Positions 1-64,000 of a DNA stretch of 64,000 nucleotides are shown here, in pieces. The translations under genes and the position numbers were made by a program. Numbering within the stretch: position 1 is the first letter of the stretch; each line of letters starts with the position of its first letter. The stretch is from NCBI RefSeq assembly GCF_000174435.1, contig NZ_ACJN02000002.1:1108363-1172362 (forward strand), in the 5' to 3' direction. The notes under the pieces are model-generated. The model saw only the letters and a list, made by a program, of their open reading frames with translations, was not told the origin of the DNA and did not search any database. This DNA is from Desulfonatronospira thiodismutans ASO3-1 (GTDB taxonomy: Bacteria > Desulfobacterota > Desulfovibrionia > Desulfovibrionales > Desulfonatronovibrionaceae).

Positions 1-545
1 ATGAACTGGCCTCGGCCATGATCAAGTCCATTCGCGGCAGTGATCCTGATGCAGCCCTGTACTACCTGGCCTGCCTGCTGGAAGCGGGGGAGGACCCCAG
101 GTTTGTCTGCCGCAGGCTGATCCTGTCTGCTTCCGAGGATGTGGGCCTGGCCGATCCCATGGCCCTGCCCCTGGCTGTATCCTGTCAGCATGCCGTGGAA
201 TTCGTGGGCATGCCCGAAGGTTTCATCCCCCTGGCCGAAGCTGCGGTCTATCTGGCCCTGGCTCCCAAATCCAATTCCACCTATGCCGCATATCTGTCCG
301 CTCAGAAGGAAATCCGGCACCACGGCCCCAGACCGGTTCCCCTGCACCTGAGAAATGCCTCCACCACCCTGCAGAAGGAATGGGGCTACGGTCAGGGCTA
401 CAAGTATCCGCATCTCTATCCGGGAGCATGGATTGAGCAGGAATACCTGCCTTCTGAGCTTGCCGGGCGCAGGTTCTACGAGCCCAAAGACCAGGGCCAG
501 GAGCCAAGGCTTCTGGCCTGGCTAAGAAAGAGAAAAAAGATATAG
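1..545 (+). CDS. rarA: Replication-associated recombination protein A, C-terminal part (cut by window edge)
   Basis: The frame is open from base 3, so the gene begins upstream of the window. The visible 180 or so residues match the C-terminal region of RarA/MgsA, an AAA+ clamp-loader-like ATPase acting at stalled replication forks. Family hallmarks seen are the RGSDPDAALYYLACLLEAGE block, the SASEDVGLADP block, and the later stretch with LAPKSNS, PVPLHLRNA and YKYPHLYPG. The ATPase core with Walker motifs lies outside the window. It converges with the diguanylate cyclase gene, leaving about 36 bp between them. Identification rests on the conserved C-terminal blocks and is firm. Confidence 0.93.
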   Translation, partial: ELASAMIKSIRGSDPDAALYYLACLLEAGEDPRFVCRRLILSASEDVGLADPMALPLAVSCQHAVEFVGMPEGFIPLAEAAVYLALAPKSNSTYAAYLSAQKEIRHHGPRPVPLHLRNASTTLQKEWGYGQGYKYPHLYPGAWIEQEYLPSELAGRRFYEPKDQGQEPRLLAWLRKRKKI

Positions 546-581
546 ACATCTTCAGAGTAAGTGTCTTTCCCTGGAAAAGCC

Positions 582-1865
582 TTATTCAACGCAAACCTGG
601 TTGCGGCCCTGATTTTTGGCCTTGTAGAGCATGTCGTCGGCGCAGGTTATCATTTCCTCGAGGCTGCTTTTCAGGGTGGAACATACTCCGATGCTTACAG
701 TGACCCGCATTTCATGCTCCCCGGACCTGATTACCGAGTTTTCAATGTCTGCACGGATTTTCTCGAATACTTCCGTGATGTTTTCAGAGTGCATGTTGAC
801 ACCCACAACGCAGAATTCTTCACCACCAAACCGGGCCACCAGGTCGGACTGTCTCAGGCTGGACTTGAGCCTGTCTGCTACAAAACAAATGACCTCGTCC
901 CCGGCATCATGGCCGTACTTATCATTGCATTTCTTGAAATGATCGATATCCATCATGGATACAACAAGATTCAGGTTTCCCCGCAGGGCATTGGCAAACA
1001 GCTTTTCACCAGAATTGAAAAAAGAACGCCGGTTTAAAAGCCCGGTGAGAAAATCCTTTTCAGCCAACTCCCTTATGGTCAGGATGTACTCGGTGGTTTC
1101 CAGGTTGTGCCTTACGCGGCAGTACAATTCTTCAGCCAGGAAAGGCTTGTGCATGTAATCGTTTGCCCCGGCCTTGAGAAAATGAGCCGAGGTGGTTGCG
1201 CCCCCTGCACCCGACAGGCCGATTATGGGCAGCCGGGTCTTTGAAAATGTGCGGCGGAGTTCCTTGACCAGTTCCATGCCGTCCATTTCGGGCATGTTGT
1301 AATCTGCCAGAACGATTCCTATCCTGTCCTGCCTATTGAGAATGTCCAGTGCTTCCCGGCCGTCTCCGGCCTCCAGGACGGTAAAGTTCCATACCTCCAA
1401 AAGATCCCTGATTATCTTTCTGCTGACGGAAGAGTCGTCCGCCACCAGTACTTTTATCCCGGTATTCAGCTGGAGCCGCTTTACAATATCCACCACCTGC
1501 TGGACGTTGTGCCTGTTGTCCTTTAATATATAATCCACAATATGCTTGGACCACATTCGATCGCGCAGATCGTCGGATATTTCCCCGGTAAAGACTATGG
1601 ATGCTATGCCTTTTCCAACCACCAGGTCCACCACTTGGCCATAGGGTGCGTCGGGGAGGTTGAGGTCGAGAAGTGCGGCAAAAAGGTCCTGCGAACCGTG
1701 CTCCAGGTAGTCCCGGGCCTCCTGATAGCATGAACAGACCACGGCTTCCAGGCCCAGTTCTTTTTTTACCGCGTTACTCAATACGTGGGAAAATATCTTG
1801 CTGTCCTCGACAATGAGGATGGTTTTTTCTTTAGCAGCAGCTGGCGATGAAGAAATGTTGCGCAT
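582..1865 (-). CDS. Diguanylate cyclase with two receiver domains
   Basis: A soluble response regulator of about 427 residues. The first receiver domain starts near residue 15 (ILIVEDSK) with phospho-acceptor region LLDLNLPD. The second starts near 137 (VLVADDSSVSR) with LADYNMPEMDG. A C-terminal GGDEF domain has the active-site variant GGEEF, expected to be active in making cyclic di-GMP from two GTP. An RQSD motif five residues before GGEEF matches the RxxD inhibitory site, so product feedback is likely. No membrane segment or sensor domain is visible, so input should come from a separate histidine kinase. I chose the ATG at 1865 because AGGAAA lies about 5 nt upstream; an in-frame GTG at 1937 would add 24 residues and also has a purine-rich upstream stretch. 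Confidence 0.9.
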   Translation of the reverse strand: MRNISSSPAAAKEKTILIVEDSKIFSHVLSNAVKKELGLEAVVCSCYQEARDYLEHGSQDLFAALLDLNLPDAPYGQVVDLVVGKGIASIVFTGEISDDLRDRMWSKHIVDYILKDNRHNVQQVVDIVKRLQLNTGIKVLVADDSSVSRKIIRDLLEVWNFTVLEAGDGREALDILNRQDRIGIVLADYNMPEMDGMELVKELRRTFSKTRLPIIGLSGAGGATTSAHFLKAGANDYMHKPFLAEELYCRVRHNLETTEYILTIRELAEKDFLTGLLNRRSFFNSGEKLFANALRGNLNLVVSMMDIDHFKKCNDKYGHDAGDEVICFVADRLKSSLRQSDLVARFGGEEFCVVGVNMHSENITEVFEKIRADIENSVIRSGEHEMRVTVSIGVCSTLKSSLEEMITCADDMLYKAKNQGRNQVCVE

Positions 1866-2194
1866 GAAGGTTTCCTGTGAAGGTGTTTTTTTCCTGCTTT
1901 TAAACAATGGAGCCCCGAAAGTCAAAATTTTTGTCACATATCCCCACCTGCACCCTTGTGTGTTTTATTTCCGGGCCGCAGATGAAGCATTGCCCGCCCC
2001 GGGTGGCTCCTTTCCCGGCCGGTTTTTTAGCGCGGCGGCGGAACAAAAAAACCGGGCCACAAAAGCGGGAAAGGCGAATTGATAATTTGAACCTGCTGTT
2101 TTAGGATCATGTGCAACGCGTCTGCAAAAGCCGGCTTTGTAATGCCGGGAGCGTGAGAGTTTTTTAAATTCAAAAGGCTCCAGGAGGGCTTTAG

Positions 2195-3856
2195 ATGAAA
2201 ATGCGAACCTGCGTGACCCCGGAAGGGAAGTTTCGCTACGGGGTGCACCACCCCTCTTATCAGGTATGTAATCTCAGGCAGAAGGACCATCACTTCTGCC
2301 TGGGCAGGCTGCCGGATGAAACCATGGTCCATAACCAGGACAATTTCCCGGAAGGGGATCTCCAGGTAAACGGGGCTTTTACTGTTTACGAAATACCCAA
2401 TGCCTTCAGCTTCCGGGGAAGCACATTTATCGATTCCGGCTGGGCTGCCTCCAGGGCCAAAGACCCTTTATCCATCCGCATTTCCCCTCCAGGTGAAGTA
2501 TCCCTGTTAAAGAGTCTTGACTCCTGGGCAGCTAAGGAAAATATGTCCAGCCAGTCAGTGCAGGGGCTTTTCCAGGAGTTGCCTCATTCTCTGCTTCTGG
2601 CCCTGGCCACCACGTCCACTGATCCGCAGGACCTTGTCCGGCTGGCCCATTTGTCGTGTGATTTTATAAAAGACAGCCAAAGGGCGGAACCAGTCGGGCT
2701 TGCATACTCCCGCCGGGAAGACGGCTCCCCGTTGCCGGTGATACATGACCGTGATCTGTTCGAGGCTGTGGGTAACAACCCCTTTCTACCGGATATATAT
2801 AAAGAAATCATGCTGCTTCGTCCCGGGGTACAGGGCAGAAGCGAGATCGTGGGAGATGTCTGTGAAGGGGAGCAGAGCACGCGGGTCTTTGAGTATCTGC
2901 GCCGCAACAGTTACATACCCTGGGGGCACTACGCCTCCAACATGAGCCACCAGGAGGTGCGCTACCGGGCCGCAGACCTCTCTTTAAAGGATATGCAGGG
3001 GCTCAGGCACCTGTATTATCAAAGAACCTACGTACGCCTGGCCCGGGAGCTGGGCCTTGAACCGGCAGCAGGGCCCATGTCCCCCCAGGAAATGGAACAG
3101 CTGAGGCAGGCCATCCTTGCACAGATTGAAAAAAAGCCGGAGCAGGTATCTTTTACCAGCACCTTGTGGGGCTGGAATTTCGGTTTTGATTTTGCACCCA
3201 CCAGGTACAGGCTGCATGGCTCTCACCAGCAGGTTCATCAGCAGCATGCCATGGTGCCGCAGCGTGTGCCGCAGGCAGAGCAGGGTCGTTTGACAGGAGA
3301 AGAGTTTCAGGGATTCAGTGCCGGGGATATGATCGCGGAGACCGTAAAGGAGTATCTGGAAGAAACCGGACAGGATTTTTTCCGGGACTATATCCGTTGT
3401 CTGCGCAACAATACCCGCCTGGACGGAGGCAAAGGCGAGGAAAGCCTTGTTGTGCACGAGGACAAACACGTCCTGCTCTTTGTTCCCAAGGCCCAGGTCT
3501 CCCAGTGGGAGCTGCAGCTTTTGCCCCAAGAGCAGGTGGGAAGCATCCTGGAGGCGGATGACGAGTGCAGGCGGTCTCTGGACCGGGCCATGCTGCTGGC
3601 CCTGCAGATACTCGAGGGGCTGGGAGCCAGGATGGTTACGAGTATAGAATATTCCGGCAGATTCACCAGTCCCGGCCTGCAGCGCCTCATGTACTCTTTT
3701 CTGCCCAAACTGCCCTGGTCGCCAGGGTCCTTCAGCGAGGCTCAACACCGGTTTATCTGCGGGCATTACCCCGAGGATTTTGCAGCGGCCTGCAGGAACC
3801 AGGCTGCTGAAATTCTTCAGGATCCGGGATTATTTGAGCCAAAGAGCATATCCTGA
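2195..3856 (+). CDS. Uncharacterised 553-residue protein with a HIT/GalT-like histidine motif
   Basis: The product is not confidently recognised. Start ATG follows CAGGAGGG at good spacing. Around residues 345-360 there is a cluster H-G-S-H-Q-Q-V-H-Q-Q-H followed by a hydrophobic residue and proline. It resembles the catalytic histidine motif of HIT-fold nucleotidyl transferases (GalT, Ap4A phosphorylase), but this is a motif-level inference only. The rest is rich in charged residues with no signal peptide or membrane segment. A YSGRF...LPWSPGSFSEAQHRFICGHYPEDF block near the C-terminus looks conserved-like. The last 40 bp overlap tail-to-tail with radA on the opposite strand, which is unusual and may mean mutual transcriptional interference. 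Confidence 0.6.
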   Translation: MKMRTCVTPEGKFRYGVHHPSYQVCNLRQKDHHFCLGRLPDETMVHNQDNFPEGDLQVNGAFTVYEIPNAFSFRGSTFIDSGWAASRAKDPLSIRISPPGEVSLLKSLDSWAAKENMSSQSVQGLFQELPHSLLLALATTSTDPQDLVRLAHLSCDFIKDSQRAEPVGLAYSRREDGSPLPVIHDRDLFEAVGNNPFLPDIYKEIMLLRPGVQGRSEIVGDVCEGEQSTRVFEYLRRNSYIPWGHYASNMSHQEVRYRAADLSLKDMQGLRHLYYQRTYVRLARELGLEPAAGPMSPQEMEQLRQAILAQIEKKPEQVSFTSTLWGWNFGFDFAPTRYRLHGSHQQVHQQHAMVPQRVPQAEQGRLTGEEFQGFSAGDMIAETVKEYLEETGQDFFRDYIRCLRNNTRLDGGKGEESLVVHEDKHVLLFVPKAQVSQWELQLLPQEQVGSILEADDECRRSLDRAMLLALQILEGLGARMVTSIEYSGRFTSPGLQRLMYSFLPKLPWSPGSFSEAQHRFICGHYPEDFAAACRNQAAEILQDPGLFEPKSIS

Positions 3857-5163
3857 AGCTCCATGATGGTGGATATGCCGGTGTCCGACTCGGGGCTTCT
3901 GGGGCAGAAGACGGGTTTATAACCCAGCCTGAAGGCCTGTTTTAGGCGGATATCCTGCCCCAGTACCGGCCTGATCTGACCGTTTAAATCCACCTCCCCC
4001 CAGAAAATGGCCCTTTCGGGCAGGCTCTGGTTGTGAAACGAGGAGAGAACCGCCGCCACAAGGCCCAGATCAAGACCCGGATCCACCAGTTTAAGCCCGC
4101 CCCCTATCTTGGTGTATATATCCGACTGGGCCAGGCTGCGCTGCAGTTTCTTTTCCATGACCGCCAGGAGAAGGTGCAGGCGGTTCAGGTCAAAACCCAG
4201 GGCTGTGCGCCTGGGGATGCTCAGAAAACTGGGCGTGGCCAGGGCCTGGACTTCCACTGCAAAGGGCTTGTGCCCGTCCACGGCCATGACCACTGCTGTC
4301 CCGCTGAGGGCCGGGTCCCTGGCCTGCAGGAAAAAGGTCGAGGGGTCCTGGATTACTTCCAGTCCCAGAGCGCCCATCTGAAACATGACCAGCTCGTCGG
4401 TGGGTCCGAACCTGTTTTTAATGACCCGCAGAATACGGAAAAGATGCTCCTTGTCCCCTTCCAGGTAAATGACCGTGTCCACCATGTGTTCCAGGAGCTT
4501 GGGACCGGCAATCTGGCCTTCCTTGGTCACGTGTCCCACCAGGAAGATGCAGGTTCCGGATTCCTTGGCGGCTTTGATGAGGCTGGATGAGACCTGTCGG
4601 ATCTGTGTGGGGGCCCCGGGCATGGAATCGGATTCAGAACTGCTTATGGTCTGCACTGAATCGATTATCACCAGTTGATACGGGCCGTGGGACGAGAGGG
4701 CGGCCAGAATATCCTCCAGGGAACCGGTGGCCATGGCCTGGAGGTTCTCCTGGTCCAGGCCGAGCCTCTGGGCCCGGGATCTGATCTGGGGCAGGGATTC
4801 TTCGCCGCTTATGTAAAGAGTGTGACCATCCTTTGTCCCTGCAAGGCTTAGAAGCTGTAAAAGTAGTGTGGATTTACCGATACCCGGCTCACCTCCCAGA
4901 AGTACGACACCCCCCGGGACCAGCCCTCCTCCCAGTACGTCGTCCAGTTCCTGCATGCCGGTGGGCATATGGTCCGCCCGGGTGAGGTCCACACTGGAGA
5001 GTCTGCTTGGGCGGCTGGCGGGGGAGACGTTTTGTGTCTTGCCCTGCGTGGAACCGGACCTGGCCTCCAGGGTGTTCCACTCGCCGCAGCCCGGGCATTG
5101 CCCCTGCCAGCGCATGGCACTGGACCCGCAGGAGGTGCACACATGTATAGTTCTGGTTTTCAT
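3817..5163 (-). CDS. radA: DNA repair protein RadA
   Basis: A 448-residue RecA-like ATPase that helps process recombination intermediates by promoting branch migration. Domains in order are: an N-terminal four-cysteine zinc finger (CTSCG...CPGCGEW, residues 10-28); a RecA core with Walker A GEPGIGKST near residue 93; the RadA signature KNRFGPTDE in the middle; and a C-terminal Lon-protease-like domain. Length and motif order match the family. It is last in a minus-strand group and starts only 5 bp after the DUF3426 gene, so co-transcription is likely. Its 3' end overlaps the convergent gene at 2195-3856. Confidence 0.97.
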   Translation of the reverse strand: MKTRTIHVCTSCGSSAMRWQGQCPGCGEWNTLEARSGSTQGKTQNVSPASRPSRLSSVDLTRADHMPTGMQELDDVLGGGLVPGGVVLLGGEPGIGKSTLLLQLLSLAGTKDGHTLYISGEESLPQIRSRAQRLGLDQENLQAMATGSLEDILAALSSHGPYQLVIIDSVQTISSSESDSMPGAPTQIRQVSSSLIKAAKESGTCIFLVGHVTKEGQIAGPKLLEHMVDTVIYLEGDKEHLFRILRVIKNRFGPTDELVMFQMGALGLEVIQDPSTFFLQARDPALSGTAVVMAVDGHKPFAVEVQALATPSFLSIPRRTALGFDLNRLHLLLAVMEKKLQRSLAQSDIYTKIGGGLKLVDPGLDLGLVAAVLSSFHNQSLPERAIFWGEVDLNGQIRPVLGQDIRLKQAFRLGYKPVFCPRSPESDTGISTIMELQDMLFGSNNPGS

Positions 5164-5168
5164 GCGGC

Positions 5169-5981
5169 CTATTCCGGAATGTGGGCCTCTATTACCTCCA
5201 GGCCGAATTCCTGGACTTCTTCAGGGGGATTGAAAAAAACGGTCATAAAGGGAGTGGATTCCCCCGGCTCAATATGCTTATTGTTGGTCAGGATGCCCAG
5301 CTGGGAGGTCAGAGTGGACTCAAGCTCGTCTCTCGAGGAAACCTGCAGCTGGAAAAGTGAGGCGGCATTTCCGGCCAGAAACTCCTTTTCCTGGACCACC
5401 TGTTCCTGATTATCGTACAGGGCCGCCCGGAGTTTGATGCGGGCGCGGGGCGAGTCGAATTCGTTCACGGCCCGGCCCTCCACCACGAAAAGCTGCCCTG
5501 TTTCCTCGTTGTTTACAAAGTACTGCCGGACATTCTCCAGGGAAATATCCCGGACGTCCTCTTCTGTAAACACCTCTTTGCGGGGAACTTCTTCAGCGTC
5601 TCTTTCAGAGCTGACAAAGGGAATATAGACGTGCTGGGCGATTTTGGGCAGGGCTACGTAAAGACTGGCGGCGACGATTAAAAAAAGCGCCAGGACCGCC
5701 CCGATCTTTTTCAGCCTGGGCCTGCCTGCTTTGCCGGTTTTTTCCTCCGGGGTGATCTCAACATGCATGTCGTCCCGGGAGGGTTTTTCCGGGGCAGTGT
5801 CTGCGCTTTCCCGGAGAGAATCGCCGGGGTCCGGCGGCTGCTGGTAAGCCTGGTCTTCATCGTTTAGGAATGAAAGGGTGAAGACATGCTTGCAGCGGGT
5901 ACACCGGACTTTTTGATCCTCTTTGAGCCTGGAGTCGTCAAAGCGGTACTTGGTGCTGCAGTTTGGGCACTGAACTGTCAT
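5169..5981 (-). CDS. Zinc-ribbon membrane protein with DUF3426 domain
   Basis: A 270-residue protein. Residues 1-37 form an MJ0042-type zinc ribbon (CPNCSTKYRFDDS...CTRCKHVF). A charged, proline-containing linker follows, then one membrane helix near residues 93-113 (IGAVLALFLIVAASLYVAL). The C-terminal part, about 130 residues, resembles DUF3426, with alternating beta-like stretches and an FFNPPEEV segment near the end. The predicted layout is a cytoplasmic zinc ribbon, one transmembrane segment and an extracytoplasmic domain. The function of such proteins is unknown. It sits between hpt and radA with short gaps on both sides. Confidence 0.8.
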   Translation of the reverse strand: MTVQCPNCSTKYRFDDSRLKEDQKVRCTRCKHVFTLSFLNDEDQAYQQPPDPGDSLRESADTAPEKPSRDDMHVEITPEEKTGKAGRPRLKKIGAVLALFLIVAASLYVALPKIAQHVYIPFVSSERDAEEVPRKEVFTEEDVRDISLENVRQYFVNNEETGQLFVVEGRAVNEFDSPRARIKLRAALYDNQEQVVQEKEFLAGNAASLFQLQVSSRDELESTLTSQLGILTNNKHIEPGESTPFMTVFFNPPEEVQEFGLEVIEAHIPE

Positions 5982-6008
5982 AGCTGGTTCTCATGCATTT
6001 TTGGCTGA

Positions 6009-6533
6009 TTATTCTTGCGATGGGTCAATGGCATAAATGCCTGGAAGGTTTCTGTATTTTTGAGCCATATCCAGGCCGTAGCCCACCAGGAAGCCTTTTT
6101 GCACACGAAAGCCGCAGAAATCCACACTGACTGGAAGCTGCCTGCGCTCATGCTTGTCTATCAGGGCACAGATCCGAACAGAGCTAGCCCCTCTGGAAAG
6201 GAGCATCTGTCTGAAGTAATACAAAGAAACCCCGGTATCAACTATATCTTCCACCACCAGCACGTTTTTTTCCCAGACATCGGTCTCCAGATCGTTTTTG
6301 ACGGTCACCTCGCCTGAGGTGACCGTATCGTCCCCATAGCTGGACAGACGGACAAAATCAATCTCCATGTCTATTTCCAGGCTTCTCACCAGGTCTGCAA
6401 AAAAAACAAAAGCCCCCTTGAGCACGCACACTCCCAGGACTTTTTCCCGGCCGTAAAAAATGGAGATTTCCCGGCCGAGATCCTGCACTCGTTTTTTTAT
6501 TTCATCCCGGGCAAAGACCTCTCTTAAATTCAA
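6009..6533 (-). CDS. hpt: Hypoxanthine phosphoribosyltransferase
   Basis: A 174-residue purine salvage enzyme that transfers phosphoribose from PRPP to hypoxanthine or guanine. The PRPP-binding motif VLVVEDIVDTGVSL lies near residue 95, and the flexible-loop/base region VCVLKGAFVFFADL near 35. The C-terminal VGYGLD...YRNLPGIYAI block is typical of HPRT. The reading frame stays open far upstream, but that part overlaps the acetyltransferase gene out of frame. I place the start at the TTG at 6533 because AAGGA lies 7 nt before it and the resulting length fits the family. It follows the GNAT gene by 14 bp and is likely co-transcribed. Confidence 0.92.
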   Translation of the reverse strand: MNLREVFARDEIKKRVQDLGREISIFYGREKVLGVCVLKGAFVFFADLVRSLEIDMEIDFVRLSSYGDDTVTSGEVTVKNDLETDVWEKNVLVVEDIVDTGVSLYYFRQMLLSRGASSVRICALIDKHERRQLPVSVDFCGFRVQKGFLVGYGLDMAQKYRNLPGIYAIDPSQE

Positions 6534-6547
6534 GGCAAAGTCCTTTT

Positions 6548-7015
6548 TTACATTTCCATAAGCATGGCAATTTCGTCGCAATCGGGGAACTTGGGGCAAT
6601 TGAGGCAATCGGCCCACACCTTCTGGGGCAGCATGTCCTTGGAGATTTCCCTGAAACCCTGCCTGGCGAAAAACTCCGTCTGGTAAGTCAGGGTAAAGAC
6701 CCTGTATATCCCCAGGGTCAAAGCTTCGCTTAGGCAGGCCTCCACCAGCCTGCCCCCCCAGCCCATGTGCCGTATGCTGGAAACTATGGCCAGGGAACGG
6801 ATTTCGGCCAGGTTGTCCCAGACAATGCTCAGGGCGCAGCACCCCATTATATTGTTGCCGGGATCATCGCACACCACGAAATAGTCCCTCAAATGACTGT
6901 AAAGGTCGCTGTAGGACCTGGGCAGGAGCAGGTCCTGCCTCGAGCAGTTCATGAGGATCCCGTGAATGGACTTGACGTCCCCGATTCTGGCTTTGCGTAA
7001 GTAAAGCTTGTCCAA
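6548..7015 (-). CDS. GNAT family N-acetyltransferase
   Basis: About 155 residues with the GNAT fold. The RKARIGDVKSIHGIL opening, the SLAIVSSIRHMGWGGRLVEACL acetyl-CoA-binding motif A region (RxxGxG variant RHMGWGGRL), and the YQTEFFARQGF segment are typical of stand-alone ArgA-like acetyltransferases. The C-terminal CLNCPKFPDCDEIAM cysteine cluster could bind metal. N-acetylglutamate synthesis is possible but unproven. The start is set at a TTG at 7015, directly after the tlpA stop codon, with GGCGGA upstream; longer in-frame extensions run into tlpA. It lies inside a tight minus-strand operon. Confidence 0.8.
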   Translation of the reverse strand: MDKLYLRKARIGDVKSIHGILMNCSRQDLLLPRSYSDLYSHLRDYFVVCDDPGNNIMGCCALSIVWDNLAEIRSLAIVSSIRHMGWGGRLVEACLSEALTLGIYRVFTLTYQTEFFARQGFREISKDMLPQKVWADCLNCPKFPDCDEIAMLMEM

Positions 7016-7016
7016 T

Positions 7017-7532
7017 TTAATCCGCCAGCAGCCGGTCCAGTTCTTCCTGCAGGATTTCATAGTCCACGAGGCTTTCATGGACTTCGGCCAGGTTTCCTTC
7101 TGCGTCATATATCAAGGTGTAAGGAATGCCGGTGATATCGTAGGCATCCATAACATCCTGGGATGATATATACACCGGGTAGTTCATGTTTTTTCTTTCC
7201 ATGAAGTCAGGAACAGCCCGGGGGTTAAAATCAAGTGAAATGCCTATGATGCTCACCCGATCCGGGCTGTAGTCCTGCCTGATTCTTACCAGGTCTCGAA
7301 TTTCCGCCCTGCACGGCGCACACCAGGTTGCCCAGAAGTTGAGGATAAGCACCTTGCCTTTTTCATCTTCAACGAGTTTTTCAATTTCCTCCGGGTCCAC
7401 CTCTTCCGGTACAGAGCTGTCATCTGCAGTGGCTGCCAGAGGCAGGGCAAGCAGCAGAGCCAGGCAGATACATGCAGAAAGGGCCGCTGCATGAAGGTTC
7501 TGGAAGGTTCCCCGGCAGTATTTTTTGTGCAT
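7017..7532 (-). CDS. TlpA-like thioredoxin-fold thiol-disulfide protein
   Basis: A 171-residue exported redoxin. Residues 1-36 form a signal peptide or anchor: positive N-terminus, hydrophobic LALLLALPLAA core, and an A-T-A-D-D end. The thioredoxin fold has FWATWCAPCRAEI with a CAPC active site near residue 73 and the cis-proline segment GIPYTLIYD. Such periplasmic proteins reduce disulfides, for example in cytochrome c maturation or cofactor enzymes. It starts 3 bp after metH ends and its stop nearly touches the GNAT start, so it is embedded in the metH operon. Confidence 0.88.
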   Translation of the reverse strand: MHKKYCRGTFQNLHAAALSACICLALLLALPLAATADDSSVPEEVDPEEIEKLVEDEKGKVLILNFWATWCAPCRAEIRDLVRIRQDYSPDRVSIIGISLDFNPRAVPDFMERKNMNYPVYISSQDVMDAYDITGIPYTLIYDAEGNLAEVHESLVDYEILQEELDRLLAD

Positions 7533-7535
7533 GAT

Positions 7536-9930
7536 CTACTCCGAACAAAGCTTGCGGGCGAGTTTAACCGCGGACACGGCATCCCGGGCAAATCCGTGCG
7601 CCCCGATTCTTTCGGCATAAGCCTGGGTGACCACGGCACCGCCTATCATTACCTTGCACTTCAGTCCCTCTTTGTGCAGAAGCTCCACGCAGTCCTGCAT
7701 TTTGACCATGGTAGTGGTCATGAGGGCTGACAGGCCGATGACGCTGGCTTTTTCCTCCCTGGCCTTTTTTACTATTTCTTCCGCCGGGATGTCTATGCCC
7801 AGATCCACCACGTTGAATCCGTAGTTCTTGAGCATCAGGCAGACGATGTTTTTGCCTATGTCGTGGATGTCCCCCTCCACTGTGGCCATGAGGACCGTGG
7901 GGCCCTGCTCCTGCTCGTCCTGCTGCAAAAGGGGCTGCAGGTATTCAAAGCCCTTTTTCATGGTCTCGGCGCTTAAGATCAGCTGAGGCAGAAACAGTTC
8001 GCGTTTTTCGTATTTTTCCCCGACGATGTTAATGGCCGGGATCATCTCGCCGTCCACAAGCTGGAAGGCCTGTTGCCCGTCCTGGATTTCCTTTTCCAGA
8101 AGTGGGACTATATTGTCTTTTTTTGCCCCGGATGACGGCTTCCTGGATCGGGGATTCAAACTCCTGGCCGTCCTGCTCCCCGGGTGCATGCATTTCCCCG
8201 GATTCCCAACCGGCGTAGCGCATGGTGAATTCCTGGGCCTGGCTGTCATGTCCCAGCAGGGCGCTACAGGCATCCATGGCTTCCTTCATGCGGGTGGAGC
8301 GGGGGTCGCCGATGAAGGCGTTGAGCCCAGCCCCGGCGCACATGCTGAAGAAGTGTGCGTTAATGAGTTCCCTGGCCGGAAGTCCAAAGGATATGTTGGA
8401 AAGACCGGCCAGAGTGGCCAGCCCCCATTTTTCCCGGCAGTGTCTTATGGTCTCCAGGCAGTCCATGGCCGCCATGGGGTGTGATGAGACGGTCATGATG
8501 AGTACGTCAACGATGATCAGCCTGCGGGGAATGTTCAGCCTGTCTGCCCTTTCCAGGAGGTCTTCGATGATCTGGAGACGTTCGGCGGTGCTTTTCGGCA
8601 TCCTGCCTCCGCTTAAAGGCAGCAGGATGAAAGGAGCGCCGAAGTCGCGGCAGATGGGCCCCAGGCGCTCCATCTTGTCCTTTTCTCCGCTTATGGAATT
8701 GACCAGGGCGCTGCCCGGGTATTCCAGGAGGGCATTGTGAATGGCCTGTACATTGCTTGAATCTATGGCCAGGGGAGAGTCGAACCTGGATACCAGTTCA
8801 CGGCAAAGGGCCGGCAGTACCTTTTCTTCTTCCACCATGGGCGCACCCACATTGACGTCCATGATCCGGGCGCCGGAAGTAAACTGTTCTTCGGCGATCT
8901 CCAGGGCCCGGGTAAGCTGAAATCCCTGCAGCTGGGCAGCCAGGTCCTCCTTGCCCGTGGGATTTATCTTTTCCCCGATAAGGACAGGTGCAAACTGATG
9001 GCCAAAGGGCAGGGTCCTGCTTCTGGAGGTAAGAACTATTCCCGGCTGCTCTGTGGGTGTATTGGGCTTGTAAGAAGCACTGGCGGCCATGTTTTTCAGG
9101 GCCTTGATGTGCTCCGGAGTAGTCCCGCAGCATCCGCCCAGGAACTTGGCCCCCATGTCCAGGAAGACCCGCAGCTTGTCCGCGAATTCCTCCGGGCCTA
9201 CTTTGAAAACTGTTTCCCCGTCCTCCAGTACAGGTATGCCGGCATTGGGCTGAATAAGAAGAGGTGTGCAAAGCCTTGGCTGCATGGCCTGAACCAGGGG
9301 GACGAATTCTTCGGGTCCACAGCTGCAGTTGATGGCGATTATGTCCGCACCCAGGTTCTGCATTGTGTCCACAAAGACTTCCGGGGAGGTCCCGGTAAGG
9401 CTGGTCCCTTTTTCAAAGGTCATGGAGATGGCCACGGGCAGGCTGGATTCAAAGCGGGCAGCCATGACCACTGCCCGGGCCTCTGCCAGGTCCAGGTGGG
9501 TTTCCCCAAGGATCAGGTCCGCGCCTCCACGGGCCAGCCCGCGCACCTGCTGCCTGTATGCCTCCAGAACTTTGTCAAAGGTCATGTCTCCCAAGGGAGG
9601 GAGCATTTTGCCGGTGGGGCCGATGCTTCCAGCCACGAAGCCGTGGTCACCGGCAGCCTGCCTGGCTATCCCGGCCATTTTTTCGTTGAATTTTTCCGCA
9701 TCCACCCCGGGGTCCAGCTTGAAGGTGCTGCCGCCGAAGGTATTGGTGGTGATAACCCCTGCCCCTGCCTGGAGATAAAGAGAGTGTACTTCGCGGATGG
9801 CTTCCGGGTTTTCCTGCCCGAATTTTTCAGGGGAGTACCCTGCCTTGAGCCCCTTTGACTGCAACAGGGTGCCCATGCCTCCGTCAAATATCCCGATTTC
9901 GTTGTTGGATAAAAATTTTGTGAATTGCAT
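7536..9930 (-). CDS. metH: Cobalamin-dependent methionine synthase, short form, with one frameshift
   Basis: Two overlapping frames together encode one MetH of about 800 residues. The upstream part (9930 down to about 8125) carries the homocysteine S-methyltransferase domain (FDGGMGTLLQS; zinc ligands in NCSCG and GGCCGTTPEH). It also carries the pterin-binding domain (GEKINPTGK, DVNVGAPMVEEE, IDSSN). The downstream part (about 8117 to 7536) has the B12 cap and B12-binding domain with GDIHDIGKNIV (DxHxxG) and the GLSALMTTTM and IGGAVV blocks. The frames join at a run of seven A (seven T on + at 8118-8124), where one base too many breaks the frame. No AdoMet reactivation domain follows, as in other short MetH proteins of anaerobes. 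A sequencing or assembly error is the simplest cause; true inactivation is possible. Confidence 0.88.
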
Positions 9931-10101
9931 TCAAATGTCTATATACCTAATCCGGCTCAAGGTAAAGGGAAGTTTTGCTGGTCTGCCGGCCAGCACGTCC
10001 TTTCCCTCGAGCTGGTTGTAAGCATCCATCTTGGCCCTGAACTTCTTGGCAAAATCAATACAGTATAAAACACTATCATCTTCGATTGCTACTTTTTTAA
10101 A
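9931..10101 (-). pseudogene. Short open frame abutting metH, possible gene remnant
   Basis: The minus strand is open from 10101 and ends with a TGA directly against the metH start (TGAATG). It reads as coding-like (IDFAKKFRAKMDAYNQLEGK, then AGRPAKLPFTLSRI) and is bounded upstream by a stop codon with no normal start. An internal ATG at 10029 would give 32 residues. I do not recognise the family. It is either the tail of a decayed gene or a short leader peptide. Between 10102 and 10377 I see no gene, only an AT-rich stretch before rpoH that includes a GGGGTCAGGTCTT motif near 10169. Confidence 0.35.
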
Positions 10102-10377
10102 TTAGGCTGGCACGCTAACCACATTGAACACCAGAAGTCAAACAGGCGCAACGAAAACAGGGATTAAGCGGGGTCAGGTCTTCTCTTGATATTTACCTGT
10201 TGAAAAACATTGATAATGGATGATAAAAGATTTATAAAATTATTTCTGAACCAGAGCTGAGTATGTTTTGATTTTAAAATCTCCACGCATTGGGGTATAT
10301 AAGTTGTATGGACATAAACAACAAACAAAGGCGGTCACTCAAATAATTTTTGAAATATAATACGATTAAAGGGTCTT

Positions 10378-11388
10378 ATGACCATAGACAAGGATAATAT
10401 GACTCAAAGAAAAAAAGAAAGACAGGATATAAAAGCACCTGAAGAAGGTCAGCTGGATGAAAAGAAGGTGGCTGAGAAGCTGGAGAGTGCCGTGGGCAAA
10501 GAGGTCAGTCCGTTGCCGGGCAATACTCCCATGCCCATGGACGCCCTGCGCATTTACCTGCGCCAGGTGGGCAATTTCCCCACCATGTCCGCTGAAGAGG
10601 AATTCGAGCTGGCCAGGAAGTTCAGGGATGAGGGCAACCAGGATGCTGCGTTCATGCTCATTACCTCCAACCTGCGCCTGGTGGTCAAGATCGCCATGGA
10701 ATTTCAGCGAAAATGGATGAAAAACGTCCTGGACCTGATCCAGGAAGGCAATGTAGGCTTGATGAAGGCCCTGAAAAAATTCGATCCGGACAAGGGAATC
10801 AAGTTTTCCTATTATGCCTCTTTCTGGATCCGGGCCTATATCCTGAAATTCATCATGGACAACTGGCGTATGGTCAAAGTAGGCACCACTCAGGCCCAGC
10901 GCAAGCTCTTCTACAATCTGAGCAAGGAGAAGCAGAGGCTGGAGTCCATGGGCATAACTGCGGACGCGGATGCCATATCCCAGAGCCTGGATGTTTCCGA
11001 AACAGACGTGGTGGAAATGGGCCAGCGCCTGGGCCAGCATGACCTCTCCCTGGACATGCCTTACAACGAAGATTCTGATGTGACTCCCATGAATGTAATC
11101 CCGGCCCTGGGCGACGGGGCCGAAGAGATACTTCTGCAGGGAGAAACGGCCCAGCTTCTGCAGCAGAACATAAAGGAGCTGATGCCGAAGCTCAGCGACA
11201 AGGAAAAAGATATTATTGAAATGCGGCTGCTGGCGGAAAGCCCGGTCACCCTTCGAGAGATCGGTGAAAAATACGGCATAACCAGGGAAAGGGTCCGCCA
11301 GATAGAATCCAGGCTGCTTGGCAAGATCAAGGCCCATATCCAGGAAAACATCGATGATTTTTCCAGGGAGTGGATCGAGGATGCTTGA
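10378..11388 (+). CDS. rpoH: Heat-shock sigma factor RpoH (sigma-32 type)
   Basis: A 336-residue sigma-70 family protein. After a charged N-terminal tail, region 1.2 begins near residue 55 (DALRIYLRQVGNFP). Region 2 follows with NLRLVVKIA and DLIQEGNVGLMKALKKFDP, then the aromatic KFSYYASFWIRAYI segment. The NWRMVKVGTTQAQRKLFYNL block is the RpoH box, which separates this from RpoD. The region 4 helix-turn-helix is TLREIGEKYGITRERVRQIE near residue 295. The start is preceded by AAAGGG. A TATAAT at 10356-10361 lies too close to the start to be a convincing promoter. Its stop overlaps the HD gene by 8 bp, opening a six-gene operon. Confidence 0.9.
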   Translation: MTIDKDNMTQRKKERQDIKAPEEGQLDEKKVAEKLESAVGKEVSPLPGNTPMPMDALRIYLRQVGNFPTMSAEEEFELARKFRDEGNQDAAFMLITSNLRLVVKIAMEFQRKWMKNVLDLIQEGNVGLMKALKKFDPDKGIKFSYYASFWIRAYILKFIMDNWRMVKVGTTQAQRKLFYNLSKEKQRLESMGITADADAISQSLDVSETDVVEMGQRLGQHDLSLDMPYNEDSDVTPMNVIPALGDGAEEILLQGETAQLLQQNIKELMPKLSDKEKDIIEMRLLAESPVTLREIGEKYGITRERVRQIESRLLGKIKAHIQENIDDFSREWIEDA

Positions 11389-12154
11389 GGAACTGAAAAG
11401 CGTTCAGGAGCAGGCCCGGGTCATGGCAGGGAAGTACAGTCTGGGCTTTTACACCCGCTACAGCAGGGAGCATGCCCGCTCCAAAGAAATCTTCTTCAGT
11501 CACCCGCTTATACAGCGCCTGCGCGAGGACGTTGTGCCCTTTCTCAATGATGGATTCGGGCACGGGATAGAGCACTGCAAGAAGGTCAGTATTGACGCCG
11601 GCACACTTGCACTCATCGAAACCAGGTCGTGGCTGGATGTCAAGGCCGGCAAGCGCATCACCCTTCTGGCCCAGATGGCCGGCCTTCTGCATGACATCAG
11701 CCGGCATGAAAGGGATCATGCCCGGAAGGGGGCGGAATTTTCAAGGATAATCCTGCAGTATTACCCTCTCGGACCGGAAGAGCTGGATGGACTGGCATTT
11801 GCCGTGCGCAACCACGAAGCGTTCAGAGAGGTTCTCGAACCTGCAGATCAAAGGCAGGCGGTTTTAAGCGACGTACTTTATGACGCGGACAAGTTCAGAT
11901 GGGGACCGGACAATTTCGTCACCACCCTCTGGGAGATATGCTCCTGCGAGGAATGGTCCCTGGAAGATATCATAGACAGGTTCCCAAAGGGACTGTCATA
12001 CATTGAAAAGGTGCAGGAAACCTTCAGGACTTCCACTGGACGCCTTTACGGCCCGGAATTCATCCAGTGCGGCCTGGAAATGGGCAGGGCCCTGTACAGG
12101 AACCTGAGGGATCAGTACAGTGACAGCCTGGAGCATAATCTGCTCAGGGATTGA
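11381..12154 (+). CDS. HD-domain phosphohydrolase-like protein
   Basis: About 257 residues with an HD-type metal-dependent hydrolase fold. The sequence shows GHGIEHCKKV near residue 60 (first histidine), AGLLHDISRHERDHARKG near 105 (the HD pair), and a later SDVLYDADKFRWG with a further acidic residue. The substrate is unknown; such proteins usually cleave nucleotides or phosphoesters. The ATG at 11381 overlaps the rpoH stop, consistent with translational coupling. A longer in-frame extension would lie wholly inside rpoH. Confidence 0.82.
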   Translation: MLEELKSVQEQARVMAGKYSLGFYTRYSREHARSKEIFFSHPLIQRLREDVVPFLNDGFGHGIEHCKKVSIDAGTLALIETRSWLDVKAGKRITLLAQMAGLLHDISRHERDHARKGAEFSRIILQYYPLGPEELDGLAFAVRNHEAFREVLEPADQRQAVLSDVLYDADKFRWGPDNFVTTLWEICSCEEWSLEDIIDRFPKGLSYIEKVQETFRTSTGRLYGPEFIQCGLEMGRALYRNLRDQYSDSLEHNLLRD

Positions 12155-12157
12155 AGA

Positions 12158-13864
12158 ATGGGTAAAAAAATTCTGGTTATCATGATTGCGGCTGTGGTCC
12201 TGGGCTGCGCCCCTAAAACCCAGCAGCCCGAGACGGCGAAAACAGGCCGGGAGCTGACTCCCCAGGCCCAGGTTACCTACCATTACCTGAAGTCCCTGGA
12301 CTATCAGGCCGCAGGGGACCACGAAAAGGCCGCCCTTGCCCTGGAAAAGGCTCTGGTTCTGGGTCCGTCTGTGCGCCTGTATCAGGATCTGGCCAGGGAG
12401 TATCTGCGTCAGGGGGAAAAACAAAAGGCCGTGGATATTCTGCAGGATGCCACCGGGATTTATCCCCGTACCCCTGAACTGTATTTTCAGATGGCTGAAT
12501 TTTACCTGGTCAAAGGTGACAGGTCCGGGGCTGTAAAGGCCCTGGAAAAATACAAGGATCTGGTGCCGGAGGATCTTGACGTTTACGAGGACCTGGCTGC
12601 ATTTTATATCGAAATGCGTGATTATGCCGGAGCAGTGGATCTTTTGCAGGAAATCCCCCCGGATGAAATGACCCCGGAGATGCATTACTATATGGGCCGG
12701 GCCAAAAGCGAACTCGGCGAGAAGACAGACGCGGTGGCTTACCTGGATAAAGCGGTGCAGGCCCGACCGGGATTTATGCAGGCCTGGGCTGAAAAGGCCT
12801 TTATATATGAGCAGGAAAGGGATTACCTCCAGGCCGAGAGAATTTATCAGCAGCTGCTCAAGATGGGCGAGAGAAGCCCGGACCTGATTCTTCGAATTGT
12901 GGAGCTGAACCTGCTTTTGAATGATCCTGAAAGGGCCGTGGCCATGTTCGGCAAAGGCCCGGATGAAGTCCGTTTTCAGCTGGATATGGTGAACCAGTTT
13001 ATCCGCAATGAGTTTTACGAGCATGCAGATATTTTACTGCAGGACATCGCTGCTGAGAGTGATTACCCGGACACCATGTATTTTTACTTTGCTCTCATAG
13101 CCTACGAGGGCCGAAACGATCCACAGCTGGCCCTGGACTATCTTTCCAGGATTTCCAAAGAGGATTCTTATCATCTGCAGGCCCTTTCCTTCAGGGTCCA
13201 GATCCTTTTTCATGAAAAGAACTACCAGGAAGCCCTTGAATTGTCCCGCAAGGGCCAGGAGCTTCATCCCGGGGAGGACAGGGTTCACCTCTTTGAAGCC
13301 ATTGTCCTGGAAGCCATGGAAGAATACCAGGAAGCCAGGAAAGTTCTGGAAAAAGCCCTGGAAAAATGGCCCGGGCAGACTGATTTCCTGTTCCGCAAGG
13401 GTGTAGTGCTGGATAAAAGCGGCAAAACAGAAAAGTCTCTGCAGATAATGGAAGAGATCATCGCCCTGGACCAGGAGCATCACGAGGCCCTCAACTACGT
13501 GGGCTACACTCTGGCCGACCAGGACAGGGACCTGGACCGGGCCATGATCCTTATCAAGAGGGCGCTGGAGCTGGATCCTGGAAATGGCTACTATATTGAT
13601 TCACTGGCCTGGGTATATTACCGGCAGGGAAGCTATGAAAAGGCCTGGGAGGAGATTCTGGCTGCAGTGGAACAGGTGGATGACGAGGCGGTGATCTGGG
13701 AGCATTACGGGGATATAGCCAAGGCCCTGGGAAAACGCGAACATGCCCTGCATGGTTATGAAAAGGCCCTGGAACTGGACCCGGAAAACCCCGAACACCT
13801 CAGGGAACAAAGGGCAAAAGTCAAGGATATGCCTGAAAACGAGTCAGCAAAGGCCGGTCCATGA
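12158..13864 (+). CDS. TPR-repeat lipoprotein
   Basis: A 568-residue protein. Residues 1-17 form a short signal ending in a lipobox-like VVLGC, so it is probably lipid-anchored. The rest is a long array of tetratricopeptide-like helix pairs, recognisable by repeated ALEKAL, A-LDP, YYRQGSYEKAWEE and YEKALELDPENPEH units. Such proteins scaffold envelope complexes. The stop overlaps the start of the next lipoprotein gene by 4 bp (ATGA), so the two products are probably made together and may act as a pair. Confidence 0.88.
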   Translation: MGKKILVIMIAAVVLGCAPKTQQPETAKTGRELTPQAQVTYHYLKSLDYQAAGDHEKAALALEKALVLGPSVRLYQDLAREYLRQGEKQKAVDILQDATGIYPRTPELYFQMAEFYLVKGDRSGAVKALEKYKDLVPEDLDVYEDLAAFYIEMRDYAGAVDLLQEIPPDEMTPEMHYYMGRAKSELGEKTDAVAYLDKAVQARPGFMQAWAEKAFIYEQERDYLQAERIYQQLLKMGERSPDLILRIVELNLLLNDPERAVAMFGKGPDEVRFQLDMVNQFIRNEFYEHADILLQDIAAESDYPDTMYFYFALIAYEGRNDPQLALDYLSRISKEDSYHLQALSFRVQILFHEKNYQEALELSRKGQELHPGEDRVHLFEAIVLEAMEEYQEARKVLEKALEKWPGQTDFLFRKGVVLDKSGKTEKSLQIMEEIIALDQEHHEALNYVGYTLADQDRDLDRAMILIKRALELDPGNGYYIDSLAWVYYRQGSYEKAWEEILAAVEQVDDEAVIWEHYGDIAKALGKREHALHGYEKALELDPENPEHLREQRAKVKDMPENESAKAGP

Positions 13865-14616
13865 AATTTTACTGCGGCATTTTGTGCCTTCTGCTATCCA
13901 CATTTCTTGTTTTTTCCTGCGCCCCCAAGCGCATCCCCGTGGAGAGGCCCCCGGAGGTGGTATGGCAGGATTTCTGGGAGCAAAGCTCCAGTTTCCAGGA
14001 AGACCAGGAGTTTTATATCCAGACCAGCGTGAACTATTCCACCCCGGACCAGCAGCGCAGGGTGCAGGCGGCGATATGGGGTTTTGCAGGTTATCCGGTA
14101 CGCATGGACATCTCTGCCGGTTTCGGCCAGACAGTTTCCATGTGGCTGGAGGATGAACTGAGGTGGCAAGCCTATAATCCCGGAGAAAACACCCGCTACA
14201 TACATCACGACGGAAGCAGGGGGGCGACCCTCCTGGGTTTTCCCACACCCATGGGCCTGAGGGAGACCAGCCTTGTACTTCTGGGGGATTTCCAGCATCT
14301 TGTCCCCCGGGAGTATCACCGGGTTGAATCCCATGAGAATATGTGGAAGTATTACTTTGAAGACGAAAACATCACGAGCGTTGTACTGGAGCAGGACGGC
14401 AGTCTGAACATGATCAAGGGTGATGGATGGCATGTGGAGTTCAAGGGTATTGAGCAGGAAAACGACCTGTTTTATTTCTCCAGGCTGGATATGCATCTGT
14501 CCGAGGACAAGGAGGCCGTAATCCGCATCAGGTCTGTGGATGTGGACAGAACCTGGGATCAAGAGCAGATGAGCCTGGACCCTCCAGATGGGACACGGAC
14601 TATATTCCTGCATTAG
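13861..14616 (+). CDS. LolB-like outer-membrane lipoprotein
   Basis: A 251-residue protein with a lipoprotein signal (LLLSTFLVFSC lipobox at residues 10-20). The mature part is beta-rich with a RVQAAIWGFAGYPVRMDISAG segment, reminiscent of LolB-type lipid-binding folds that insert lipoproteins into the outer membrane. The match is on general layout and position rather than on a diagnostic motif. The start overlaps the TPR lipoprotein stop. Confidence 0.6.
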   Translation: MKFYCGILCLLLSTFLVFSCAPKRIPVERPPEVVWQDFWEQSSSFQEDQEFYIQTSVNYSTPDQQRRVQAAIWGFAGYPVRMDISAGFGQTVSMWLEDELRWQAYNPGENTRYIHHDGSRGATLLGFPTPMGLRETSLVLLGDFQHLVPREYHRVESHENMWKYYFEDENITSVVLEQDGSLNMIKGDGWHVEFKGIEQENDLFYFSRLDMHLSEDKEAVIRIRSVDVDRTWDQEQMSLDPPDGTRTIFLH

Positions 14617-14645
14617 TCAACTTCCAAAACACACGGAGTAATCAC

Positions 14646-15017
14646 ATGAGCTTTCGGGAACAAATGGATCGTCTGGTGCGCAGCTTCGAGCTTAATCCCT
14701 GGCAACTCTTTCTGGTGGGCTGGCGTCTTATTCTAAGCGAGATACGCTGGAATTTCACCCGTATGTTCAGGCAGTGGGAGATCCGGCAGATGAAAAAAAG
14801 GCTGGACCAGGAGAAGCTCAAGCTGGCTGAGGCGGTGGTTTCCGGTACCTCAGGCCGGCAGGAGGCCCTGAACCTGAAAGATTCGGATCTCGATCTGGTC
14901 CTGGGTCAGGTGAGCTTTCTGGAAGAGGAAATATCCCACCTGGAAAACGAACTCCAGGCCCGGCGCAGAGCCTTTCTGGAAAACCGCATGTCCAGATACC
15001 TGGGCCGGCAGGATTAG
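14646..15017 (+). CDS. Small coiled-coil protein of unknown function
   Basis: A 123-residue protein not recognised as a known family. An N-terminal amphipathic/hydrophobic stretch (LNPWQLFLVGWRLILSEIRW) is followed by highly charged helices with heptad-like spacing (RQMKKRLDQEKLKLAEAV and VSFLEEEISHLENELQARRR). It may be a membrane-associated coiled coil. It lies 29 bp after the LolB-like gene and 26 bp before rpiB, inside the rpoH operon. Confidence 0.65.
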   Translation: MSFREQMDRLVRSFELNPWQLFLVGWRLILSEIRWNFTRMFRQWEIRQMKKRLDQEKLKLAEAVVSGTSGRQEALNLKDSDLDLVLGQVSFLEEEISHLENELQARRRAFLENRMSRYLGRQD

Positions 15018-15043
15018 ACCGCTTGCATAAAGGCGAAAGAATC

Positions 15044-15478
15044 ATGAATAAAACCGTGGTCTTTGGTTCGGACCATGCAGGGCTGTGGCTGAAAAGGGTC
15101 CTGATGGACCGTCTAAGTAATGACCGGCAGACAATAGACGTGGGGACCGAAGATGATTCCAGCTGCGATTACCCTGTTTACGCAGGCAGGCTGTGTGAAA
15201 AAGTCCTGGAGCTTCAGTGCCTGGGTGTTCTCATCTGCGGTTCCGGCCTGGGCATGTCCATGACAGCCAACCGTTTCCGGGGAATCCGGGCAGCTCTTTG
15301 CTGCAACGAATACATGGCCAGGATGGCCAGAAAGCACAATAACGCCAATGTCCTGTGCATGGGCGAAAGGGTCATTGGAGTGGATCTGGCCGGCAGCATC
15401 CTGGATGTCTTCCTGGAGACCGGATTTGAGGGGGGCAGGCATGCAAAGCGCCTGGATATTATTGAGGAAATTGCCTGA
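15044..15478 (+). CDS. rpiB: Ribose-5-phosphate isomerase B
   Basis: A 144-residue sugar-phosphate isomerase interconverting ribose 5-phosphate and ribulose 5-phosphate in the pentose phosphate pathway. The N-terminal VFGSDHAGLWLK, the DVGTEDDSSCDYP segment, the CGSGLGMSMTANRFRGIRAA phosphate-binding region with the catalytic cysteine, and HNNANVLCMGERVIG are all diagnostic of RpiB/LacAB. The ATG at 15044 follows AAGGCGAAAG; an upstream ATG at 15023 has no better site. It is the last gene of the rpoH operon and converges with the ahb operon. Confidence 0.95.
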   Translation: MNKTVVFGSDHAGLWLKRVLMDRLSNDRQTIDVGTEDDSSCDYPVYAGRLCEKVLELQCLGVLICGSGLGMSMTANRFRGIRAALCCNEYMARMARKHNNANVLCMGERVIGVDLAGSILDVFLETGFEGGRHAKRLDIIEEIA

Positions 15479-15525
15479 TCCCCGGACCCTGGATCTTTAT
15501 GCGCAGGGGGTGCATAGTCCCATTT

Positions 15526-15978
15526 CTATTCCATGGGAAAATCCACCTTGATCTTGAACATGTTCCTGGCGGGCAGGTTCAGGATTTCTATGCCGGTAAC
15601 GGCGGTGATCTGCTGTAAGGATTCCTGTACCTTTTCCTTAGACGGCCCTATATAAGTAAACCAGACATTATTTCTGTGTCTGCGCAGGTAGTTGTGGGTA
15701 ACCCCGGGATGCTGGTTTACCTCGGTTATGAACTCCTGCAGCTTTTCTTCCGGAACCGCAGCGGCGCACAGGGTGCTGTGCCAGCCCAGCTGCCTGGAAT
15801 TGAAGTTTCCGCCTATTCTTCTTATCACCCCTTTTTGCTTCAGGCTCCTGACCCTGGCCAGGGTCTCGGCCTGGGTAAGCCCGACCATCCGGCCCACTGT
15901 GGCATAGGGGCTGGGATCTATGGGAAAATCCGTCTGGATTATATCCAGGATTTTTTTGTCCGTCGCGCTCAGTTCCAA
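15526..15978 (-). CDS. ahbA: Siroheme decarboxylase subunit (AhbA-like)
   Basis: A 150-residue AsnC/Lrp-like protein of the NirD/AhbA-AhbB family. The heterodimer converts siroheme to 12,18-didecarboxysiroheme. An N-terminal winged helix-turn-helix (LSATDKKILDIIQTDFP...VIRRIGGNFNSR) is followed by a ferredoxin-like domain with HPGVTHNYLRRHRNNVWFT, whose histidine and arginine are typical of the active-site region. The GGNFNSR/STLCAAAVP pattern is closer to what I recall for AhbA than AhbB, but this assignment is tentative. The start is TTG at 15978 with AGAGG just upstream. The partner subunit is not present in this window. Confidence 0.8.
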   Translation of the reverse strand: MELSATDKKILDIIQTDFPIDPSPYATVGRMVGLTQAETLARVRSLKQKGVIRRIGGNFNSRQLGWHSTLCAAAVPEEKLQEFITEVNQHPGVTHNYLRRHRNNVWFTYIGPSKEKVQESLQQITAVTGIEILNLPARNMFKIKVDFPME

Positions 15979-15992
15979 GGGGCCTCTCTTTT

Positions 15993-17075
15993 TTAGCTTT
16001 TTACCGGCTCATAGGAGCAAAGAGGTTCCTGAGCCAGGTAGTCCCCGCTCATGGTATAGGCTCTGGCCCGGCATCCCCCGCAGACACGGTGGAATTCACA
16101 CTTGCCGCACTTGCCTTTGTAGGCGCTTATGTCGCGCAGGGCGTTGAAATGCTGCGAGCTTTGCCATATTTCAGGAAAGGGCGTGGTCTTGATGTTGCCG
16201 CAGTCCAGTTCCAGGTAGCCGCAGGGCTGTACCTGGCCCACATGGGAGATAAAGCAGAATCCGATGCCGCCCAGGCACCCCCTGGACATGGCGTCCAGGC
16301 CGAAGTTTTCCCTGGTGACATCCACGTTCTCCTCCCGGGCCCGCTGGCGCATGATGCGGTAGTAATGCGGGGCGCAGGTGGCCTTGAGGTGCATGTCCGT
16401 GGTCTTTCTAAAGTCATAGAACCAGTTCAGGACATCTTCGTACTGCCGGGCGCTTATGAACTGGTCCCGAAGATCAGCGCCCCTGCCGGTGGGAACCAGC
16501 ATAAATATATGCCAGGCCACTGCACCCAGGTCTCTGGCCAGATTGAATATATCCTTGAACTTGTCCAGGTTGTCCTTAGTGACTGTAGTATTGATCTGAA
16601 ACTCCACCCCGGCGGATTTGAGGTACTCGATGCCGGCCATGGACTGCTCAAAGGCACCCGGTACCCCGCGGAGCAGGTCGTGTTCCTGAGCAGTTGGTCC
16701 GTCAATGGAAATGCTGCAGCGCTGGATCCCTGAGGACTTTATTTCTTTTGCATTTTCCGGGGTGATAAGCGTTCCGTTGGGGGCCATGACGCAGCGAAGT
16801 CCCTGGGAATCGGCGTAGGAGATGAGTTCAAAAATATCCGGGCGAAGCAAGGGCTCGCCCCCGGTAAAGATGACCACCGGATTGCCCACCTGGGGAAAGG
16901 TGTCGATGAGCGACCTGGCCTGAGCTGTATCCAGCTCTCCGGGGTAGGGCTCCGGGTGGGCCTCGGCCCGGCAATGGCTGCAGGCCAGGTTGCAGGACCT
17001 GGTAACCTCCCAGGCCACCAGCCTGAGATCAGGGGCCTTTGCAGGGCTTGTGGCATCATGATTTTGACTATTCAT
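15993..17075 (-). CDS. ahbD: Fe-coproporphyrin III decarboxylase (heme synthase), radical SAM
   Basis: A 360-residue radical SAM enzyme. The cluster-binding CNLACSHC motif is near residue 29, the [11 protein letters not shown]-binding segment near 72, and a C-terminal SPASM-type cysteine set ([17 protein letters not shown] and a final C) would hold a second iron-sulfur cluster. It performs the last step of the alternative heme pathway, oxidatively decarboxylating two propionates of Fe-coproporphyrin III to vinyl groups. Its start overlaps the hemB end by 8 bp, and ahbA follows 14 bp downstream, so all four genes form one operon. Confidence 0.92.
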
Positions 17076-18057
17076 TGCCGGCCATCCATCCCAGGATTTC
17101 CCGGGCGAAATAAGTAAGAATGATTTCTGCCCCGGCCCTTTTTATTGCGGTTACCGATTCCAGGGCAACGCTTTTTTCATCCAGCCAGCCTAACTGTGCT
17201 GCGGCCTTGATCTGGCTGTATTCCCCGCTTACCTGGTAGGCCGCCACCGGCAGGTCAAAGGAGCTTTGCAGGGCGCTTATAATGTCCAGATAAGGCAGGG
17301 CCGGTTTGACCATGAGCATGTCAGCGCCCTGGATTATGTCGGCTTCTGCCTCGCGCAGGGCCTCCCTGGCGTTGCCGGGATCCATCTGGTAGGTTTTGCG
17401 GTCTCCAAATGATGGTGAGCTCTGGGCCGCTTCCCGGAACGGGCCGTAATAGGCCGAGGCATACTTGACTGCATAGGACATAATGGGCAGTTCCTTGAAG
17501 CCCTGGTTGTCCAGCATGTCACGGATGGCCTGGACCCGGCCGTCCATCATGTCTGACGGGGCCACAATATCCGCACCGGCCTGGGCATGAGACAGGGCTG
17601 TTTTGGCCAGAAGCTCCAGGGTGGGATCATTTTGGACCTTTTTATCCTGGATAAGGCCGCAATGCCCGTGATCGGTGTATTCACACAGGCAGACGTCGGT
17701 TATGACCACCAGGGATGGAAAACGCTTCTTGAGTCTTTGAACCGTCTGCTGGATTATTCCATCCTGTGCATAGGCCTGACTGGCCTTTTGGTCCTTGTGT
17801 ACGGGGATGCCAAAGAGGATGACGCTTTGAAGTCCCAGGTCCACCGCCCGGGACACCTCTTCCTCCAGAGCGGCCGGAGCCAGCTGGCTCTGCCCGGGCA
17901 TGGAGGCAATGGGCCGGGATTCTTTGGGGTCCTGGGATTCCAGGACAAAAAAGGGCTGGACCAGGTTGCGGGGCAAAAGATCCGTTTCCCGGACCATGTC
18001 CCGAATGGCCTTTGAAGAGCGAAGTCTTCTGCCGCGGTAGAAATTTGAGCTGCTCAT
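17068..18057 (-). CDS. hemB: Delta-aminolevulinic acid dehydratase (porphobilinogen synthase)
   Basis: A 329-residue cytosolic enzyme condensing two 5-aminolevulinates into porphobilinogen. The metal-binding segment [13 protein letters not shown] near residue 120 has the zinc-type cysteines. The catalytic lysines fall in [17 protein letters not shown] and [12 protein letters not shown]. Length and motif order fit HemB. Its start overlaps the ahbC stop (ATGA), which couples early tetrapyrrole synthesis to the dedicated heme branch. Confidence 0.97.
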
Positions 18058-19238
18058 ATTGCCTTTATTTCCTCGTCAGTCAGGTAGCAGGCCGGGTCCT
18101 GGGCCCAGATGTCCCCGTAGAAGGCCTCGGCCCTGGCCCGGAAGTTGCCGGCGCAGACATTTAAAAACCTGCACCCGGCGCACCTGCCGCCCACGTATTT
18201 TTTCTTGTCCTTTAGCTTTTGCAGAAGCTCTATGGACTCGTCCTCCCAGATCCGGGAAAAGGGCCGCTCAAGTACATTGCCCACGACATGCTGCCGCCAG
18301 AACTGGTCTGGATGAACGCTGCCGTCCCAGGATATGCAGCCGATACCCCGCCCGGAATTGTTGCCCTCGTTGAACTGCAGAAGCTCCAGAACTTCCCTGG
18401 CCCGCTGCGGGTCTTCCTTGAGCAGGCGCAGATAAATATAGGGACCGTCTGCATGATTGTCCACGGTAAGGACTTCCTTGGGCATGCCTGCGTCAAAAAG
18501 GGCTCTGGTTTCATCCAGTATCAGATCCACCAGCTCCCGGGTACCCTGGTGTCCCAGGTCTTCATTGATGAGCTCGGAACCACGTCCGGAGTAAACAAGG
18601 TGATAAAAACATACCCTGGGTATATCCATGTCTTTCAGGAGTTGAAATATCTTTGGGACTTCCGTGACGTTTCTCTTGTTGACAGTAAAGCGAAGTCCCA
18701 CTTTGAGACCCTGCTCCTGGCAGTTTTTCACGCCCTGCATGGCCTTGTCAAAGGATCCGGGCACTCCCCGGAACCGGTCATGTACTTCCGGGCCGCCGTC
18801 TATAGAGATGCCCACGTAGGAAAGTCCGACATCTTTTAGCTCCCTGGCCTTGTCCCTGGTGATGAGGGTGCCGTTGGTGGAGATCACCGCCCGCATGCCG
18901 CGGCCTACTGCGTGGCTGGCCAGTTCCACCAGGTCCCGGCGTACCAGGGGTTCGCCCCCGGAAAAGAGCATTACAGGCGCACCGTAGTCAGCCAGATCGT
19001 TGATTATCTCTTTGGCCGCAGGGGTGTCGATCTCGTCGGTACCCTGCTCGTCCAGGGCCTGGGCATAACAGTGAACGCATTTCAGGTTGCAGCGCCTGGT
19101 CATGTTCCAGACTACAACCGGCTTTTTATCCTTGGAAAACTGCAGAAGATGAGAGGGCATTTTTCCTGCCTGGCGACCATAGCGCAAGGCGTCGGCAGCC
19201 TCCACCGCCCCGCAGTAAAGCTTTGAAATTCCTATCAT
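18054..19238 (-). CDS. ahbC: 12,18-didecarboxysiroheme deacetylase, radical SAM
   Basis: A 394-residue radical SAM protein. The N-terminal [20 protein letters not shown] is characteristic of AhbC. The radical SAM motif CNLKCVHC is near residue 51, with [10 protein letters not shown] near 94. A C-terminal SPASM-like set ([18 protein letters not shown]...C) binds an auxiliary cluster. It removes two acetate side chains from didecarboxysiroheme to give Fe-coproporphyrin III. It is the first gene of the operon ahbC-hemB-ahbD-ahbA, 32 bp from the upstream YIP1 gene on the same strand. Confidence 0.93.
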
Positions 19239-19270
19239 TTAATATCCTTGGATTTCTAAAAGTTTAAAAA

Positions 19271-20203
19271 TTACATTCCAGGGCCACCCATCATCATGGT
19301 GGCCAGGAGCACGATGATCATGATGGGTGCAATGAGCGCCAGGATGACCCGGGGATAGGTCGTGCCGTGGATGTATCTGTAGCCCATGACTGTGACCACC
19401 AGGGACCACAGGGCGCCGATGAACGGTCCAAGTATGGGCAGGACACCCAGGAGCATGGGGGCGCTGCCGTAGGCCGTAGCCCTGAAGGTGCCTTCAAATC
19501 CGGATCTTCCCGCCTGAAAAGCCATGAGAAACAGGTGGGTAACACCGGAGGCGATAAATATCCAGGCGACCATGAACAGGGGATACACAAGCAAAATGAG
19601 AATGGACCCTGCCCCAACCATGCCGATGCCCATGCCGGGTGCGCCGTGTTCTGCAGCAGCAGGGAACATGCCGGTCATGTTCCAGAGAAATGAGGCCAGC
19701 ACCTGAATAACCGAGACCAGGATGAAAAAAGCCAGGGGCATGCCCAGTCCTCCGGGCTGCATCTTGCGGAAAAAAGGTCCCGGGGCGAGCATGACCCTCT
19801 TGACGGTTTCAAAAAATCCGGGGAAAAATCCGTACTGCTGCAAATTTTCCCATGGCGAGGCAGAACTTTCGCCGGGGGCTGCCTGATCTCTTTGCGGTTC
19901 TTCGGCAGGGCCGCCCAGATCTTCCAGCTTGCTCCACAGACTCTCTTCCTGGTCTTCTTCCCGGCTTTTTTCCTGGGCGGGTTTTTCATCCTGGTAAGTG
20001 GCGAAGTCATGCTCCCGGGAATCAGAAGAAGCCTCTTCTTCAGCTGCAGGCTCATCTTCCAGGGTAAACTCCTCTGGTTCTTCCAGGTCGCGGAACTGGA
20101 ACTTTTCCTTGCACTTGGGACATGTGGCTTTTTTAGCGTGCGGCGGTATTTTTTCGTCGGGCACGTCCTGCTGGAACATGCATTTGGGACAGGTTATGCG
20201 CAT
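19271..20203 (-). CDS. Zinc-ribbon YIP1-like membrane protein
   Basis: A 310-residue protein. An N-terminal MJ0042-type zinc ribbon (CPKCMFQQDVPDEKI...CPKCKEKF) is followed by a long acidic linker (about residues 40-120). The C-terminal half has about five hydrophobic helices with the YIP1-type pattern (FFETVKRVMLAPGPFFRKM before the first helix, then membrane segments rich in Gly and Pro). The last segment (ALIAPIMIIVLLATMMM) reaches the end. Function in bacteria is unknown. It lies just upstream of ahbC and could be its operon leader gene. Confidence 0.82.
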   Translation of the reverse strand: MRITCPKCMFQQDVPDEKIPPHAKKATCPKCKEKFQFRDLEEPEEFTLEDEPAAEEEASSDSREHDFATYQDEKPAQEKSREEDQEESLWSKLEDLGGPAEEPQRDQAAPGESSASPWENLQQYGFFPGFFETVKRVMLAPGPFFRKMQPGGLGMPLAFFILVSVIQVLASFLWNMTGMFPAAAEHGAPGMGIGMVGAGSILILLVYPLFMVAWIFIASGVTHLFLMAFQAGRSGFEGTFRATAYGSAPMLLGVLPILGPFIGALWSLVVTVMGYRYIHGTTYPRVILALIAPIMIIVLLATMMMGGPGM

Positions 20204-20323
20204 ATATGGTCCTTGATGAGTTCGAAGTATTGAATTTATTCAAAGTCCGGGGTGATAATCAAATCACCTGCATAAGCCTGAACTCTATCCATATAAGCGT
20301 CCTAAATCAAGTCTGGAAAAGGA

Positions 20324-20352
20324 TAAAAAAAGGGGCCTGGAATCCAGGCCCC
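20324..20352 (-). terminator. Rho-independent terminator after fliS
   Basis: On the minus strand a perfect 9-bp stem (GGGGCCTGG / CCAGGCCCC) with a 3-nt loop is followed by seven U. It lies about 36 bp downstream of the fliS stop codon and is the cleanest intrinsic terminator in this part of the window. Confidence 0.9.
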
Positions 20353-20387
20353 GCGAGGTGCTGCTTGAAGGGGGAGCAGCAAAGATC

Positions 20388-20771
20388 TTACTGCAGGTGC
20401 TTCTGATTTCGGCTTACCTCGGCAAAAGCAGAGGAGACCTGTCTAAGCATATTGATTACTTCATCGATTTTCTCGATGTCCAGCTTCAGGCTGGCCATAA
20501 GAAGCCTGGCCTGGCAACTGGCGTAGAAGGCGTGCAGATTTTTGGCGACTTCGCCGCCTTTTTCCGCGTTCAGGCTGGAATTAAGTTCTCCGATTATCAT
20601 AAGAGCGCGGTCAATCCGTTCTCCTTTGGCAATATAGTCCTTTTCCCGGATTCTTTCTTTGGCCTGTTCCAGAAACTTGATGGCTGCTTCATACAACTGG
20701 ACAACCAGGTCTTCTTTGGTGGTGGTTTTGACTTTGGTCTGGAAGTAAGCTCTGGCTGCGTTGGAGTACAT
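20388..20771 (-). CDS. fliS: Flagellar export chaperone FliS
   Basis: A 127-residue all-helical protein. The N-terminal YFQTKVKTTTKEDLVVQLYEAA segment and the GERIDRALMIIGELNSSLN segment are typical of FliS. FliS binds the C-terminus of flagellin and prevents premature polymerisation before export. It indicates a flagellated organism. It appears monocistronic here: a strong terminator follows it and the next upstream gene runs the other way. Confidence 0.92.
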   Translation of the reverse strand: MYSNAARAYFQTKVKTTTKEDLVVQLYEAAIKFLEQAKERIREKDYIAKGERIDRALMIIGELNSSLNAEKGGEVAKNLHAFYASCQARLLMASLKLDIEKIDEVINMLRQVSSAFAEVSRNQKHLQ

Positions 20772-20925
20772 ATATCCCCCCTGTTTTTATGCTTGATGCT
20801 TTTGTCTGCCTTAATTAACTATACTATCGGCCTGGGGATGGAATAACTTTAGCAGTTTTTTGCAAGTCTATTGAACTGCTCCGGAAGGGGCACGCTCGCC
20901 GGGCTTTAACTTTCAGGAAAACCAA

Positions 20926-21915
20926 ATGACTGAAGCTCTGATCATACTTGTACTGGCCTTCGCTATGGACCTGCTCCTGGGAGACCCGGTGTACCGCCTG
21001 CATCCGGTACGCCTCATGGGCGCAGCTGTCTCCCGGGTGGAGAGACTGTTTTTTTCCCAGGGGCTCAGGGGCCGCGGCGGCGGGATGATCTTGACGGCGG
21101 CCATGCTGAGCGGGGTGAGTATCCTGGCGGCTGCAGGCATTTTTCTGGCTTCCATGGTTCCGGGACTTGAATTTATTTTCATGGTCTTTCTGGTCTATTC
21201 CTGCATGGGCCTGAAAGACCTGGTGGGTCATACCCGTCCCATAGCCCGGGCCCTAGAGGAGGGTGACCTGGGCAGAGCCAGGCAGAAGCTGCAGATGATC
21301 GTGGGCCGGGACCCGAGTGCCCTGGATTCTTCCGGGGTGGCCAGGGCTGCGGTGGAGAGCGTGGCCGAGAATTTTGTGGATGGCTTCCTGGCGCTGGCCT
21401 TCTGGTTTGTGGCCGGCTGCATCCTGGGGCAGGTTCTGGGAGTGGAACCGGCCTTTGCAGGTGTTCTTCTGGCTGCAAACTATCGCATGGTCAATACCCT
21501 GGATGCCATGGTGGGTTACCGAAGCAGCAGGTACATGCAGTTCGGGCGTTTTGCAGCCAGGCTGGACGATGTTTTAAACCATGTCCCGGCCAGGCTGAGC
21601 ATTTTATTCATCAGTCTGGCTGCGCTTGCCTGCGGCTATGACTGGAAAGGCTCTCTGGGCACGGGCCTGAGGGACCGGTTAAAGCACGCATCACCCAATG
21701 CCGGGCACAGCGAGGCGGCCATGGCCGGTGCCTTGAATATCCGCCTGGGCGGGCCTGTGCAGTATGCTTTCGCCCTGGTGGAAAAGCCCTGGATGGGGGA
21801 GAAGGGACAGGATGCCGCATGGGAGCATATCCAGGCCGCCCTGAAAGTCATCCAGGCCGCAGCCTGGATCAGCCTGGCCCTGGCCGTGGCGGTGCTTGCT
21901 GCAGGTGGTTTGTAA
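20926..21915 (+). CDS. cbiB: Adenosylcobinamide-phosphate synthase
   Basis: A 329-residue membrane enzyme of cobalamin synthesis that attaches aminopropanol phosphate to adenosylcobyric acid. The N-terminal DLLLGDPVYRLHPVRLMG, the ESVAENFVDGFLALAFWF segment, the ANYRMVNTLDAMVGYRSS segment and the SPNAGHSEAAMAGAL block are diagnostic of CbiB/CobD. Several hydrophobic helices agree with membrane location. It supports endogenous B12 production, which MetH in this window needs. I saw no cobalamin riboswitch in the 150 bp upstream. A short inverted repeat (AGCAGTT...AACTGCT near 20850-20880) is present there. Confidence 0.95.
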   Translation: MTEALIILVLAFAMDLLLGDPVYRLHPVRLMGAAVSRVERLFFSQGLRGRGGGMILTAAMLSGVSILAAAGIFLASMVPGLEFIFMVFLVYSCMGLKDLVGHTRPIARALEEGDLGRARQKLQMIVGRDPSALDSSGVARAAVESVAENFVDGFLALAFWFVAGCILGQVLGVEPAFAGVLLAANYRMVNTLDAMVGYRSSRYMQFGRFAARLDDVLNHVPARLSILFISLAALACGYDWKGSLGTGLRDRLKHASPNAGHSEAAMAGALNIRLGGPVQYAFALVEKPWMGEKGQDAAWEHIQAALKVIQAAAWISLALAVAVLAAGGL

Positions 21916-21938
21916 GCACCTGCGAAGGGAGGTAAAAG

Positions 21939-22907
21939 ATTCGAAATTTTGTTTTTTTTGAAAGGATTATCTGGCTTCATGTCAGGATCAGGGCAGATGA
22001 ATACCCCAGTGCCGGAGATCTGGCCAGGGAGTTCGAGCTTTCCGAAAGAACGGCCCAAAGGACCATAGCCAACTTCCGGGACCGGCTCGGAGCGCCCATT
22101 GAGTATGATCGGGCCAGGAAAGGCTATTATTATACAGACAAAGATTACGAATTTTCCCCGGCCCGGGTCAGTCAGGAGGAGATCCTGGCGGTTGTGCTGG
22201 CCAGAAGCCTCTTGGACAAAAGTACAGGTGGATACGTAAGCCGGATCATCAAAAAATTCAGCCGCAGGCTGATGAATATGACCTCGCTTTTGGGCTTTGG
22301 CCAGGACATGATGGACAAGGCTTTTTCAGCAGTCTGGAACCAGTATTCCCCGGCCCAGGCCCAGGTGTTCGATATCGTTTCCCAAAGCCTTCTGAACTGT
22401 CGCATTCTCGCCTTTGACTATACCTCTCCAGCCACCGCAGAACCCACTACCAGAAAAGCAGAACCTCATCACCTCCAGCACTACATGGGCTCATGGGTGC
22501 TCATCGCCTTCTGTTTGGAAAAATATGACTGGCGCAAATTCTACCTCTCCCGCATGGCGCGGGTAACGCAGACTCAGGACTGGTTTCAGCCCAGGCCGGA
22601 ATCCGAGTGGAGCTACCAGGTGGAGTCCAGTTTCGGGATTTTCCAGGACCGGACAAGCCGGCCTGTTGTTTTGCGCTTCAGCCCTTTCCGGGCGCGCTGG
22701 ATCAGGGAGCAGGTCTGGCACCCGGACCAGAAAATGCGCGAACTTGAGGATGGCTCCCTGGAACTGGAAATTCCCGTGGCCGACTTCCGGGAGATCAAGC
22801 TCAAGATCCTCTCCTTTGGTGCGGATGTGGAGGTGATAAGGCCGGAATCCCTGCGCCGGGAGGTGGCTGCCGAGATCCAGAAGATGAAGAAAATCTATCA
22901 GAAATAG
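21939..22907 (+). CDS. HTH and WYL domain transcriptional regulator, start codon unclear
   Basis: About 322 residues. The reading frame is open from just after a TAA at 21933. The N-terminal helix-turn-helix (ERIIWLHVRIRADEYPSAGDL, then REFELSERTAQRTIANFRDRLG) is intact but lacks a normal start. The best candidate is ATT at 21939, about 5 nt after a strong GGGAGGT. An alternative is a one-base error in the eight-T run at 21952-21959: one more T would bring the TTG at 21949 into frame. The WYL domain follows (QSLLNCRILAFDY, HHLQHYMGSWVLIAFC, WRKFYLSRM), and the C-terminal WCX-like region ends in IQKMKKIYQK. Such proteins often sense ligands and regulate defence genes; a cas operon starts 1 kb downstream. 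Confidence 0.8.
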   Translation: MRNFVFFERIIWLHVRIRADEYPSAGDLAREFELSERTAQRTIANFRDRLGAPIEYDRARKGYYYTDKDYEFSPARVSQEEILAVVLARSLLDKSTGGYVSRIIKKFSRRLMNMTSLLGFGQDMMDKAFSAVWNQYSPAQAQVFDIVSQSLLNCRILAFDYTSPATAEPTTRKAEPHHLQHYMGSWVLIAFCLEKYDWRKFYLSRMARVTQTQDWFQPRPESEWSYQVESSFGIFQDRTSRPVVLRFSPFRARWIREQVWHPDQKMRELEDGSLELEIPVADFREIKLKILSFGADVEVIRPESLRREVAAEIQKMKKIYQK

Positions 22908-22969
22908 AAAACTTTATTTTCTAACGCGGGCCATGCCCGCAACCCAAGAAACAAAGAAACCTTCCCTGC

Positions 22970-23299
22970 TTACTCGGCTACAAGAGAAAACCCGGAGTTT
23001 GCATTTTCCCGGGGAAAAAGCTTAATGTCGAATTCGACGCGTTGATTTAGCCGGTTCAGGATTGTTATCAGTCGGTCAATGGTAAAACGGTCAAGTTTTA
23101 CCCGGCGTATCCGCGCAAACTCGCTGTGATTGATCCCTGTCAGGGTTTCAGCCTTGCGGGTTGAAAGCTCCATATCATTCAGCACCCCAATGATTCTGGC
23201 GGCCAGAATGGATTTGGTCTGTTCGACATCGGAGCCCTGGTATCCAAAGTCGCGAAATACATTTCCACTGCCACGGACAACTTCAATATCTTCGTTCAT
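22970..23299 (-). CDS. XRE/HigA-like helix-turn-helix antitoxin
   Basis: A 109-residue DNA-binding protein. The helix-turn-helix covers about residues 37-85 (AARIIGVLNDMELSTRKAETLTGINHSEFARIR). The N-terminal VFRDFGYQGSDVEQTKSILA segment is usual for antitoxins paired with Gp49/HigB-like toxins. Its start overlaps the stop of the truncated toxin gene (TAATG), so this is the second gene of a toxin-antitoxin operon, as in the HigBA arrangement. Its partner has lost most of its length, leaving the antitoxin alone. Confidence 0.82.
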   Translation of the reverse strand: MNEDIEVVRGSGNVFRDFGYQGSDVEQTKSILAARIIGVLNDMELSTRKAETLTGINHSEFARIRRVKLDRFTIDRLITILNRLNQRVEFDIKLFPRENANSGFSLVAE

Positions 23300-23421
23300 T
23301 AGTGTCCTTCGGCTGCCACGGTCAGCGCCCGCATAATTTCAATCTGCGCTTCCTGTGGAAACTTTTCAAAATCCTTCCGCGCCGCCTTGATCCAAGAGAT
23401 TTTTCTTGTATTGCTGCTCAT
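23299..23421 (-). pseudogene. Truncated Gp49/HigB-like toxin
   Basis: Only the first 40 residues remain (SNTRKISWIKAARKDF, then FPQEAQIEIMRALTVAAEG, then a histidine and stop). They match the N-terminus of phage-derived Gp49-like/HigB toxins, which are normally about 110 residues. The catalytic C-terminal half is missing, and the frame jumps directly into the antitoxin start. It is too short to be an active mRNA interferase. Confidence 0.75.
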
Positions 23422-23465
23422 CAGAACTGATGATGACAAATTTGTCACCACTTGTCAACACTGCG

Positions 23466-23553
23466 TTGCAGAAGTGGAATTGGTAAGCAGGAGGAATTAA
23501 GATCGAAAGTGGCCGCCAAGATCCAGAAGGTGAAGAAAATCTATAAAAAATGA
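23466..23553 (+). pseudogene. Decayed tail of a second WYL regulator
   Basis: The last 16 codons (KVAAKIQKVKKIYKK and stop) closely repeat the end of the WYL gene at 21939-22907 (EVAAEIQKMKKIYQK). With a one-base frameshift the match extends upstream through VELVSR/EELRS. It is a scrap of a paralogous or duplicated WYL gene, left immediately before the small ORF and the cas operon. Confidence 0.7.
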
Positions 23554-23636
23554 TAATTTTTTATCCACAACGACACGAAATGACGTTGTGGGTGTGCTAT
23601 CCATGACCTGCAACCAAAATCCAAGGAGGTCCGGAA

Positions 23637-23780
23637 ATGGGAGTGCGCAGCATATTGTATTTCCTTGCCCGCATTCTGGGGGATATAAACGCGGTGCGCA
23701 AAAACCGCATAGGCCGCCGCATCGGCCGCAGAGCCGCAGGCAAGGCCACCGGAAGGATCTTTCGGGGGATTTTTAAGTGA
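23637..23780 (+). CDS. Small cationic protein, 47 residues
   Basis: The ATG follows AAGGAGGT at ideal spacing. The product begins MGVRSILYFLARILGDINAV, then has arginine- and glycine-rich repeats (RRIGRRAAGKATGRIFRG). It has a short hydrophobic N-terminal half and a strongly basic tail, suggesting membrane or nucleic-acid contact. I do not know its function. It lies between the WYL scrap and cas3, on the same strand, 150 bp before cas3. Confidence 0.65.
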   Translation: MGVRSILYFLARILGDINAVRKNRIGRRIGRRAAGKATGRIFRGIFK

Positions 23781-23929
23781 GGGGTTAGATTTGGGATTGA
23801 AGTTAACCAAAATATATTTTAAGAAAAATTAAAACAGAACTTTTACTGTCTATTGAAGGAAAATTAGTGAAGTCTAGTAAAGCTGGATAGTTATGCTGTA
23901 CTAAGAGGCAACTAATTCAAGGAGCAAAA

Positions 23930-26095
23930 ATGCAGTATTATGCTCATACGCTTGAAAATAAACCGCAAAGAGAATGGCAGCTTCTTGAGGTGCATTTGCG
24001 TCAGGTTGCAGAGATGACTGCTAAACATGCTCGGGTATTTTCTGCCTCTGATTGGGGGTATATCCTGGGTAGATTACATGATATCGGGAAGTACAGGCAG
24101 GAATTTCAGGATAAATTGGAAAAACAATCCAGCCGCAGGGTGGACCATAAGGGTGTTGGTGCCAGGCTGGCCTGGGAATATCTGGGACAGCCCGGCAAAC
24201 TTGTCAGCTACTGTATAGCCGGGCATCATGGCGGGCTTCCCAACTACGGCCATTCTCAAACAGACACCAGCACATCACTTATGGACCTCCTGCAACAGGC
24301 TGGTGTATTGCCGGATCATGCACCAGATCCTGTGTCTGACATTTCACTGCCGTCCTTACCTTTTCAGCCCAGATCCGCGTTTCAGCTCGCCTTTTTCACA
24401 CGCATGCTTTTTTCCGCCTTGGTGGACGCCGACTTTCTGGATACTGAAAGGTTTATGGAGCCGGAAAAGTATGCTGCAAGGAATCCCGGGCCAGCGCTTG
24501 CAGACTTGCTTCAGCCTTTGAACGCCAAGCTTGCCGGATTTTCCAACGAAGGACGAATCAATCTGTTGCGCCGGGAGATATTAGAGCGGTGCAGGGAAAA
24601 TGCATCTCTTGAACCTGGGTTATTCACTCTTACCGTTCCCACAGGAGGCGGCAAGACACTGGCTTCCATGGCCTTTGCCCTGGAGCATTCTCAAAAGTAT
24701 GGGCACCGCCGCATCATATACGTCATACCCTATACATCTATTATTGAACAAAATGCCCAGGTTTTCAGGGAAATTTTCCCGCCTGACTCAATTATTGAAC
24801 ATCACAGTAATTTTGATGAAAGATCGCTGCCCGAAGAAGCAGACCAGTTCGGTCCGGGCCTTCGCCATCGTCTGGCCTGTGAAAACTGGGGTGCACCAGT
24901 GGTGGTGACCACCAATGTCCAGTTCTTTGAGTCTTTGTATGCATCCAAGCCCTCCAGGTGCCGCAAGCTGCATAATCTGGCAGGCTCGGTTATTATCTTG
25001 GACGAAGCACAAATGTTGCCGGTTAAGTATCTTAATCCCTGTCTGCGTGCCCTTGAGGAACTGGCGGAAAATTATCAGGCCAGCATCGTTCTTTGTACAG
25101 CCACACAGCCGGCACTCCGCAAACGTGATGATTTTAAACATGGACTGGATGGAGTGCGGGAAATAGCTCCAGAGCCAAAGCGAATGCATAGGGAATTTTT
25201 GCGGACTCGTCTGAAGGATGCCGGAAGGCTTGATCTTGAAGAGGTGGCCAATCTTATACGGGATAAAGAGCAGGTATTGTGTGTCGTCAACACCAGAGCC
25301 CGTGCTGGAAACTTGTTTGACCTGGTGCAAAATGAGCCTGGAGCGCGGCATTTAAGTGCCCTGATGTGCCCGGCTCACCGCTCACTGGAGTTGAAAAAGA
25401 TCAGGGAAGTTTTAATGGATGGTGCTCCATGCCGGGTTGTAAGCACGCAATTGGTGGAAGCCGGCGTGGATGTAAGTTTTCCCGAGGTGATTCGGGAAAT
25501 GGCTGGATTGGATTCCATGGCTCAGGCTGCAGGACGCTGCAACCGGGAAGGTGAACTGGATGATCTGGGCAAAGTGACGGTCTTTACCCCATCGGAAGGT
25601 TTGGCACCAGCCTTCAGTCAAGCCGCCGGCAGCGCACATAGTACTCTTCGCCATTACGGACATGATCCTTTTGCGCCCGATGCTGTGGAATATTTTTTTT
25701 CTGAAACTTATTGGCTTCAGGCACAACGTTTGGACGAAAAGCAGATTCTGGATGAGTTCAGGGCTCCGGCTCCCAAATGGGCCTTTCGGGATGTGGCCAA
25801 GCGGTTCAACTTGATAGAAAATTTCATGTCCCCCGTCATTATTTCTTTCAACGAGGAGGCGGAGAACCTGATCGAGCGGTTACGCTTTGCTGTCGCTGCC
25901 GGAGGGACCCTCAGGAAACTACAGCACTATATTGTCCAGATCTATACGCATGAACTTGCAGCCCTGGATGAGGCAGGAGCTATTGAATATGTGGACGGGC
26001 AGTATCCTGTATTGATTGACAAAGAGCTATATAGTGCAAAGCAAGGACTCAAGGTTCCAAGAGAACCAAAGACACCTGATGGTTTTGTTTGTTGA
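23930..26095 (+). CDS. cas3: Type I-C CRISPR helicase-nuclease Cas3
   Basis: A 721-residue fusion of HD nuclease and SF2 helicase. The HD domain shows LHDIGKYRQEFQ near residue 48 and GHHGGLPNY near 100. The helicase has Walker A PTGGGKT near residue 238, DEAQMLP (a DEAH-type variant) near 357, LCTATQPAL near 388, and a C-terminal domain with STQLVEAGVDV and DSMAQAAGRCNREG. It degrades DNA targeted by Cascade. AGGAG lies upstream of the ATG. It leads an operon of eight genes, all on the plus strand with small gaps. The 150 bp before it are AT-rich and probably hold the promoter. Confidence 0.96.
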   Translation: MQYYAHTLENKPQREWQLLEVHLRQVAEMTAKHARVFSASDWGYILGRLHDIGKYRQEFQDKLEKQSSRRVDHKGVGARLAWEYLGQPGKLVSYCIAGHHGGLPNYGHSQTDTSTSLMDLLQQAGVLPDHAPDPVSDISLPSLPFQPRSAFQLAFFTRMLFSALVDADFLDTERFMEPEKYAARNPGPALADLLQPLNAKLAGFSNEGRINLLRREILERCRENASLEPGLFTLTVPTGGGKTLASMAFALEHSQKYGHRRIIYVIPYTSIIEQNAQVFREIFPPDSIIEHHSNFDERSLPEEADQFGPGLRHRLACENWGAPVVVTTNVQFFESLYASKPSRCRKLHNLAGSVIILDEAQMLPVKYLNPCLRALEELAENYQASIVLCTATQPALRKRDDFKHGLDGVREIAPEPKRMHREFLRTRLKDAGRLDLEEVANLIRDKEQVLCVVNTRARAGNLFDLVQNEPGARHLSALMCPAHRSLELKKIREVLMDGAPCRVVSTQLVEAGVDVSFPEVIREMAGLDSMAQAAGRCNREGELDDLGKVTVFTPSEGLAPAFSQAAGSAHSTLRHYGHDPFAPDAVEYFFSETYWLQAQRLDEKQILDEFRAPAPKWAFRDVAKRFNLIENFMSPVIISFNEEAENLIERLRFAVAAGGTLRKLQHYIVQIYTHELAALDEAGAIEYVDGQYPVLIDKELYSAKQGLKVPREPKTPDGFVC

Positions 26096-26122
26096 CGTTT
26101 TTATTCGGCAAGGAGGTATGTC

Positions 26123-26779
26123 GTGGCACAGGGAGTACAGTTGCGGGTGTGGGGAGATTATGCCTGTTTTACTCGCCCCGAGATGAAGGTGGAGCGCGTC
26201 AGTTATGACGTTATGACGCCTTCTGCTGCTCGGGGAGTACTGGAGGCCATTTACTGGAAGCCGTCCATCTGCTGGAAAGTTGACAGAATCCACGTCATGA
26301 AGCCCATTCTTTTCGACAATGTGCGGCGAAACGAAGTGGAGTCCAAGATCCCGGTAAAGGGCGCAACAGGGGTGAATGCTGCCATGAAGGATAGCAAGAC
26401 GCCTTTGAGGCTGTATATTGAGGACAGTCGTCAACAACGGGCAGCCATGGTACTCAGGGATGTAGAGTACATCATTGAAGCACATTTTGAATATACCAAC
26501 GGGGAAGACCGCAACGACGGGAAGCATCTGGACATATTTAATCGGCGTGCAGCCAAGGGACAGTGTTTTCATCGTCCTTACCTGGGATGCCGGGAATTTG
26601 CCGCCTTTTTTGAACCTGTGCAAGGCGAAATTCCGCAGTCTGCGCTGACCGGCGAAAAGGATCTGGGATGGATGCTTTTTGATATTGATTACCAGGCTGA
26701 CATGACCACGACCTTTTTTCGGCCTGTGATGAAAAACGGCATAATTGAATGTCGTAATCAAAGGGTGGTGGCCAAATGA
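26123..26779 (+). CDS. cas5c: Type I-C Cascade subunit and crRNA nuclease Cas5
   Basis: A 218-residue RAMP protein, also called Cas5d. GTG start with AGGAGG 6 nt upstream. In I-C systems Cas5 replaces Cas6 and cuts the pre-crRNA in the repeat. The expected catalytic residues have plausible counterparts: Y44 in EAIYWKP, and K134 and H135 in DGKHLDIFNRR. The glycine-rich C-terminal part (LGCREFAAFFEPV) is typical. The stop overlaps the cas8c start by 4 bp. Confidence 0.95.
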   Translation: MAQGVQLRVWGDYACFTRPEMKVERVSYDVMTPSAARGVLEAIYWKPSICWKVDRIHVMKPILFDNVRRNEVESKIPVKGATGVNAAMKDSKTPLRLYIEDSRQQRAAMVLRDVEYIIEAHFEYTNGEDRNDGKHLDIFNRRAAKGQCFHRPYLGCREFAAFFEPVQGEIPQSALTGEKDLGWMLFDIDYQADMTTTFFRPVMKNGIIECRNQRVVAK

Positions 26780-28515
26780 TTCTGCAAGCACTCAATGATT
26801 ATTATGAAAGATTGCGGGCTGATCCTGAAACAGAAGTTTCTGATTTTGGGTTCAGCCAGGAAAAACTGGCTTTTTCCTTGGTTTTGTCAGAACAGGGCTC
26901 AGTCGTGCAGTTAAGGGACTTGAGGCAATTTGAGGGAAAAAGATCTTTTCCAAAACCAGCTGTAGTACCAAAGCTTCCAAAAGAACGTTCAGGGACAAAT
27001 GCCCCTTCTTACTTTATGTGGGATAAGTCAAAATATGTGTTGGGATGCGAATTAGACAGTGATGGAAATGAAATTTTCTTTAAAAATCAATTTGATAGCT
27101 TTGCAGAAGTGCATCGTGAAATACTGGGCGATAATAAGGACTCCGGTGCCAAAGCTCTGTTAAATTTTATTGACCAGCGTATCTTTGGACAGGTTCCGGA
27201 ATGGGCCACGAAAGAGCTACTCAGTACTGGCTTTATATGTTTTGAGCTTGATGGGCAAAGAGGCTTTTTACATGAAAGATCGGCAATAAGAAATGCTTGG
27301 CAAGAATATCTCAGGAAAAATCAGTCTGAAATTAGAGGACAGTGTCTTATAACAGGCCAACACGATTGTTCAATACCAAGTACCCATCCACAAATGAAAA
27401 ATGTACCCGGAGCACAACCTGCTGGGGCTGCATTAGTATCTTTCAATGCTCCTGCATTTGGCTCATATGGAAAAGGCACTTCTAATCACAATGCCCCGGT
27501 TTCCGAACGGGCTGCTTTCGGATACACTACGGCCTTGAACGTCTTGCTAGCTCCAGGCAGTCGCCGCAAGGTTCAGCTCGGGGAAACCACTGTAGTATTT
27601 TGGACGGATATTCCAGGGGTAGCAGAGGAGTTTTTCGGCCTGTCTGTGGGCGTAAAAGAAGCAGAAGACCATGAGATGGCCCAGGAGGTAGATCAATACT
27701 TGCGAGCTGTTGTTAAAGGATATTACCCTCATGAACTGGGAAAAAGGGATACCCCTTTTTATGTCCTGGGTCTGTCCCCGAACGCCGCCCGTCTTTCAGT
27801 TCGCTTCTGGCATGTAGGTACTGTGGGCAAGATGGCTGAGAACATAGGAAATCACTACAAGGCGCTTCGCCTGCAGCGCAGTTTTGAAAACGAACCTGAA
27901 TATCCCCGTCCATGGTGGCTTTTAAAGGAGCTGGCCCCCCAAAGGGACTCCAGGCATATCCCTCCACTTCTGGGCGGCCAGTTCATCCGGGCCATAGTGC
28001 ATAACCAACCCTACCCCAGAACACTGCTGACCACGGTCATGGGACGTATCCGGGCCGACAGGCAGGTCAACTATTTGCGTGCTTGTATTATCAAGGCATA
28101 TCTTACCCGAAACGCACAAAAGGAGATATCTATGGGTGTGGACAAGGAGAATACCAACATTGGATACAGGCTGGGGAGGCTATTTGCTGTTGTTGATTAC
28201 ATTCAAAATGATGCTGCTCCAGGGGCAAACGTTACAGTTCGCGATCGCTTCTTTGGTGCGGCTGCTGCTACACCGCGGCGGATCTTTCCAGTTATATTGA
28301 AAAATGCTCAACACAGCCTGGCTAAAATCCGGAAAGAAAAACCGGGTTGGGCAATAACCTTGGATAAATCAGTACAGACAATTCTGGGCGATGTTGACCC
28401 CAGGAAAGGCTTTCCAGCGACCATGACCCTGGAACAGCAGGGAATGTTTGTCCTTGGATATTATCATCAACGGCAGGACCTGTACACCAAACAAGAAGAC
28501 AAAACGGAGGAGTAA
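26776..28515 (+). CDS. cas8c: Type I-C Cascade large subunit Cas8c
   Basis: A 579-residue Csd1-family protein that recognises the PAM and target DNA. Visible family blocks are the N-terminal ILQALNDYYERL, GQCLITGQHDCSIPSTHPQMKNVPG in the middle with a Cys/His set, SFNAPAFGSYGKGTSNHNAPVSERAAF, and the C-terminal REALRLQRSF-like and PLLGGQFIRAIV regions. Length is normal. It overlaps cas5c at its start and is followed 3 bp later by cas7c. Confidence 0.95.
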   Translation: MILQALNDYYERLRADPETEVSDFGFSQEKLAFSLVLSEQGSVVQLRDLRQFEGKRSFPKPAVVPKLPKERSGTNAPSYFMWDKSKYVLGCELDSDGNEIFFKNQFDSFAEVHREILGDNKDSGAKALLNFIDQRIFGQVPEWATKELLSTGFICFELDGQRGFLHERSAIRNAWQEYLRKNQSEIRGQCLITGQHDCSIPSTHPQMKNVPGAQPAGAALVSFNAPAFGSYGKGTSNHNAPVSERAAFGYTTALNVLLAPGSRRKVQLGETTVVFWTDIPGVAEEFFGLSVGVKEAEDHEMAQEVDQYLRAVVKGYYPHELGKRDTPFYVLGLSPNAARLSVRFWHVGTVGKMAENIGNHYKALRLQRSFENEPEYPRPWWLLKELAPQRDSRHIPPLLGGQFIRAIVHNQPYPRTLLTTVMGRIRADRQVNYLRACIIKAYLTRNAQKEISMGVDKENTNIGYRLGRLFAVVDYIQNDAAPGANVTVRDRFFGAAAATPRRIFPVILKNAQHSLAKIRKEKPGWAITLDKSVQTILGDVDPRKGFPATMTLEQQGMFVLGYYHQRQDLYTKQEDKTEE

Positions 28516-28518
28516 GCA

Positions 28519-29394
28519 ATGACAGCCATTCAAAACCGCTATGAATTCGTGTATCTTTTTGACGTAGAAAACGGAAACCCCAACGGCGATCCAGACGCTG
28601 GCAATATGCCCCGTATTGACCCGGAAACAGGGTACGGATTGGTGACTGATGTCTGCCTTAAGCGCAAGGTCCGAAATTTTGTAGATATTGTCAAAAACAA
28701 TGAGCCTGGATTCAAAATATATATTGCCGAGAAAGCCGTTTTAAATCAAACAAATGAGATGGCTTACAAAGCCTTGGATTTAAAGCCAGAGAAAAAGAAA
28801 TTGCCCAAAAAATGGGAGGACGCCCGTAAAGTCACTCGCTGGATGTGTGATAATTTTTATGATGTGCGCACCTTTGGAGCGGTTATGACCACTGAAGTCA
28901 ACTGCGGACAGGTGCGGGGCCCTGTTCAACTCACTTTTGCCAGAAGCATAGAGGAGATTGTCCCGGCAGAGGTCAGCATAACCCGGATGGCAGTGACTAA
29001 TGAAAGAGATCTTGAAAAAGAGCGTACCATGGGACGAAAGCACATAATCCCATATGCTCTGTATCGTGCAGAAGGATTTATATCCGCACATCTGGCAGAT
29101 GGTGATAAGGGGACCGGGTTTTCTGAAGCAGACCTCAATCTTCTGTGGCAGGCCATGGAAAATATGTTCGATCATGATCATTCCGCCGCTCGAGGTAAAA
29201 TGAATGCTCGCAGGCTAATCATCTTCAAGCATGACTCCAAGTTGGGCAACGCCCCAGCGCACAAGCTCTTTGATCTAGTCAAAGTCGAGCGGGCCACAGA
29301 TCCTGAAAAGCCTCCCCGCTCCTTTTCCGACTACACAATAGCAATAGACCAGGCCAATATCCCCCAAGGGGTCACTTTGGAGCAAAGACTGTAA
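28519..29394 (+). CDS. cas7c: Type I-C Cascade backbone Cas7c
   Basis: A 291-residue Csd2-family protein that forms the filament along the crRNA. Typical blocks are the N-terminal [35 protein letters not shown], and [19 protein letters not shown]. The length is as expected. It follows cas8c directly and is followed 21 bp later by the four-helix gene. Confidence 0.96.
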
Positions 29395-29415
29395 CAAATT
29401 ATCAGGAGGCCCCTT

Positions 29416-29985
29416 GTGACCTCAAAACAGGAACCGCCCCAACTTATCCCGGCTCACGGTGGATATCAGGATCTTAAATCGTATCAGATGGCAGAGCTTG
29501 TATATGACGGCACGGTCAAGTTTTGCCAGCGATTGGTTAATCCTCGTTCGCGGACGCATGATCAGATGGTCCAGGCCGCTCGAAGCGGCAAGCAGAATAT
29601 CGTTGAGGGCAGTATGGCCTCCGGTACTTCCAAAAAGACAGAATTGAAATTGGTCGGGATTGCCAGGGCCAGCCTGGAGGAACTGCTCCAGGACTTTCAG
29701 GACTTTCTGCGTCTTAAAGGATATTCACTCTGGGGCAAGGATCATCCACTATCCAAAACTGTTCGTGGGCTTTGTTACAAGAAGGATAGGTCCTATGCGA
29801 CATATAGGACATATATTGAAAACGCCCCGCCGGAGGTCGCAGCCAATACCATGATCTGCCTGATCCATCAGACCAACTATCTTCTGGATCAGCAGTTAAG
29901 GGCTTTGGAGAAAGAATTTCTGGAAGGGGGAGGCTTTACCGAGCGGCTTTACCGGACCCGTTCACAGGCGCGCAGAAAGGGCTGA
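29416..29985 (+). CDS. Four-helix bundle protein inserted in the cas operon
   Basis: A 189-residue protein of the four-helix bundle (S23/IVP, Avd-like) group with a suffix domain. The core LKSYQMAELVYDGTVKFCQ...QMVQAARSGKQNIVEGSMAS...ARASLEELLQDFQDF matches the family's R-S-x-x-x-N-I-V-E-G signature. The C-terminal MICLIHQTNYLLDQQL and GGFTERLYR segments match the suffix domain as I recall it. GTG start with AGGAGG upstream. It sits between cas7c and cas4 (21 bp and 4 bp gaps), an unusual place in a I-C operon, and must be co-transcribed. Relatives help retroelements or sit in 23S rRNA; a CRISPR role is not known to me. Confidence 0.8.
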   Translation: MTSKQEPPQLIPAHGGYQDLKSYQMAELVYDGTVKFCQRLVNPRSRTHDQMVQAARSGKQNIVEGSMASGTSKKTELKLVGIARASLEELLQDFQDFLRLKGYSLWGKDHPLSKTVRGLCYKKDRSYATYRTYIENAPPEVAANTMICLIHQTNYLLDQQLRALEKEFLEGGGFTERLYRTRSQARRKG

Positions 29986-29989
29986 TTGT

Positions 29990-30613
29990 ATGAGAGACAC
30001 TGAATCTCTGCCCATCTCGGCATTGCAGCATTATTTGTACTGTCCCAGACAATGTGCCCTTATTCATGTGGAAATGGTCTGGGAGGAAAACTTGTTTACT
30101 GCCGAGGGTCGACTACTGCATAAACGGGTTGACGCAGGCGAGGCCGGCAGACGTGGCAGTATCGATGAAGAGAGATCTGTGCCGGTGCGCAGTGAACGCT
30201 TGGGCCTTTATGGAGTGGCTGATGTGCTTGAGATGCGAACTGGAGCATCAGGCAGCAGTATCCCCTATCCGGTGGAATACAAAAGAGGCAGCCCCAAAGT
30301 GGGGGACTGGGACCGGGGGCAACTGTGTGCTCAGGCAATGTGCCTGGAAGAGATGCTTGAACTGACAATAAGGGAGGGAGCTATTTTTTATGGCCGCCCC
30401 CGTCGTCGTGAGAAAGTTATCTTTGATGATGTCCTCAGGGAAAAAGTGGAAGTGAGCTGCCGGGCAATGCATTCGTTGATTGAAGGCGGGGTCACTCCTC
30501 CTCCGGAACACGGCCGACATTGTAAGAACTGCTCTTTGCTACGGGTATGTATGCCCAAATTGAGTAAGCAACGTAAGGTGGAAAAATACTTGTTGCAGGG
30601 GCTGGAACAGTGA
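29990..30613 (+). CDS. cas4: CRISPR adaptation nuclease Cas4
   Basis: A 207-residue RecB-like protein that trims prespacers and sets PAM choice. The first cysteine lies in YLYCPRQCALIH, the nuclease residues in PVEYKRGSPK, and the three C-terminal cluster cysteines in HCKNCSLLRVC, together able to hold a 4Fe-4S cluster. The stop overlaps the cas1 start. Position before cas1-cas2 is the standard I-C order. Confidence 0.95.
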   Translation: MRDTESLPISALQHYLYCPRQCALIHVEMVWEENLFTAEGRLLHKRVDAGEAGRRGSIDEERSVPVRSERLGLYGVADVLEMRTGASGSSIPYPVEYKRGSPKVGDWDRGQLCAQAMCLEEMLELTIREGAIFYGRPRRREKVIFDDVLREKVEVSCRAMHSLIEGGVTPPPEHGRHCKNCSLLRVCMPKLSKQRKVEKYLLQGLEQ

Positions 30614-31641
30614 AAAAACTGCTTAATACGCTCTATGTGACTTCACAAGGCAGCTATCTGTTCAAGGATGGCGAGTGTGTCGTTATTCGCCTTGAGGATG
30701 GGTCAAAAAAACGTTTCCCGGTTCATGTCCTGGACGGGGTGGTATGTTTCGGCAATGTCATATGTAGTCCTTTTCTGCTAGGTCATTGTGCTGAAAAGGG
30801 GTTGGCAGTGTCTTTTTTGACAGAACGGGGGCGGTATCTGGCTTCGGTTCATGGGCCGCAGGGCGGAAATGTTTTGTTGCGCCGAGAACAATACCGCAAG
30901 GCGGATGATGAAGAAAGTTCTGCAACTACCGCAAGGAGCATTGTAGCCGGCAAAGTTGCCAATTCCAGGGCGGTGCTCAGGCGCTGCTTGCGGGATTATG
31001 CGGAACGCGTGGATGCACAGCGTTTGCAGGGTGCCATCGGGGTGCTGGATGGTTGCGCCCACCGTTTAAAGACCCCGGTAAGCCTGGATGAGGCCAGGGG
31101 TTTGGAAGGCCTGGCCGCTAATACATACTTCGGAGTATTTGGCGAACTGATTCTAAAGAAAGGCCCCGGCTTCTCCTTTACGGGCCGAACCCGCAGACCG
31201 CCCCTAGATAATGTGAATTGCCTGCTCTCTTTCGTATATACTCTTCTGGCGCATGACATTCGTTCAGCAATTGAGGCTGTGGGCCTGGACCCTCAGGCAG
31301 GGTTTCTGCACCGTGATCGGCCGGGCAGGCCGGGACTGGCCCTGGATATTATGGAGGAGTTCCGGTCCTTTTTGGCTGATCGCCTGGTCCTTTCCCTGAT
31401 TAATCGTGGCGAAGTGGGTGAAAAAGGATTCACGGTCAAGGAAAGCGGAGCTGTTTTTATGGATGAGGACACCAGAAAGGCTGTCCTTGTTGCATGGCAA
31501 AAAAGGAAAGCAGACGAAGTTGTACATCCTTTTTTGAAGGAGCGGATTTCCATGGGGCTTGCGTTTCACCTGCAGGCGAGGTTGATGGCCCGCTATATTC
31601 GAGGGGATCTTGAGGGTTATCCGCCTTTTTTCTGGAAGTAA
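30610..31641 (+). CDS. cas1: CRISPR integrase Cas1
   Basis: A 343-residue endonuclease that integrates new spacers with Cas2. It begins at a GTG overlapping the cas4 stop. Catalytic residues fall in LEGLAANTYFG (glutamate), LDPQAGFLHRDRPGRPGLALDIMEEFR (histidine and aspartates) and the region between. Length and motif order are those of type I-C Cas1. Confidence 0.97.
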   Translation: MKKLLNTLYVTSQGSYLFKDGECVVIRLEDGSKKRFPVHVLDGVVCFGNVICSPFLLGHCAEKGLAVSFLTERGRYLASVHGPQGGNVLLRREQYRKADDEESSATTARSIVAGKVANSRAVLRRCLRDYAERVDAQRLQGAIGVLDGCAHRLKTPVSLDEARGLEGLAANTYFGVFGELILKKGPGFSFTGRTRRPPLDNVNCLLSFVYTLLAHDIRSAIEAVGLDPQAGFLHRDRPGRPGLALDIMEEFRSFLADRLVLSLINRGEVGEKGFTVKESGAVFMDEDTRKAVLVAWQKRKADEVVHPFLKERISMGLAFHLQARLMARYIRGDLEGYPPFFWK

Positions 31642-31644
31642 GTT

Positions 31645-31938
31645 ATGATGGTGCTGGTAAGTTATGACGTGAGTTTTGAAGATCCAAGCGGCAAGAAAAG
31701 ATTGCGCCGTATTGCCAAGGTTTGCGAAAACTTTGGGCAGCGAGTTCAATACTCTGTGTTTGAATGCGTGGTGGACCCAGTACAGTGGACAGCCTTCCGT
31801 GATCGACTGCTCAAGGAATATGATGAAGAAAAGGACAGTCTTCGTTTTTATTTCATGGGTAAAAACTGGCAGCGCAGAGTGGAACATCATGGAGTTGGCG
31901 AGATCTATGATCCGGAAAATGATGCCCTGATTTTGTGA
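31645..31938 (+). CDS. cas2: CRISPR adaptation subunit Cas2
   Basis: A 97-residue ferredoxin-fold dimer partner of Cas1. The LVSYDVSFED opening with the conserved aspartate, the RRIAKVCENFGQRVQYSVFEC block and the final IYDPENDALIL are family features. It is the last cas gene and directly precedes the leader and array. Confidence 0.96.
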   Translation: MMVLVSYDVSFEDPSGKKRLRRIAKVCENFGQRVQYSVFECVVDPVQWTAFRDRLLKEYDEEKDSLRFYFMGKNWQRRVEHHGVGEIYDPENDALIL

Positions 31939-32117
31939 GTTGCGAACCTAAAGCTCTCAGCATTTTGCCGGGGTATTCGCACTCGTATTTTGATCTTTTA
32001 TTTTTGAGAGTTGTTGAACACATGCATCACCAAAACTCAAATCAACAGGATTCTTTATCATGGGTTCGCGGCTAAACGGCCTTGAACCCATGTACCCCGT
32101 GGCATTTGAGAGCCACT
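31939..32117 (+). promoter_or_regulatory. CRISPR leader
   Basis: This 179-bp stretch lies between cas2 and the first repeat, so it is the expected leader for array transcription and spacer insertion. A perfect 9-bp inverted repeat, CATGGGTTC (32059-32067) and GAACCCATG (32084-32092), is 25 bp from the first repeat. It could bind a protein or bend the DNA for Cas1-Cas2. Confidence 0.75.
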
Positions 32118-34732
32118 GTCGCCCCCTGCGCGGGGGCGTGGATTGAAACAAGTTTTTGCTGAGGATAACCCCCAGCTCATGCTGGTCGCCCCCTGCGCGG
32201 GGGCGTGGATTGAAACGATTTTTTCCGGACAGGTATCCGCGACGGTGCCCGTCGCCCCCTGCGCGGGGGCGTGGATTGAAACTTTTGCCCGGCTTGCCAG
32301 CCTGAGCAGGTATTGCGTCGCCCCCTGCGCGGGGGCGTGGATTGAAACACGCATATCTTAAGTGAATCAGCAGTAACTGTGTGTCGCCCCCTGCGCGGGG
32401 GCGTGGATTGAAACCTTTTCTAGCACTCTGAGTGTGGCAGAATTATTGGTCGCCCCCTGCGCGGGGGCGTGGATTGAAACATATTCCAAGAGGGAGTCCC
32501 GGAGGTTATTCAGGCGTCGCCCCCTGCGCGGGGGCGTGGATTGAAACGGGGTCGGTACCCAGGGCGGAATTGAGCTGAACATGTCGCCCCCTGCGCGGGG
32601 GCGTGGATTGAAACGGTTAATCTCAGATCATTAACACAATAGGTCTCAGTCGCCCCCTGCGCGGGGGCGTGGATTGAAACTGCCTAGAATGTTTCATGAG
32701 AGGCCGGCTGCAAGGTCGCCCCCTGCGCGGGGGCGTGGATTGAAACAAGAATACATAAGGAACCTCAGGAAAGAGCGTGACGTCGCCCCCTGCGCGGGGG
32801 CGTGGATTGAAACGTTATACGTCTTGCCGCAGAACTGCTCCTTGCAGGTCGCCCCCTGCGCGGGGGCGTGGATTGAAACAAATTGTTCAGCTGCAGCCTG
32901 CTGGATTGCTGGTGTCGCCCCCTGCGCGGGGGCGTGGATTGAAACAGGCTGGGATAGTCCGGGAGCACCTGGAGCAGCGGGTCGCCCCCTGCGCGGGGGC
33001 GTGGATTGAAACGATTTTTTCCGGACAGGTATCCGCGACGGTGCCCGTCGCCCCCTGCGCGGGGGCGTGGATTGAAACAGGGACAAGAGTTACAAGCTGA
33101 ATCGGCAACAACGTCGCCCCCTGCGCGGGGGCGTGGATTGAAACTCCATGAGGCAATTGAAACATTCCATACCTTATCTGTCGCCCCCTGCGCGGGGGCG
33201 TGGATTGAAACATGAAAGTGACTATGGAAAAGGTACGGTTTATGGAGTCGCCCCCTGCGCGGGGGCGTGGATTGAAACTGGGCAAGGGTGGATTCGCCGG
33301 GCTGGTCGGTCGAGTCGCCCCCTGCGCGGGGGCGTGGATTGAAACAGGTGTCCAGGGATCGGCAGTCCAGACGCCCGGAGTCGCCCCCTGCGCGGGGGCG
33401 TGGATTGAAACTTTCCAGGCCACATAGATCCCTCGCTATCTGGAGTCGCCCCCTGCGCGGGGGCGTGGATTGAAACAGGGACCACAGTTCCCTTGGAGGG
33501 ATTGATAATCGTCGCCCCCTGCGCGGGGGCGTGGATTGAAACACGTTGTGCCCGATCCAGGTTGCCGGTTTGTAGAAGTCGCCCCCTGCGCGGGGGCGTG
33601 GATTGAAACCTGCCAGTCAATATAATAGTTCCCACACTCGTCGCGTCGCCCCCTGCGCGGGGGCGTGGATTGAAACATCTGCGCTAGCAGGTCCGCAATA
33701 CTCGCCTCGGTCGCCCCCTGCGCGGGGGCGTGGATTGAAACTGCCAGGTTGCGCCGTATCCACGGGCTGACGAGGTCGCCCCCTGCGCGGGGGCGTGGAT
33801 TGAAACTCCGGTTCTCTGGGACAGACCACCGTGGCTGTGAGTCGCCCCCTGCGCGGGGGCGTGGATTGAAACAGCCTCAGCCATAAACCAGTCAGAATCC
33901 TCTAAAGTCGCCCCCTGCGCGGGGGCGTGGATTGAAACATGCCTACTGGCCGCCGCCTTCGGGTCCTGGAGTGGTCGCCCCCTGCGCGGGGGCGTGGATT
34001 GAAACTCATGCTTCTACCAACGGGGTTCCGGTGAAGGATGTCGCCCCCTGCGCGGGGGCGTGGATTGAAACTCTGTATAAAAAATATGCAACCAGCACGG
34101 CCCAAAGTCGCCCCCTGCGCGGGGGCGTGGATTGAAACAACAGATCTATCATCGACAGGCCTAACTGGACAGGTCGCCCCCTGCGCGGGGGCGTGGATTG
34201 AAACTGAATAAGGCTGTAAAGGCTTTAAAGCACTTTTGGTCGCCCCCTGCGCGGGGGCGTGGATTGAAACAACAGAAAAGGAAATAGTTGCTGCTGCGTA
34301 TGATGTCGCCCCCTGCGCGGGGGCGTGGATTGAAACTGGCAGATCATGGTGTACGGGCATGTCCTGCATAGGTCGCCCCCTGCGCGGGGGCGTGGATTGA
34401 AACAGTACAGAATAGCTTGGAAAGCAATCCTGAATAAGGTCGCCCCCTGCGCGGGGGCGTGGATTGAAACTGCAACAGCGCCAGGTCTGAGCTTGATGCA
34501 TCCACGTCGCCCCCTGCGCGGGGGCGTGGATTGAAACCGTCTATGCCAAGAAATGAGGCTATATCGTCAAGTCGCCCCCTGCGCGGGGGCGTGGATTGAA
34601 ACCAGGTCACCCGTGGTCTGGCTCTCGTTTCGCCTGCGTCGCCCCCTGCGCGGGGGCGTGGATTGAAACGCTAAGCTATCGGCCAAAGGCGCCGGAATAA
34701 GAGGTCGCCCCCTGCGCGGGGGCGTGGATTGA
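32118..34732 (+). CRISPR. Type I-C CRISPR array, 40 repeats and 39 spacers
   Basis: The 32-bp repeat begins GTCGCCCCC and ends GTGGATTGAAAC, with an internal GCCCCC/GGGGGC palindrome, typical of type I-C. Repeats start every 65-68 bp, from 32118 to 34704; spacers are about 33-36 bp. Repeats 1-39 appear identical. The 40th (34704-34732) matches for 29 bases and then breaks into the Cas6e relic, marking the trailer end. The ATTGAAAC 3' end and the leader next to cas2 set transcription on the plus strand. Spacer 2 (32217-32250) and spacer 14 (33013-33046) are identical. Confidence 0.98.
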
Positions 34733-34878
34733 GCAGCTGACCGGATCTTTGATGCCGAAAGGCGTTAAGCACCATGCTGGAGGTCACTGAGCCGGATAGC
34801 TTTAAAGAAACCCTGTTCAACGGGCTGGGTCGGTCCCGGGCATTTGGTTGCGGGCTGATGCTGGTCAGAAGGTGCTAA
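34733..34878 (+). pseudogene. cas6e: Type I-E Cas6e C-terminal relic
   Basis: From the ATG at 34774 the frame reads LEVTEPDSFKETLFNGLG, then RSRAFGCGLMLVRRC and a stop. This matches the C-terminus of Cas6e/CasE, where the glycine-rich GxGRxKAFGCGLL segment binds RNA. Upstream, with one frameshift, PKGVKHHAGG continues the match. The rest of the gene is gone. It is joined directly to the broken last repeat of the I-C array. Cas6e does not belong to type I-C, so this is a remnant of another system. Confidence 0.75.
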
Positions 34879-34879
34879 G

Positions 34880-35161
34880 ATGAAGCCAGATCTTGGTGAA
34901 AGTATTCTGTACCAGCCTGAAGACGGTAAATGCGCCCTTGATGTATCTCTAAAGGATGAAACAGTCTGGCTTACCTAGGCGCAGATGGTGGAGTTATTCC
35001 AGAGGGACAAGCGTACAATTTCCGAACACATCCGAAATGTATTCAAGGAGGGCGAGTTGAGCGAGCAGGCAGTTGTCCGGAAATCCCGGACAACTGCCGC
35101 TGACGCTGACAAAAACTGTTATCCGTGGCATTTTGCCACGGCCTCATTGAAGCACAAATGA
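34880..35161 (+). pseudogene. RhuM-family fragment 1, with nonsense codon
   Basis: Starts with an ATG one base after the Cas6e stop. It reads as the N-terminus of RhuM-family proteins (LYQPEDGKCALDVSLKDETVWLT, then AQMVELFQRDKRTISEHIRNVFKEGEL). An in-frame TAG at 34976-34978 replaces the glutamine expected in WLTQAQM. Homology stops near 35113, just before a CCGTGGCA/TGCCACGG hairpin at 35123-35141. Non-functional. Confidence 0.7.
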
Positions 35162-35205
35162 TTTGTGCAGTTCTCCCGTCCCGGAGGTGGTCAATTTTCG
35201 ATTGT

Positions 35206-35670
35206 CACAACCACCTGAATGTGCATTTGAAGGACGAAACCGTCTGGTTGACCCAAAAGCAGATCGCTGCCCTCTTCGAGGCTGAAAGAAGTGTTGTCAC
35301 CAAGCACATTGGCAACATTTTTCGTAGCGGAGAGCTGGACAGGGAGGCAGTATGTGCAAAGTTTGCACATACTGCCGAGGTCGGCAAAACCTACCGGACA
35401 ACTTTTTATAACCTGGATGTCATCATTGCTGTGGGCTACAGGGTGAACGCCAAACGCGGTACCCAGTTCCGAATCTGGGCCACGCAGGTTTTGAAGGAGC
35501 ACCTGGTGCGGGGCTAAACCCTGATAAGGGCCAGGCTGTGCAGGAGGTGCTCGGTCGCTATGCCCGCGCCTGGCAGCTTCTTCTTCAATATGATGAAGAG
35601 CGCCTGTCTGTTCCCGAATCACGACATGGGGTCAGGGTCAGCCTGAAAACAGAAGATGTGCGGCAGGCTA
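35206..35670 (+). pseudogene. RhuM-family fragment 2, internally deleted
   Basis: A second copy begins mid-gene (HLNVHLKDETVWLTQKQIAALF) and runs through YNLDVIIAVGYRVNAKRGTQFRIWATQVLKEHLVRG to a stop at 35517. In another frame it picks up a later part (VQEVLGRYARAWQLLLQYDEERL). The middle of the protein is missing. It has no proper start. A 30-bp quasi-palindrome at 35186-35215 lies at its left edge and resembles the end of the IS66 element at 61398. The fragment runs into the orphan type I-E repeat. Confidence 0.7.
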
Positions 35671-35699
35671 GCGTTCCCCACGCCTGTGGGGATGAACCG
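35671..35699 (+). repeat. Orphan type I-E CRISPR repeat
   Basis: These 29 bases begin GCGTTCCCCACGCC and end GGGGATGAACCG. This is the classic type I-E repeat with the CCCCAC/GTGGGG palindrome, unrelated to the 32-bp I-C repeat nearby. No second full copy lies within one spacer distance. From 35700 to 36076 I see no gene. Confidence 0.85.
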
Positions 35700-36076
35700 T
35701 TACGATAGCCGAAAAGAGTAGGAAAGAGTAGAAAAGTAAAGATGTAAAAGTAGAGCCGCACCCGCCCCCCTGCTTTACTGCGATAAAAACTCGGTGTCCG
35801 ATCCGGACATAGTGCCTGGGTGGCAAGCTGTCTTAAGAAGCTGTCGAAAGGGGAGGTTTTGCCAACTCCATGCTGTTGGTCGTCACTTGGTGTTGGTTTG
35901 GTAAACTGCTTGGGGCGATAGGAGAAGAACTAAGCAGCTGCCAGACTTTTCCCTTACTCCGTTCAGGGCCAGAAGGTTTGTGTTCCATGGTCAACGGTCT
36001 TTTACTCTGATGTTTGCACTTGACTAAATTTAAGATACATGGCAGTATTACAAAAAATACAAAAGGGGGGGAGATT

Positions 36077-36316
36077 ATGGAAAATACAAAAATGCACACT
36101 GTTAGACTCCCTGTCGGTCTATCTCAAAGGCTGAAACTTTTATCCAAGGCTACAAAACGCACAAAGTCCCACTTCATACGAGAGGCTTTGGAAAGGACGC
36201 TTGAGGACCTGGAGGACGCATATTTGGCTGAAACCGCCTACGAAGAGTATTTGAAGAGCAAAGAGAAAGCCATATCTCTTGAAGACGTGGAGCGAGACAT
36301 TGACTTGGCAGATTAG
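36077..36316 (+). CDS. relB: RelB-type ribbon-helix-helix antitoxin
   Basis: A 79-residue protein with an N-terminal ribbon-helix-helix (HTVRLPVGLSQRLKLLSKATKRTKSHFIREAL) and a charged C-terminal tail for toxin binding. The ATG at 36077 follows a GGGGGGGAG stretch; the longer frame from 36014 has no ribosome site. It overlaps the toxin gene by 17 bp. It probably represses its own promoter as in other RelBE pairs. Confidence 0.88.
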   Translation: MENTKMHTVRLPVGLSQRLKLLSKATKRTKSHFIREALERTLEDLEDAYLAETAYEEYLKSKEKAISLEDVERDIDLAD

Positions 36317-36572
36317 CTTTACTCCAGGGGCGGAAAAAGAACTTAAGAAGTTGGGGAAACAAGAATCACAAAGGATTACTCGATACCTTAAAGAGCGTGT
36401 AACTCAGGACCCCAGAGCGTTGGGCACAGTCCTTAAGGGACAGCTGCGGGAGTTTTGGCGGTACCGGGTTGAGGATTACCGTGTGTTGGTGAAAATCCAA
36501 GACGAAAAGTTGCTTATCCTTGTTATCCATAGAGTACATCGAAGTAAAAGTTATTTTGCTGTCGATCCATAA
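36300..36572 (+). CDS. relE: RelE-type mRNA interferase toxin
   Basis: A 90-residue RelE/ParE-fold protein (WQISFTPGAEKELKKLGKQESQRI; LKGQLREFWRYRVEDYRVLVKI; VIHRVHRSKSYF). The basic and aromatic residues of the C-terminal half, RYRVEDYR and HRSKSYF, are those used for mRNA cleavage at the ribosome. The start is a TTG inside relB, giving the normal RelE length. The pair looks intact. Confidence 0.88.
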   Translation: MTWQISFTPGAEKELKKLGKQESQRITRYLKERVTQDPRALGTVLKGQLREFWRYRVEDYRVLVKIQDEKLLILVIHRVHRSKSYFAVDP

Positions 36573-36678
36573 TCATGACAACCTGAGCATTTAATAGTTA
36601 TTGTATATATTCATAGCTAATACTTTATACTTGCAGGCAGACAAGTTGTTGGCTTTGTTTGCGGCCCAAGAACTTACC

Positions 36679-36705
36679 CTTCTTTGCCTCAGACAGGCAA
36701 AGAAG
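36679..36705. other. Perfect 11-bp hairpin
   Basis: CTTCTTTGCCT and AGGCAAAGAAG flank a 5-nt loop. No T run follows on either strand, so it is not an obvious terminator. It lies in the gene-poor stretch 36573-36894 between relE and the end of the minus-strand rarD. The only other feature I see there is the half I-E repeat. Confidence 0.6.
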
Positions 36706-36832
36706 GCAGTAACGGCAAGACAGAAGAAGAGGAAGAAGGACAGAAAAGAAGATACAAGAATAAGATATAAACAATTTCAAACCGGCACAATTAAGACATA
36801 TACAGGTTGGCGCTTACATGCGGTGGGGATGA

Positions 36833-36846
36833 ACCGGATATGCCTC
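36833..36846 (+). repeat. Half type I-E repeat
   Basis: The 14 bases GTGGGGATGAACCG repeat the 3' half of the orphan repeat at 35671-35699. The 5' half is absent. It may be the other edge of a lost type I-E array, with relBE now between them, though a match this short could also be chance. Confidence 0.5.
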
Positions 36847-36894
36847 ACCCTGAGCTTTGTCCGGGGCCGAGCTCCCCAATGTGCTGAGGCATGC

Positions 36895-37830
36895 TCATAT
36901 TTTTGGGCTAAACTTCTTCAGGAACCAGATGCTTTCGCACATATAGATTATGATTCCGGCCCAGATGAAGATGAATGAAATCAGTCTGGCCGGAGAAAAT
37001 GGCTCCTTAAATACCAGCAGCCCCAGAAGAAACATCATGGTGGGGGCGATATACTGAAGTATCCCTACCTCCACCAGCCGAAGCCTCCTGGCGCTGAAGG
37101 CGAAAAGGAGCAGGGGAAGGGAAGTGATCAGTCCTGCACCAATGAGCAGTATGTCGATCTGCAGCCCCATGGCCGCAAAGCTGCCCCGGCCAGGGCTGAG
37201 CAGCAAAAATATCAAAGCGGGACCGCTTATGATTGCGGTTTCCAGCCAGAGACCGGGCAGGGACTCGGTGCGGACCACCTTGCGGATCAGACCGTAAGCG
37301 GCGAAGGTAAAGGCCAGCACCAGGGCAATCCAGGGTACCTGTCCGTAATTGAAGACAATGTTCAACACACCTGCCGCAGCCAGTAATATGGCCATGACCT
37401 GCAAAGGACGCAATCTGTCCCTGAAGACCAGACAGCCCAGCAGGACATTGACCAGGGGATTGATGTAATAGCCCAGGCTGGCTTCAATGACGAAGCCCGC
37501 ATTGACCCCCCAGATATAGGTGAGCCAGTTTATGGACAGCATAAGGCTGCTGAGCCCCAGCAGGAGCACGCTCTTTCTGGAGCGCAGCAGGCTGGAAACT
37601 TCCGGCCATCTTCTGCTCAGGGTCAAAAACACAGCTACAAAAACAAACGACCATAAAATGCGGTGGCACAGGATTTCCGCGGCTGGAACGGTGGACAGGC
37701 CTTTCCAGTAGACCGGCAGAATTCCCCAGAGGGTAAAGGCTCCCATTCCTGCCAGCAGCCCGCCCCAGCTGTTCGAGAAGGAATTGTCAGGTCTGTTTGC
37801 AAGGGGTGCTGAAGATACAGTCTTGTGCAT
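36895..37830 (-). CDS. rarD: RarD/EamA-family membrane transporter
   Basis: About 311 residues and ten hydrophobic helices, as in drug/metabolite transporters. The N-terminal GAFTLWGILPVYWKGL, PAAEILCHRILWSFVF, SINWLTYIWGVNAGFVIEASLGYYINPL and LQYIAPTMMFLLGLLVFKEPF are typical of RarD. The substrate is unknown. I chose the ATG at 37830; an upstream start at 37914 would add a poorly conserved tail. It stands alone on the minus strand. The stretch 37831-38120 holds no gene that I can see. Confidence 0.9.
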   Translation of the reverse strand: MHKTVSSAPLANRPDNSFSNSWGGLLAGMGAFTLWGILPVYWKGLSTVPAAEILCHRILWSFVFVAVFLTLSRRWPEVSSLLRSRKSVLLLGLSSLMLSINWLTYIWGVNAGFVIEASLGYYINPLVNVLLGCLVFRDRLRPLQVMAILLAAAGVLNIVFNYGQVPWIALVLAFTFAAYGLIRKVVRTESLPGLWLETAIISGPALIFLLLSPGRGSFAAMGLQIDILLIGAGLITSLPLLLFAFSARRLRLVEVGILQYIAPTMMFLLGLLVFKEPFSPARLISFIFIWAGIIIYMCESIWFLKKFSPKI

Positions 37831-38120
37831 GGTAACTGGTATTCGTTTTATTGAACAAAATATGGGCCGGATATTTTTTATAGACTGGAAGACTCCGTGA
37901 AAGGCCGGTATCAATGGAAGCAGTTCAATTGCATTTTGTCAAATAAATAAACTGGGTCTGTCCTGTGGCCATAAATTTAACTCTGCTTGTATGTTGCTTT
38001 TGGATGTGGCAGGTATTGTGGCGTGAATATGCAGTACTCAGGCGGGACCTTGATGGGTCACCCCACTGACTTGAGTCAATTCCGGAAATTAATCCGTCCC
38101 GTAGTGTTATGGAGGTAATA

Positions 38121-38876
38121 ATGAGCTTTTACTGGCCGGCATATAACGAACTGGCCTGGACCGAGGAACTCCTGGCCGATCCGGCTGAATATGAATACGA
38201 AGCCGGGTTCTACGTGGAGCTTATAAAAGGCACAGCCAAAGGTGATACCCCCCGGACCCTGCTGCACCTGGGCAGCGGTGCAGGCATGCACGACTGCGTA
38301 TTCAAGAGGCATTTCACGGTCACCGGGGTGGACCTGAGTCCGGGCATGCTGGAGAAAGCCCGCGCCAAAAATCCTGATGTGCAATATCATAAAGGAGACA
38401 TGCGCAGCATTCGCCTGGGCCAGAAGTTCGATGCCGTGGCCATTCCGGACAGTACAGACTACCTGGTTACCCGGGATGATCTATACCGGGCCGTAAACAC
38501 CGCTGTAGAGCATCTCAAAGCAGGTGGTGTCTTGCTGGTTACCGCTAAACCCAAAGAAACCTTTCAAAACAACAACTTCTCCTACACCGGAGAAAAAGAC
38601 GGCCTGCACCTGACCCTGCTGGAGAATAACTACATAAATCCATACCGGCATGATACCTATGAAGCCGTGTTCGTGTATCTGATCCGGCAGCAGGGGGAGC
38701 TGACCATACATACGGATCACCATGTCCTGGGGCTTTTTTCCAAAAGGACCTGGGAACAGGCTTTCAGGGATGCCGGTCTGGACATGCAGGAAAAAAAACT
38801 GCACGGTGTCTACGAAAGGTATATTATTGACGGGGGCTCATATCCGCTGACCGTGTTTGCGGGTATAAAGAAGTGA
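38121..38876 (+). CDS. Class I SAM-dependent methyltransferase
   Basis: A 251-residue Rossmann-fold enzyme. SAM-binding motif I is LLHLGSGAGMHDC near residue 52, followed by VTGVDLSPGMLEKAR and the KGDMRSIRLGQKFDAVAIPDS segment. The substrate cannot be told. GGAGG is 5-6 nt before the ATG at 38121. A diverged copy of its last 120 bp lies further downstream at 39198-39317. Confidence 0.88.
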   Translation: MSFYWPAYNELAWTEELLADPAEYEYEAGFYVELIKGTAKGDTPRTLLHLGSGAGMHDCVFKRHFTVTGVDLSPGMLEKARAKNPDVQYHKGDMRSIRLGQKFDAVAIPDSTDYLVTRDDLYRAVNTAVEHLKAGGVLLVTAKPKETFQNNNFSYTGEKDGLHLTLLENNYINPYRHDTYEAVFVYLIRQQGELTIHTDHHVLGLFSKRTWEQAFRDAGLDMQEKKLHGVYERYIIDGGSYPLTVFAGIKK

Positions 38877-38940
38877 CTCTAAACTGTTACGATTTTGCAT
38901 TTAATCAGCCGGATAAGCTGAATTAGCGCTTAAGATCTCA

Positions 38941-39111
38941 TCACTTTTCATCCGTGGAGCAACGCTCAAGGTACTTTCTCCAGGTCTCCATGTCCTGCAG
39001 GGCGTGGTCTTTTTCGGGCCACTCCCCGAGGATTATCCATTCCCCCTTGGATTTAGAATATCGATATACCGCCCAGAACTCTCCAGCCTGCTCTATTTTA
39101 AGCTCTTTCAT
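38941..39111 (-). CDS. Small protein of 56 residues
   Basis: The frame runs MKELKIEQAGEFWAVYRYSK to a C-terminal YLERCSTDEK, with many acidic, basic and tryptophan residues. AAGGAG lies 6 nt before the ATG, a strong site. No family is recognised. It sits on the opposite strand between the methyltransferase and its duplicated tail. Confidence 0.65.
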   Translation of the reverse strand: MKELKIEQAGEFWAVYRYSKSKGEWIILGEWPEKDHALQDMETWRKYLERCSTDEK

Positions 39112-39197
39112 TGTTTACTCCTTTTTAATCCTGTTTACTTTTTGTATGACATGTACCTGCCAAATAATCAACAACAATGTTCAAAGGAGTGTGGGGC

Positions 39198-39317
39198 CAG
39201 GCTTTCAGGGATGCCGGTCTGGACATACAGGAAAAAATACTGGACGGTGCATAAGAAATGTATATTATTGATGCAGGTTCATATCCGCTGACTTTGCTTG
39301 CGGGTATAAAGAAGTGA
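39198..39317 (+). pseudogene. Duplicated 3' end of the methyltransferase
   Basis: These 120 bp repeat 38757-38876 with scattered changes and small indels, including the final YPLTVFAGIKK-like codons and stop. The copy carries a frameshift and lacks a start, so it is not translated as a methyltransferase. It suggests a tandem duplication followed by loss of the intervening copy, or capture of the tail together with the small minus-strand gene. Confidence 0.8.
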
Positions 39318-39354
39318 GCCCAAATAATAATTAAAAAAATCGCAAAGGGAAAAC

Positions 39355-40092
39355 ATGGGAAAGTATTGGTTGTTCATGGCTTTTTTTGTGGCTGTTTTGC
39401 TGGGGGGTTCTGAACTGAGGGCTCAGGACTGGCTGCAGCGCGGTATGGACGCCTTGCGCGATCAGCCTGATGCAACAGAAAAATCAGGGCTTGCGGATTC
39501 GGAGATTGCCGAAGGTTTAAGAGAGGCCCTGCGCATCGGCAGTGAAAACGTAATCAGTCACCTGGGCCGGGAGGATGGATATTACCAGGACCCTAAAGCC
39601 CATATCCCTTTGCCTGTAAGTCTGCAGAACGTGCAAAACATTCTGGAGAGGGCCGGGATGGGACATATGCTTGATGACCTGGAGCTGCGCATGAACCGCG
39701 CCGCTGAACAGGCCACTCCCAGGGCCAGGGAGATGTTTGTGCAGGCCATTTCCGAGATGACCCTGGATGATGTCCGCGGGATATACAACGGTCCTGATGA
39801 CGCAGCCACACGGTATTTTGAGGGCACCATGTCCGGGCCGCTGTCGGAGGAGTTTACCCCGCTGGTCAGGGAGAGTCTTGCGGATGTGGGCGCGGTAAGG
39901 GCTTATGAAGACCTGATGTCCAGGTATCAACAGCTTCCGTTTGTACCGGATGCCCGGGCGGATATTTCTAAGCACGTTGTGGATCATTCCATAGAAGCCA
40001 TCTTTGAGTATCTGGCTGTGGAGGAGGCCGCCATCAGAAACGATCCCCTGAAGCAGACCACGAGCATGCTGCAGCGCGTGTTCGGCAGATGA
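39355..40092 (+). CDS. DUF4197 exported protein
   Basis: A 245-residue protein with a signal peptide (MGKYWLFMAFFVAVLLGGSE...AQ, residues 1-23). Family blocks: SEIAEGLREALRIGSENVI, FVQAISEMTLDDVRGIYNGPDDAATRYFE and LMSRYQQLPF. Function is unknown; it should be periplasmic or membrane-attached. The selenoprotein gene follows 113 bp downstream on the same strand. Confidence 0.9.
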   Translation: MGKYWLFMAFFVAVLLGGSELRAQDWLQRGMDALRDQPDATEKSGLADSEIAEGLREALRIGSENVISHLGREDGYYQDPKAHIPLPVSLQNVQNILERAGMGHMLDDLELRMNRAAEQATPRAREMFVQAISEMTLDDVRGIYNGPDDAATRYFEGTMSGPLSEEFTPLVRESLADVGAVRAYEDLMSRYQQLPFVPDARADISKHVVDHSIEAIFEYLAVEEAAIRNDPLKQTTSMLQRVFGR

Positions 40093-40205
40093 TGCAGGCC
40101 GATAGCTTTTCAACATGCTGATATAATTGACGATAGATTCAGGCAGGTTGTGGGTGGAGGACAGGAGGAGTTGCCCGCAAAAAAATAACAAAAGGAGATT
40201 CGTTT

Positions 40206-40541
40206 ATGTCACTGACAGAGTTGAATAAAGAAGACGATTTTCAAAAGGAAGTCATGGAGCACCCGGGTTATGCTGCAGTTCTTATGCACATGCCCACCTG
40301 ACCGGATTGCAGGTCTGCGGTGCAGGCCCTGAAGGAAGACAGGCACGGCCTGGATTCCAGGCTAAAGGTGCTGGCCTTTGAGATTGAAAGCCCCCGGAAC
40401 CTGCCCTCCTGGGCGGCAGGGGTGCGCGGTGTGCCCACCTTTATAATTTTCAAAGACGGTCAGGAGGTGGACAGGCTGGTAGCCACCGGTAGAGACGATA
40501 TCGTGGCCAGGCTTTCAGAGTGGATTAAGGCTAATGCCTGA
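40206..40541 (+). CDS. Thioredoxin-like selenoprotein with in-frame UGA (UxxC)
   Basis: Read through one UGA (40299-40301, codon 32), the frame gives 111 residues. The upstream part is MSLTELNKEDDFQKEVMEHP followed by GYAAVLMHMPT. Then comes Sec-P-D-C, where Sec takes the place of the first cysteine of a CxxC active site. The downstream part has the thioredoxin cis-proline motif VRGVPTFIIFKDGQEVDRL and a final helix. AAGGAG lies 8 nt before the ATG. Codon use and fold are continuous across the UGA, so a plain stop is unlikely. A hairpin suitable as a bacterial SECIS follows directly. It is probably a cytosolic thiol-redox protein. Confidence 0.85.
40299..40331 (+). promoter_or_regulatory. Candidate bacterial SECIS hairpin
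   Basis: After the UGA, GGUCUGC (40312-40318) pairs with GCAGGCC (40322-40328) around a GGU loop, with a further AU and CG pair beyond a one-base bulge. The loop starts 18 nt after the UGA and has G at its first positions, as SelB-type elements require. The string GCAGGTCTGC also occurs, as I recall, in the apical part of the Escherichia coli fdhF SECIS. Confidence 0.75.
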
Positions 40542-40624
40542 CCAACTGGAATGAAACATTTTCCTGGTGAAAAAAATGGCCTGTCCAGCCTGATAACTGG
40601 CTGCTTCAGGGCAACTCAGGGGCT

Positions 40625-41128
40625 TTACACAATGGAAGGGAACAGATTGGCCAGTATCAGGCGTTCCAGGATGGTCAGGGCTGCCAGGGCGTAAATCCCG
40701 GCCAGGAGGTCGTCCACCATGACCGAGTATCCGCCCGGAAACCATTTTTCCGAGCTTCTCACCGGCCAGGGCTTCAGGATATCAAAGAGCCTGAAAAGAA
40801 AAAAGCCGGCTGCCAGGAGAAATATTCCCGACGAGGCCAGAAAAAGGAAAGTCACCCATTGCCCCAGAACCTCGTCTATTACGGCCTGGCCTGGATCTTT
40901 TCGTCCGAAATGAGTCTCTGCCGCAGAACAGGCCCAGGAGCCCAGCAGAAAAAGTGCCGCCAGGATAAGTATCTGCACCGTAAGGCTGAAGGGAAGAAAA
41001 AGCCAGGGTGCGGCAATGACTGCTGCCAGGGACCCCCAGGTCCCCGGGGCTATGGGTATATAGCCCACCGGACCAACGGTGGCCAGGTGTCTGCCCAGAG
41101 TCTGCAGGACAGTGTTTCCGGCATTCAT
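40625..41128 (-). CDS. pgpA: Phosphatidylglycerophosphatase A
   Basis: A 167-residue membrane enzyme that dephosphorylates phosphatidylglycerol phosphate. The GYIPIAPGTWGSL motif, the AVIDEVLGQWVTF segment with catalytic acidic residues, and the RLFDILKPWPV...GGYSVMVDDLLAGIYA block are diagnostic. Its start overlaps the maf stop by 4 bp. Confidence 0.94.
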   Translation of the reverse strand: MNAGNTVLQTLGRHLATVGPVGYIPIAPGTWGSLAAVIAAPWLFLPFSLTVQILILAALFLLGSWACSAAETHFGRKDPGQAVIDEVLGQWVTFLFLASSGIFLLAAGFFLFRLFDILKPWPVRSSEKWFPGGYSVMVDDLLAGIYALAALTILERLILANLFPSIV

Positions 41129-41766
41129 GGGTGATTATCTCCGGCTGCATGGATGGCTTTTATGTGCAGCAGGGCCTGGGTGACCCGGTCCAGGGGCAGG
41201 CCCACAACGTTGGTGTAGGAGCCATGCACTGAGCTGACCAGAAATGCGCCCACGCCCTGAATGGCATAGGCCCCGGCCTTGTCTCGGGGCTCACCTGTAT
41301 TTATGTAAGCTTCCAGAATGTCCTGCCCGGCGGGGATCATCTCCACCCGGCTGGCCACGCTGAAGCTCTCCCGGACCTGCCAGCTCTCACACCTGAGACA
41401 GACACCGGTTATGACCTCGTGGACATTTCCCTGCAGGCGCTCAAGCATTTCCAGGGCATGCTCCCGGGACCCGGGCTTGCCCATGACCTCTTTTTCCAGG
41501 ACTACTATGGTGTCTGCCCCCAGTACAACACTGTCCGGGTTTTTTTCAGCTATAATCCTGCATTTTTCACTGGACATTTCCAGGGCGTAATGCTCTGGGT
41601 CCTGGCCGGATCTGATGGGCGGCTCTTTGTAGTCGGCAGGCACCACCCGGAAGTCCAGGCCCAGGGAAGACAGAAGCATCTGCCGGCGCGGCGAGGCCGA
41701 GGCCAGTATTATTTCCCGGGCCGTGCGGAACGGTCCCTGTGCAAGCAGGTAATTATCGGTGTTCAA
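41125..41766 (-). CDS. maf: Maf nucleotide pyrophosphatase
   Basis: A 213-residue nucleoside triphosphate pyrophosphatase that cleans up modified nucleotides. The ASASPRRQMLLSSLGLDF motif, the VVLGADTIVVLEKEVMGKP segment and the GAYAIQGVGAFLVSSVHGSYTNVVGLPL block identify it. It is the upstream gene of the maf-pgpA pair. Confidence 0.94.
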   Translation of the reverse strand: MNTDNYLLAQGPFRTAREIILASASPRRQMLLSSLGLDFRVVPADYKEPPIRSGQDPEHYALEMSSEKCRIIAEKNPDSVVLGADTIVVLEKEVMGKPGSREHALEMLERLQGNVHEVITGVCLRCESWQVRESFSVASRVEMIPAGQDILEAYINTGEPRDKAGAYAIQGVGAFLVSSVHGSYTNVVGLPLDRVTQALLHIKAIHAAGDNHP

Positions 41767-42164
41767 TGTTGTTCCCCTTCAGTGAATTACTCTTGAAACC
41801 CTGTCATAAAAAACAAGAAATATTAGAGCTGCGCTAAAAAAAGTAGCAGGCCAAGCGTAAAGGACAAAAAAAGGAAGGGAGCTCATACAACCACCCCCGG
41901 CCCCTCCTTGGCTAAGTAGGGGAGTTTACGCCGTGCCCGTGATCTATACTGACGAGCAGGCCCGGTTGAACGTTGCCATGCACTGCGCAAAGATAAATTT
42001 CTTCCTTTGCGATCTTCGCGCCTTTGCGTGAAAAAAATGGATTGCGGGGATGGCCCCCTTTAATATGAGGACGTATTAATTGGTTTGAGCAGCAAAATCA
42101 AGGACGATCAGGCGTATCTGATGTTTTGACTTTTCATAGGTGTTAGCTGTAAATAAGAAGTATT
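41767..42164. other. Intergenic stretch without a gene
   Basis: No convincing reading frame is seen. The interval holds a C- and A-rich patch and, near 41990-42030, a CGCAAAG...CTTCGCGCCTTTGCGTGAA sequence that I recall as a common intergenic repeat in environmental bacterial genomes. The promoter of the NlpC/P60 gene should lie here. Confidence 0.5.
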
Positions 42165-43529
42165 ATGAACACAAAAGAAATTATCGCCCCTTGCATGAAC
42201 GTGCTGTTTTTCTGGCTGGTTCTGTCCATGCTGGTTCTGGCTTCCTGTGCTCCCAGGCAGGAGGGCATGGTCCGGGATCTGGAGGTGCTGCCCCAGAGCA
42301 GTGCCCATTATATCCCGGAGCTGACCGGGGAGCTTTTTTCTTTGGAAAAACAAGGCGAGCTTTACCGGGATTTCCGGGAAGCATATTTTGGTCCATGGAC
42401 CCGCTCGGAGCCAAAATTCGAGGCCCAGGAAGTGTTCTGGGGTTTTGATTTTATCCGGAACAGGGAAGTATATAAGGAGAACTATCTCCCTGCAGACCCG
42501 GACTGGCTGGGCAGAATGCGCCAGCAATCCGATGTTTCGGGATATCCTTCCAGGCACAAGCGGGCTGTTACAGTGGACAACGCTGACATGCGGGCCATGC
42601 CTTCCAGGAGCCCCGTATTTCTGGATCCCCAGTCTCCAGGCGAGGGCTTTCCCTTTGATTACCTGCAAAACACCCTGGTTCCGGCGGGAACCCCGGTGCT
42701 CATTACCCATGTCACCCGCGACGGGGACTGGGCCCTGGCCGAGACCGACTACGCCGCCGGATGGGTGCGCTGGTCCGGGCTGGCCCTGGTGGATGATGAC
42801 TTTGTACAGAAATTCAAGTCCGGGCCTTTAGCAGGATTTGTGCAGGACCAGGCCCCGGTTTATACCGCCGGAGGAAGGCATGTTTTCACGGGCCGGGTGG
42901 GCATGCTCCTGCCGCAGGGTGAAAGCGGAGCATTGAAAGACGGACAGGGGATTATGGTCCCTGTGCGCGATGAGCATGGACAAGCCGCGCTGGTGGAGGG
43001 CAAGACCCGAAGCGGGGTGTTGCAGAAATTTCCAGTACCTCCCACAGGGGATAATTTTGCAGGGATGATGGATTCCATGCTGGGGCAGGCATACGGCTGG
43101 GGAGGCATGTATGAAAACCGTGACTGCTCCGCTCTTTTGCAGGATCTGTTCAGGATGTACGGTATATTTCTGCCCCGCAACTCAGCTCAGCAGAAAAGTT
43201 TCAAAGAGCCCATCTCCCTGGAGGGTCTTGCCCGGGAAAAGAAGCTGGAGAAGATCGTGGAAAAGGGCAGACCGCTTTTAAGCATTCTGTATATGCCGGG
43301 GCATGTAATGCTGTATCTGGGTAAAGATCCCGGATCCAACAAGCCGGTGGTTTATCATTCCATGTGGGGCTTAAGGACCAGCCGGGTCTGGCACTCGGAG
43401 CCGGGCAGGCATATTATCGGGCGAACCGTCATCACTTCCCTGGAGCCAGGCCGGGAGTTGCGGAACCTGGTCCGTCCAGAGGGGCTTTTAATAAACCGGG
43501 TGACCCATATGACCACTGTGGTGGATTAG
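42165..43529 (+). CDS. SH3 and NlpC/P60 domain lipoprotein
   Basis: A 454-residue cell-wall hydrolase. A lipoprotein signal ends at SMLVLASC (residue 27 or so). Two SH3-like domains follow (near AVTVDNADMRAMPSRSP and ITHVTRDGDWALAETDYAAGWV). The C-terminal NlpC/P60 peptidase has the catalytic cysteine in ENRDCSALLQDLFRMYG and a histidine in MPGHVMLYLG. It should cut peptide cross-links of peptidoglycan. Confidence 0.9.
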   Translation: MNTKEIIAPCMNVLFFWLVLSMLVLASCAPRQEGMVRDLEVLPQSSAHYIPELTGELFSLEKQGELYRDFREAYFGPWTRSEPKFEAQEVFWGFDFIRNREVYKENYLPADPDWLGRMRQQSDVSGYPSRHKRAVTVDNADMRAMPSRSPVFLDPQSPGEGFPFDYLQNTLVPAGTPVLITHVTRDGDWALAETDYAAGWVRWSGLALVDDDFVQKFKSGPLAGFVQDQAPVYTAGGRHVFTGRVGMLLPQGESGALKDGQGIMVPVRDEHGQAALVEGKTRSGVLQKFPVPPTGDNFAGMMDSMLGQAYGWGGMYENRDCSALLQDLFRMYGIFLPRNSAQQKSFKEPISLEGLAREKKLEKIVEKGRPLLSILYMPGHVMLYLGKDPGSNKPVVYHSMWGLRTSRVWHSEPGRHIIGRTVITSLEPGRELRNLVRPEGLLINRVTHMTTVVD

Positions 43530-43662
43530 GGATTTTGGGATTTTGGATTGGGGATTGGGGGATTGGGGGATTGAGGGATTGGGGGAGAAAGGCATAGGGC
43601 ATGGAGCATGGGGCATGGGGCATGGGGCATGGAGCATAGGGCATGGGGCATAGGGCATGGGG
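43529..43662 (+). repeat. G-rich minisatellite 1
   Basis: Two adjacent tandem arrays: GGGATT/GGGGATTG units from 43529 to about 43586, then GGGCATGG-type units from about 43591 to 43662. Both have runs of three to five G at short spacing. The rest of the interval up to 43885 has no convincing gene. Confidence 0.85.
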
Positions 43663-43885
43663 AAGAGCAAGAAAAAGAAGGGGTGATGGAGGCAGAAGTT
43701 TTCAGGTATTCTGGTATTAAGGAATTGGGGGGTTATGGGATTAAAGGGGTGAGGGTTGATACTGCAGAGAACTTATATCTGTGCAGGAGGGATGCGGCAT
43801 GCCTTGACTTTTCCGGTTTCAATGCCCATGCATTATGGAAGAAATCAGCATTTTCGGTCCTAACGACACATCAAGGAGGTAGAAT

Positions 43886-44329
43886 ATGGACTACAAAGCC
43901 TGGGTAGTGGTGGCGGACAGTTCGCAGGCAAGAATCTTTGGAGCCAATTCACGCGGAGGCGGTCTCACCGAGCTGGAAAAGTTCGAACATCCCGAGTCCC
44001 GCATGAAAGACCAGGACCTTAAAACGGATAAGGCCGGGCGTATGTATTCCATGCAGGGAGAATTCAGGACAACTGCAGAACAGACTCCGGCCCGCAAGAT
44101 GGAAGCTGAACGTTTTGCCCAGAAGCTGGCTGATCATCTGGAAAAAAGCCAGCACAACAATAAATTTGAACGTCTGATCCTTGTGGCTGCCCCTTCATTT
44201 CTGGGTATGCTCAGAAACAGCCTCAAGGACACCACCCGCAGGACCCTGAGTAACGAACTGGACAAGGATCTCTGCCGGGTGGAAAAACCCGAAGAAATCA
44301 GAAAACGCCTGCCTGAATACCTCTGGTAA
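43886..44329 (+). CDS. Host-attachment-type (release-factor-like) protein
   Basis: A 147-residue protein of the group annotated as required for attachment to host cells. The opening WVVVADSSQARIF, the HPESRMKDQDLKTDKAGR segment and LILVAAPSFLGMLRNSL are typical; this group is now seen as related to the eRF1-like fold. Real function is unclear. AAGGAGGT upstream is a strong ribosome site. It converges with ftsH. Confidence 0.88.
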   Translation: MDYKAWVVVADSSQARIFGANSRGGGLTELEKFEHPESRMKDQDLKTDKAGRMYSMQGEFRTTAEQTPARKMEAERFAQKLADHLEKSQHNNKFERLILVAAPSFLGMLRNSLKDTTRRTLSNELDKDLCRVEKPEEIRKRLPEYLW

Positions 44330-44388
44330 GACCTTTAAAGCATGGGGCGTGGGGCATGGAGAAGAGTCCAGGCCCCATGCTCCGTGCC

Positions 44389-46230
44389 CTAAGCTTTTTT
44401 CCCTTCAACTATGGCGTACACGGTTTCTCCGGAAACCTCGTCATTCTGCATCAAGGATTCGGCCAGTTCGTCCATAGCCTGCCTGCGGGAGGATAACACC
44501 TCGTTTGCCCGCTCGTAAGCCTTTTTCAGAATGGCTTCTACTTCCAGGTCAATTTTCTGGGCGGTGGATTCGCTGTATTCCCTGGTTTTGCCCAGATCCT
44601 CTCCCAGGAAGATTTCCTTGCCCGGCCCGCCTGGCGCCATATGCTCGAAGGCCTCGCTCATTCCCCATTCCATGACCATTCTGCGTGCTATTTTGGTGGC
44701 TTCCTGCAGGTCGTTGGCCGCCCCGCTGGTGGCGGTGGAAAAAACCTGGACCTCGGCGCAGCGTCCGCCCATCATCACCGCCAGGCGGTCCAGCAGATAT
44801 TCCCGGGCAAAAATGTACTGTTCCCGGTCCGGAAACTGCTGTGTAGCTCCCATGGACTGACTTCTGGGTACGATTGAGACCTTGTATACCGGGTCCGCAT
44901 GGGGCAGTACCGCTCCCACAATGGCGTGCCCGGCTTCATGGTAAGCCACCATGCGCTTTTCTTCATGAGTCATGACCAGTCCGTGGCGCTTCAGGCCCAT
45001 GAGGATCTTGTCTCTGGCCGTTTCAATGTCCTGGCTGTTAATATGGCTGCGGCCGTCCCTGGCCGCCATAAGGGCGGCCTCGTTCATGAGGTTTTCCAGG
45101 TCCGCCCCGGAAAAACCGGGAGTTTCCCTGGCCAGGCGTTCCAGGTCCACATCCTGGCCAAGCTGTTTATTTTTGGAATGCACCTGAAGAAGCTCCACAC
45201 GGTCCTGGACCGTGGGCAGATCCACCAGGATACGCCGGTCGAATCTTCCTGGTCTGGTCAGGGCAGGGTCCAGGATGTCCGGACGGTTGGTGGAGGTCAT
45301 GACCACGATGTTTTCATGTTCTTCAAAACCGTCCAGTTCCCCCAGAAGCTGGTTCAGGGTCTGCTCCCGCTCGTCATGGCCTCCGCCCATTCCTGAACCG
45401 CGCCTGCGGCCTATGGCGTCAATCTCGTCAATGTAGATAATGCTCGGGGCGTTTTGCCTGGCTTCTTCAAACAGGTTGCGCACCCTCTTGGCTCCCACTC
45501 CCACAAACATTTCCATGAAGTCCGATCCGGTGATACTTAAAAAGGAGACCCCGGACTCGCCGGCCACCGCCTTGGCCAGAAGTGTCTTGCCTGTGCCGGG
45601 CGGGCCCACAAGTATTACTCCCCGGGGAACCTTGCCCCCCATTTCGTGGATTTTCCCGGGATCCTTGAGGTAGTCCACAACTTCCATGAGTTCCACCTTG
45701 GCCTCCCTGGCTCCGGCCACGTCCTGGAAGGTGGTGCTCTGCTTGCCCTGGTCGAATTTTTTGGCCTGGCTTTTGCCGAGACCGAACATCCCGCCTCCGC
45801 CCTGCATTTTTCTGTACTGGGAATAAATAAGCAGCGCGATAAGGAGCAAGGGTATGGTGGAAAGAAGCAGATACCAGAAGATGGGACTTCGCTCCGGCTG
45901 GGTATAGACCTGGATGTCCTTTTCCTGGAGAAGGGGCATGAGCTGGTCATCTCCAAAGGCCGGGGTATAGGTCACAAAATCGGTATAGGTGATATCATCC
46001 TTTTCCACTTCTTCATGTACCGAGCCTTCAATCCTGTCCCCGCGCACGGTGACTTCCTCCACGTTGTCCTCGCGCAGCTGAGCCAGGAAGTCGCTGTAGC
46101 TGATTTGCGCCGGCTGCCACATGGGGCCTGCAAAATTCCAGAAAAGCAGGACCAGAAACAATAAAATCAGAACATGCAGAAAAGTATCGTTTCGAAAATC
46201 GGGTTTTTGCTGTTTTTGCTTGTCTTGCAT
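44389..46230 (-). CDS. ftsH: ATP-dependent zinc metalloprotease FtsH
   Basis: A 613-residue membrane AAA protease that degrades misfolded membrane proteins and short-lived regulators such as sigma-32. Two membrane segments flank an extracytoplasmic domain ([36 protein letters not shown]). Then come Walker A GPPGTGKT, Walker [12 protein letters not shown], the second region [18 protein letters not shown], and the zinc site HEAGH near residue 410. The ATG at 46230 has AAGGAG 7 nt upstream; the longer frame lacks one. G-rich repeats lie just upstream of it. Confidence 0.97.
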
Positions 46231-46298
46231 AAATAACTCCTTTGTAAAACATACGTGCATCAGTTGCTGATTTCAAGCAAGGATTGTGGGTTAGTAAT

Positions 46299-46586
46299 TC
46301 GGGATTGGGGGATTCAGGGATTCAGGGATTGGGGGATTGGGGAATTCAGGAATTGTGGGATTGGGGAATTCAGGGATTGGGGGAATTGAGGGATTGGGGG
46401 ATTGGGGGATTGGGGAATTCAGGAATTGTGGGATTGGGGAATTCAGGGATTGGGGGAATTGAGGGATTGGGGGATTGGGGGATTGGGGAATTCAGGAATT
46501 GTGGGATTGGGGAATTCAGGGATTCAGGGATTGAGGGATTGGGGGATTGGGGGATTCAGGGAATTGGGGAGTTGAGGGGGTGGGGG
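46299..46586 (+). repeat. G-rich minisatellite 2 with 73-bp higher-order unit
   Basis: Tandem GGGGATTG, GGGATTCA and GGGAATTC units. A 73-bp block starting with GGAATTCAGGAATTG recurs three times (46341, 46414, 46487). G runs of three to five bases recur throughout. The array fills most of the gap between ftsH and the mogA-like gene and gives long spurious frames. Confidence 0.9.
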
Positions 46587-46723
46587 TTATTGTGGGCCGG
46601 GGTGTGGATTCGGTGCTTGATCCGGGACAGGGTTTTCTCTATTCTGCCGTTTGTGCTGGAAACATATGCTGTCTGTTGCGGGAACAGGAAAGCCGGACGG
46701 GTAAAAAATACGGGAGAGCGGGC

Positions 46724-47497
46724 ATGTTGGTTATCCAAGGTAAAGGAAAAATTGCTGCTGGAAAAACCTTAGTTCTGGGGCCGCCGGGTGCAGTGGGAGT
46801 GCGCGGCACTTACACAGGTGATGATCCGGTGCTTAGAGCACTGCGGGCCGGGGTCTTTCTGCAGCGGGATATTCCTGTTTTTCAGGTGCTGGATAAGCCC
46901 TGGATAAACGGGGACGGTGAGACAGGCTTTCTGGGAATTGTTCTCCAGGCCCTGGCGGATGTGGACCTGGAAGAAAGTCCTGAGCTGCGGGTCAAGTGCC
47001 GGGGAAGATCCCTGGCCTGGATAACCCTGAGCGACAAGGGGGCCAGGGGGGAGCGTACAGACACCAGCGGCCCCATGATCCGGGAGACCGCAGAAAAAGG
47101 GCTTTCTCTTACTCTTTGCAGGGGCTGGGTTATACCCGATGATGCTTATCTTCTACGTTCGCTTCTGCAGCACCTGGCTTTTAATTCCGGTTTTGACCTG
47201 ATAGTCACCACCGGCGGCACCGGACTCGGGCCACGGGATATCACCCCCGAGGTGACCGGTCATGCAGTAGAAAAGCGCCTGCCGGGATTCGAGCAGGCCA
47301 TGATGGCCGCCTCCCTGCAGAAGACCCCGCATGCAGCTATCTCCCGGGCGGTAGCCGGCACCCTGGATCAAAGCATCATTTTAAACCTCCCGGGAAGTCC
47401 CAGGGGGGTCAAAGAAAACCTGGAAGCAGTGTTGCCGGCCATGGAGCATGCCCTGGCCAAGCTGCAGGGGGATGTCGCCGACTGTGCTTCGACCTGA
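46724..47497 (+). CDS. MogA/MoaB-like molybdenum cofactor protein
   Basis: About 257 residues. The C-terminal 165 residues form a MogA/MoaB domain (AWITLSDKGARGERTDTSGPMI; GFDLIVTTGGTGLGPRDITPEV; SIILNLPGSPRGV), which binds and adenylylates molybdopterin. The N-terminal 90 residues are an extra domain with glycines and GAVGVRGTYTGDDPVLR, maybe MOSC-like. I chose the ATG at 46724 (GGGAGAG upstream) because the longer frame is built from minisatellite DNA. Confidence 0.85.
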   Translation: MLVIQGKGKIAAGKTLVLGPPGAVGVRGTYTGDDPVLRALRAGVFLQRDIPVFQVLDKPWINGDGETGFLGIVLQALADVDLEESPELRVKCRGRSLAWITLSDKGARGERTDTSGPMIRETAEKGLSLTLCRGWVIPDDAYLLRSLLQHLAFNSGFDLIVTTGGTGLGPRDITPEVTGHAVEKRLPGFEQAMMAASLQKTPHAAISRAVAGTLDQSIILNLPGSPRGVKENLEAVLPAMEHALAKLQGDVADCAST

Positions 47498-47520
47498 ATC
47501 CGTGAAAACAGGCTCCGGAA

Positions 47521-47695
47521 TTTGTCAAAAAGGCCGCAAAGACTCACTCCAAGGCAGACTAAATCAAAATCCCGGCCTTGCCCGGTCTAACATGCTGCGG
47601 GAACTCCAAAAACTTATATAATTTAAATCAGATAATTAAAGGATTTTGATTAAGTCTGCCTAAGTCGCTCAGACAGTTTGCGGCCATTTTGCCAA
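47521..47695. repeat. Long imperfect inverted repeat
   Basis: Arms of about 52 bp (47521-47572 and 47641-47695) match when one is reversed, with some mismatches and small gaps. Example: GGCAGACTAAATCAAAATCC against GGATTTTGATTAAGTCTGCC. The loop is about 68 bp and AT-rich. It could be a MITE-like element or a stable stem-loop in the mRNA. No gene is seen between 47498 and 47799. Confidence 0.75.
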
Positions 47696-47799
47696 ACCCC
47701 GGAGCCTGCAAGGATATATGTCGAAAAGTATACTTAACGAATTCAGGCTGCGAAATAGAAGCCTGATTTTTATCGGGCAAACTAATTAGCGTGGAAACT

Positions 47800-50700
47800 A
47801 TGGATACATTTCTGGCTGATCTGCACATACATTCCTGTTATTCCCGGGCCACCAGCAAAAGCCTTGATCCTCCAAGCCTGGCCGCCTGGGCCGCGGCCAA
47901 GGGCATCCATGTGGTGGGCACCGGCGATTTCACCCATCCCGGCTGGGTGCAGATGCTCAGAGAACACCTGGTCCAGGGGGAAGACGGTCTGCTCTGCCTG
48001 CGTGAAAAAAGCGACCTGTCCTCATATATACCCGGCTTTGAGCAAAGGCTGGAGGCAAAAACAAGGTTCATGCTTTCAGCGGAGATAAGCTCCATCTACA
48101 AGCAGGGGGGCAGGGTGCGCAAAATTCACAACCTGGTTTTTTTCCCGGGATTTGAACAGGCGGAAAAATTCAACAGCAAGCTGGAGCGCATCGGCAACCT
48201 CAAGGCCGACGGACGGCCCATACTGGGCCTGGATTCCAGGAGCCTTCTGGAGATGGTTCTGGATACAGACCCCTGGGGTTTTGTAATCCCGGCCCATATA
48301 TGGACGCCCTGGTTTTCCCTTTTTGGTTCCAAGTCCGGGTTCGACAGCCTGGAAGAGTGTTTCGGGGACCTGGCGGGCTATATTTTCGCCCTGGAAACAG
48401 GATTGTCTTCTGATCCGGAAATGAACTGGATGTGGAGCAAGCTGGACCGGTTTGCCATGGTGTCCAATTCTGATGCACACAGCGCTGAAAACCTGGGCCG
48501 GGAAGTGAATCTTTTCCAGGGAGAAATGAGTTACGAGGGCATGTTTCGGGCCCTGCGCCGGGAGGGTCTGGGGAACAGGTTTCTGGGGACCCTGGAATTT
48601 TATCCTGAAGAGGGCAAGTATCACCTGGACGGACACCGCAAGTGCGGGGTGGTCATGGATCCCAGACAGACCATGGCCCACAGGGGGAAGTGTCCGGTGT
48701 GCGGCAAGGATATCACTGTAGGCGTACTCAACAGGGTCATGGCCATGGCTGACCGGGAGGAGCCCAGCCGACCTGATTATCAGCCGGGGTTTTCCTCGGT
48801 GATCCCTTTAAAGGAGATAATTTCAGAGATCCTGGGGGTCGGGCCCAAAACCAAGAAGGTGCAGAGCTTTTACAACAGCCTGGTACACAGGTTCGGTCCG
48901 GAGCTGCAGATACTGCAGAACGTGCCGGTGGAAGATCTGGGCAGATTCAACAGCCCTCTGGGCAAGGGCATTGCCAGGATGCGCACCGGAGAGGTTATCC
49001 GTCAGCCCGGATATGACGGGGAATACGGTGTGGTCAGGGTGTTTACCGACACTGAAAGGCAGGAGTTCAAAAAGGGCAAAAGACTCATGCCTGTAGCTGA
49101 AGACAACCGGAAACAGGAATATAAGCGCATAAAGTCCGTGCAGGAAGACCCTGAGAGTGCTGCCCGGGTCCAGGAAAAACACCTGGAATTCAATGCCGCC
49201 CAGCAGCAGGCCATTGAGGCCGGTCCGGAGCCCGTTCTGGTCATGGCCGGTCCGGGCACGGGCAAGACTCAGACCCTCATGGGCAAAGTAAGCAGGCTTC
49301 TTGAGCAGGAGGTAAATCCAAGGCATATCCTGGTGCTGACTTTTACCCGCAAAGCGGCCAGAGAGCTCAAGGATCGCCTAATAAGCATCCATGGAGACGA
49401 TCAGGCCCTGCCCCGGGCGGAAACCATGCATGCCATGGCCTTTGAGCACTGGAAAAGGGTCTATGGAGAGGAACCGCTTATCCTGGGTGAAGAAGAGGCC
49501 TTCAAGGTGTTTGCAGAATCCAGTCCGGATCTCAAGGGTTCTGCACTGAAAAAGGCCTGGCAGGAGACAGGGGCGGCCAGGGAACAGCTTCTGGCATTGC
49601 CTGCTGCCGGAGAGAACTACAATCGACAGAAGCAGGACTGGAACCAGGTTGACTATGCCGATCTGCTGGAGTTCTGGCTTCAGGAGCTGCAAAGCGGCAA
49701 ATTTGTCCGACCCTACACCCATGTACTGGTGGACGAGATTCAGGACCTGTCCCGGCTGCAGCTGGAGATAATCAGGGAACTGCTCCCGGAGAAAGGGGAG
49801 GGATTTTTCGGCATCGGCGATCCCAGGCAGTCCATCTACGGCTTTCGCGGCGCAGTTGGGGATGTGCCGCAGGTGCTTCGTTCCTTCTGGCCGGACCTGC
49901 AGGTTGTAAGCCTCAAGGAAAACTACCGTTCGTCCCGGGGTATCCTGGAGCTGTCCCAGGGTCTTTTTCCAGAAGACGCAAGCCTTGAGGCCAAAGTAGC
50001 CCTTCCGGCCGGCATGACCCTGTACCGGGCTGCCGAGGGAGTGCAGGAGGCCCACTGGGTGGGGCAGAGAATCAGTGAACTCCTGGGAGGTACGGGGCAC
50101 TGGCAGATGGACGGGCAGACTGAGCCCTCAGGCCTGGCCCCGGAGGATATAGCCATTCTGGTGCGCTTCAAGGCCCTGGGCACTGTCCTGGAAAAAGAGC
50201 TGCACCGAATGGGCATACCGGTCTGTGTGCCCCAACAGGAGCCGTTTTACCAGGATCACAGGGTGGAGCTTATCCTCAAGGCGGCGTCCCGGGTGCTTGG
50301 GGTCAGCTGGAGCCAAGAGGTGTTTGAATGTCCGGAAAAGGTACTGGCTAAAGGCCCCCTTGGCCTGGCTGCTTATCTCGGGGACGTGCCTCCTTTTGAC
50401 AGGTTTTTCTGGCAGAGCAGGGCCTTCAGGGAGCTGGAAAAGCAGTACAGGGAAAAAGGAGGCTGGGCAGGTCTTATTAACCATATCCGCCTGGAAAGCG
50501 AGCTGGATCAGGCGGAAATGAAGAGCAGAAAGGTCAAGATTCTGACCATGCACGCGGCCAAGGGCCTGGAGTTTGAAGCCGTGTTTCTGCCGTGCCTGGA
50601 GGACGGGATTGTGCCTTTCGCCGGCATGGATTTTCTGCTGGGCAAGCCAGCTCAGGCAGAGCACAAAAGCGATGAGCTTGAAGAAAGAAGGCTTTTTTAT

Positions 50701-50883
50701 GTGGCGCTCACCAGGGCCAGGCGGCATCTCTATCTAAGCCTCGCCGGAAGCAGGAAAGTTTATGGTCGGCTGCTCAGGCTGAAGGAGTCCAGATTTTTAT
50801 CCATGCTTGACCTGACAGGGGTACATAAGACCAGGGCCAGGATCTGTAAAACTAAAAGGGAAAAGAGGCCCAGACTTTTTTAG
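47800..50883 (+). CDS. EndoQ-like PHP nuclease fused to UvrD-type helicase
   Basis: A 1027-residue two-part protein. Residues 1-420 are a PHP-superfamily domain of the EndoQ type (DLHIHSCYSRATSKS near 5; GTGDFTHPGWVQML near 42) with a four-cysteine zinc finger (CGVVMDP...CPVCGKD, about 279-300). EndoQ relatives nick DNA at deaminated bases. A linker leads to a UvrD/PcrA-like SF1 helicase with Walker A GPGTGKT near 484, DEIQD near 644, GDPRQSIYGFRG near 673, HAAKGLEF near 917 and YVALTRARR near 966. A GTG at 47791 is an alternative start. The stretch 50884-51134 holds nothing I recognise. Confidence 0.9.
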   Translation: MDTFLADLHIHSCYSRATSKSLDPPSLAAWAAAKGIHVVGTGDFTHPGWVQMLREHLVQGEDGLLCLREKSDLSSYIPGFEQRLEAKTRFMLSAEISSIYKQGGRVRKIHNLVFFPGFEQAEKFNSKLERIGNLKADGRPILGLDSRSLLEMVLDTDPWGFVIPAHIWTPWFSLFGSKSGFDSLEECFGDLAGYIFALETGLSSDPEMNWMWSKLDRFAMVSNSDAHSAENLGREVNLFQGEMSYEGMFRALRREGLGNRFLGTLEFYPEEGKYHLDGHRKCGVVMDPRQTMAHRGKCPVCGKDITVGVLNRVMAMADREEPSRPDYQPGFSSVIPLKEIISEILGVGPKTKKVQSFYNSLVHRFGPELQILQNVPVEDLGRFNSPLGKGIARMRTGEVIRQPGYDGEYGVVRVFTDTERQEFKKGKRLMPVAEDNRKQEYKRIKSVQEDPESAARVQEKHLEFNAAQQQAIEAGPEPVLVMAGPGTGKTQTLMGKVSRLLEQEVNPRHILVLTFTRKAARELKDRLISIHGDDQALPRAETMHAMAFEHWKRVYGEEPLILGEEEAFKVFAESSPDLKGSALKKAWQETGAAREQLLALPAAGENYNRQKQDWNQVDYADLLEFWLQELQSGKFVRPYTHVLVDEIQDLSRLQLEIIRELLPEKGEGFFGIGDPRQSIYGFRGAVGDVPQVLRSFWPDLQVVSLKENYRSSRGILELSQGLFPEDASLEAKVALPAGMTLYRAAEGVQEAHWVGQRISELLGGTGHWQMDGQTEPSGLAPEDIAILVRFKALGTVLEKELHRMGIPVCVPQQEPFYQDHRVELILKAASRVLGVSWSQEVFECPEKVLAKGPLGLAAYLGDVPPFDRFFWQSRAFRELEKQYREKGGWAGLINHIRLESELDQAEMKSRKVKILTMHAAKGLEFEAVFLPCLEDGIVPFAGMDFLLGKPAQAEHKSDELEERRLFYVALTRARRHLYLSLAGSRKVYGRLLRLKESRFLSMLDLTGVHKTRARICKTKREKRPRLF

Positions 50884-51134
50884 TCCGGTTTGAGTGCGCA
50901 GGCGCTTCTCCAGGGTGGCAGGTGCAAAGAGGGGTATGCGTTTAGCGCAGGAGGAAGTTGTAGAAGAACTTTTCGTAGAGCGTACAGACCCTTTGAGCCA
51001 TGACCGGCCTGAACCCTGCGCTCCTGAGACGACAATAGACATGCAGGGGGTTAAAATGATGCTGAATAAAACATTTGACTTTTTTCATATTTAAATATCA
51101 GCAATAAGCATGCCTTAATCTCTGAAAAGTGTAC

Positions 51135-51500
51135 TTATATGAAAAAAACAAAAAAATCAAGTCTTTTGTTGGATCCTGAATCGGGATTAAAAAGGTTTGG
51201 GGATTGGGGGATTGCCTCCACATTTCCTGGTGAAACCAGGCCAAGGATCACCAGATCGTCCGGATCGCGGCAGCTTTCCGGATCAACTGCCGAGGGTGTC
51301 ACGGTTTCTGCATTATTGCGCAGCAATTGCAGGTACTCGGCAACAACAGGAGCAGGGACATTGATTTTGAATCGCAGCTTTTCGAGGCCTTCGCAGATGA
51401 TGAGCTGATGTTGTTCCAGGCAAAGCTCAAAAACCGCCTCGCAAACCCCGCGGGCGGCTGCAGCCGCGATAATGACGTTGGCATCAAGAACAACCCTCAT
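51135..51500 (-). pseudogene. PIN-domain toxin, C-terminus replaced by repeat DNA
   Basis: The N-terminal 95 residues are a normal PIN toxin (MRVVLDANVIIAAAAARGVC; PDDLVILGLV). After GLVSPGNVE the reading frame enters the GGGGATTG repeat and other foreign DNA, so the expected ending with the last acidic residue of the active site is lost. Its start overlaps the antitoxin stop (ATGA), as in intact VapBC-like pairs. Confidence 0.75.
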
Positions 51501-51712
51501 GACAGGGCCTTGAATACATCCTCGTCAGTCAGCAGGCCTTGTGCCTCGGCAAAGGGCAAAATCTTCCCGCGCACAGAGCGAAATTTTTCCACTGCGATAT
51601 AACGTTTCAGCGATTCCCGGACAATATCGCTGACCGCCCTGTTTTCTGCACGGCTGAGCTGGTCAAGCTCGTTTTTCATGCTTTCCGGCAGGCGAACAGT
51701 AAGTGTAGTCAT
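51497..51712 (-). CDS. Ribbon-helix-helix antitoxin of the broken PIN pair
   Basis: A 71-residue protein: TTLTVRLPESMKNELDQL ribbon-helix-helix followed by SDIVRESLKRYIAVEKF and an acidic tail. It is complete and first in the operon. With the toxin damaged it may survive as an orphan repressor. The intergenic stretch 51713-52028 holds no gene that I can see. Confidence 0.82.
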   Translation of the reverse strand: MTTLTVRLPESMKNELDQLSRAENRAVSDIVRESLKRYIAVEKFRSVRGKILPFAEAQGLLTDEDVFKALS

Positions 51713-52028
51713 GGCTGGCCCTCCTGCTGAATGGTTACCGTGAGGAATATTTCCAGGGCACTGAGAAGCAGGCGGCGCAGCTGCATCTCACCTGGTCCCG
51801 GCCGGAAATGCAGGGTATCCCTCCAAAAAAGCCCCGGAGATGGTCTTTTTGCAGGTAAAAATTGACATGCCAGGGCCGGCTGTCATTTTTGAAGGCTGTA
51901 CCTGGGCAACATAAGATGGTTTTTTGCTCCAGCCCCGGAAAACTGCAACACAAATAAATTGTGGCATAAACATCCAGTCATTGACAACTAGCCGCTATAT
52001 GCTATATTTGTATAGCAGGAGGCTTAAA

Positions 52029-52244
52029 ATGCTGGCTATCAGACTGCCTGAAGAAATAGAAAAAAGACTGGGTGATCTGGCTGAAAAAACCGGAAGAACA
52101 AAATCATTTTATGCCCGGGAAGCAATCATGGAGCACCTGGAAGATCTGGAAGACTATTACCTGGCTGTGCACAGGCTGGAGAATCCCCCGGAAAGGGTCT
52201 GGTCGTTAGAGGAGCTGGAGCAGGGAATTGATCTGGAGAGTTGA
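52029..52244 (+). CDS. RelB-like antitoxin, second pair
   Basis: A 71-residue ribbon-helix-helix protein (LAIRLPEEIEKRLGDLAEKTGRTKSFYAREAI) with an acidic tail. AGGAGG lies upstream of the ATG. It overlaps the toxin gene by 17 bp, the same overlap as in the pair at 36 kb. Confidence 0.88.
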   Translation: MLAIRLPEEIEKRLGDLAEKTGRTKSFYAREAIMEHLEDLEDYYLAVHRLENPPERVWSLEELEQGIDLES

Positions 52245-52497
52245 ATTTGACGACCGGGCCAGAAAAGAGCTGCGCAGGCTGGATCGGCAGGCGCAGGCCA
52301 ATATCCTTCGTTATCTACGTGACCGGATTTGCACACCTGAAGATCCCCGCCGCTTTGGAGATCCTCTGCGCAAAAATATGTCTGGATTCTGGAAATACCG
52401 CACAGGACCATACCGGATTATCTGCGACATCCAGGAATGTGTGGTCACGGTCCGGATTGTACGCATTGGTCACCGCAAAAATATTTATACAACCTGA
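52228..52497 (+). CDS. RelE-like toxin, second pair
   Basis: An 89-residue RelE-fold protein starting at TTG (IWRVEFDDRARKELRRLDRQ; GFWKYRTGPYRIICDI; VRIVRIGHRKNIY). Basic and aromatic catalytic residues are in place, so it looks functional. Its last 70 bp occur again, nearly identical, at 56768-56845. Confidence 0.88.
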   Translation: MIWRVEFDDRARKELRRLDRQAQANILRYLRDRICTPEDPRRFGDPLRKNMSGFWKYRTGPYRIICDIQECVVTVRIVRIGHRKNIYTT

Positions 52498-52499
52498 TA

Positions 52500-52633
52500 A
52501 TTCCCTTGTGGGACAGTGTGCTCCCAGAATCTCAATGCCGATAGGCTCCCCACGGTTATTTAGCTGCGCCGTTTTGTTTGAACTGACCTCAATGATTCCG
52601 TCATCAGTGGTCAAAAAGTAATCTGCTCCGGCT
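52500..52633 (-). pseudogene. PIN-domain fragment
   Basis: The minus strand reads AGADYFLTTDDGIIEVSS and a little further. This matches the C-terminal part of PIN proteins such as the one at 58682-59116 (AGADYFLTTDDGILKK). The DNA of 52596-52632 repeats 58762-58797 almost exactly. No start and no N-terminal half remain. Confidence 0.7.
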
Positions 52634-52683
52634 TGACTTGGCGTGCTTAAAGTAGCACACCTTGTGTTCCAAGGAGAGAAATT

Positions 52684-52854
52684 ATGCCGACAAAAAATCC
52701 CAGAATAAATGTTGTCCTGGAAAGTGGACTGTATTCAGCCGTAAGCGATCTTGCAAAGCAGGAAGGTATATCAAAATCAATGGCTATCCGGGATCTGGTA
52801 AAAGAAGCCATGGAGCTAAGGGAAGATGTAGCCTTGACAGCTCTGGCTGAATAA
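52684..52854 (+). CDS. Antitoxin-like protein shortened by a nonsense codon
   Basis: A 56-residue protein (PTKNPRINVVLESGLYSAV; DLAKQEGISKSMAIRDLVKEAM). The frame continues past the TAA at 52852-52854 as RELTFNPDTSLSHEQVWG, the usual end of such antitoxins. So a full-length version of about 75 residues was cut by one stop codon. AGGAG lies upstream. Confidence 0.78.
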   Translation: MPTKNPRINVVLESGLYSAVSDLAKQEGISKSMAIRDLVKEAMELREDVALTALAE

Positions 52855-52891
52855 AGAGAACTGACATTCAATCCGGATACCTCCTTAAGCC

Positions 52892-53065
52892 ATGAACAAG
52901 TATGGGGTTAAATACCATCCAGCTGTGAAGTCCGAGGACTTGCCCCGCTTAGGCTCTGATATCAAATCATGGATCAGGAGGACCATTGAGGAAAAATTAA
53001 CGCAAGCTCCCCAGGAGTACGGTCTTACTTTGTATCGGTCAGCAGGCAGAAACTGGCTCAAATAG
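52892..53065 (+). pseudogene. Truncated RelE-type toxin
   Basis: 57 residues (VKYHPAVKSEDLPRLGSDI; LTQAPQEYGLTLYRSAGRNW) match the first two thirds of RelE-like toxins, then a TAG follows. The catalytic C-terminal strand is missing. It overlaps the end of the lost antitoxin tail. Together with the antitoxin it is a decayed pair. Confidence 0.75.
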
Positions 53066-53102
53066 ACATGATAGACAGGCAGGGTCTTCCTTTGAATATC
53101 AT

Positions 53103-53450
53103 TCAGCGGATAAACCACTGATCCAGATGGCCCGCATACATGAGAATAAAGATCCTGCCATCTTCGGACCTGATACGGAAGTAATCAATGACCGGCTGCT
53201 TCGGATCAACCCCTCCCTCATACCAGCGGGCTATTATCTCTGCTGCTTCCAGCCTTGCGCTCTCAAAGACAAAGGCAACCGGGTATTCATCGGCCTTATG
53301 ACCGCTGCGGCACTCAACCTGAGTCTTCTGGAATTCATGTTTTGACGGCAATGTCCCAGCTCTTCCGGTACGCAGATCTCCAGATTTTCCAGGGTGTTTT
53401 CCGGTTGTTAAACCGGAAGGATCAGCCCGCTGCCCCGCTTTGACTCTCAT
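53103..53450 (-). CDS. Uncertain ORF with a conserved-looking C-terminal half
   Basis: The C-terminal 70 residues (QVECRSGHKADEYPVAFVFE; ARWYEGGVDPKQPVIDYFRIRS) read like a real small domain rich in Arg and Tyr/Trp. I do not recognise it with certainty; it may resemble small DUF6504-like proteins. The N-terminal part looks non-coding, and no clear start is seen. Possibly a remnant. Confidence 0.4.
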   Translation of the reverse strand: MRVKAGQRADPSGLTTGKHPGKSGDLRTGRAGTLPSKHEFQKTQVECRSGHKADEYPVAFVFESARLEAAEIIARWYEGGVDPKQPVIDYFRIRSEDGRIFILMYAGHLDQWFIR

Positions 53451-53483
53451 ATAAGAAAAACTGCTCTTTCTGAAAAGGGAAAT

Positions 53484-53523
53484 CTTAAAACAGCCATTCC
53501 GGTATCAAAATGGCTGTTTTAAG
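53484..53523. terminator. Strong symmetric terminator-like hairpin
   Basis: A perfect 15-bp stem (CTTAAAACAGCCATT / AATGGCTGTTTTAAG) with a 10-nt loop; T runs are built into both arms, so it could stop transcription from both sides. Confidence 0.75.
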
Positions 53524-53559
53524 GCCAAAAATCAGGCCTTATTAAGAAAGTTACGTTGT

Positions 53560-53760
53560 TTATCCAATAAGCTGACCGGGTCCGACCCAGGATCCAGCGT
53601 AGTCCAGCATCTGTCCCACGACCTCTCTGCGGATTCGCGTGTCGCTGCTGCGTTTGACTTCAACCAGGGTGGGAACGCCGTCCTGATCAAAAAAGAGGTG
53701 GTCCAGAGACCACCTGCCGGATCCTTATTGGCGATTCTGATCCCTGTTTCCAGGATCATC
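53560..53760 (-). pseudogene. Nuclease-like gene, C-terminal fragment
   Basis: With one frameshift the minus strand reads GRWSLDHLFFDQDGVPTLVE and VKRSSDTRIRREVVGQMLDYAG. The PTLVEVKR segment has the E-x-K layout of PD-(D/E)xK nucleases. The N-terminal part of the same family lies at 59742-59876 on the same strand, so this is one half of a split gene. Confidence 0.65.
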
Positions 53761-55120
53761 AGGCTCTGAAAAGTCTGCTCTCTGGCAGGCGCCCGGCTGT
53801 GTATCCATGCTCATCCTGATTGTCATCCCGGGACAGTGCCCATTTCCAGAAGGGCAGTATATCTACCCTCTTGTTGCTTTTGCATTCTTCTCCCAGTTCT
53901 GAAGCGGTGATGACCAGCCCCCGGTCAAGACCCTCTTCATCCATGGCCTGACTCAGGGCATCCATTTCGCGCTTTCTGGTTGTCTTATCGTACATGTTCA
54001 GGCAGACCTGTATCAACTGTTTTCGCCCCTCAGGGGACACAGCCAGAAAGTCTGTTTCCTGCCTCCCCTTTATATACATCACTTTGTTTTCCCGCCGGAC
54101 AAGTTCAATAAAAACCATATTTTCCAGGATACGGCCCTGATCCCGGGTCAGTCCGGTCGATGCCATCCAGAAGAATCCCTGGTCCAGCACGTAGACCTTT
54201 CTGGGGTTGATCTGCCGCTTTCTGACGGAAGCACTTCTGACAGGCACAAAATAAAAGAGCATAGCCTCTTCCAGGTAGCTGAAATAATCATACAGCGTAT
54301 CCCTGGACAGGGCGTGTCCCTGGCTTTTAAGGGTATTGAACAGTCTGTTCACTGATACCAGGCCGGACATGTTATACAGGAGCATGTTCAGGACGTGCCT
54401 GAAAAGGGTGGTGTTTTTCACGTCAAAGCGCTCCACAATGTCCCGGTAAAGCATGAGGTCCAGATAATCGCGCAGAGTGCGTCTCTTCAGGCTTTCAGGC
54501 ATGGACACAATCTCGGGGAACCCTCCGTAACGCATGTATTGTTCCTGCCGGTTCCCCCATGCCGCAACAGCCCGGGAGGAAAAGGCATCAGACAGATCAC
54601 TGCCGTGGAACAGGCCGTATTCAGGAAGAGACAAAGGCATCACCCGAAAGCTCAAGGTCCTTCCCCGCAGGACAGTGGACAATTCCCGGTCAAGCATGGA
54701 TGATGAAGAGCCGGTCACAAACACGTACATCCGTTCAGAATCCAGCACCCTGCGCACAAACCTGTCCCATCCGGGTACTGCCTGCACTTCGTCCAGAAAA
54801 AGATAAGTATCCCGGTCCTTCTTCTCCGGCCACATTTCAAAGTAGGCCTGAAGCAGGGATTCCAGCCCCGGAGTCTCCAGTCCGAACAGTCGGTTGTCTT
54901 CCAGGTTGACGCTGATGATATCGGTGGACTCAATACCTTGCTTGAGCAGGTCCTGGATCATGGCCTGAAAGAGGAAAGTCTTTCCGCTGCGTCTTGGACC
55001 GGTCAGGGCGATGACCTTGCCTCTGACCAGGGGAAAACAGCAGGTCCGGGGCAGAATGCGGGGCTGCTCTGCCTGCTGGGCGTCAAGTATAAGCTGCTTG
55101 AATATTTCTTTTAGATCCAT
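53759..55120 (-). CDS. AAA/DUF4143 ATPase 1
   Basis: A 453-residue protein of the AAA_14/DUF4143 group. Walker A TGPRRSGKT is near residue 40, Walker B YLFLDEVQAV near 107, and the sensor-type FVTGSSSSML near 134. The C-terminal DUF4143 part has winged-helix-like segments (VSVNRLFNTLKSQGHALSRDTLYDYFSYLEEA) and a nuclease-like KGRQETDFLAV stretch. Function is unknown. It is one of three in a row on this strand, each different in sequence. Confidence 0.88.
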   Translation of the reverse strand: MDLKEIFKQLILDAQQAEQPRILPRTCCFPLVRGKVIALTGPRRSGKTFLFQAMIQDLLKQGIESTDIISVNLEDNRLFGLETPGLESLLQAYFEMWPEKKDRDTYLFLDEVQAVPGWDRFVRRVLDSERMYVFVTGSSSSMLDRELSTVLRGRTLSFRVMPLSLPEYGLFHGSDLSDAFSSRAVAAWGNRQEQYMRYGGFPEIVSMPESLKRRTLRDYLDLMLYRDIVERFDVKNTTLFRHVLNMLLYNMSGLVSVNRLFNTLKSQGHALSRDTLYDYFSYLEEAMLFYFVPVRSASVRKRQINPRKVYVLDQGFFWMASTGLTRDQGRILENMVFIELVRRENKVMYIKGRQETDFLAVSPEGRKQLIQVCLNMYDKTTRKREMDALSQAMDEEGLDRGLVITASELGEECKSNKRVDILPFWKWALSRDDNQDEHGYTAGRLPESRLFRA

Positions 55121-55359
55121 TATTACCCTCCCAGCAGGGTAATCATAAGCAAAAAATTACCCTCCATGCAATGTAAAAATCAAAGCTGAAAAATTATTTG
55201 CCCCCGTTCCTTGTTGGCCATCCTGGATGGTCATTACACAATTCTTCTTTCATTGCCGGACTAAGAGGCCTGGCCCCAAAGTTCAACAAGGGCTTCTGGA
55301 GCAGGCTGTCAGGGTTTCTTGTGCAGCCGGCAGATTTTTGCAGATTGAATCTGCAACTT

Positions 55360-56544
55360 TCAATCTGCAAAAAAATCGTGGACCCTGCTTCCCAGCCCGC
55401 CGATATCTTGAATGGGCCACACCTCCCAGGCAGACCTGCGCTGCGCTTTCCCGCCACCATATACTACCAGCCCACCTTTGATTCTTTCTCCAAGGACATT
55501 TTTAAACCGGTCCAGCCCCTGAAAGTAGGCTCTGTTAACGGTTTGTCCGGCCTTGATTTCGATCAGGGCAAGATCATGGCCCCGTTCAATAAACACATCA
55601 ACTTCGTTGCCTGTACTGTCCCGGCAAAAGTAAAACCGGGGGCGTTTTCCCTGATGATAGCACTGCTTGAAAAGCTCGGCCACAACCATGTTTTCAAAAA
55701 GGCTGCCCCGGAGTGGATCCCGGCTTACCTGCTTCTCCTCCTGCAGTCCAAGAAGATAGGATGCCAGGCCAACATCCCAGAAATACAGTTTCGGGGTTTT
55801 AACCAGTCGTTTGGAAATGCTGGCATGCCATGGAGGCAGCTGAAATATGATGTAACTGGCTTCAAGAATAGATATCCACTCTCTGGCCGTTGTATGCGAT
55901 ACCCCGGCATCATTGCCCAGGCTGTTCAAGTTCAAAAGCTGGCCGATCCTGCCCGCGCAAAGGCGGACAAACCTCTCGAATGCTCCAGCATTCCTGATCT
56001 GCACTATTTGCCGGACATCGCGCTGGACATAAGTTTCAAAATAGTCGGCCATGGCCTGTGTGGGATTAATGCCCATATGGTGCAGGCGGGGATAAAAACC
56101 ATGCAGAATAAGCCTGTCAGTCTGAGAAACACTCTGGAAAGATTGAATTTCCTGCCAGTCAAAGGGCATAAGAGTCAAGAGTCCTGTCCTGCCTGCCAGG
56201 GACTGGCTTAAAGCCTCCCGGACATTAAACTGCTGGCTCCCGGTAAGAATAAACCTTCCAGGGGCAGGATCTTCATCTATAACCGGCTGGAGGTATGACA
56301 CCAGGTCAGGAACGCGCTGTATCTCATCCAGAACAGCACCGCTGCTGCACTCTGCAAGAAAACCCCGTGGATCGTCTATGGCGAACTGTCTTTCGTCCGG
56401 CGCCTCAAGATTGACATACTTTCTATCCGGATAAGCCATCCTGCAGAGCGTGGTTTTTCCACTTTGACGCGGACCGGTCACAGTGACCACCGGATATTTT
56501 GCTGCCAGGGAATCAAGTGCCGGTTGAATTGTTCTTTTCTGCAT
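55360..56544 (-). CDS. AAA/DUF4143 ATPase 2
   Basis: About 394 residues from the ATG at 56544. Walker A TGPRQSGKT is near residue 23, LDEIQRVPDLVSYLQ marks Walker B, and FILTGSQQF follows. The C-terminal DUF4143 domain has SLFENMVVAELFKQ and DSTGNEVDVFIERG...IEIKAG, the last resembling a PD-(D/E)xK core. A copy of its 3' end with flanking DNA lies at 59515-59677. Two ORF-free gaps (55121-55359 and 56545-56767) surround it. Confidence 0.88.
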   Translation of the reverse strand: MQKRTIQPALDSLAAKYPVVTVTGPRQSGKTTLCRMAYPDRKYVNLEAPDERQFAIDDPRGFLAECSSGAVLDEIQRVPDLVSYLQPVIDEDPAPGRFILTGSQQFNVREALSQSLAGRTGLLTLMPFDWQEIQSFQSVSQTDRLILHGFYPRLHHMGINPTQAMADYFETYVQRDVRQIVQIRNAGAFERFVRLCAGRIGQLLNLNSLGNDAGVSHTTAREWISILEASYIIFQLPPWHASISKRLVKTPKLYFWDVGLASYLLGLQEEKQVSRDPLRGSLFENMVVAELFKQCYHQGKRPRFYFCRDSTGNEVDVFIERGHDLALIEIKAGQTVNRAYFQGLDRFKNVLGERIKGGLVVYGGGKAQRRSAWEVWPIQDIGGLGSRVHDFFAD

Positions 56545-56767
56545 AAAGGTGACAATATGCAAATATCTTGTTAAATGCAAGCTGTACCTTCAATCAGCAG
56601 GAAGGTGTCAGTCACTGACCTGACTGGCTGAATACGGGGGGAGCCTTTTCCTGGCTATAACCAGCCTTCCGGATCCCCTGGAGCACTTCCGCTGGAAAAC
56701 TGATGTTTCTTCAGCCCGGCTTGATTCAAAGCAAGGTCTCCCTCCCATTGAACAGCACCTTTGAGCA

Positions 56768-56845
56768 ATTATCTGCGACATCCAGGAATGTGTGGTCACG
56801 GTCCGGATTGTACGCATTGGTCACCGCAAAAATGTTTATGACTGA
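56768..56845 (+). pseudogene. RelE C-terminal scrap
   Basis: Twenty-five codons (IICDIQECVVTVRIVRIGHRK, then NVYD and stop) copy the end of the RelE gene at 52228-52497 almost base for base. Nothing of the N-terminal part remains. The sequence between it and ATPase 3 has no clear gene. Confidence 0.8.
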
Positions 56846-56937
56846 TCCGCCTGCAATCCCGGGCCAAAGTCTGAAAAACAACCATGATTCAGGCGCTTAC
56901 AACTGTTTAATCAAATGGCTCACCCGGTCCGACCCTA

Positions 56938-58122
56938 TTACAGAGTGTTCCTTCCTGTTCCTGCCAGAAGCGTACATATTTCAAGCAGGCTGATGGCGTC
57001 CACGTTTTTATTAAGCGGGTAACGGTCTTTGCCTGGATAGACTGCAAAAGACCGGGAAGGCTTCAAGTCCGCATGGGCAAGATGAAACCCCTTTTCCAGT
57101 CGCGGCGACAGGCTGTTTTTAATCTCGACGGCCCAGAGTTCACCTCCGGGAAGCCTCAGCAGCAGGTCTATCTCTGCTCCAGCAGAGGTCCTGAAGAAAC
57201 TGGCCCGGGTCCGGATTGGAGCAGCGGCGAGAATATTCTCAATCACAAATCCCTCCCAGCTGGCGCCGGCTACCGGATGGCCTGCAAGTTCATTATAGTC
57301 GGAGATATCCAGCAGAGCATGCAGCAGGCCTGAGTCTCGAATATAAACTTTTGGTGATTTGACCAGCCGTTTGCCCAGATTGGCATGAAAGGGCGCAAGC
57401 CTGCGCACCAGCAGTAAATCAGCGAGCAGGTCAATATACCGGGTAACTGTCTGGGAGCTGACCCCAAGGCTGGCGGCCAGACGGGAGGCGTTGAGCAGGC
57501 TCCCCTGAACATGCGCGAGCATGGTCCACAAGCGTTCCATTGTCTGGGCCGGCAGGCGCGGCCCGAAAATGGGAATATCCCGCTCCAGGTAAGTCCGGAT
57601 AAAGTCCCTTCGCAGGGCAAGGCTTGAGGCGTTATCGTCAGCAAGAAAACTGTCTGGAAATCCTCCGCGAATCCAGAGGTCGAACAATTTCCGGGAATCA
57701 TCCGCAACCTCCAGCACATCCAGCGGCGACATATCCACATAAGCGATACGGCCGGCCAGGCTTTCCCCGGACTGTCTCAAAAGGTCAACGGAAGCCGAGC
57801 CAAGGAGCAGAAACCGGCCGGTTCGCTTTCCAGCTCTTCGGCCTGAGTCTATGATCCCCCTGAGAGACTGAAACAGTTCAGGTGTGCGGTGTATTTCGTC
57901 AAGGATTACCAGCTGATCCTCATACCTGCTGAGAAAAAGAACAGGTTCGGTCAATTTCTGGCGATCCGCCGGATTTTCAAGGTCCAGATACAGGGAGGGG
58001 AGGGTATTGCCCAGCGTTAAAGCCAGAGTAGTCTTGCCCACTTGACGAGGGCCCATCAGGGCAACTGCGGCCTGCCTCTGCAGTGCCGACTGGATTTCTG
58101 GAAGGATGCGTCGATAAATCAT
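56938..58122 (-). CDS. AAA/DUF4143 ATPase 3
   Basis: A 394-residue protein with Walker A MGPRQVGKTTL near residue 23, Walker B LVILDEIHRTPELFQ near 73 and RFLLLGSASVDLL near 102. The C-terminal DUF4143 part has SWEGFVIENILAAAP and FFRTSAGAEIDLLLRLPGGELWAVEIK. It is a relative of, but clearly distinct from, the two upstream ATPases. Confidence 0.88.
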   Translation of the reverse strand: MIYRRILPEIQSALQRQAAVALMGPRQVGKTTLALTLGNTLPSLYLDLENPADRQKLTEPVLFLSRYEDQLVILDEIHRTPELFQSLRGIIDSGRRAGKRTGRFLLLGSASVDLLRQSGESLAGRIAYVDMSPLDVLEVADDSRKLFDLWIRGGFPDSFLADDNASSLALRRDFIRTYLERDIPIFGPRLPAQTMERLWTMLAHVQGSLLNASRLAASLGVSSQTVTRYIDLLADLLLVRRLAPFHANLGKRLVKSPKVYIRDSGLLHALLDISDYNELAGHPVAGASWEGFVIENILAAAPIRTRASFFRTSAGAEIDLLLRLPGGELWAVEIKNSLSPRLEKGFHLAHADLKPSRSFAVYPGKDRYPLNKNVDAISLLEICTLLAGTGRNTL

Positions 58123-58156
58123 GCTTGCAATTTATCCACGACGTGGAAAATTTGCA

Positions 58157-58276
58157 AGGTTAATTTCAGATATTTTTACATGCAGCAAGCAGATATCGTA
58201 ATCCATGGCAACAGAAGCAATCATGCAGTCCACTGGTTTACGGATTGTCACCCCCTTCTGCGAAGGGAGCGGTAGA
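58157..58276 (-). pseudogene. VapC-type PIN fragment
   Basis: The minus strand reads KGVTIRKPVDCMIASVAMDY and DICLLHV, matching the core of VapC toxins (VDCxIAS...LLH). No start or N-terminal part is present. The rest of the 58123-58472 gap shows no gene. Confidence 0.65.
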
Positions 58277-58472
58277 CTTCTGCCGCTGATAAAAAAGTTG
58301 CCTGTCCCATGGGCAGGAAAACAAGACCGCCAAGGTATTCCCTGGGCTTGATAATATCTTTGCCAGACTACTGCCAGCTGGAAAGAAAGTGCGTAAGGAG
58401 GTCGGCAGGATTAGTGGTGCCGGTCAAGGTCTGAGTATGTCCCTGTTGGCTTAAAATATTTCGTGACCGCAA

Positions 58473-58685
58473 TTAATAGCCTTTTTCGGTGTTTTTGTTT
58501 CTCAAATCCATTGCCTTCCGACTGATCTCTTCTATACTCAACTCTTCGTCAATGCCTTGCCGCCATTTGGTGTAATCAAACGATTCTCGCTGGATAAGGG
58601 CAATAAATCGTTCTGCCTCAACATCACCAAGATGTTGTGCCAGTATCTGAAAACCTTTTTCCTTAATTTCTGTATCATTTATCAT
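58473..58685 (-). CDS. Small antitoxin-like protein next to PIN toxin
   Basis: A 70-residue acidic/basic protein (KEKGFQILAQHLGDVEAERF; TKWRQGIDEELSIEEISRKA). No DNA-binding motif is obvious. It overlaps the PIN gene stop by 4 bp (ATGA) and is the second gene of the pair, so an antitoxin role is inferred from position. Confidence 0.68.
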   Translation of the reverse strand: MINDTEIKEKGFQILAQHLGDVEAERFIALIQRESFDYTKWRQGIDEELSIEEISRKAMDLRNKNTEKGY

Positions 58686-59116
58686 ATCAACACCTCTTTA
58701 ATAAACCCAATTGGGTCAGTGACATGTGTATCTTTGATAAGTGTAGCCTTTTTTAGAATTCCGTCATCAGTGGTCAAAAAGTAATCTGCTCCGGCATAAA
58801 TGGCGCTTGCGATGTGCAGCGTATCTATTTTTTTTATCCCATGTCCTCGAAGAGTTCTCGCTATATCAAGCAATTTTTTATTTTCAACGATCTCTTCTGT
58901 TGAGTACTTTCGCCATGTGGAGATCTGATTTCTTCTTTCCCGGAAAGGATTCTTACTGTTTTCATAGTCCAATATATACGACCAAATGAGCTTAAGAGCC
59001 CCCTTTCTGATTTCTTCTTGGATTGCCAATTTAGCTTCAGCTTCTAAACGGATACGAAGCTTGGATTGATTATCGTATGGCCGATTGAAACAACAATTGT
59101 CAAGATATACTCTCAT
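58682..59116 (-). CDS. PIN-domain ribonuclease-like toxin
   Basis: A 144-residue PIN protein: MRVYLDNCCFNRPYDNQSKL with the first catalytic aspartate, an acidic residue in ILDYENS, and KIDTLHIASAIYAGADYFLTTDDGILKKA with the last two. It looks complete. The toxin gene precedes the small partner, as in some PIN pairs. Confidence 0.82.
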   Translation of the reverse strand: MRVYLDNCCFNRPYDNQSKLRIRLEAEAKLAIQEEIRKGALKLIWSYILDYENSKNPFRERRNQISTWRKYSTEEIVENKKLLDIARTLRGHGIKKIDTLHIASAIYAGADYFLTTDDGILKKATLIKDTHVTDPIGFIKEVLI

Positions 59117-59336
59117 ACCAGATTCACAGCGACTTAAAATTCACCAGAACCGGGGGCAGCCCCCATGCAAATACTATTCTGAATGCAATCCCGGACAAAC
59201 ACCTCTTAGCTGGAAAAGATATGTAAAACATGCATCATGGGAATTGGTCAACTAAAAAGTCATAGGCAAAGTGTAGGGCAAGGGGACAGAGTTGGCAAGA
59301 ACAGCTCACTGGATGGATGCCAGCTGTTACCATAAA

Positions 59337-59481
59337 GTTGACCTCAGGATTCATCCAGCCTTTTCATGGAAGAAACTCCATCCCGGGGATTCAGCGGGTA
59401 AGTCTTATGTTGTTTACGGAGGAGACACAAATCAGACAAGAACCAACGCCCGGGTGTTTCCTGGAAAAGTCTGGCTGACTT
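59337..59481 (+). pseudogene. DUF4143 C-terminal scrap
   Basis: The plus strand reads DLRIHPAFSWKKLHPG and SYVVYGGDTNQTRTNARVFPG, matching the C-terminal VYGGDxxQTR segment of DUF4143 ATPases. No ATPase core is present. It is a fourth, broken member of the group. The stretch 59117-59336 holds no gene. Confidence 0.55.
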
Positions 59482-59514
59482 CAATTTTTAATTGTTAATG
59501 TAAAAAGCAGGCAA

Positions 59515-59677
59515 CAGGCTGTCAGGGTTTCTTGTGCAGCCGGCAAATTTTTACAACAGATTGAAGCTGCAACTTTCAATCTGCAAAAAAATCCTGGACC
59601 CTGTTTCCCAGCCCGCCGATATCTTGAATGGGCCACACCTCCCAGGCAGACCTGCGCTGCGCTTTTCCACCAACATT
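59515..59677 (-). pseudogene. Copy of the 3' end of ATPase 2
   Basis: This stretch repeats 55302-55460 with few changes: the last codons of ATPase 2 (SAWEVWPIQDIGGLG...FFAD) and about 60 bp of downstream DNA with the GCAGATTGA hairpin. No start is present. Confidence 0.85.
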
Positions 59678-59741
59678 TCAGGGTCCTGAAGACAGACATT
59701 TCCGGGACAATAAGCAGCCAGCGCCGTGGCCCGGCTGCATC

Positions 59742-59876
59742 TCACCCGGCCCCCCGGCCGGCAATTGGATAACGCTCGAGAAAACGCTGAAGATGATCTT
59801 CTGTGGTGTAGGGCTGGTGGGTCATTTCAACGAGGGTATCGTCGTTTTGAATAATGGATGACGGCTGGCACCTCAC
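59742..59876 (-). pseudogene. Nuclease-like gene, N-terminal fragment
   Basis: Reads IIQNDDTLVEMTHQPYTTED, then HLQRFLERYPIAG and soon a stop. This is the N-terminus of the same family whose C-terminal half is at 53560-53760, same strand. A GTG at 59876 overlaps the BrnA stop. About 6 kb separate the halves. Confidence 0.6.
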
Positions 59877-60133
59877 ATGCCGGCTTTTTCTGACAGCCAT
59901 TCATTGATGAGTGCCTCTTCAGGTTTTTGTAATTCCCTGGCTTTATTTTTGATACAGTCATATAAATCCTGGTCGATTCCAACGTATTTCTTTTTCTTTA
60001 AAGAAAACTGGATTTCATAAGTCTCCTCGACATCGTCGAATTCGCCAAAATCGTGTTCATCCCAAAATTCAGAAGCTTCATAGATAGATACATTTTTATT
60101 GTTCTTATCTGTTTGCATAACGTCTCCGTTCAT
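59873..60133 (-). CDS. BrnA-like antitoxin
   Basis: An 86-residue protein with the family opening (IYEASEFWDEHDFGEFDDV) and a C-terminal ribbon-helix-helix (KYVGIDQDLYDCIKNKARELQ). It overlaps the toxin gene. It should bind BrnT and repress the operon. M1 at 60133 or M6 at 60118 may be the start. Confidence 0.85.
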   Translation of the reverse strand: MNGDVMQTDKNNKNVSIYEASEFWDEHDFGEFDDVEETYEIQFSLKKKKYVGIDQDLYDCIKNKARELQKPEEALINEWLSEKAGM

Positions 60134-60392
60134 TATTGTTCATATCCCGGGCCGTTACTATGAGAGCCCTGTTGTCAAGTTTTCTGATGAAAAATACGGA
60201 CAAATAACGTCCAGCTTCTGTTTTGCCCAGGGCATTGTACAAATGCTCTCCTTCTACCCTGTCCTTTTCCTTTTTGAATATTCTGCACTTGCCTGACAGG
60301 GCCTGCTCAACCTCGGACGGCAAAACAGCATGTTTCCAGGCGAGTTTTTCAACGATTCGCTCCAGCCAGATTATATCTTCGATAATAAACAA
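60105..60392 (-). CDS. BrnT-like toxin
   Basis: A 95-residue RelE-fold toxin (IIWLERIVEKLAWKHAVLPSEVEQAL; GRYLSVFFIRKLDNRALIVTARDMNNNERRRY). The final ARDMNxxERRxY segment is diagnostic for BrnT. The pair is complete and in the usual order (toxin first). Confidence 0.85.
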   Translation of the reverse strand: MFIIEDIIWLERIVEKLAWKHAVLPSEVEQALSGKCRIFKKEKDRVEGEHLYNALGKTEAGRYLSVFFIRKLDNRALIVTARDMNNNERRRYANR

Positions 60393-60527
60393 TATTTAAC
60401 TCACGTATAGCGATCATTAATCATATTTCAAGCTCGAGCCGATTTACAAGTAAACCAGATATTCAGAGTCAGGTCAAGAAGGGATGAAGAAGCGCGCAGC
60501 ATAATGTTCCTGATTTTTTTGGCTTGC

Positions 60528-60758
60528 TTAACCGGTTCCGCAGCACCTTTTATACTTCTGGTTGCTGCCACAGGGACATGGCTCGTTTCTGCCGATTTTC
60601 CTGGAAGACCGCTGAAAGGTTCCGGCCTGTTGGTGGCTTAACGCATTGGATTTTCTGTGTTGAGCGAAATGTGCATATATCATGGGAACGCTGACAGTCA
60701 GAAAGGCAAGGAGTCTTTCGCGCTTTTCTGCGTCAATGGGCCCGGGCCTTAGCTCCAC
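60528..60758 (-). CDS. SEC-C motif protein fragment
   Basis: A 76-residue frame ending in [19 protein letters not shown], the zinc-binding SEC-C motif. The first 50 residues are variable. GTG start, with AAAGGAG somewhat far upstream. It may be the tail of a larger protein cut by the ISAs1 remnant behind it. Confidence 0.6.
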
Positions 60759-60778
60759 GGCAAATTTGTTCTCCTTTG

Positions 60779-61346
60779 TTACGTTCTGTGTTTTTGAGAA
60801 TTTTTTGTCATCTTGAAATAGTCCAGAACGGGCCTTATTTGTTGGTGCAGGTCTCTCACTTTCTGAGCGATGTCCTTAACTCCTTTGGACTTGAGCAAGC
60901 CTATGGCAAAACCTCTCAAGCGATTTGTATTTGCAGGGCCGTTGCCGGTTCTTATTCTGTTTCTGTCTTCGTCATAAGTCCAATCAAGGATATAATGTTT
61001 GCTGTTTTCAATACTCCAATGTCCACGATGGATTTGTAATATTCTGGCAGGATCAGCCTTATTTGGATGGTGGCTGGTTACGCCATAAAAAGTGTTTTCA
61101 CAGACTTTATTGGTTTTTGGGTCATAGCTTTTTTTATGAATGCAAAACGCCTGGCCGACATGGGGAAATTCAAGGTATTCATTTAGCTCAGTGGTAGTCC
61201 ATATGGAGCGGGTATCTATTCGGCCATGACCTGGTGGATCTTGGAGGCAATAGTCAGGTTCTTTGCGGTGTTCAAAGTAGTTCTTGATGTCGAAGTAGAG
61301 AGTGGGCTGGTTTTTTTTGTGTACTTTCGGCAGACGTGCGTAAGCA
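60779..61346 (-). pseudogene. ISAs1-family transposase remnant
   Basis: The minus strand is open for about 188 codons without a start: KVHKKNQPTLYFDIKNYFEH, HGRIDTRSIWTTTELNEYLEF, FYGVTSHHPNKADPARILQI, HRGHWSIENSKHYILDWTYDEDRNRIRTGNG and [10 protein letters not shown]. These are blocks of the C-terminal half of ISAs1 (H-rpt) transposases. The N-terminal half is lost at the junction with the IS66 end. Confidence 0.85.
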
Positions 61347-61504
61347 GATAAATTTCACGGCAGCTGGCGTAGGCTTTGCTTGGAGGGCCAGTTCAGGGGC
61401 TGGTCAATTTTCGGTTATCACAGCACAAGTTGAGACACCTCCTCCATGACTCAAGGTCCAGGAGGAGGGTCTGCTGATATTGCGCTGGCTTGGCGTGGAG
61501 GAGA

Positions 61505-63097
61505 TTATTCGTTGGGGAGGTTTTCTCGATAGTTCCAGGGCATCCATTTTTGTGGAGCCGCGAGGGCCTCTTCTATGTTTTTCTGAAGCTGGGTCAGGTA
61601 GTCAAAGGAGTTCACTTTGTTAAGCTGACAGGTATGAATGAAGCTCATGAACAGATCGCCGATCCTGGCCCCGCGCAGGGTGCGGTAAAATAAAGAATTC
61701 TTCCGGTGCTGGATGGCTTTTTTCAGGGCACGTTCGCAGATATTGTTGTCCAGGGGAGCACCTGGTTCTCTCAAAAAAAGAGTCAGAGGATCCCAGTGTT
61801 TTTGCATGTAAGCCAGGGCTTTGCCCAATCCTGAATTGGGCTCTACTTTTTTCTCCTCCAGCTGGGCCCAGGCCCAGGACTTGAGTTCGCTCATAACCGG
61901 TGCGCTTTCCTGTTGATGCCATACAAGCCGTTCTTGAGCAGACATCTCCTGCTTTTTGGCCATGTCATCATTTTTATAGACAATAGCCAGCTGTTCAATG
62001 ACATACCGGCACTCATCAGGGAAATTGTCCAGGATATCGACAAAGTTGCGTCTGCCATGGGTCAGGCAATTGGCTAAAATGATCTGTAAGCCCTTGGGAA
62101 TGTTTCGGGCCAGGGCATCACACATGTGTATTGGCGGGGGCAGGTTGTGGTCTCTTTTTTTGAGAATCTCCTCCAGATTCTCCCCCGCATGCTGTCTGCC
62201 GGTGGCAAAGAGAGCAATATGGCGTCCCTGAAGTACAGAGACAATCCCGGTGGTGAACATGCCTTTTCTTTTCGGCCCGGCTTCCTTGTTCTCCTTGATA
62301 AGCTGCTGGATTTTCATGTTGGTGTCGTCGTTATGCACGACCTCACCTTGAGCCGCTTGGCGGATGAGTTCATCATACACAGGAAGAAGCTGTGTTCCAG
62401 TTTGTTCGACCAGATCCCATTGTGTTGCGGCCGGCAGGGGTATGCCCAGAGATTCCTGGAGCTTTTCCAAGCGATGAAAAGGAAACCCGCTCCCGTACTT
62501 CAAGATGGCGATCATGCTCCGGGCAGGTTCGTCGTATTTTTTTTCTCCAATGTCTTCTGGAGGATCTGCGGTGAACACCTCGAGACAGCAGTTACAGCGA
62601 AGGCTCTTAAGCTCATGGATCTTGGCTGTAAGTGGAGCTGTGGCTGTAATCCGAATGCGGAACTTCGGTTTTATGGGATAGACTTTTCCTTGACCGCACA
62701 AGGGGCAGATATCGCCCGGCTTCAGGGTTTGGTGAGGGTATATGCAATTTGCAGCCCCGGTATAGTCGTCTTTTCCGTTTCGGCCGTGTCCCTTGGGTGG
62801 TTTTTCATCAGGAGGCTTTTGCAAAGGATCTTGACTACCCTTCTGGTCCTTGTTTTGCTGGTCATCCTCCTGGAACAGTTTCTTTTTTGTCTCTGAAGAA
62901 GCGCCAAAGATCGTGCGCAGGAGACGCTTGATGGAGGCAGCTTTATCGTCCACAGCCTGATGCAAAAGCTGGATGGCTTGGACCAAGGCTTTGATGATAT
63001 CCAGATCTGTCTCTTCCAGCTCGTTTTTTGATGCGCGCTGTAAAAGGGCGTCGATCTGCTCTTGGTCCAGATCGATGGATTGGACTTTCTTTTTCAC
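61505..63097 (-). CDS. tnpC: IS66-family transposase
   Basis: A 530-residue TnpC-type transposase. The zinc-finger region (CPLCGQGKVYPI; LRCNCC), the DDE core with VVHNDDTNM and MCDALARNI, then NCLTHGRRNFVDI and the C-terminal PGAPLDNNICERALKKAIQHRKNSLFYRT segment are typical of IS66. It looks complete. The start overlaps the stop of the DUF4338 gene (ATGA). Confidence 0.93.
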   Translation of the reverse strand: MKKKVQSIDLDQEQIDALLQRASKNELEETDLDIIKALVQAIQLLHQAVDDKAASIKRLLRTIFGASSETKKKLFQEDDQQNKDQKGSQDPLQKPPDEKPPKGHGRNGKDDYTGAANCIYPHQTLKPGDICPLCGQGKVYPIKPKFRIRITATAPLTAKIHELKSLRCNCCLEVFTADPPEDIGEKKYDEPARSMIAILKYGSGFPFHRLEKLQESLGIPLPAATQWDLVEQTGTQLLPVYDELIRQAAQGEVVHNDDTNMKIQQLIKENKEAGPKRKGMFTTGIVSVLQGRHIALFATGRQHAGENLEEILKKRDHNLPPPIHMCDALARNIPKGLQIILANCLTHGRRNFVDILDNFPDECRYVIEQLAIVYKNDDMAKKQEMSAQERLVWHQQESAPVMSELKSWAWAQLEEKKVEPNSGLGKALAYMQKHWDPLTLFLREPGAPLDNNICERALKKAIQHRKNSLFYRTLRGARIGDLFMSFIHTCQLNKVNSFDYLTQLQKNIEEALAAPQKWMPWNYRENLPNE

Positions 63098-63972
63098 CGG
63101 TTGAGCCCCCGCAATCGCTTCCGAAAGTCTCGGGTCAGGGGATAGCCCAGGACAGCCTTGAGTGAACGGTTTGCTTTGCCTGTGTGGTCGTTTTTGCCCC
63201 GGCCTGTAGTCTGCCCGAGATAGAGCCAGTTGGCTGCAAAATAACAGGTCCCTTTGAAGCGCTCTTGATCAACAAAGGTTTCCAGGTAATATATCGGATG
63301 CTTGTAGATGCTCTCCCAGTCCCTTTGCACAATCTTGGTCATTTGGGCCAGGATATGGGAGGCCAAGCAGGAGACCTGGATCCAGGGCAGGATGAGGAAC
63401 CTGCTGTTGTAGGCAATAAGAAAGAGATTCTTTTCCCTGTCTTTTTGGGTCCAGCCGATGAAATTGTCCCGGACGCCGATATGCCTTGGAGCTGAAGACC
63501 AGGAAAGACAGGCTATGGGCTGCTTGTTTGCAAAGACCAGGTACTTGAGGTGCTCGCCCACAGGCTGGGTGTAGCCCAGATAATGATGCTCCTTGAGGAG
63601 GCTGGAAAACAGGCCCTCAAAAGGTGTCTTGCGCACCTGTCGAAACTCAAGAGGGGTGATGTCCTTGAGTGAAGATGTAAGTGGGGTTTGATCCACCTGA
63701 ACCGAGACTGGTTCTTTGCGATTGTACCCAGTGGCAGTTACTTTTTGTGCCGGCGGAAGAATTATGTGCCCCTGTCTGTGCAGGGCCAGCATGAGCCCCC
63801 TGCAGACCATGTCCTTGAGTTGGCCGTTTTGCTGGACCCAGTTCCATGCTGTGCAGAGCTTTTTGGACAAGGCCCACCGGCTGTCTCCAGGATGCTCGAA
63901 AATGAGCTGTCTGATGAACCGGACATCTTCTTCTGTGATGTCCCTGCCCCTGTATCTCAGTATCGTTTGCAT
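63094..63972 (-). CDS. DUF4338 protein, DruA-like
   Basis: A 292-residue protein (RGRDITEEDVRFIRQLIFEHP; HHYLGYTQPVGEHLKYLVF; NSRFLILPWIQVSCLASHIL; GKNDHTGKANRSLKAVLGYPL). This group is annotated as Druantia DruA-like or DUF4338; the central LGYTQPVGEHLKYLV...ACLSWSSAPRHIGVRDNFIGW has an acyltransferase-like look. It overlaps the IS66 transposase start. The biochemical role is unknown. Confidence 0.82.
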   Translation of the reverse strand: MQTILRYRGRDITEEDVRFIRQLIFEHPGDSRWALSKKLCTAWNWVQQNGQLKDMVCRGLMLALHRQGHIILPPAQKVTATGYNRKEPVSVQVDQTPLTSSLKDITPLEFRQVRKTPFEGLFSSLLKEHHYLGYTQPVGEHLKYLVFANKQPIACLSWSSAPRHIGVRDNFIGWTQKDREKNLFLIAYNSRFLILPWIQVSCLASHILAQMTKIVQRDWESIYKHPIYYLETFVDQERFKGTCYFAANWLYLGQTTGRGKNDHTGKANRSLKAVLGYPLTRDFRKRLRGLNR

Positions 63973-64000
63973 GGGAGGGAATATAGAGGAAAACGGATAG

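What the first reader, a model, noticed from the sequence alone, without database searches (positions are those of the whole stretch)
40206..40541. Thioredoxin-like selenoprotein with UxxC active site
An in-frame UGA falls exactly where the first catalytic cysteine of a CxxC motif belongs (Sec-P-D-C). The protein continues with a proper thioredoxin cis-proline motif, and a compact GGU-loop hairpin follows 10-27 nt after the UGA. A normal gene caller would split or discard this gene. The sequence part is direct; Sec insertion is inference from SECIS rules.
Basis: partly seen in the sequence, partly recalled or inferred. Interest (0 to 1): 0.85.

Follow-up and report, generated by a model that had tools for sequence, protein, structure and literature searches.

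The report
Overlooked selenocysteine thioredoxin of Desulfonatronospira
A bacterium of the genus Desulfonatronospira carries a small thioredoxin-type gene with a stop codon (UGA) exactly where its close relatives have the first cysteine of the active-site motif; that codon is very likely read as the rare amino acid selenocysteine, and the protein database searched lists only a 73-residue fragment without the motif.

Summary
At 40206-40541 a 111-codon thioredoxin-domain gene has UGA at codon 32 (T-U-P-D-C). Two other Desulfonatronospira assemblies (each 79% identical to it) keep that UGA; codons before and after it show equal purifying selection (dN/dS about 0.2). Uninterrupted relatives in two Desulfohalobiaceae have cysteine there (CPEC). 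A 17-nt GGU-loop hairpin, 17 nt after the UGA, meets the published bacterial SECIS model and is conserved in the UGA genes; neither cysteine gene has a hairpin that meets it. The genome has selA, selB, selC, selD and three formate-dehydrogenase-like genes with UGA. All seven hits of the direct protein search are 73-residue fragments. Sec insertion is strongly supported inference; no protein was measured. UxxC selenothioredoxins are known, so this is a new, narrowly distributed, mis-annotated branch of a known kind. The cysteine relatives follow a TrxB/AhpF-like reductase gene of which Desulfonatronospira has no close copy, so the electron donor of the Sec form is open. Against: the unconstrained fold from the UGA does not prefer the hairpin, Rfam reports no SECIS, one UGA-bearing MAG gave no SelB hit, and three of seven genus genomes lack the gene.

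The parts
40206..40541 (+). Thioredoxin-domain gene, 111 sense codons (the UGA included) plus terminal TGA
   Evidence: Translation; Pfam Thioredoxin 33.6 bits against cut-off 23.5; two relatives 79% identical over 1-111
40192..40198 (+). Shine-Dalgarno-like AAGGAGA, 7 nt before the ATG
   Evidence: Read from the sequence
40299..40301 (+). In-frame UGA, codon 32, first residue of the UxxC motif
   Evidence: same codon in L043 and L044; Cys codon (TGC, TGT) in L045 and L046
40308..40310 (+). Codon of Cys35, the predicted resolving cysteine
   Evidence: Invariant in 15 of 15 aligned sequences
40312..40328 (+). Predicted bacterial SECIS hairpin, 7 bp, apical loop GGU at 40319-40321
   Evidence: -9.5 kcal/mol, spacing 17 nt, loop 3 nt; one substitution among three UGA genes, which turns a G-U pair into A-U (and Ala into Thr); the same 17 nt in fragment L016
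40434..40436 (+). Codon of Pro77, the cis-proline position of the thioredoxin fold
   Evidence: Invariant in 15 of 15 aligned sequences; the cis geometry was not measured
40320..40541 (+). 73-residue GTG-start ORF after the UGA, the form found in the protein database; lacks the active site
   Evidence: ORF list; 7 of 7 hits of the direct search are such 73-residue fragments

Best explanation
The gene encodes a thioredoxin-domain protein, predicted to act as a thiol oxidoreductase, in which the in-frame UGA at codon 32 is very likely decoded as selenocysteine to give a Sec-Pro-Asp-Cys active site. Shown: the UGA, its conservation, the coding selection on both sides, Cys at this position in relatives, the hairpin sequence and the Sec machinery genes in the genome. 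Inferred: SelB with Sec-tRNA(Sec) would bind the GGU-loop hairpin and decode the UGA, while the second UGA, at the end of the gene (not tested for a hairpin of its own), would terminate as usual. Inferred: the selenolate of residue 32 would attack a substrate disulfide or oxidised thiol, Cys35 would resolve the intermediate, and a thioredoxin reductase would restore the reduced form; the TrxB-like protein encoded next to the trxA-like gene elsewhere in the genome is the most likely donor, because no close copy of the reductase that stands next to the Cys relatives was found here.
For: Trx domain above Pfam cut-off. UGA at the same codon in L043 and L044, records titled Desulfonatronospira sp.; Cys in L045 and L046. 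NG86 dN/dS among the three UGA genes: 0.19-0.23 before the UGA, 0.19-0.24 after it. Hairpin meets the bSECIS constraints given in PMC13188914 (passages read; test); its 6 third codon positions are invariant against 44 of 110 variable in the gene (P about 0.04); neither Cys gene has a hairpin that meets the model. selB, selA, selC (81.1 bits, gathering 47) and selD found in the genome; selD and three formate-dehydrogenase-like genes also hold an in-frame UGA. AlphaFold2 model pLDDT 89.3, pTM 0.84; best PDB matches are thioredoxins, TM about 0.78. The genome has a separate trxA-like/trxB-like pair.
Against: No protein or selenium measurement. The unconstrained fold of 52 nt from the UGA does not contain the hairpin here or in L043 (z 0.00 and -1.01), only in L044 a GGU-loop form (z -2.36); the GGU-loop hairpin is in 9 of 9 folds when the first 9 or 11 nt, UGA included, are left out, as a ribosome might cover them. 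No Rfam SECIS match. The hairpin test is not very specific: 43 of 2077 window TGAs pass it, and of 4 other UGA genes of the genome only 1 passes the -7.5 cut-off in my ungapped version (others -7.4, -7.3, -5.0). SelB was not found in G022, a 530-contig MAG that carries the UGA gene. The gene was not found in 3 of 7 genomes of the genus (97, 82 and 66% complete). Electron donor and substrate unknown.
Confidence: 0.9

Rival explanations
1. A pseudogene: a cysteine codon mutated to a true stop, or a sequencing error.
For: One base separates TGA from TGC or TGT; the gene was not found in 3 of 7 genomes of the genus.
Against: The same TGA in three separate assemblies, two of them 79% identical to the window's protein; equal purifying selection before and after it.
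Confidence: 0.04
2. The 73-residue ORF from GTG 40320 is the real gene, as the database has it, and the upstream part is not translated with it.
For: 7 of 7 hits of the direct search start there.
Against: It starts at codon 39 and so lacks the first helix, the first two strands (strand-helix order) and the UxxC motif; codons 1-31 are conserved as protein (22-24 of 31 identical among UGA genes, 11-14 of 31 against Cys genes) and the upstream ATG has a Shine-Dalgarno-like site.
Confidence: 0.03
3. The UGA is read through by another route (a near-cognate tRNA such as Trp) or causes regulated termination, without Sec insertion.
For: Sec insertion was not measured; the hairpin is not the most stable fold of the stretch.
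Against: Cys, not Trp, in relatives at this position; Sec machinery present; model-fitting hairpin in the UGA genes and not in the two Cys genes; each of the three genes also ends in TGA, so general UGA readthrough is unlikely.
Confidence: 0.03

Closest known systems
UxxC thioredoxin selenoproteins (PF00085; listed as experimentally verified in PMC13188914 and counted in PMC1794560; passages of both read)
   Same: Thioredoxin domain, Sec in place of the first catalytic Cys, UxxC motif
   Different: This branch has T-U-P-D-C and lies apart from the thioredoxins sampled (100/100); among 348 class genomes the UGA form was found in three, all Desulfonatronospira. The sequences of the known Sec-thioredoxins were not fetched or aligned.
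Canonical thioredoxin TrxA (TIGR01068)
   Same: Fold, cis-Pro position, resolving Cys
   Different: 30.9 bits against an equivalog cut-off of 96.8; 25 and 27% identical to two TrxA-like rows with WCGPC; the genome has its own trxA-like gene
CPEC thioredoxin-like proteins of Desulfohalobiaceae (L045, L046)
   Same: Same branch, 41 and 38% identical over 107 residues, no WCGPC
   Different: Cys instead of Sec, no hairpin that meets the model, a TrxB/AhpF-like reductase gene upstream (9 nt in L045, about 330 nt in L046)
Homolog of AhpF N-terminal domain, a UxxC selenoprotein family (TIGR02187 in the table of PMC13188914)
   Same: A UxxC Trx-fold protein; the analogy rests on the AhpF/TrxB-like reductase beside the Cys relatives
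   Different: TIGR02187 is not among the matches of P0001, and orthologue L014 scores 12.4 bits against a cut-off of 185

Membership tests
Bacterial selenoproteins | In-frame UGA inside a conserved reading frame | tested here: met
   3 of 3 complete genus genes; dN/dS 0.19-0.24 on both sides
Bacterial selenoproteins | Cys at the UGA position in uninterrupted homologues | tested here: met
   L045 and L046, plus P0009 and P0010, all CPEC
[quoted passage not shown]
   Loop GGU, 7 bp, 17 nt, -9.5 (constraints from PMC13188914); but it is not in the unconstrained fold of 52 nt and Rfam has no match
Bacterial selenoproteins | selA, selB, selC, selD in the genome | tested here: met
Bacterial selenoproteins | Selenium present in the protein | not testable with these tools
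   Needs 75Se labelling or mass spectrometry
Thioredoxin domain (PF00085) | Score above the gathering cut-off, Trx fold, redox pair two residues apart, cis-Pro position | tested here: met
   33.6 bits against 23.5; model and Foldseek; motif and Pro77. The cis geometry was not measured.
Thioredoxin TrxA equivalog (TIGR01068) | Score above the equivalog cut-off; WCGPC motif | tested here: not met
   30.9 bits against 96.8; motif TUPDC
Named Trx-like selenoprotein models in NCBIfam (SaoT NF040730, HUIPC NF047660) | Match to the model | tested here: not met
   Neither appears among the matches up to E 10 for P0001, L014 or L017 (HMMER's filters drop most very weak matches)

The most novel reading that the evidence does not exclude
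A distinct Sec-thioredoxin branch in which the change between Cys and Sec goes with a change of electron donor: the Cys forms are wired to a dedicated TrxB/AhpF-like reductase encoded next door, while the Sec forms, standing alone in the genome, work without that reductase and draw electrons from the general TrxB or directly from sulfide and polysulfide of these sulfur-metabolising cells.
Probability: 0.15. Interest if true: 0.6.

Novelty: new member of a known kind. Interest (0 to 1): 0.42.

Why it matters
It adds a well-supported selenoprotein gene that the protein database holds only as a 73-residue fragment without its active site, and it gives a natural pair of Sec and Cys versions of one small protein in related bacteria, in which the role of selenium and of the partner reductase could be compared.

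Tried and rejected
Rfam scan of 40200-40560 for a SECIS family: only one weak lncRNA match below its gathering score. Unconstrained folds from the UGA: not decisive. A first hairpin test with limits of my own, chosen after seeing the hairpin, gave 8 of 2078 TGAs as strong, with the published limits, replaces it. Search of the window for further UGA candidates: 43 of 2077 TGAs pass the hairpin model, 2 of 158 with open flanks; the second (29645) was rejected because a 189-codon ORF runs through it in another frame. Gene neighbourhood as a clue in Desulfonatronospira: the order differs between the window (methyltransferase, DUF4197, this gene), L043 (methyltransferase, this gene, DUF4197 by likeness to the window's) and L044 (genes that look from recall like CorC and hydrogenase subunits downstream), so no conserved operon. 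Orthologue of the L045 reductase: 29-34% identity at best in 5 of 5 Desulfonatronospira genomes searched, against 100% and 87% full-length in the two Cys genomes (G023 holds a further 100% partial copy on another contig). Direction of the Cys/Sec change: two clades on long stems, so it cannot be polarised. Promoter and terminator scan: matches on the - strand only. Whether the gene belongs to the known Sec-thioredoxins by descent was not tested, since none of them was fetched.

Full report
What is there. The + strand at 40206-40541 holds 111 codons with one internal TGA at codon 32 (40299-40301) and a terminal TGA. An AAGGAGA stands 7 nt before the ATG. With U scored as C the protein matches Pfam Thioredoxin at 33.6 bits (cut-off 23.5) over residues 8-102. 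The UGA is the first residue of the redox motif (T-U-P-D-C) and Pro77 stands at the cis-proline position.

Conservation. In 150 genomes of the order (94 with some match at E 1e-5, nearly all of them weak matches to other thioredoxins) and 348 of the class (7 with a match at E 1e-12) the close family was found in six genomes: three with the UGA (own, G022, G037), one fragment whose contig begins at codon 36, after the UGA (G042, so its codon 32 is unknown), and two uninterrupted with Cys (G038, G023). The seventh match (G161) has WCGPC and groups with the TrxA-like rows. In the named collection the matches are L043 and L044, titled Desulfonatronospira sp., and L045 and L046, titled Desulfohalobiaceae bacterium; L014 of G022 lies within L043 and L015 of G037 within L044, which places the window's genome, of the same genus, in Desulfonatronospira. 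Within the genus the gene was found in 4 of 7 genomes; the three without it are 97, 82 and 66% complete. Identity to the window's protein is 79% for both L043 and L044, and 41 and 38% for L045 and L046. NG86 dN/dS among the three UGA genes is 0.19-0.23 before the UGA (31 codons) and 0.19-0.24 after it (75 codons). Equal constraint on both halves speaks against a true stop between them.

The hairpin. 40312-40328 reads GGUCUGC-GGU-GCAGGCC. The review PMC13188914 (passages read) gives the bSECIS model as a 3-9 nt loop with G in its first two positions, a 4-16 bp stem, 16-37 nt spacing and -7.5 kcal/mol or less; this hairpin has 3 nt, GGU, 7 bp, 17 nt and -9.5. It is the same in L044 and in the fragment L016, and in L043 carries one substitution that turns a G-U into an A-U pair. 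None of its 6 third codon positions varies among the three UGA genes, against 44 of 110 in the gene (P about 0.04). Neither Cys gene has a hairpin that meets the model (best -0.3 and none). Limits: 43 of 2077 window TGAs pass this model, 19 of them at -9.5 or lower; of four other UGA genes of the genome (selD and three formate-dehydrogenase-like) only one passes -7.5 in this ungapped version, the others scoring -7.4, -7.3 and -5.0. Folded freely from the UGA, the stretch prefers other pairings in the window and in L043; with the first 9 or 11 nt left out, UGA included, a GGU-loop hairpin is in 9 of 9 minimum-energy folds, in 2 of them with a shifted lower stem. Rfam gave no SECIS match. Of 158 window TGAs with open frames on both sides two pass, and the other lies across an ORF of another frame.

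Machinery. The genome has selB, selA, selC with 81.1 bits against a gathering score of 47 and selD, the last with an in-frame UGA. Three formate-dehydrogenase-like genes hold a UGA followed by His-Ser; one of them is over the TIGR01553 cut-off, two are not. Among eight related genomes SelB was found in 6 and SelA in 6: G022, which carries the UGA gene, had SelA but no SelB hit, G023 had SelB but no SelA hit, G057 had neither. Both Cys genomes have SelB, so loss of the whole machinery does not explain their Cys.

Annotation. The direct protein search returned seven hits, all 73-residue fragments that begin after the UGA, one of them named thioredoxin family protein [Desulfonatronospira sp.]. 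A profile search added two full-length CPEC relatives (P0009, P0010) and more distant thioredoxins. No NCBIfam model was matched above its cut-off.

Fold and kin. AlphaFold2 on 15 aligned sequences gave pLDDT 89.3 and pTM 0.84; Foldseek's 50 best PDB matches are mostly thioredoxins or thioredoxin fusions at 20-28% identity. A tree of 17 rows puts the UGA and CPEC forms in one branch (100/100) apart from the other thioredoxins sampled, including the genome's own TrxA-like protein; long stems warn against reading more from it.

Partner. In L045 the gene starts 9 nt after the end of a 328-residue reductase gene, and in L046 it follows a like gene after about 330 nt. The L045 reductase scores highest with AhpF (271.5 bits) and TrxB (252.2) models, below both cut-offs. 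Five Desulfonatronospira genomes have only 29-34% matches to it; in the window's genome one of these stands right behind the trxA-like gene. So the Sec form stands alone, and a TrxB-like protein as its donor is inference.

Literature. UxxC thioredoxin selenoproteins are listed as experimentally verified in PMC13188914 (passages; the work cited there, Kim and others 2015, was not held) and counted in PMC1794560 (passages). Searches for Desulfonatronospira with selenoprotein found one paper, on another subject by its title and abstract, and with selenocysteine none (listings only). The finding is therefore a new, narrowly spread branch of a known kind, with a clear case for Sec and an open question about its donor and substrate.

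Noticed in passing
window 39183-39302 +: A degenerate second copy of residues 212-251 of the 255-residue methyltransferase at 38109-38876 (70% identical, with an in-frame stop) lies just before the DUF4197 gene.
   Followed up: partly
window 39355-40092 +: DUF4197 protein (234.6 bits) upstream; in L043 a like gene lies downstream of the UGA gene instead, so the order has changed within the genus.
   Followed up: partly
G000:C1:798564, C1:698686, C2:191490 and C2:173669: Three formate-dehydrogenase-like genes and selD of the same genome each hold an in-frame UGA, so the organism very likely makes several selenoproteins.
   Followed up: partly
window 28519-30613 +: Run of three ORFs that look, from recall only, like a CRISPR Cas7-type protein, a four-helix-bundle protein and a Cas4-type protein; the middle one would be unusual there.
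   Followed up: no
window 36014-36572 +: Two overlapping small ORFs that look, from recall only, like a RelB/RelE-type antitoxin-toxin pair.
   Followed up: no
L045:5422-6261, L046:5551-6390: A 279-residue protein, universal-stress-like from recall only (no NCBIfam match for the L045 copy), follows the CPEC thioredoxin gene in both Cys genomes.
   Followed up: no
G023:C20 and G023:C210: G023 holds two copies of the reductase, one 87% and one partial copy 100% identical to that of L045: two strains in one MAG or a duplication.
   Followed up: no
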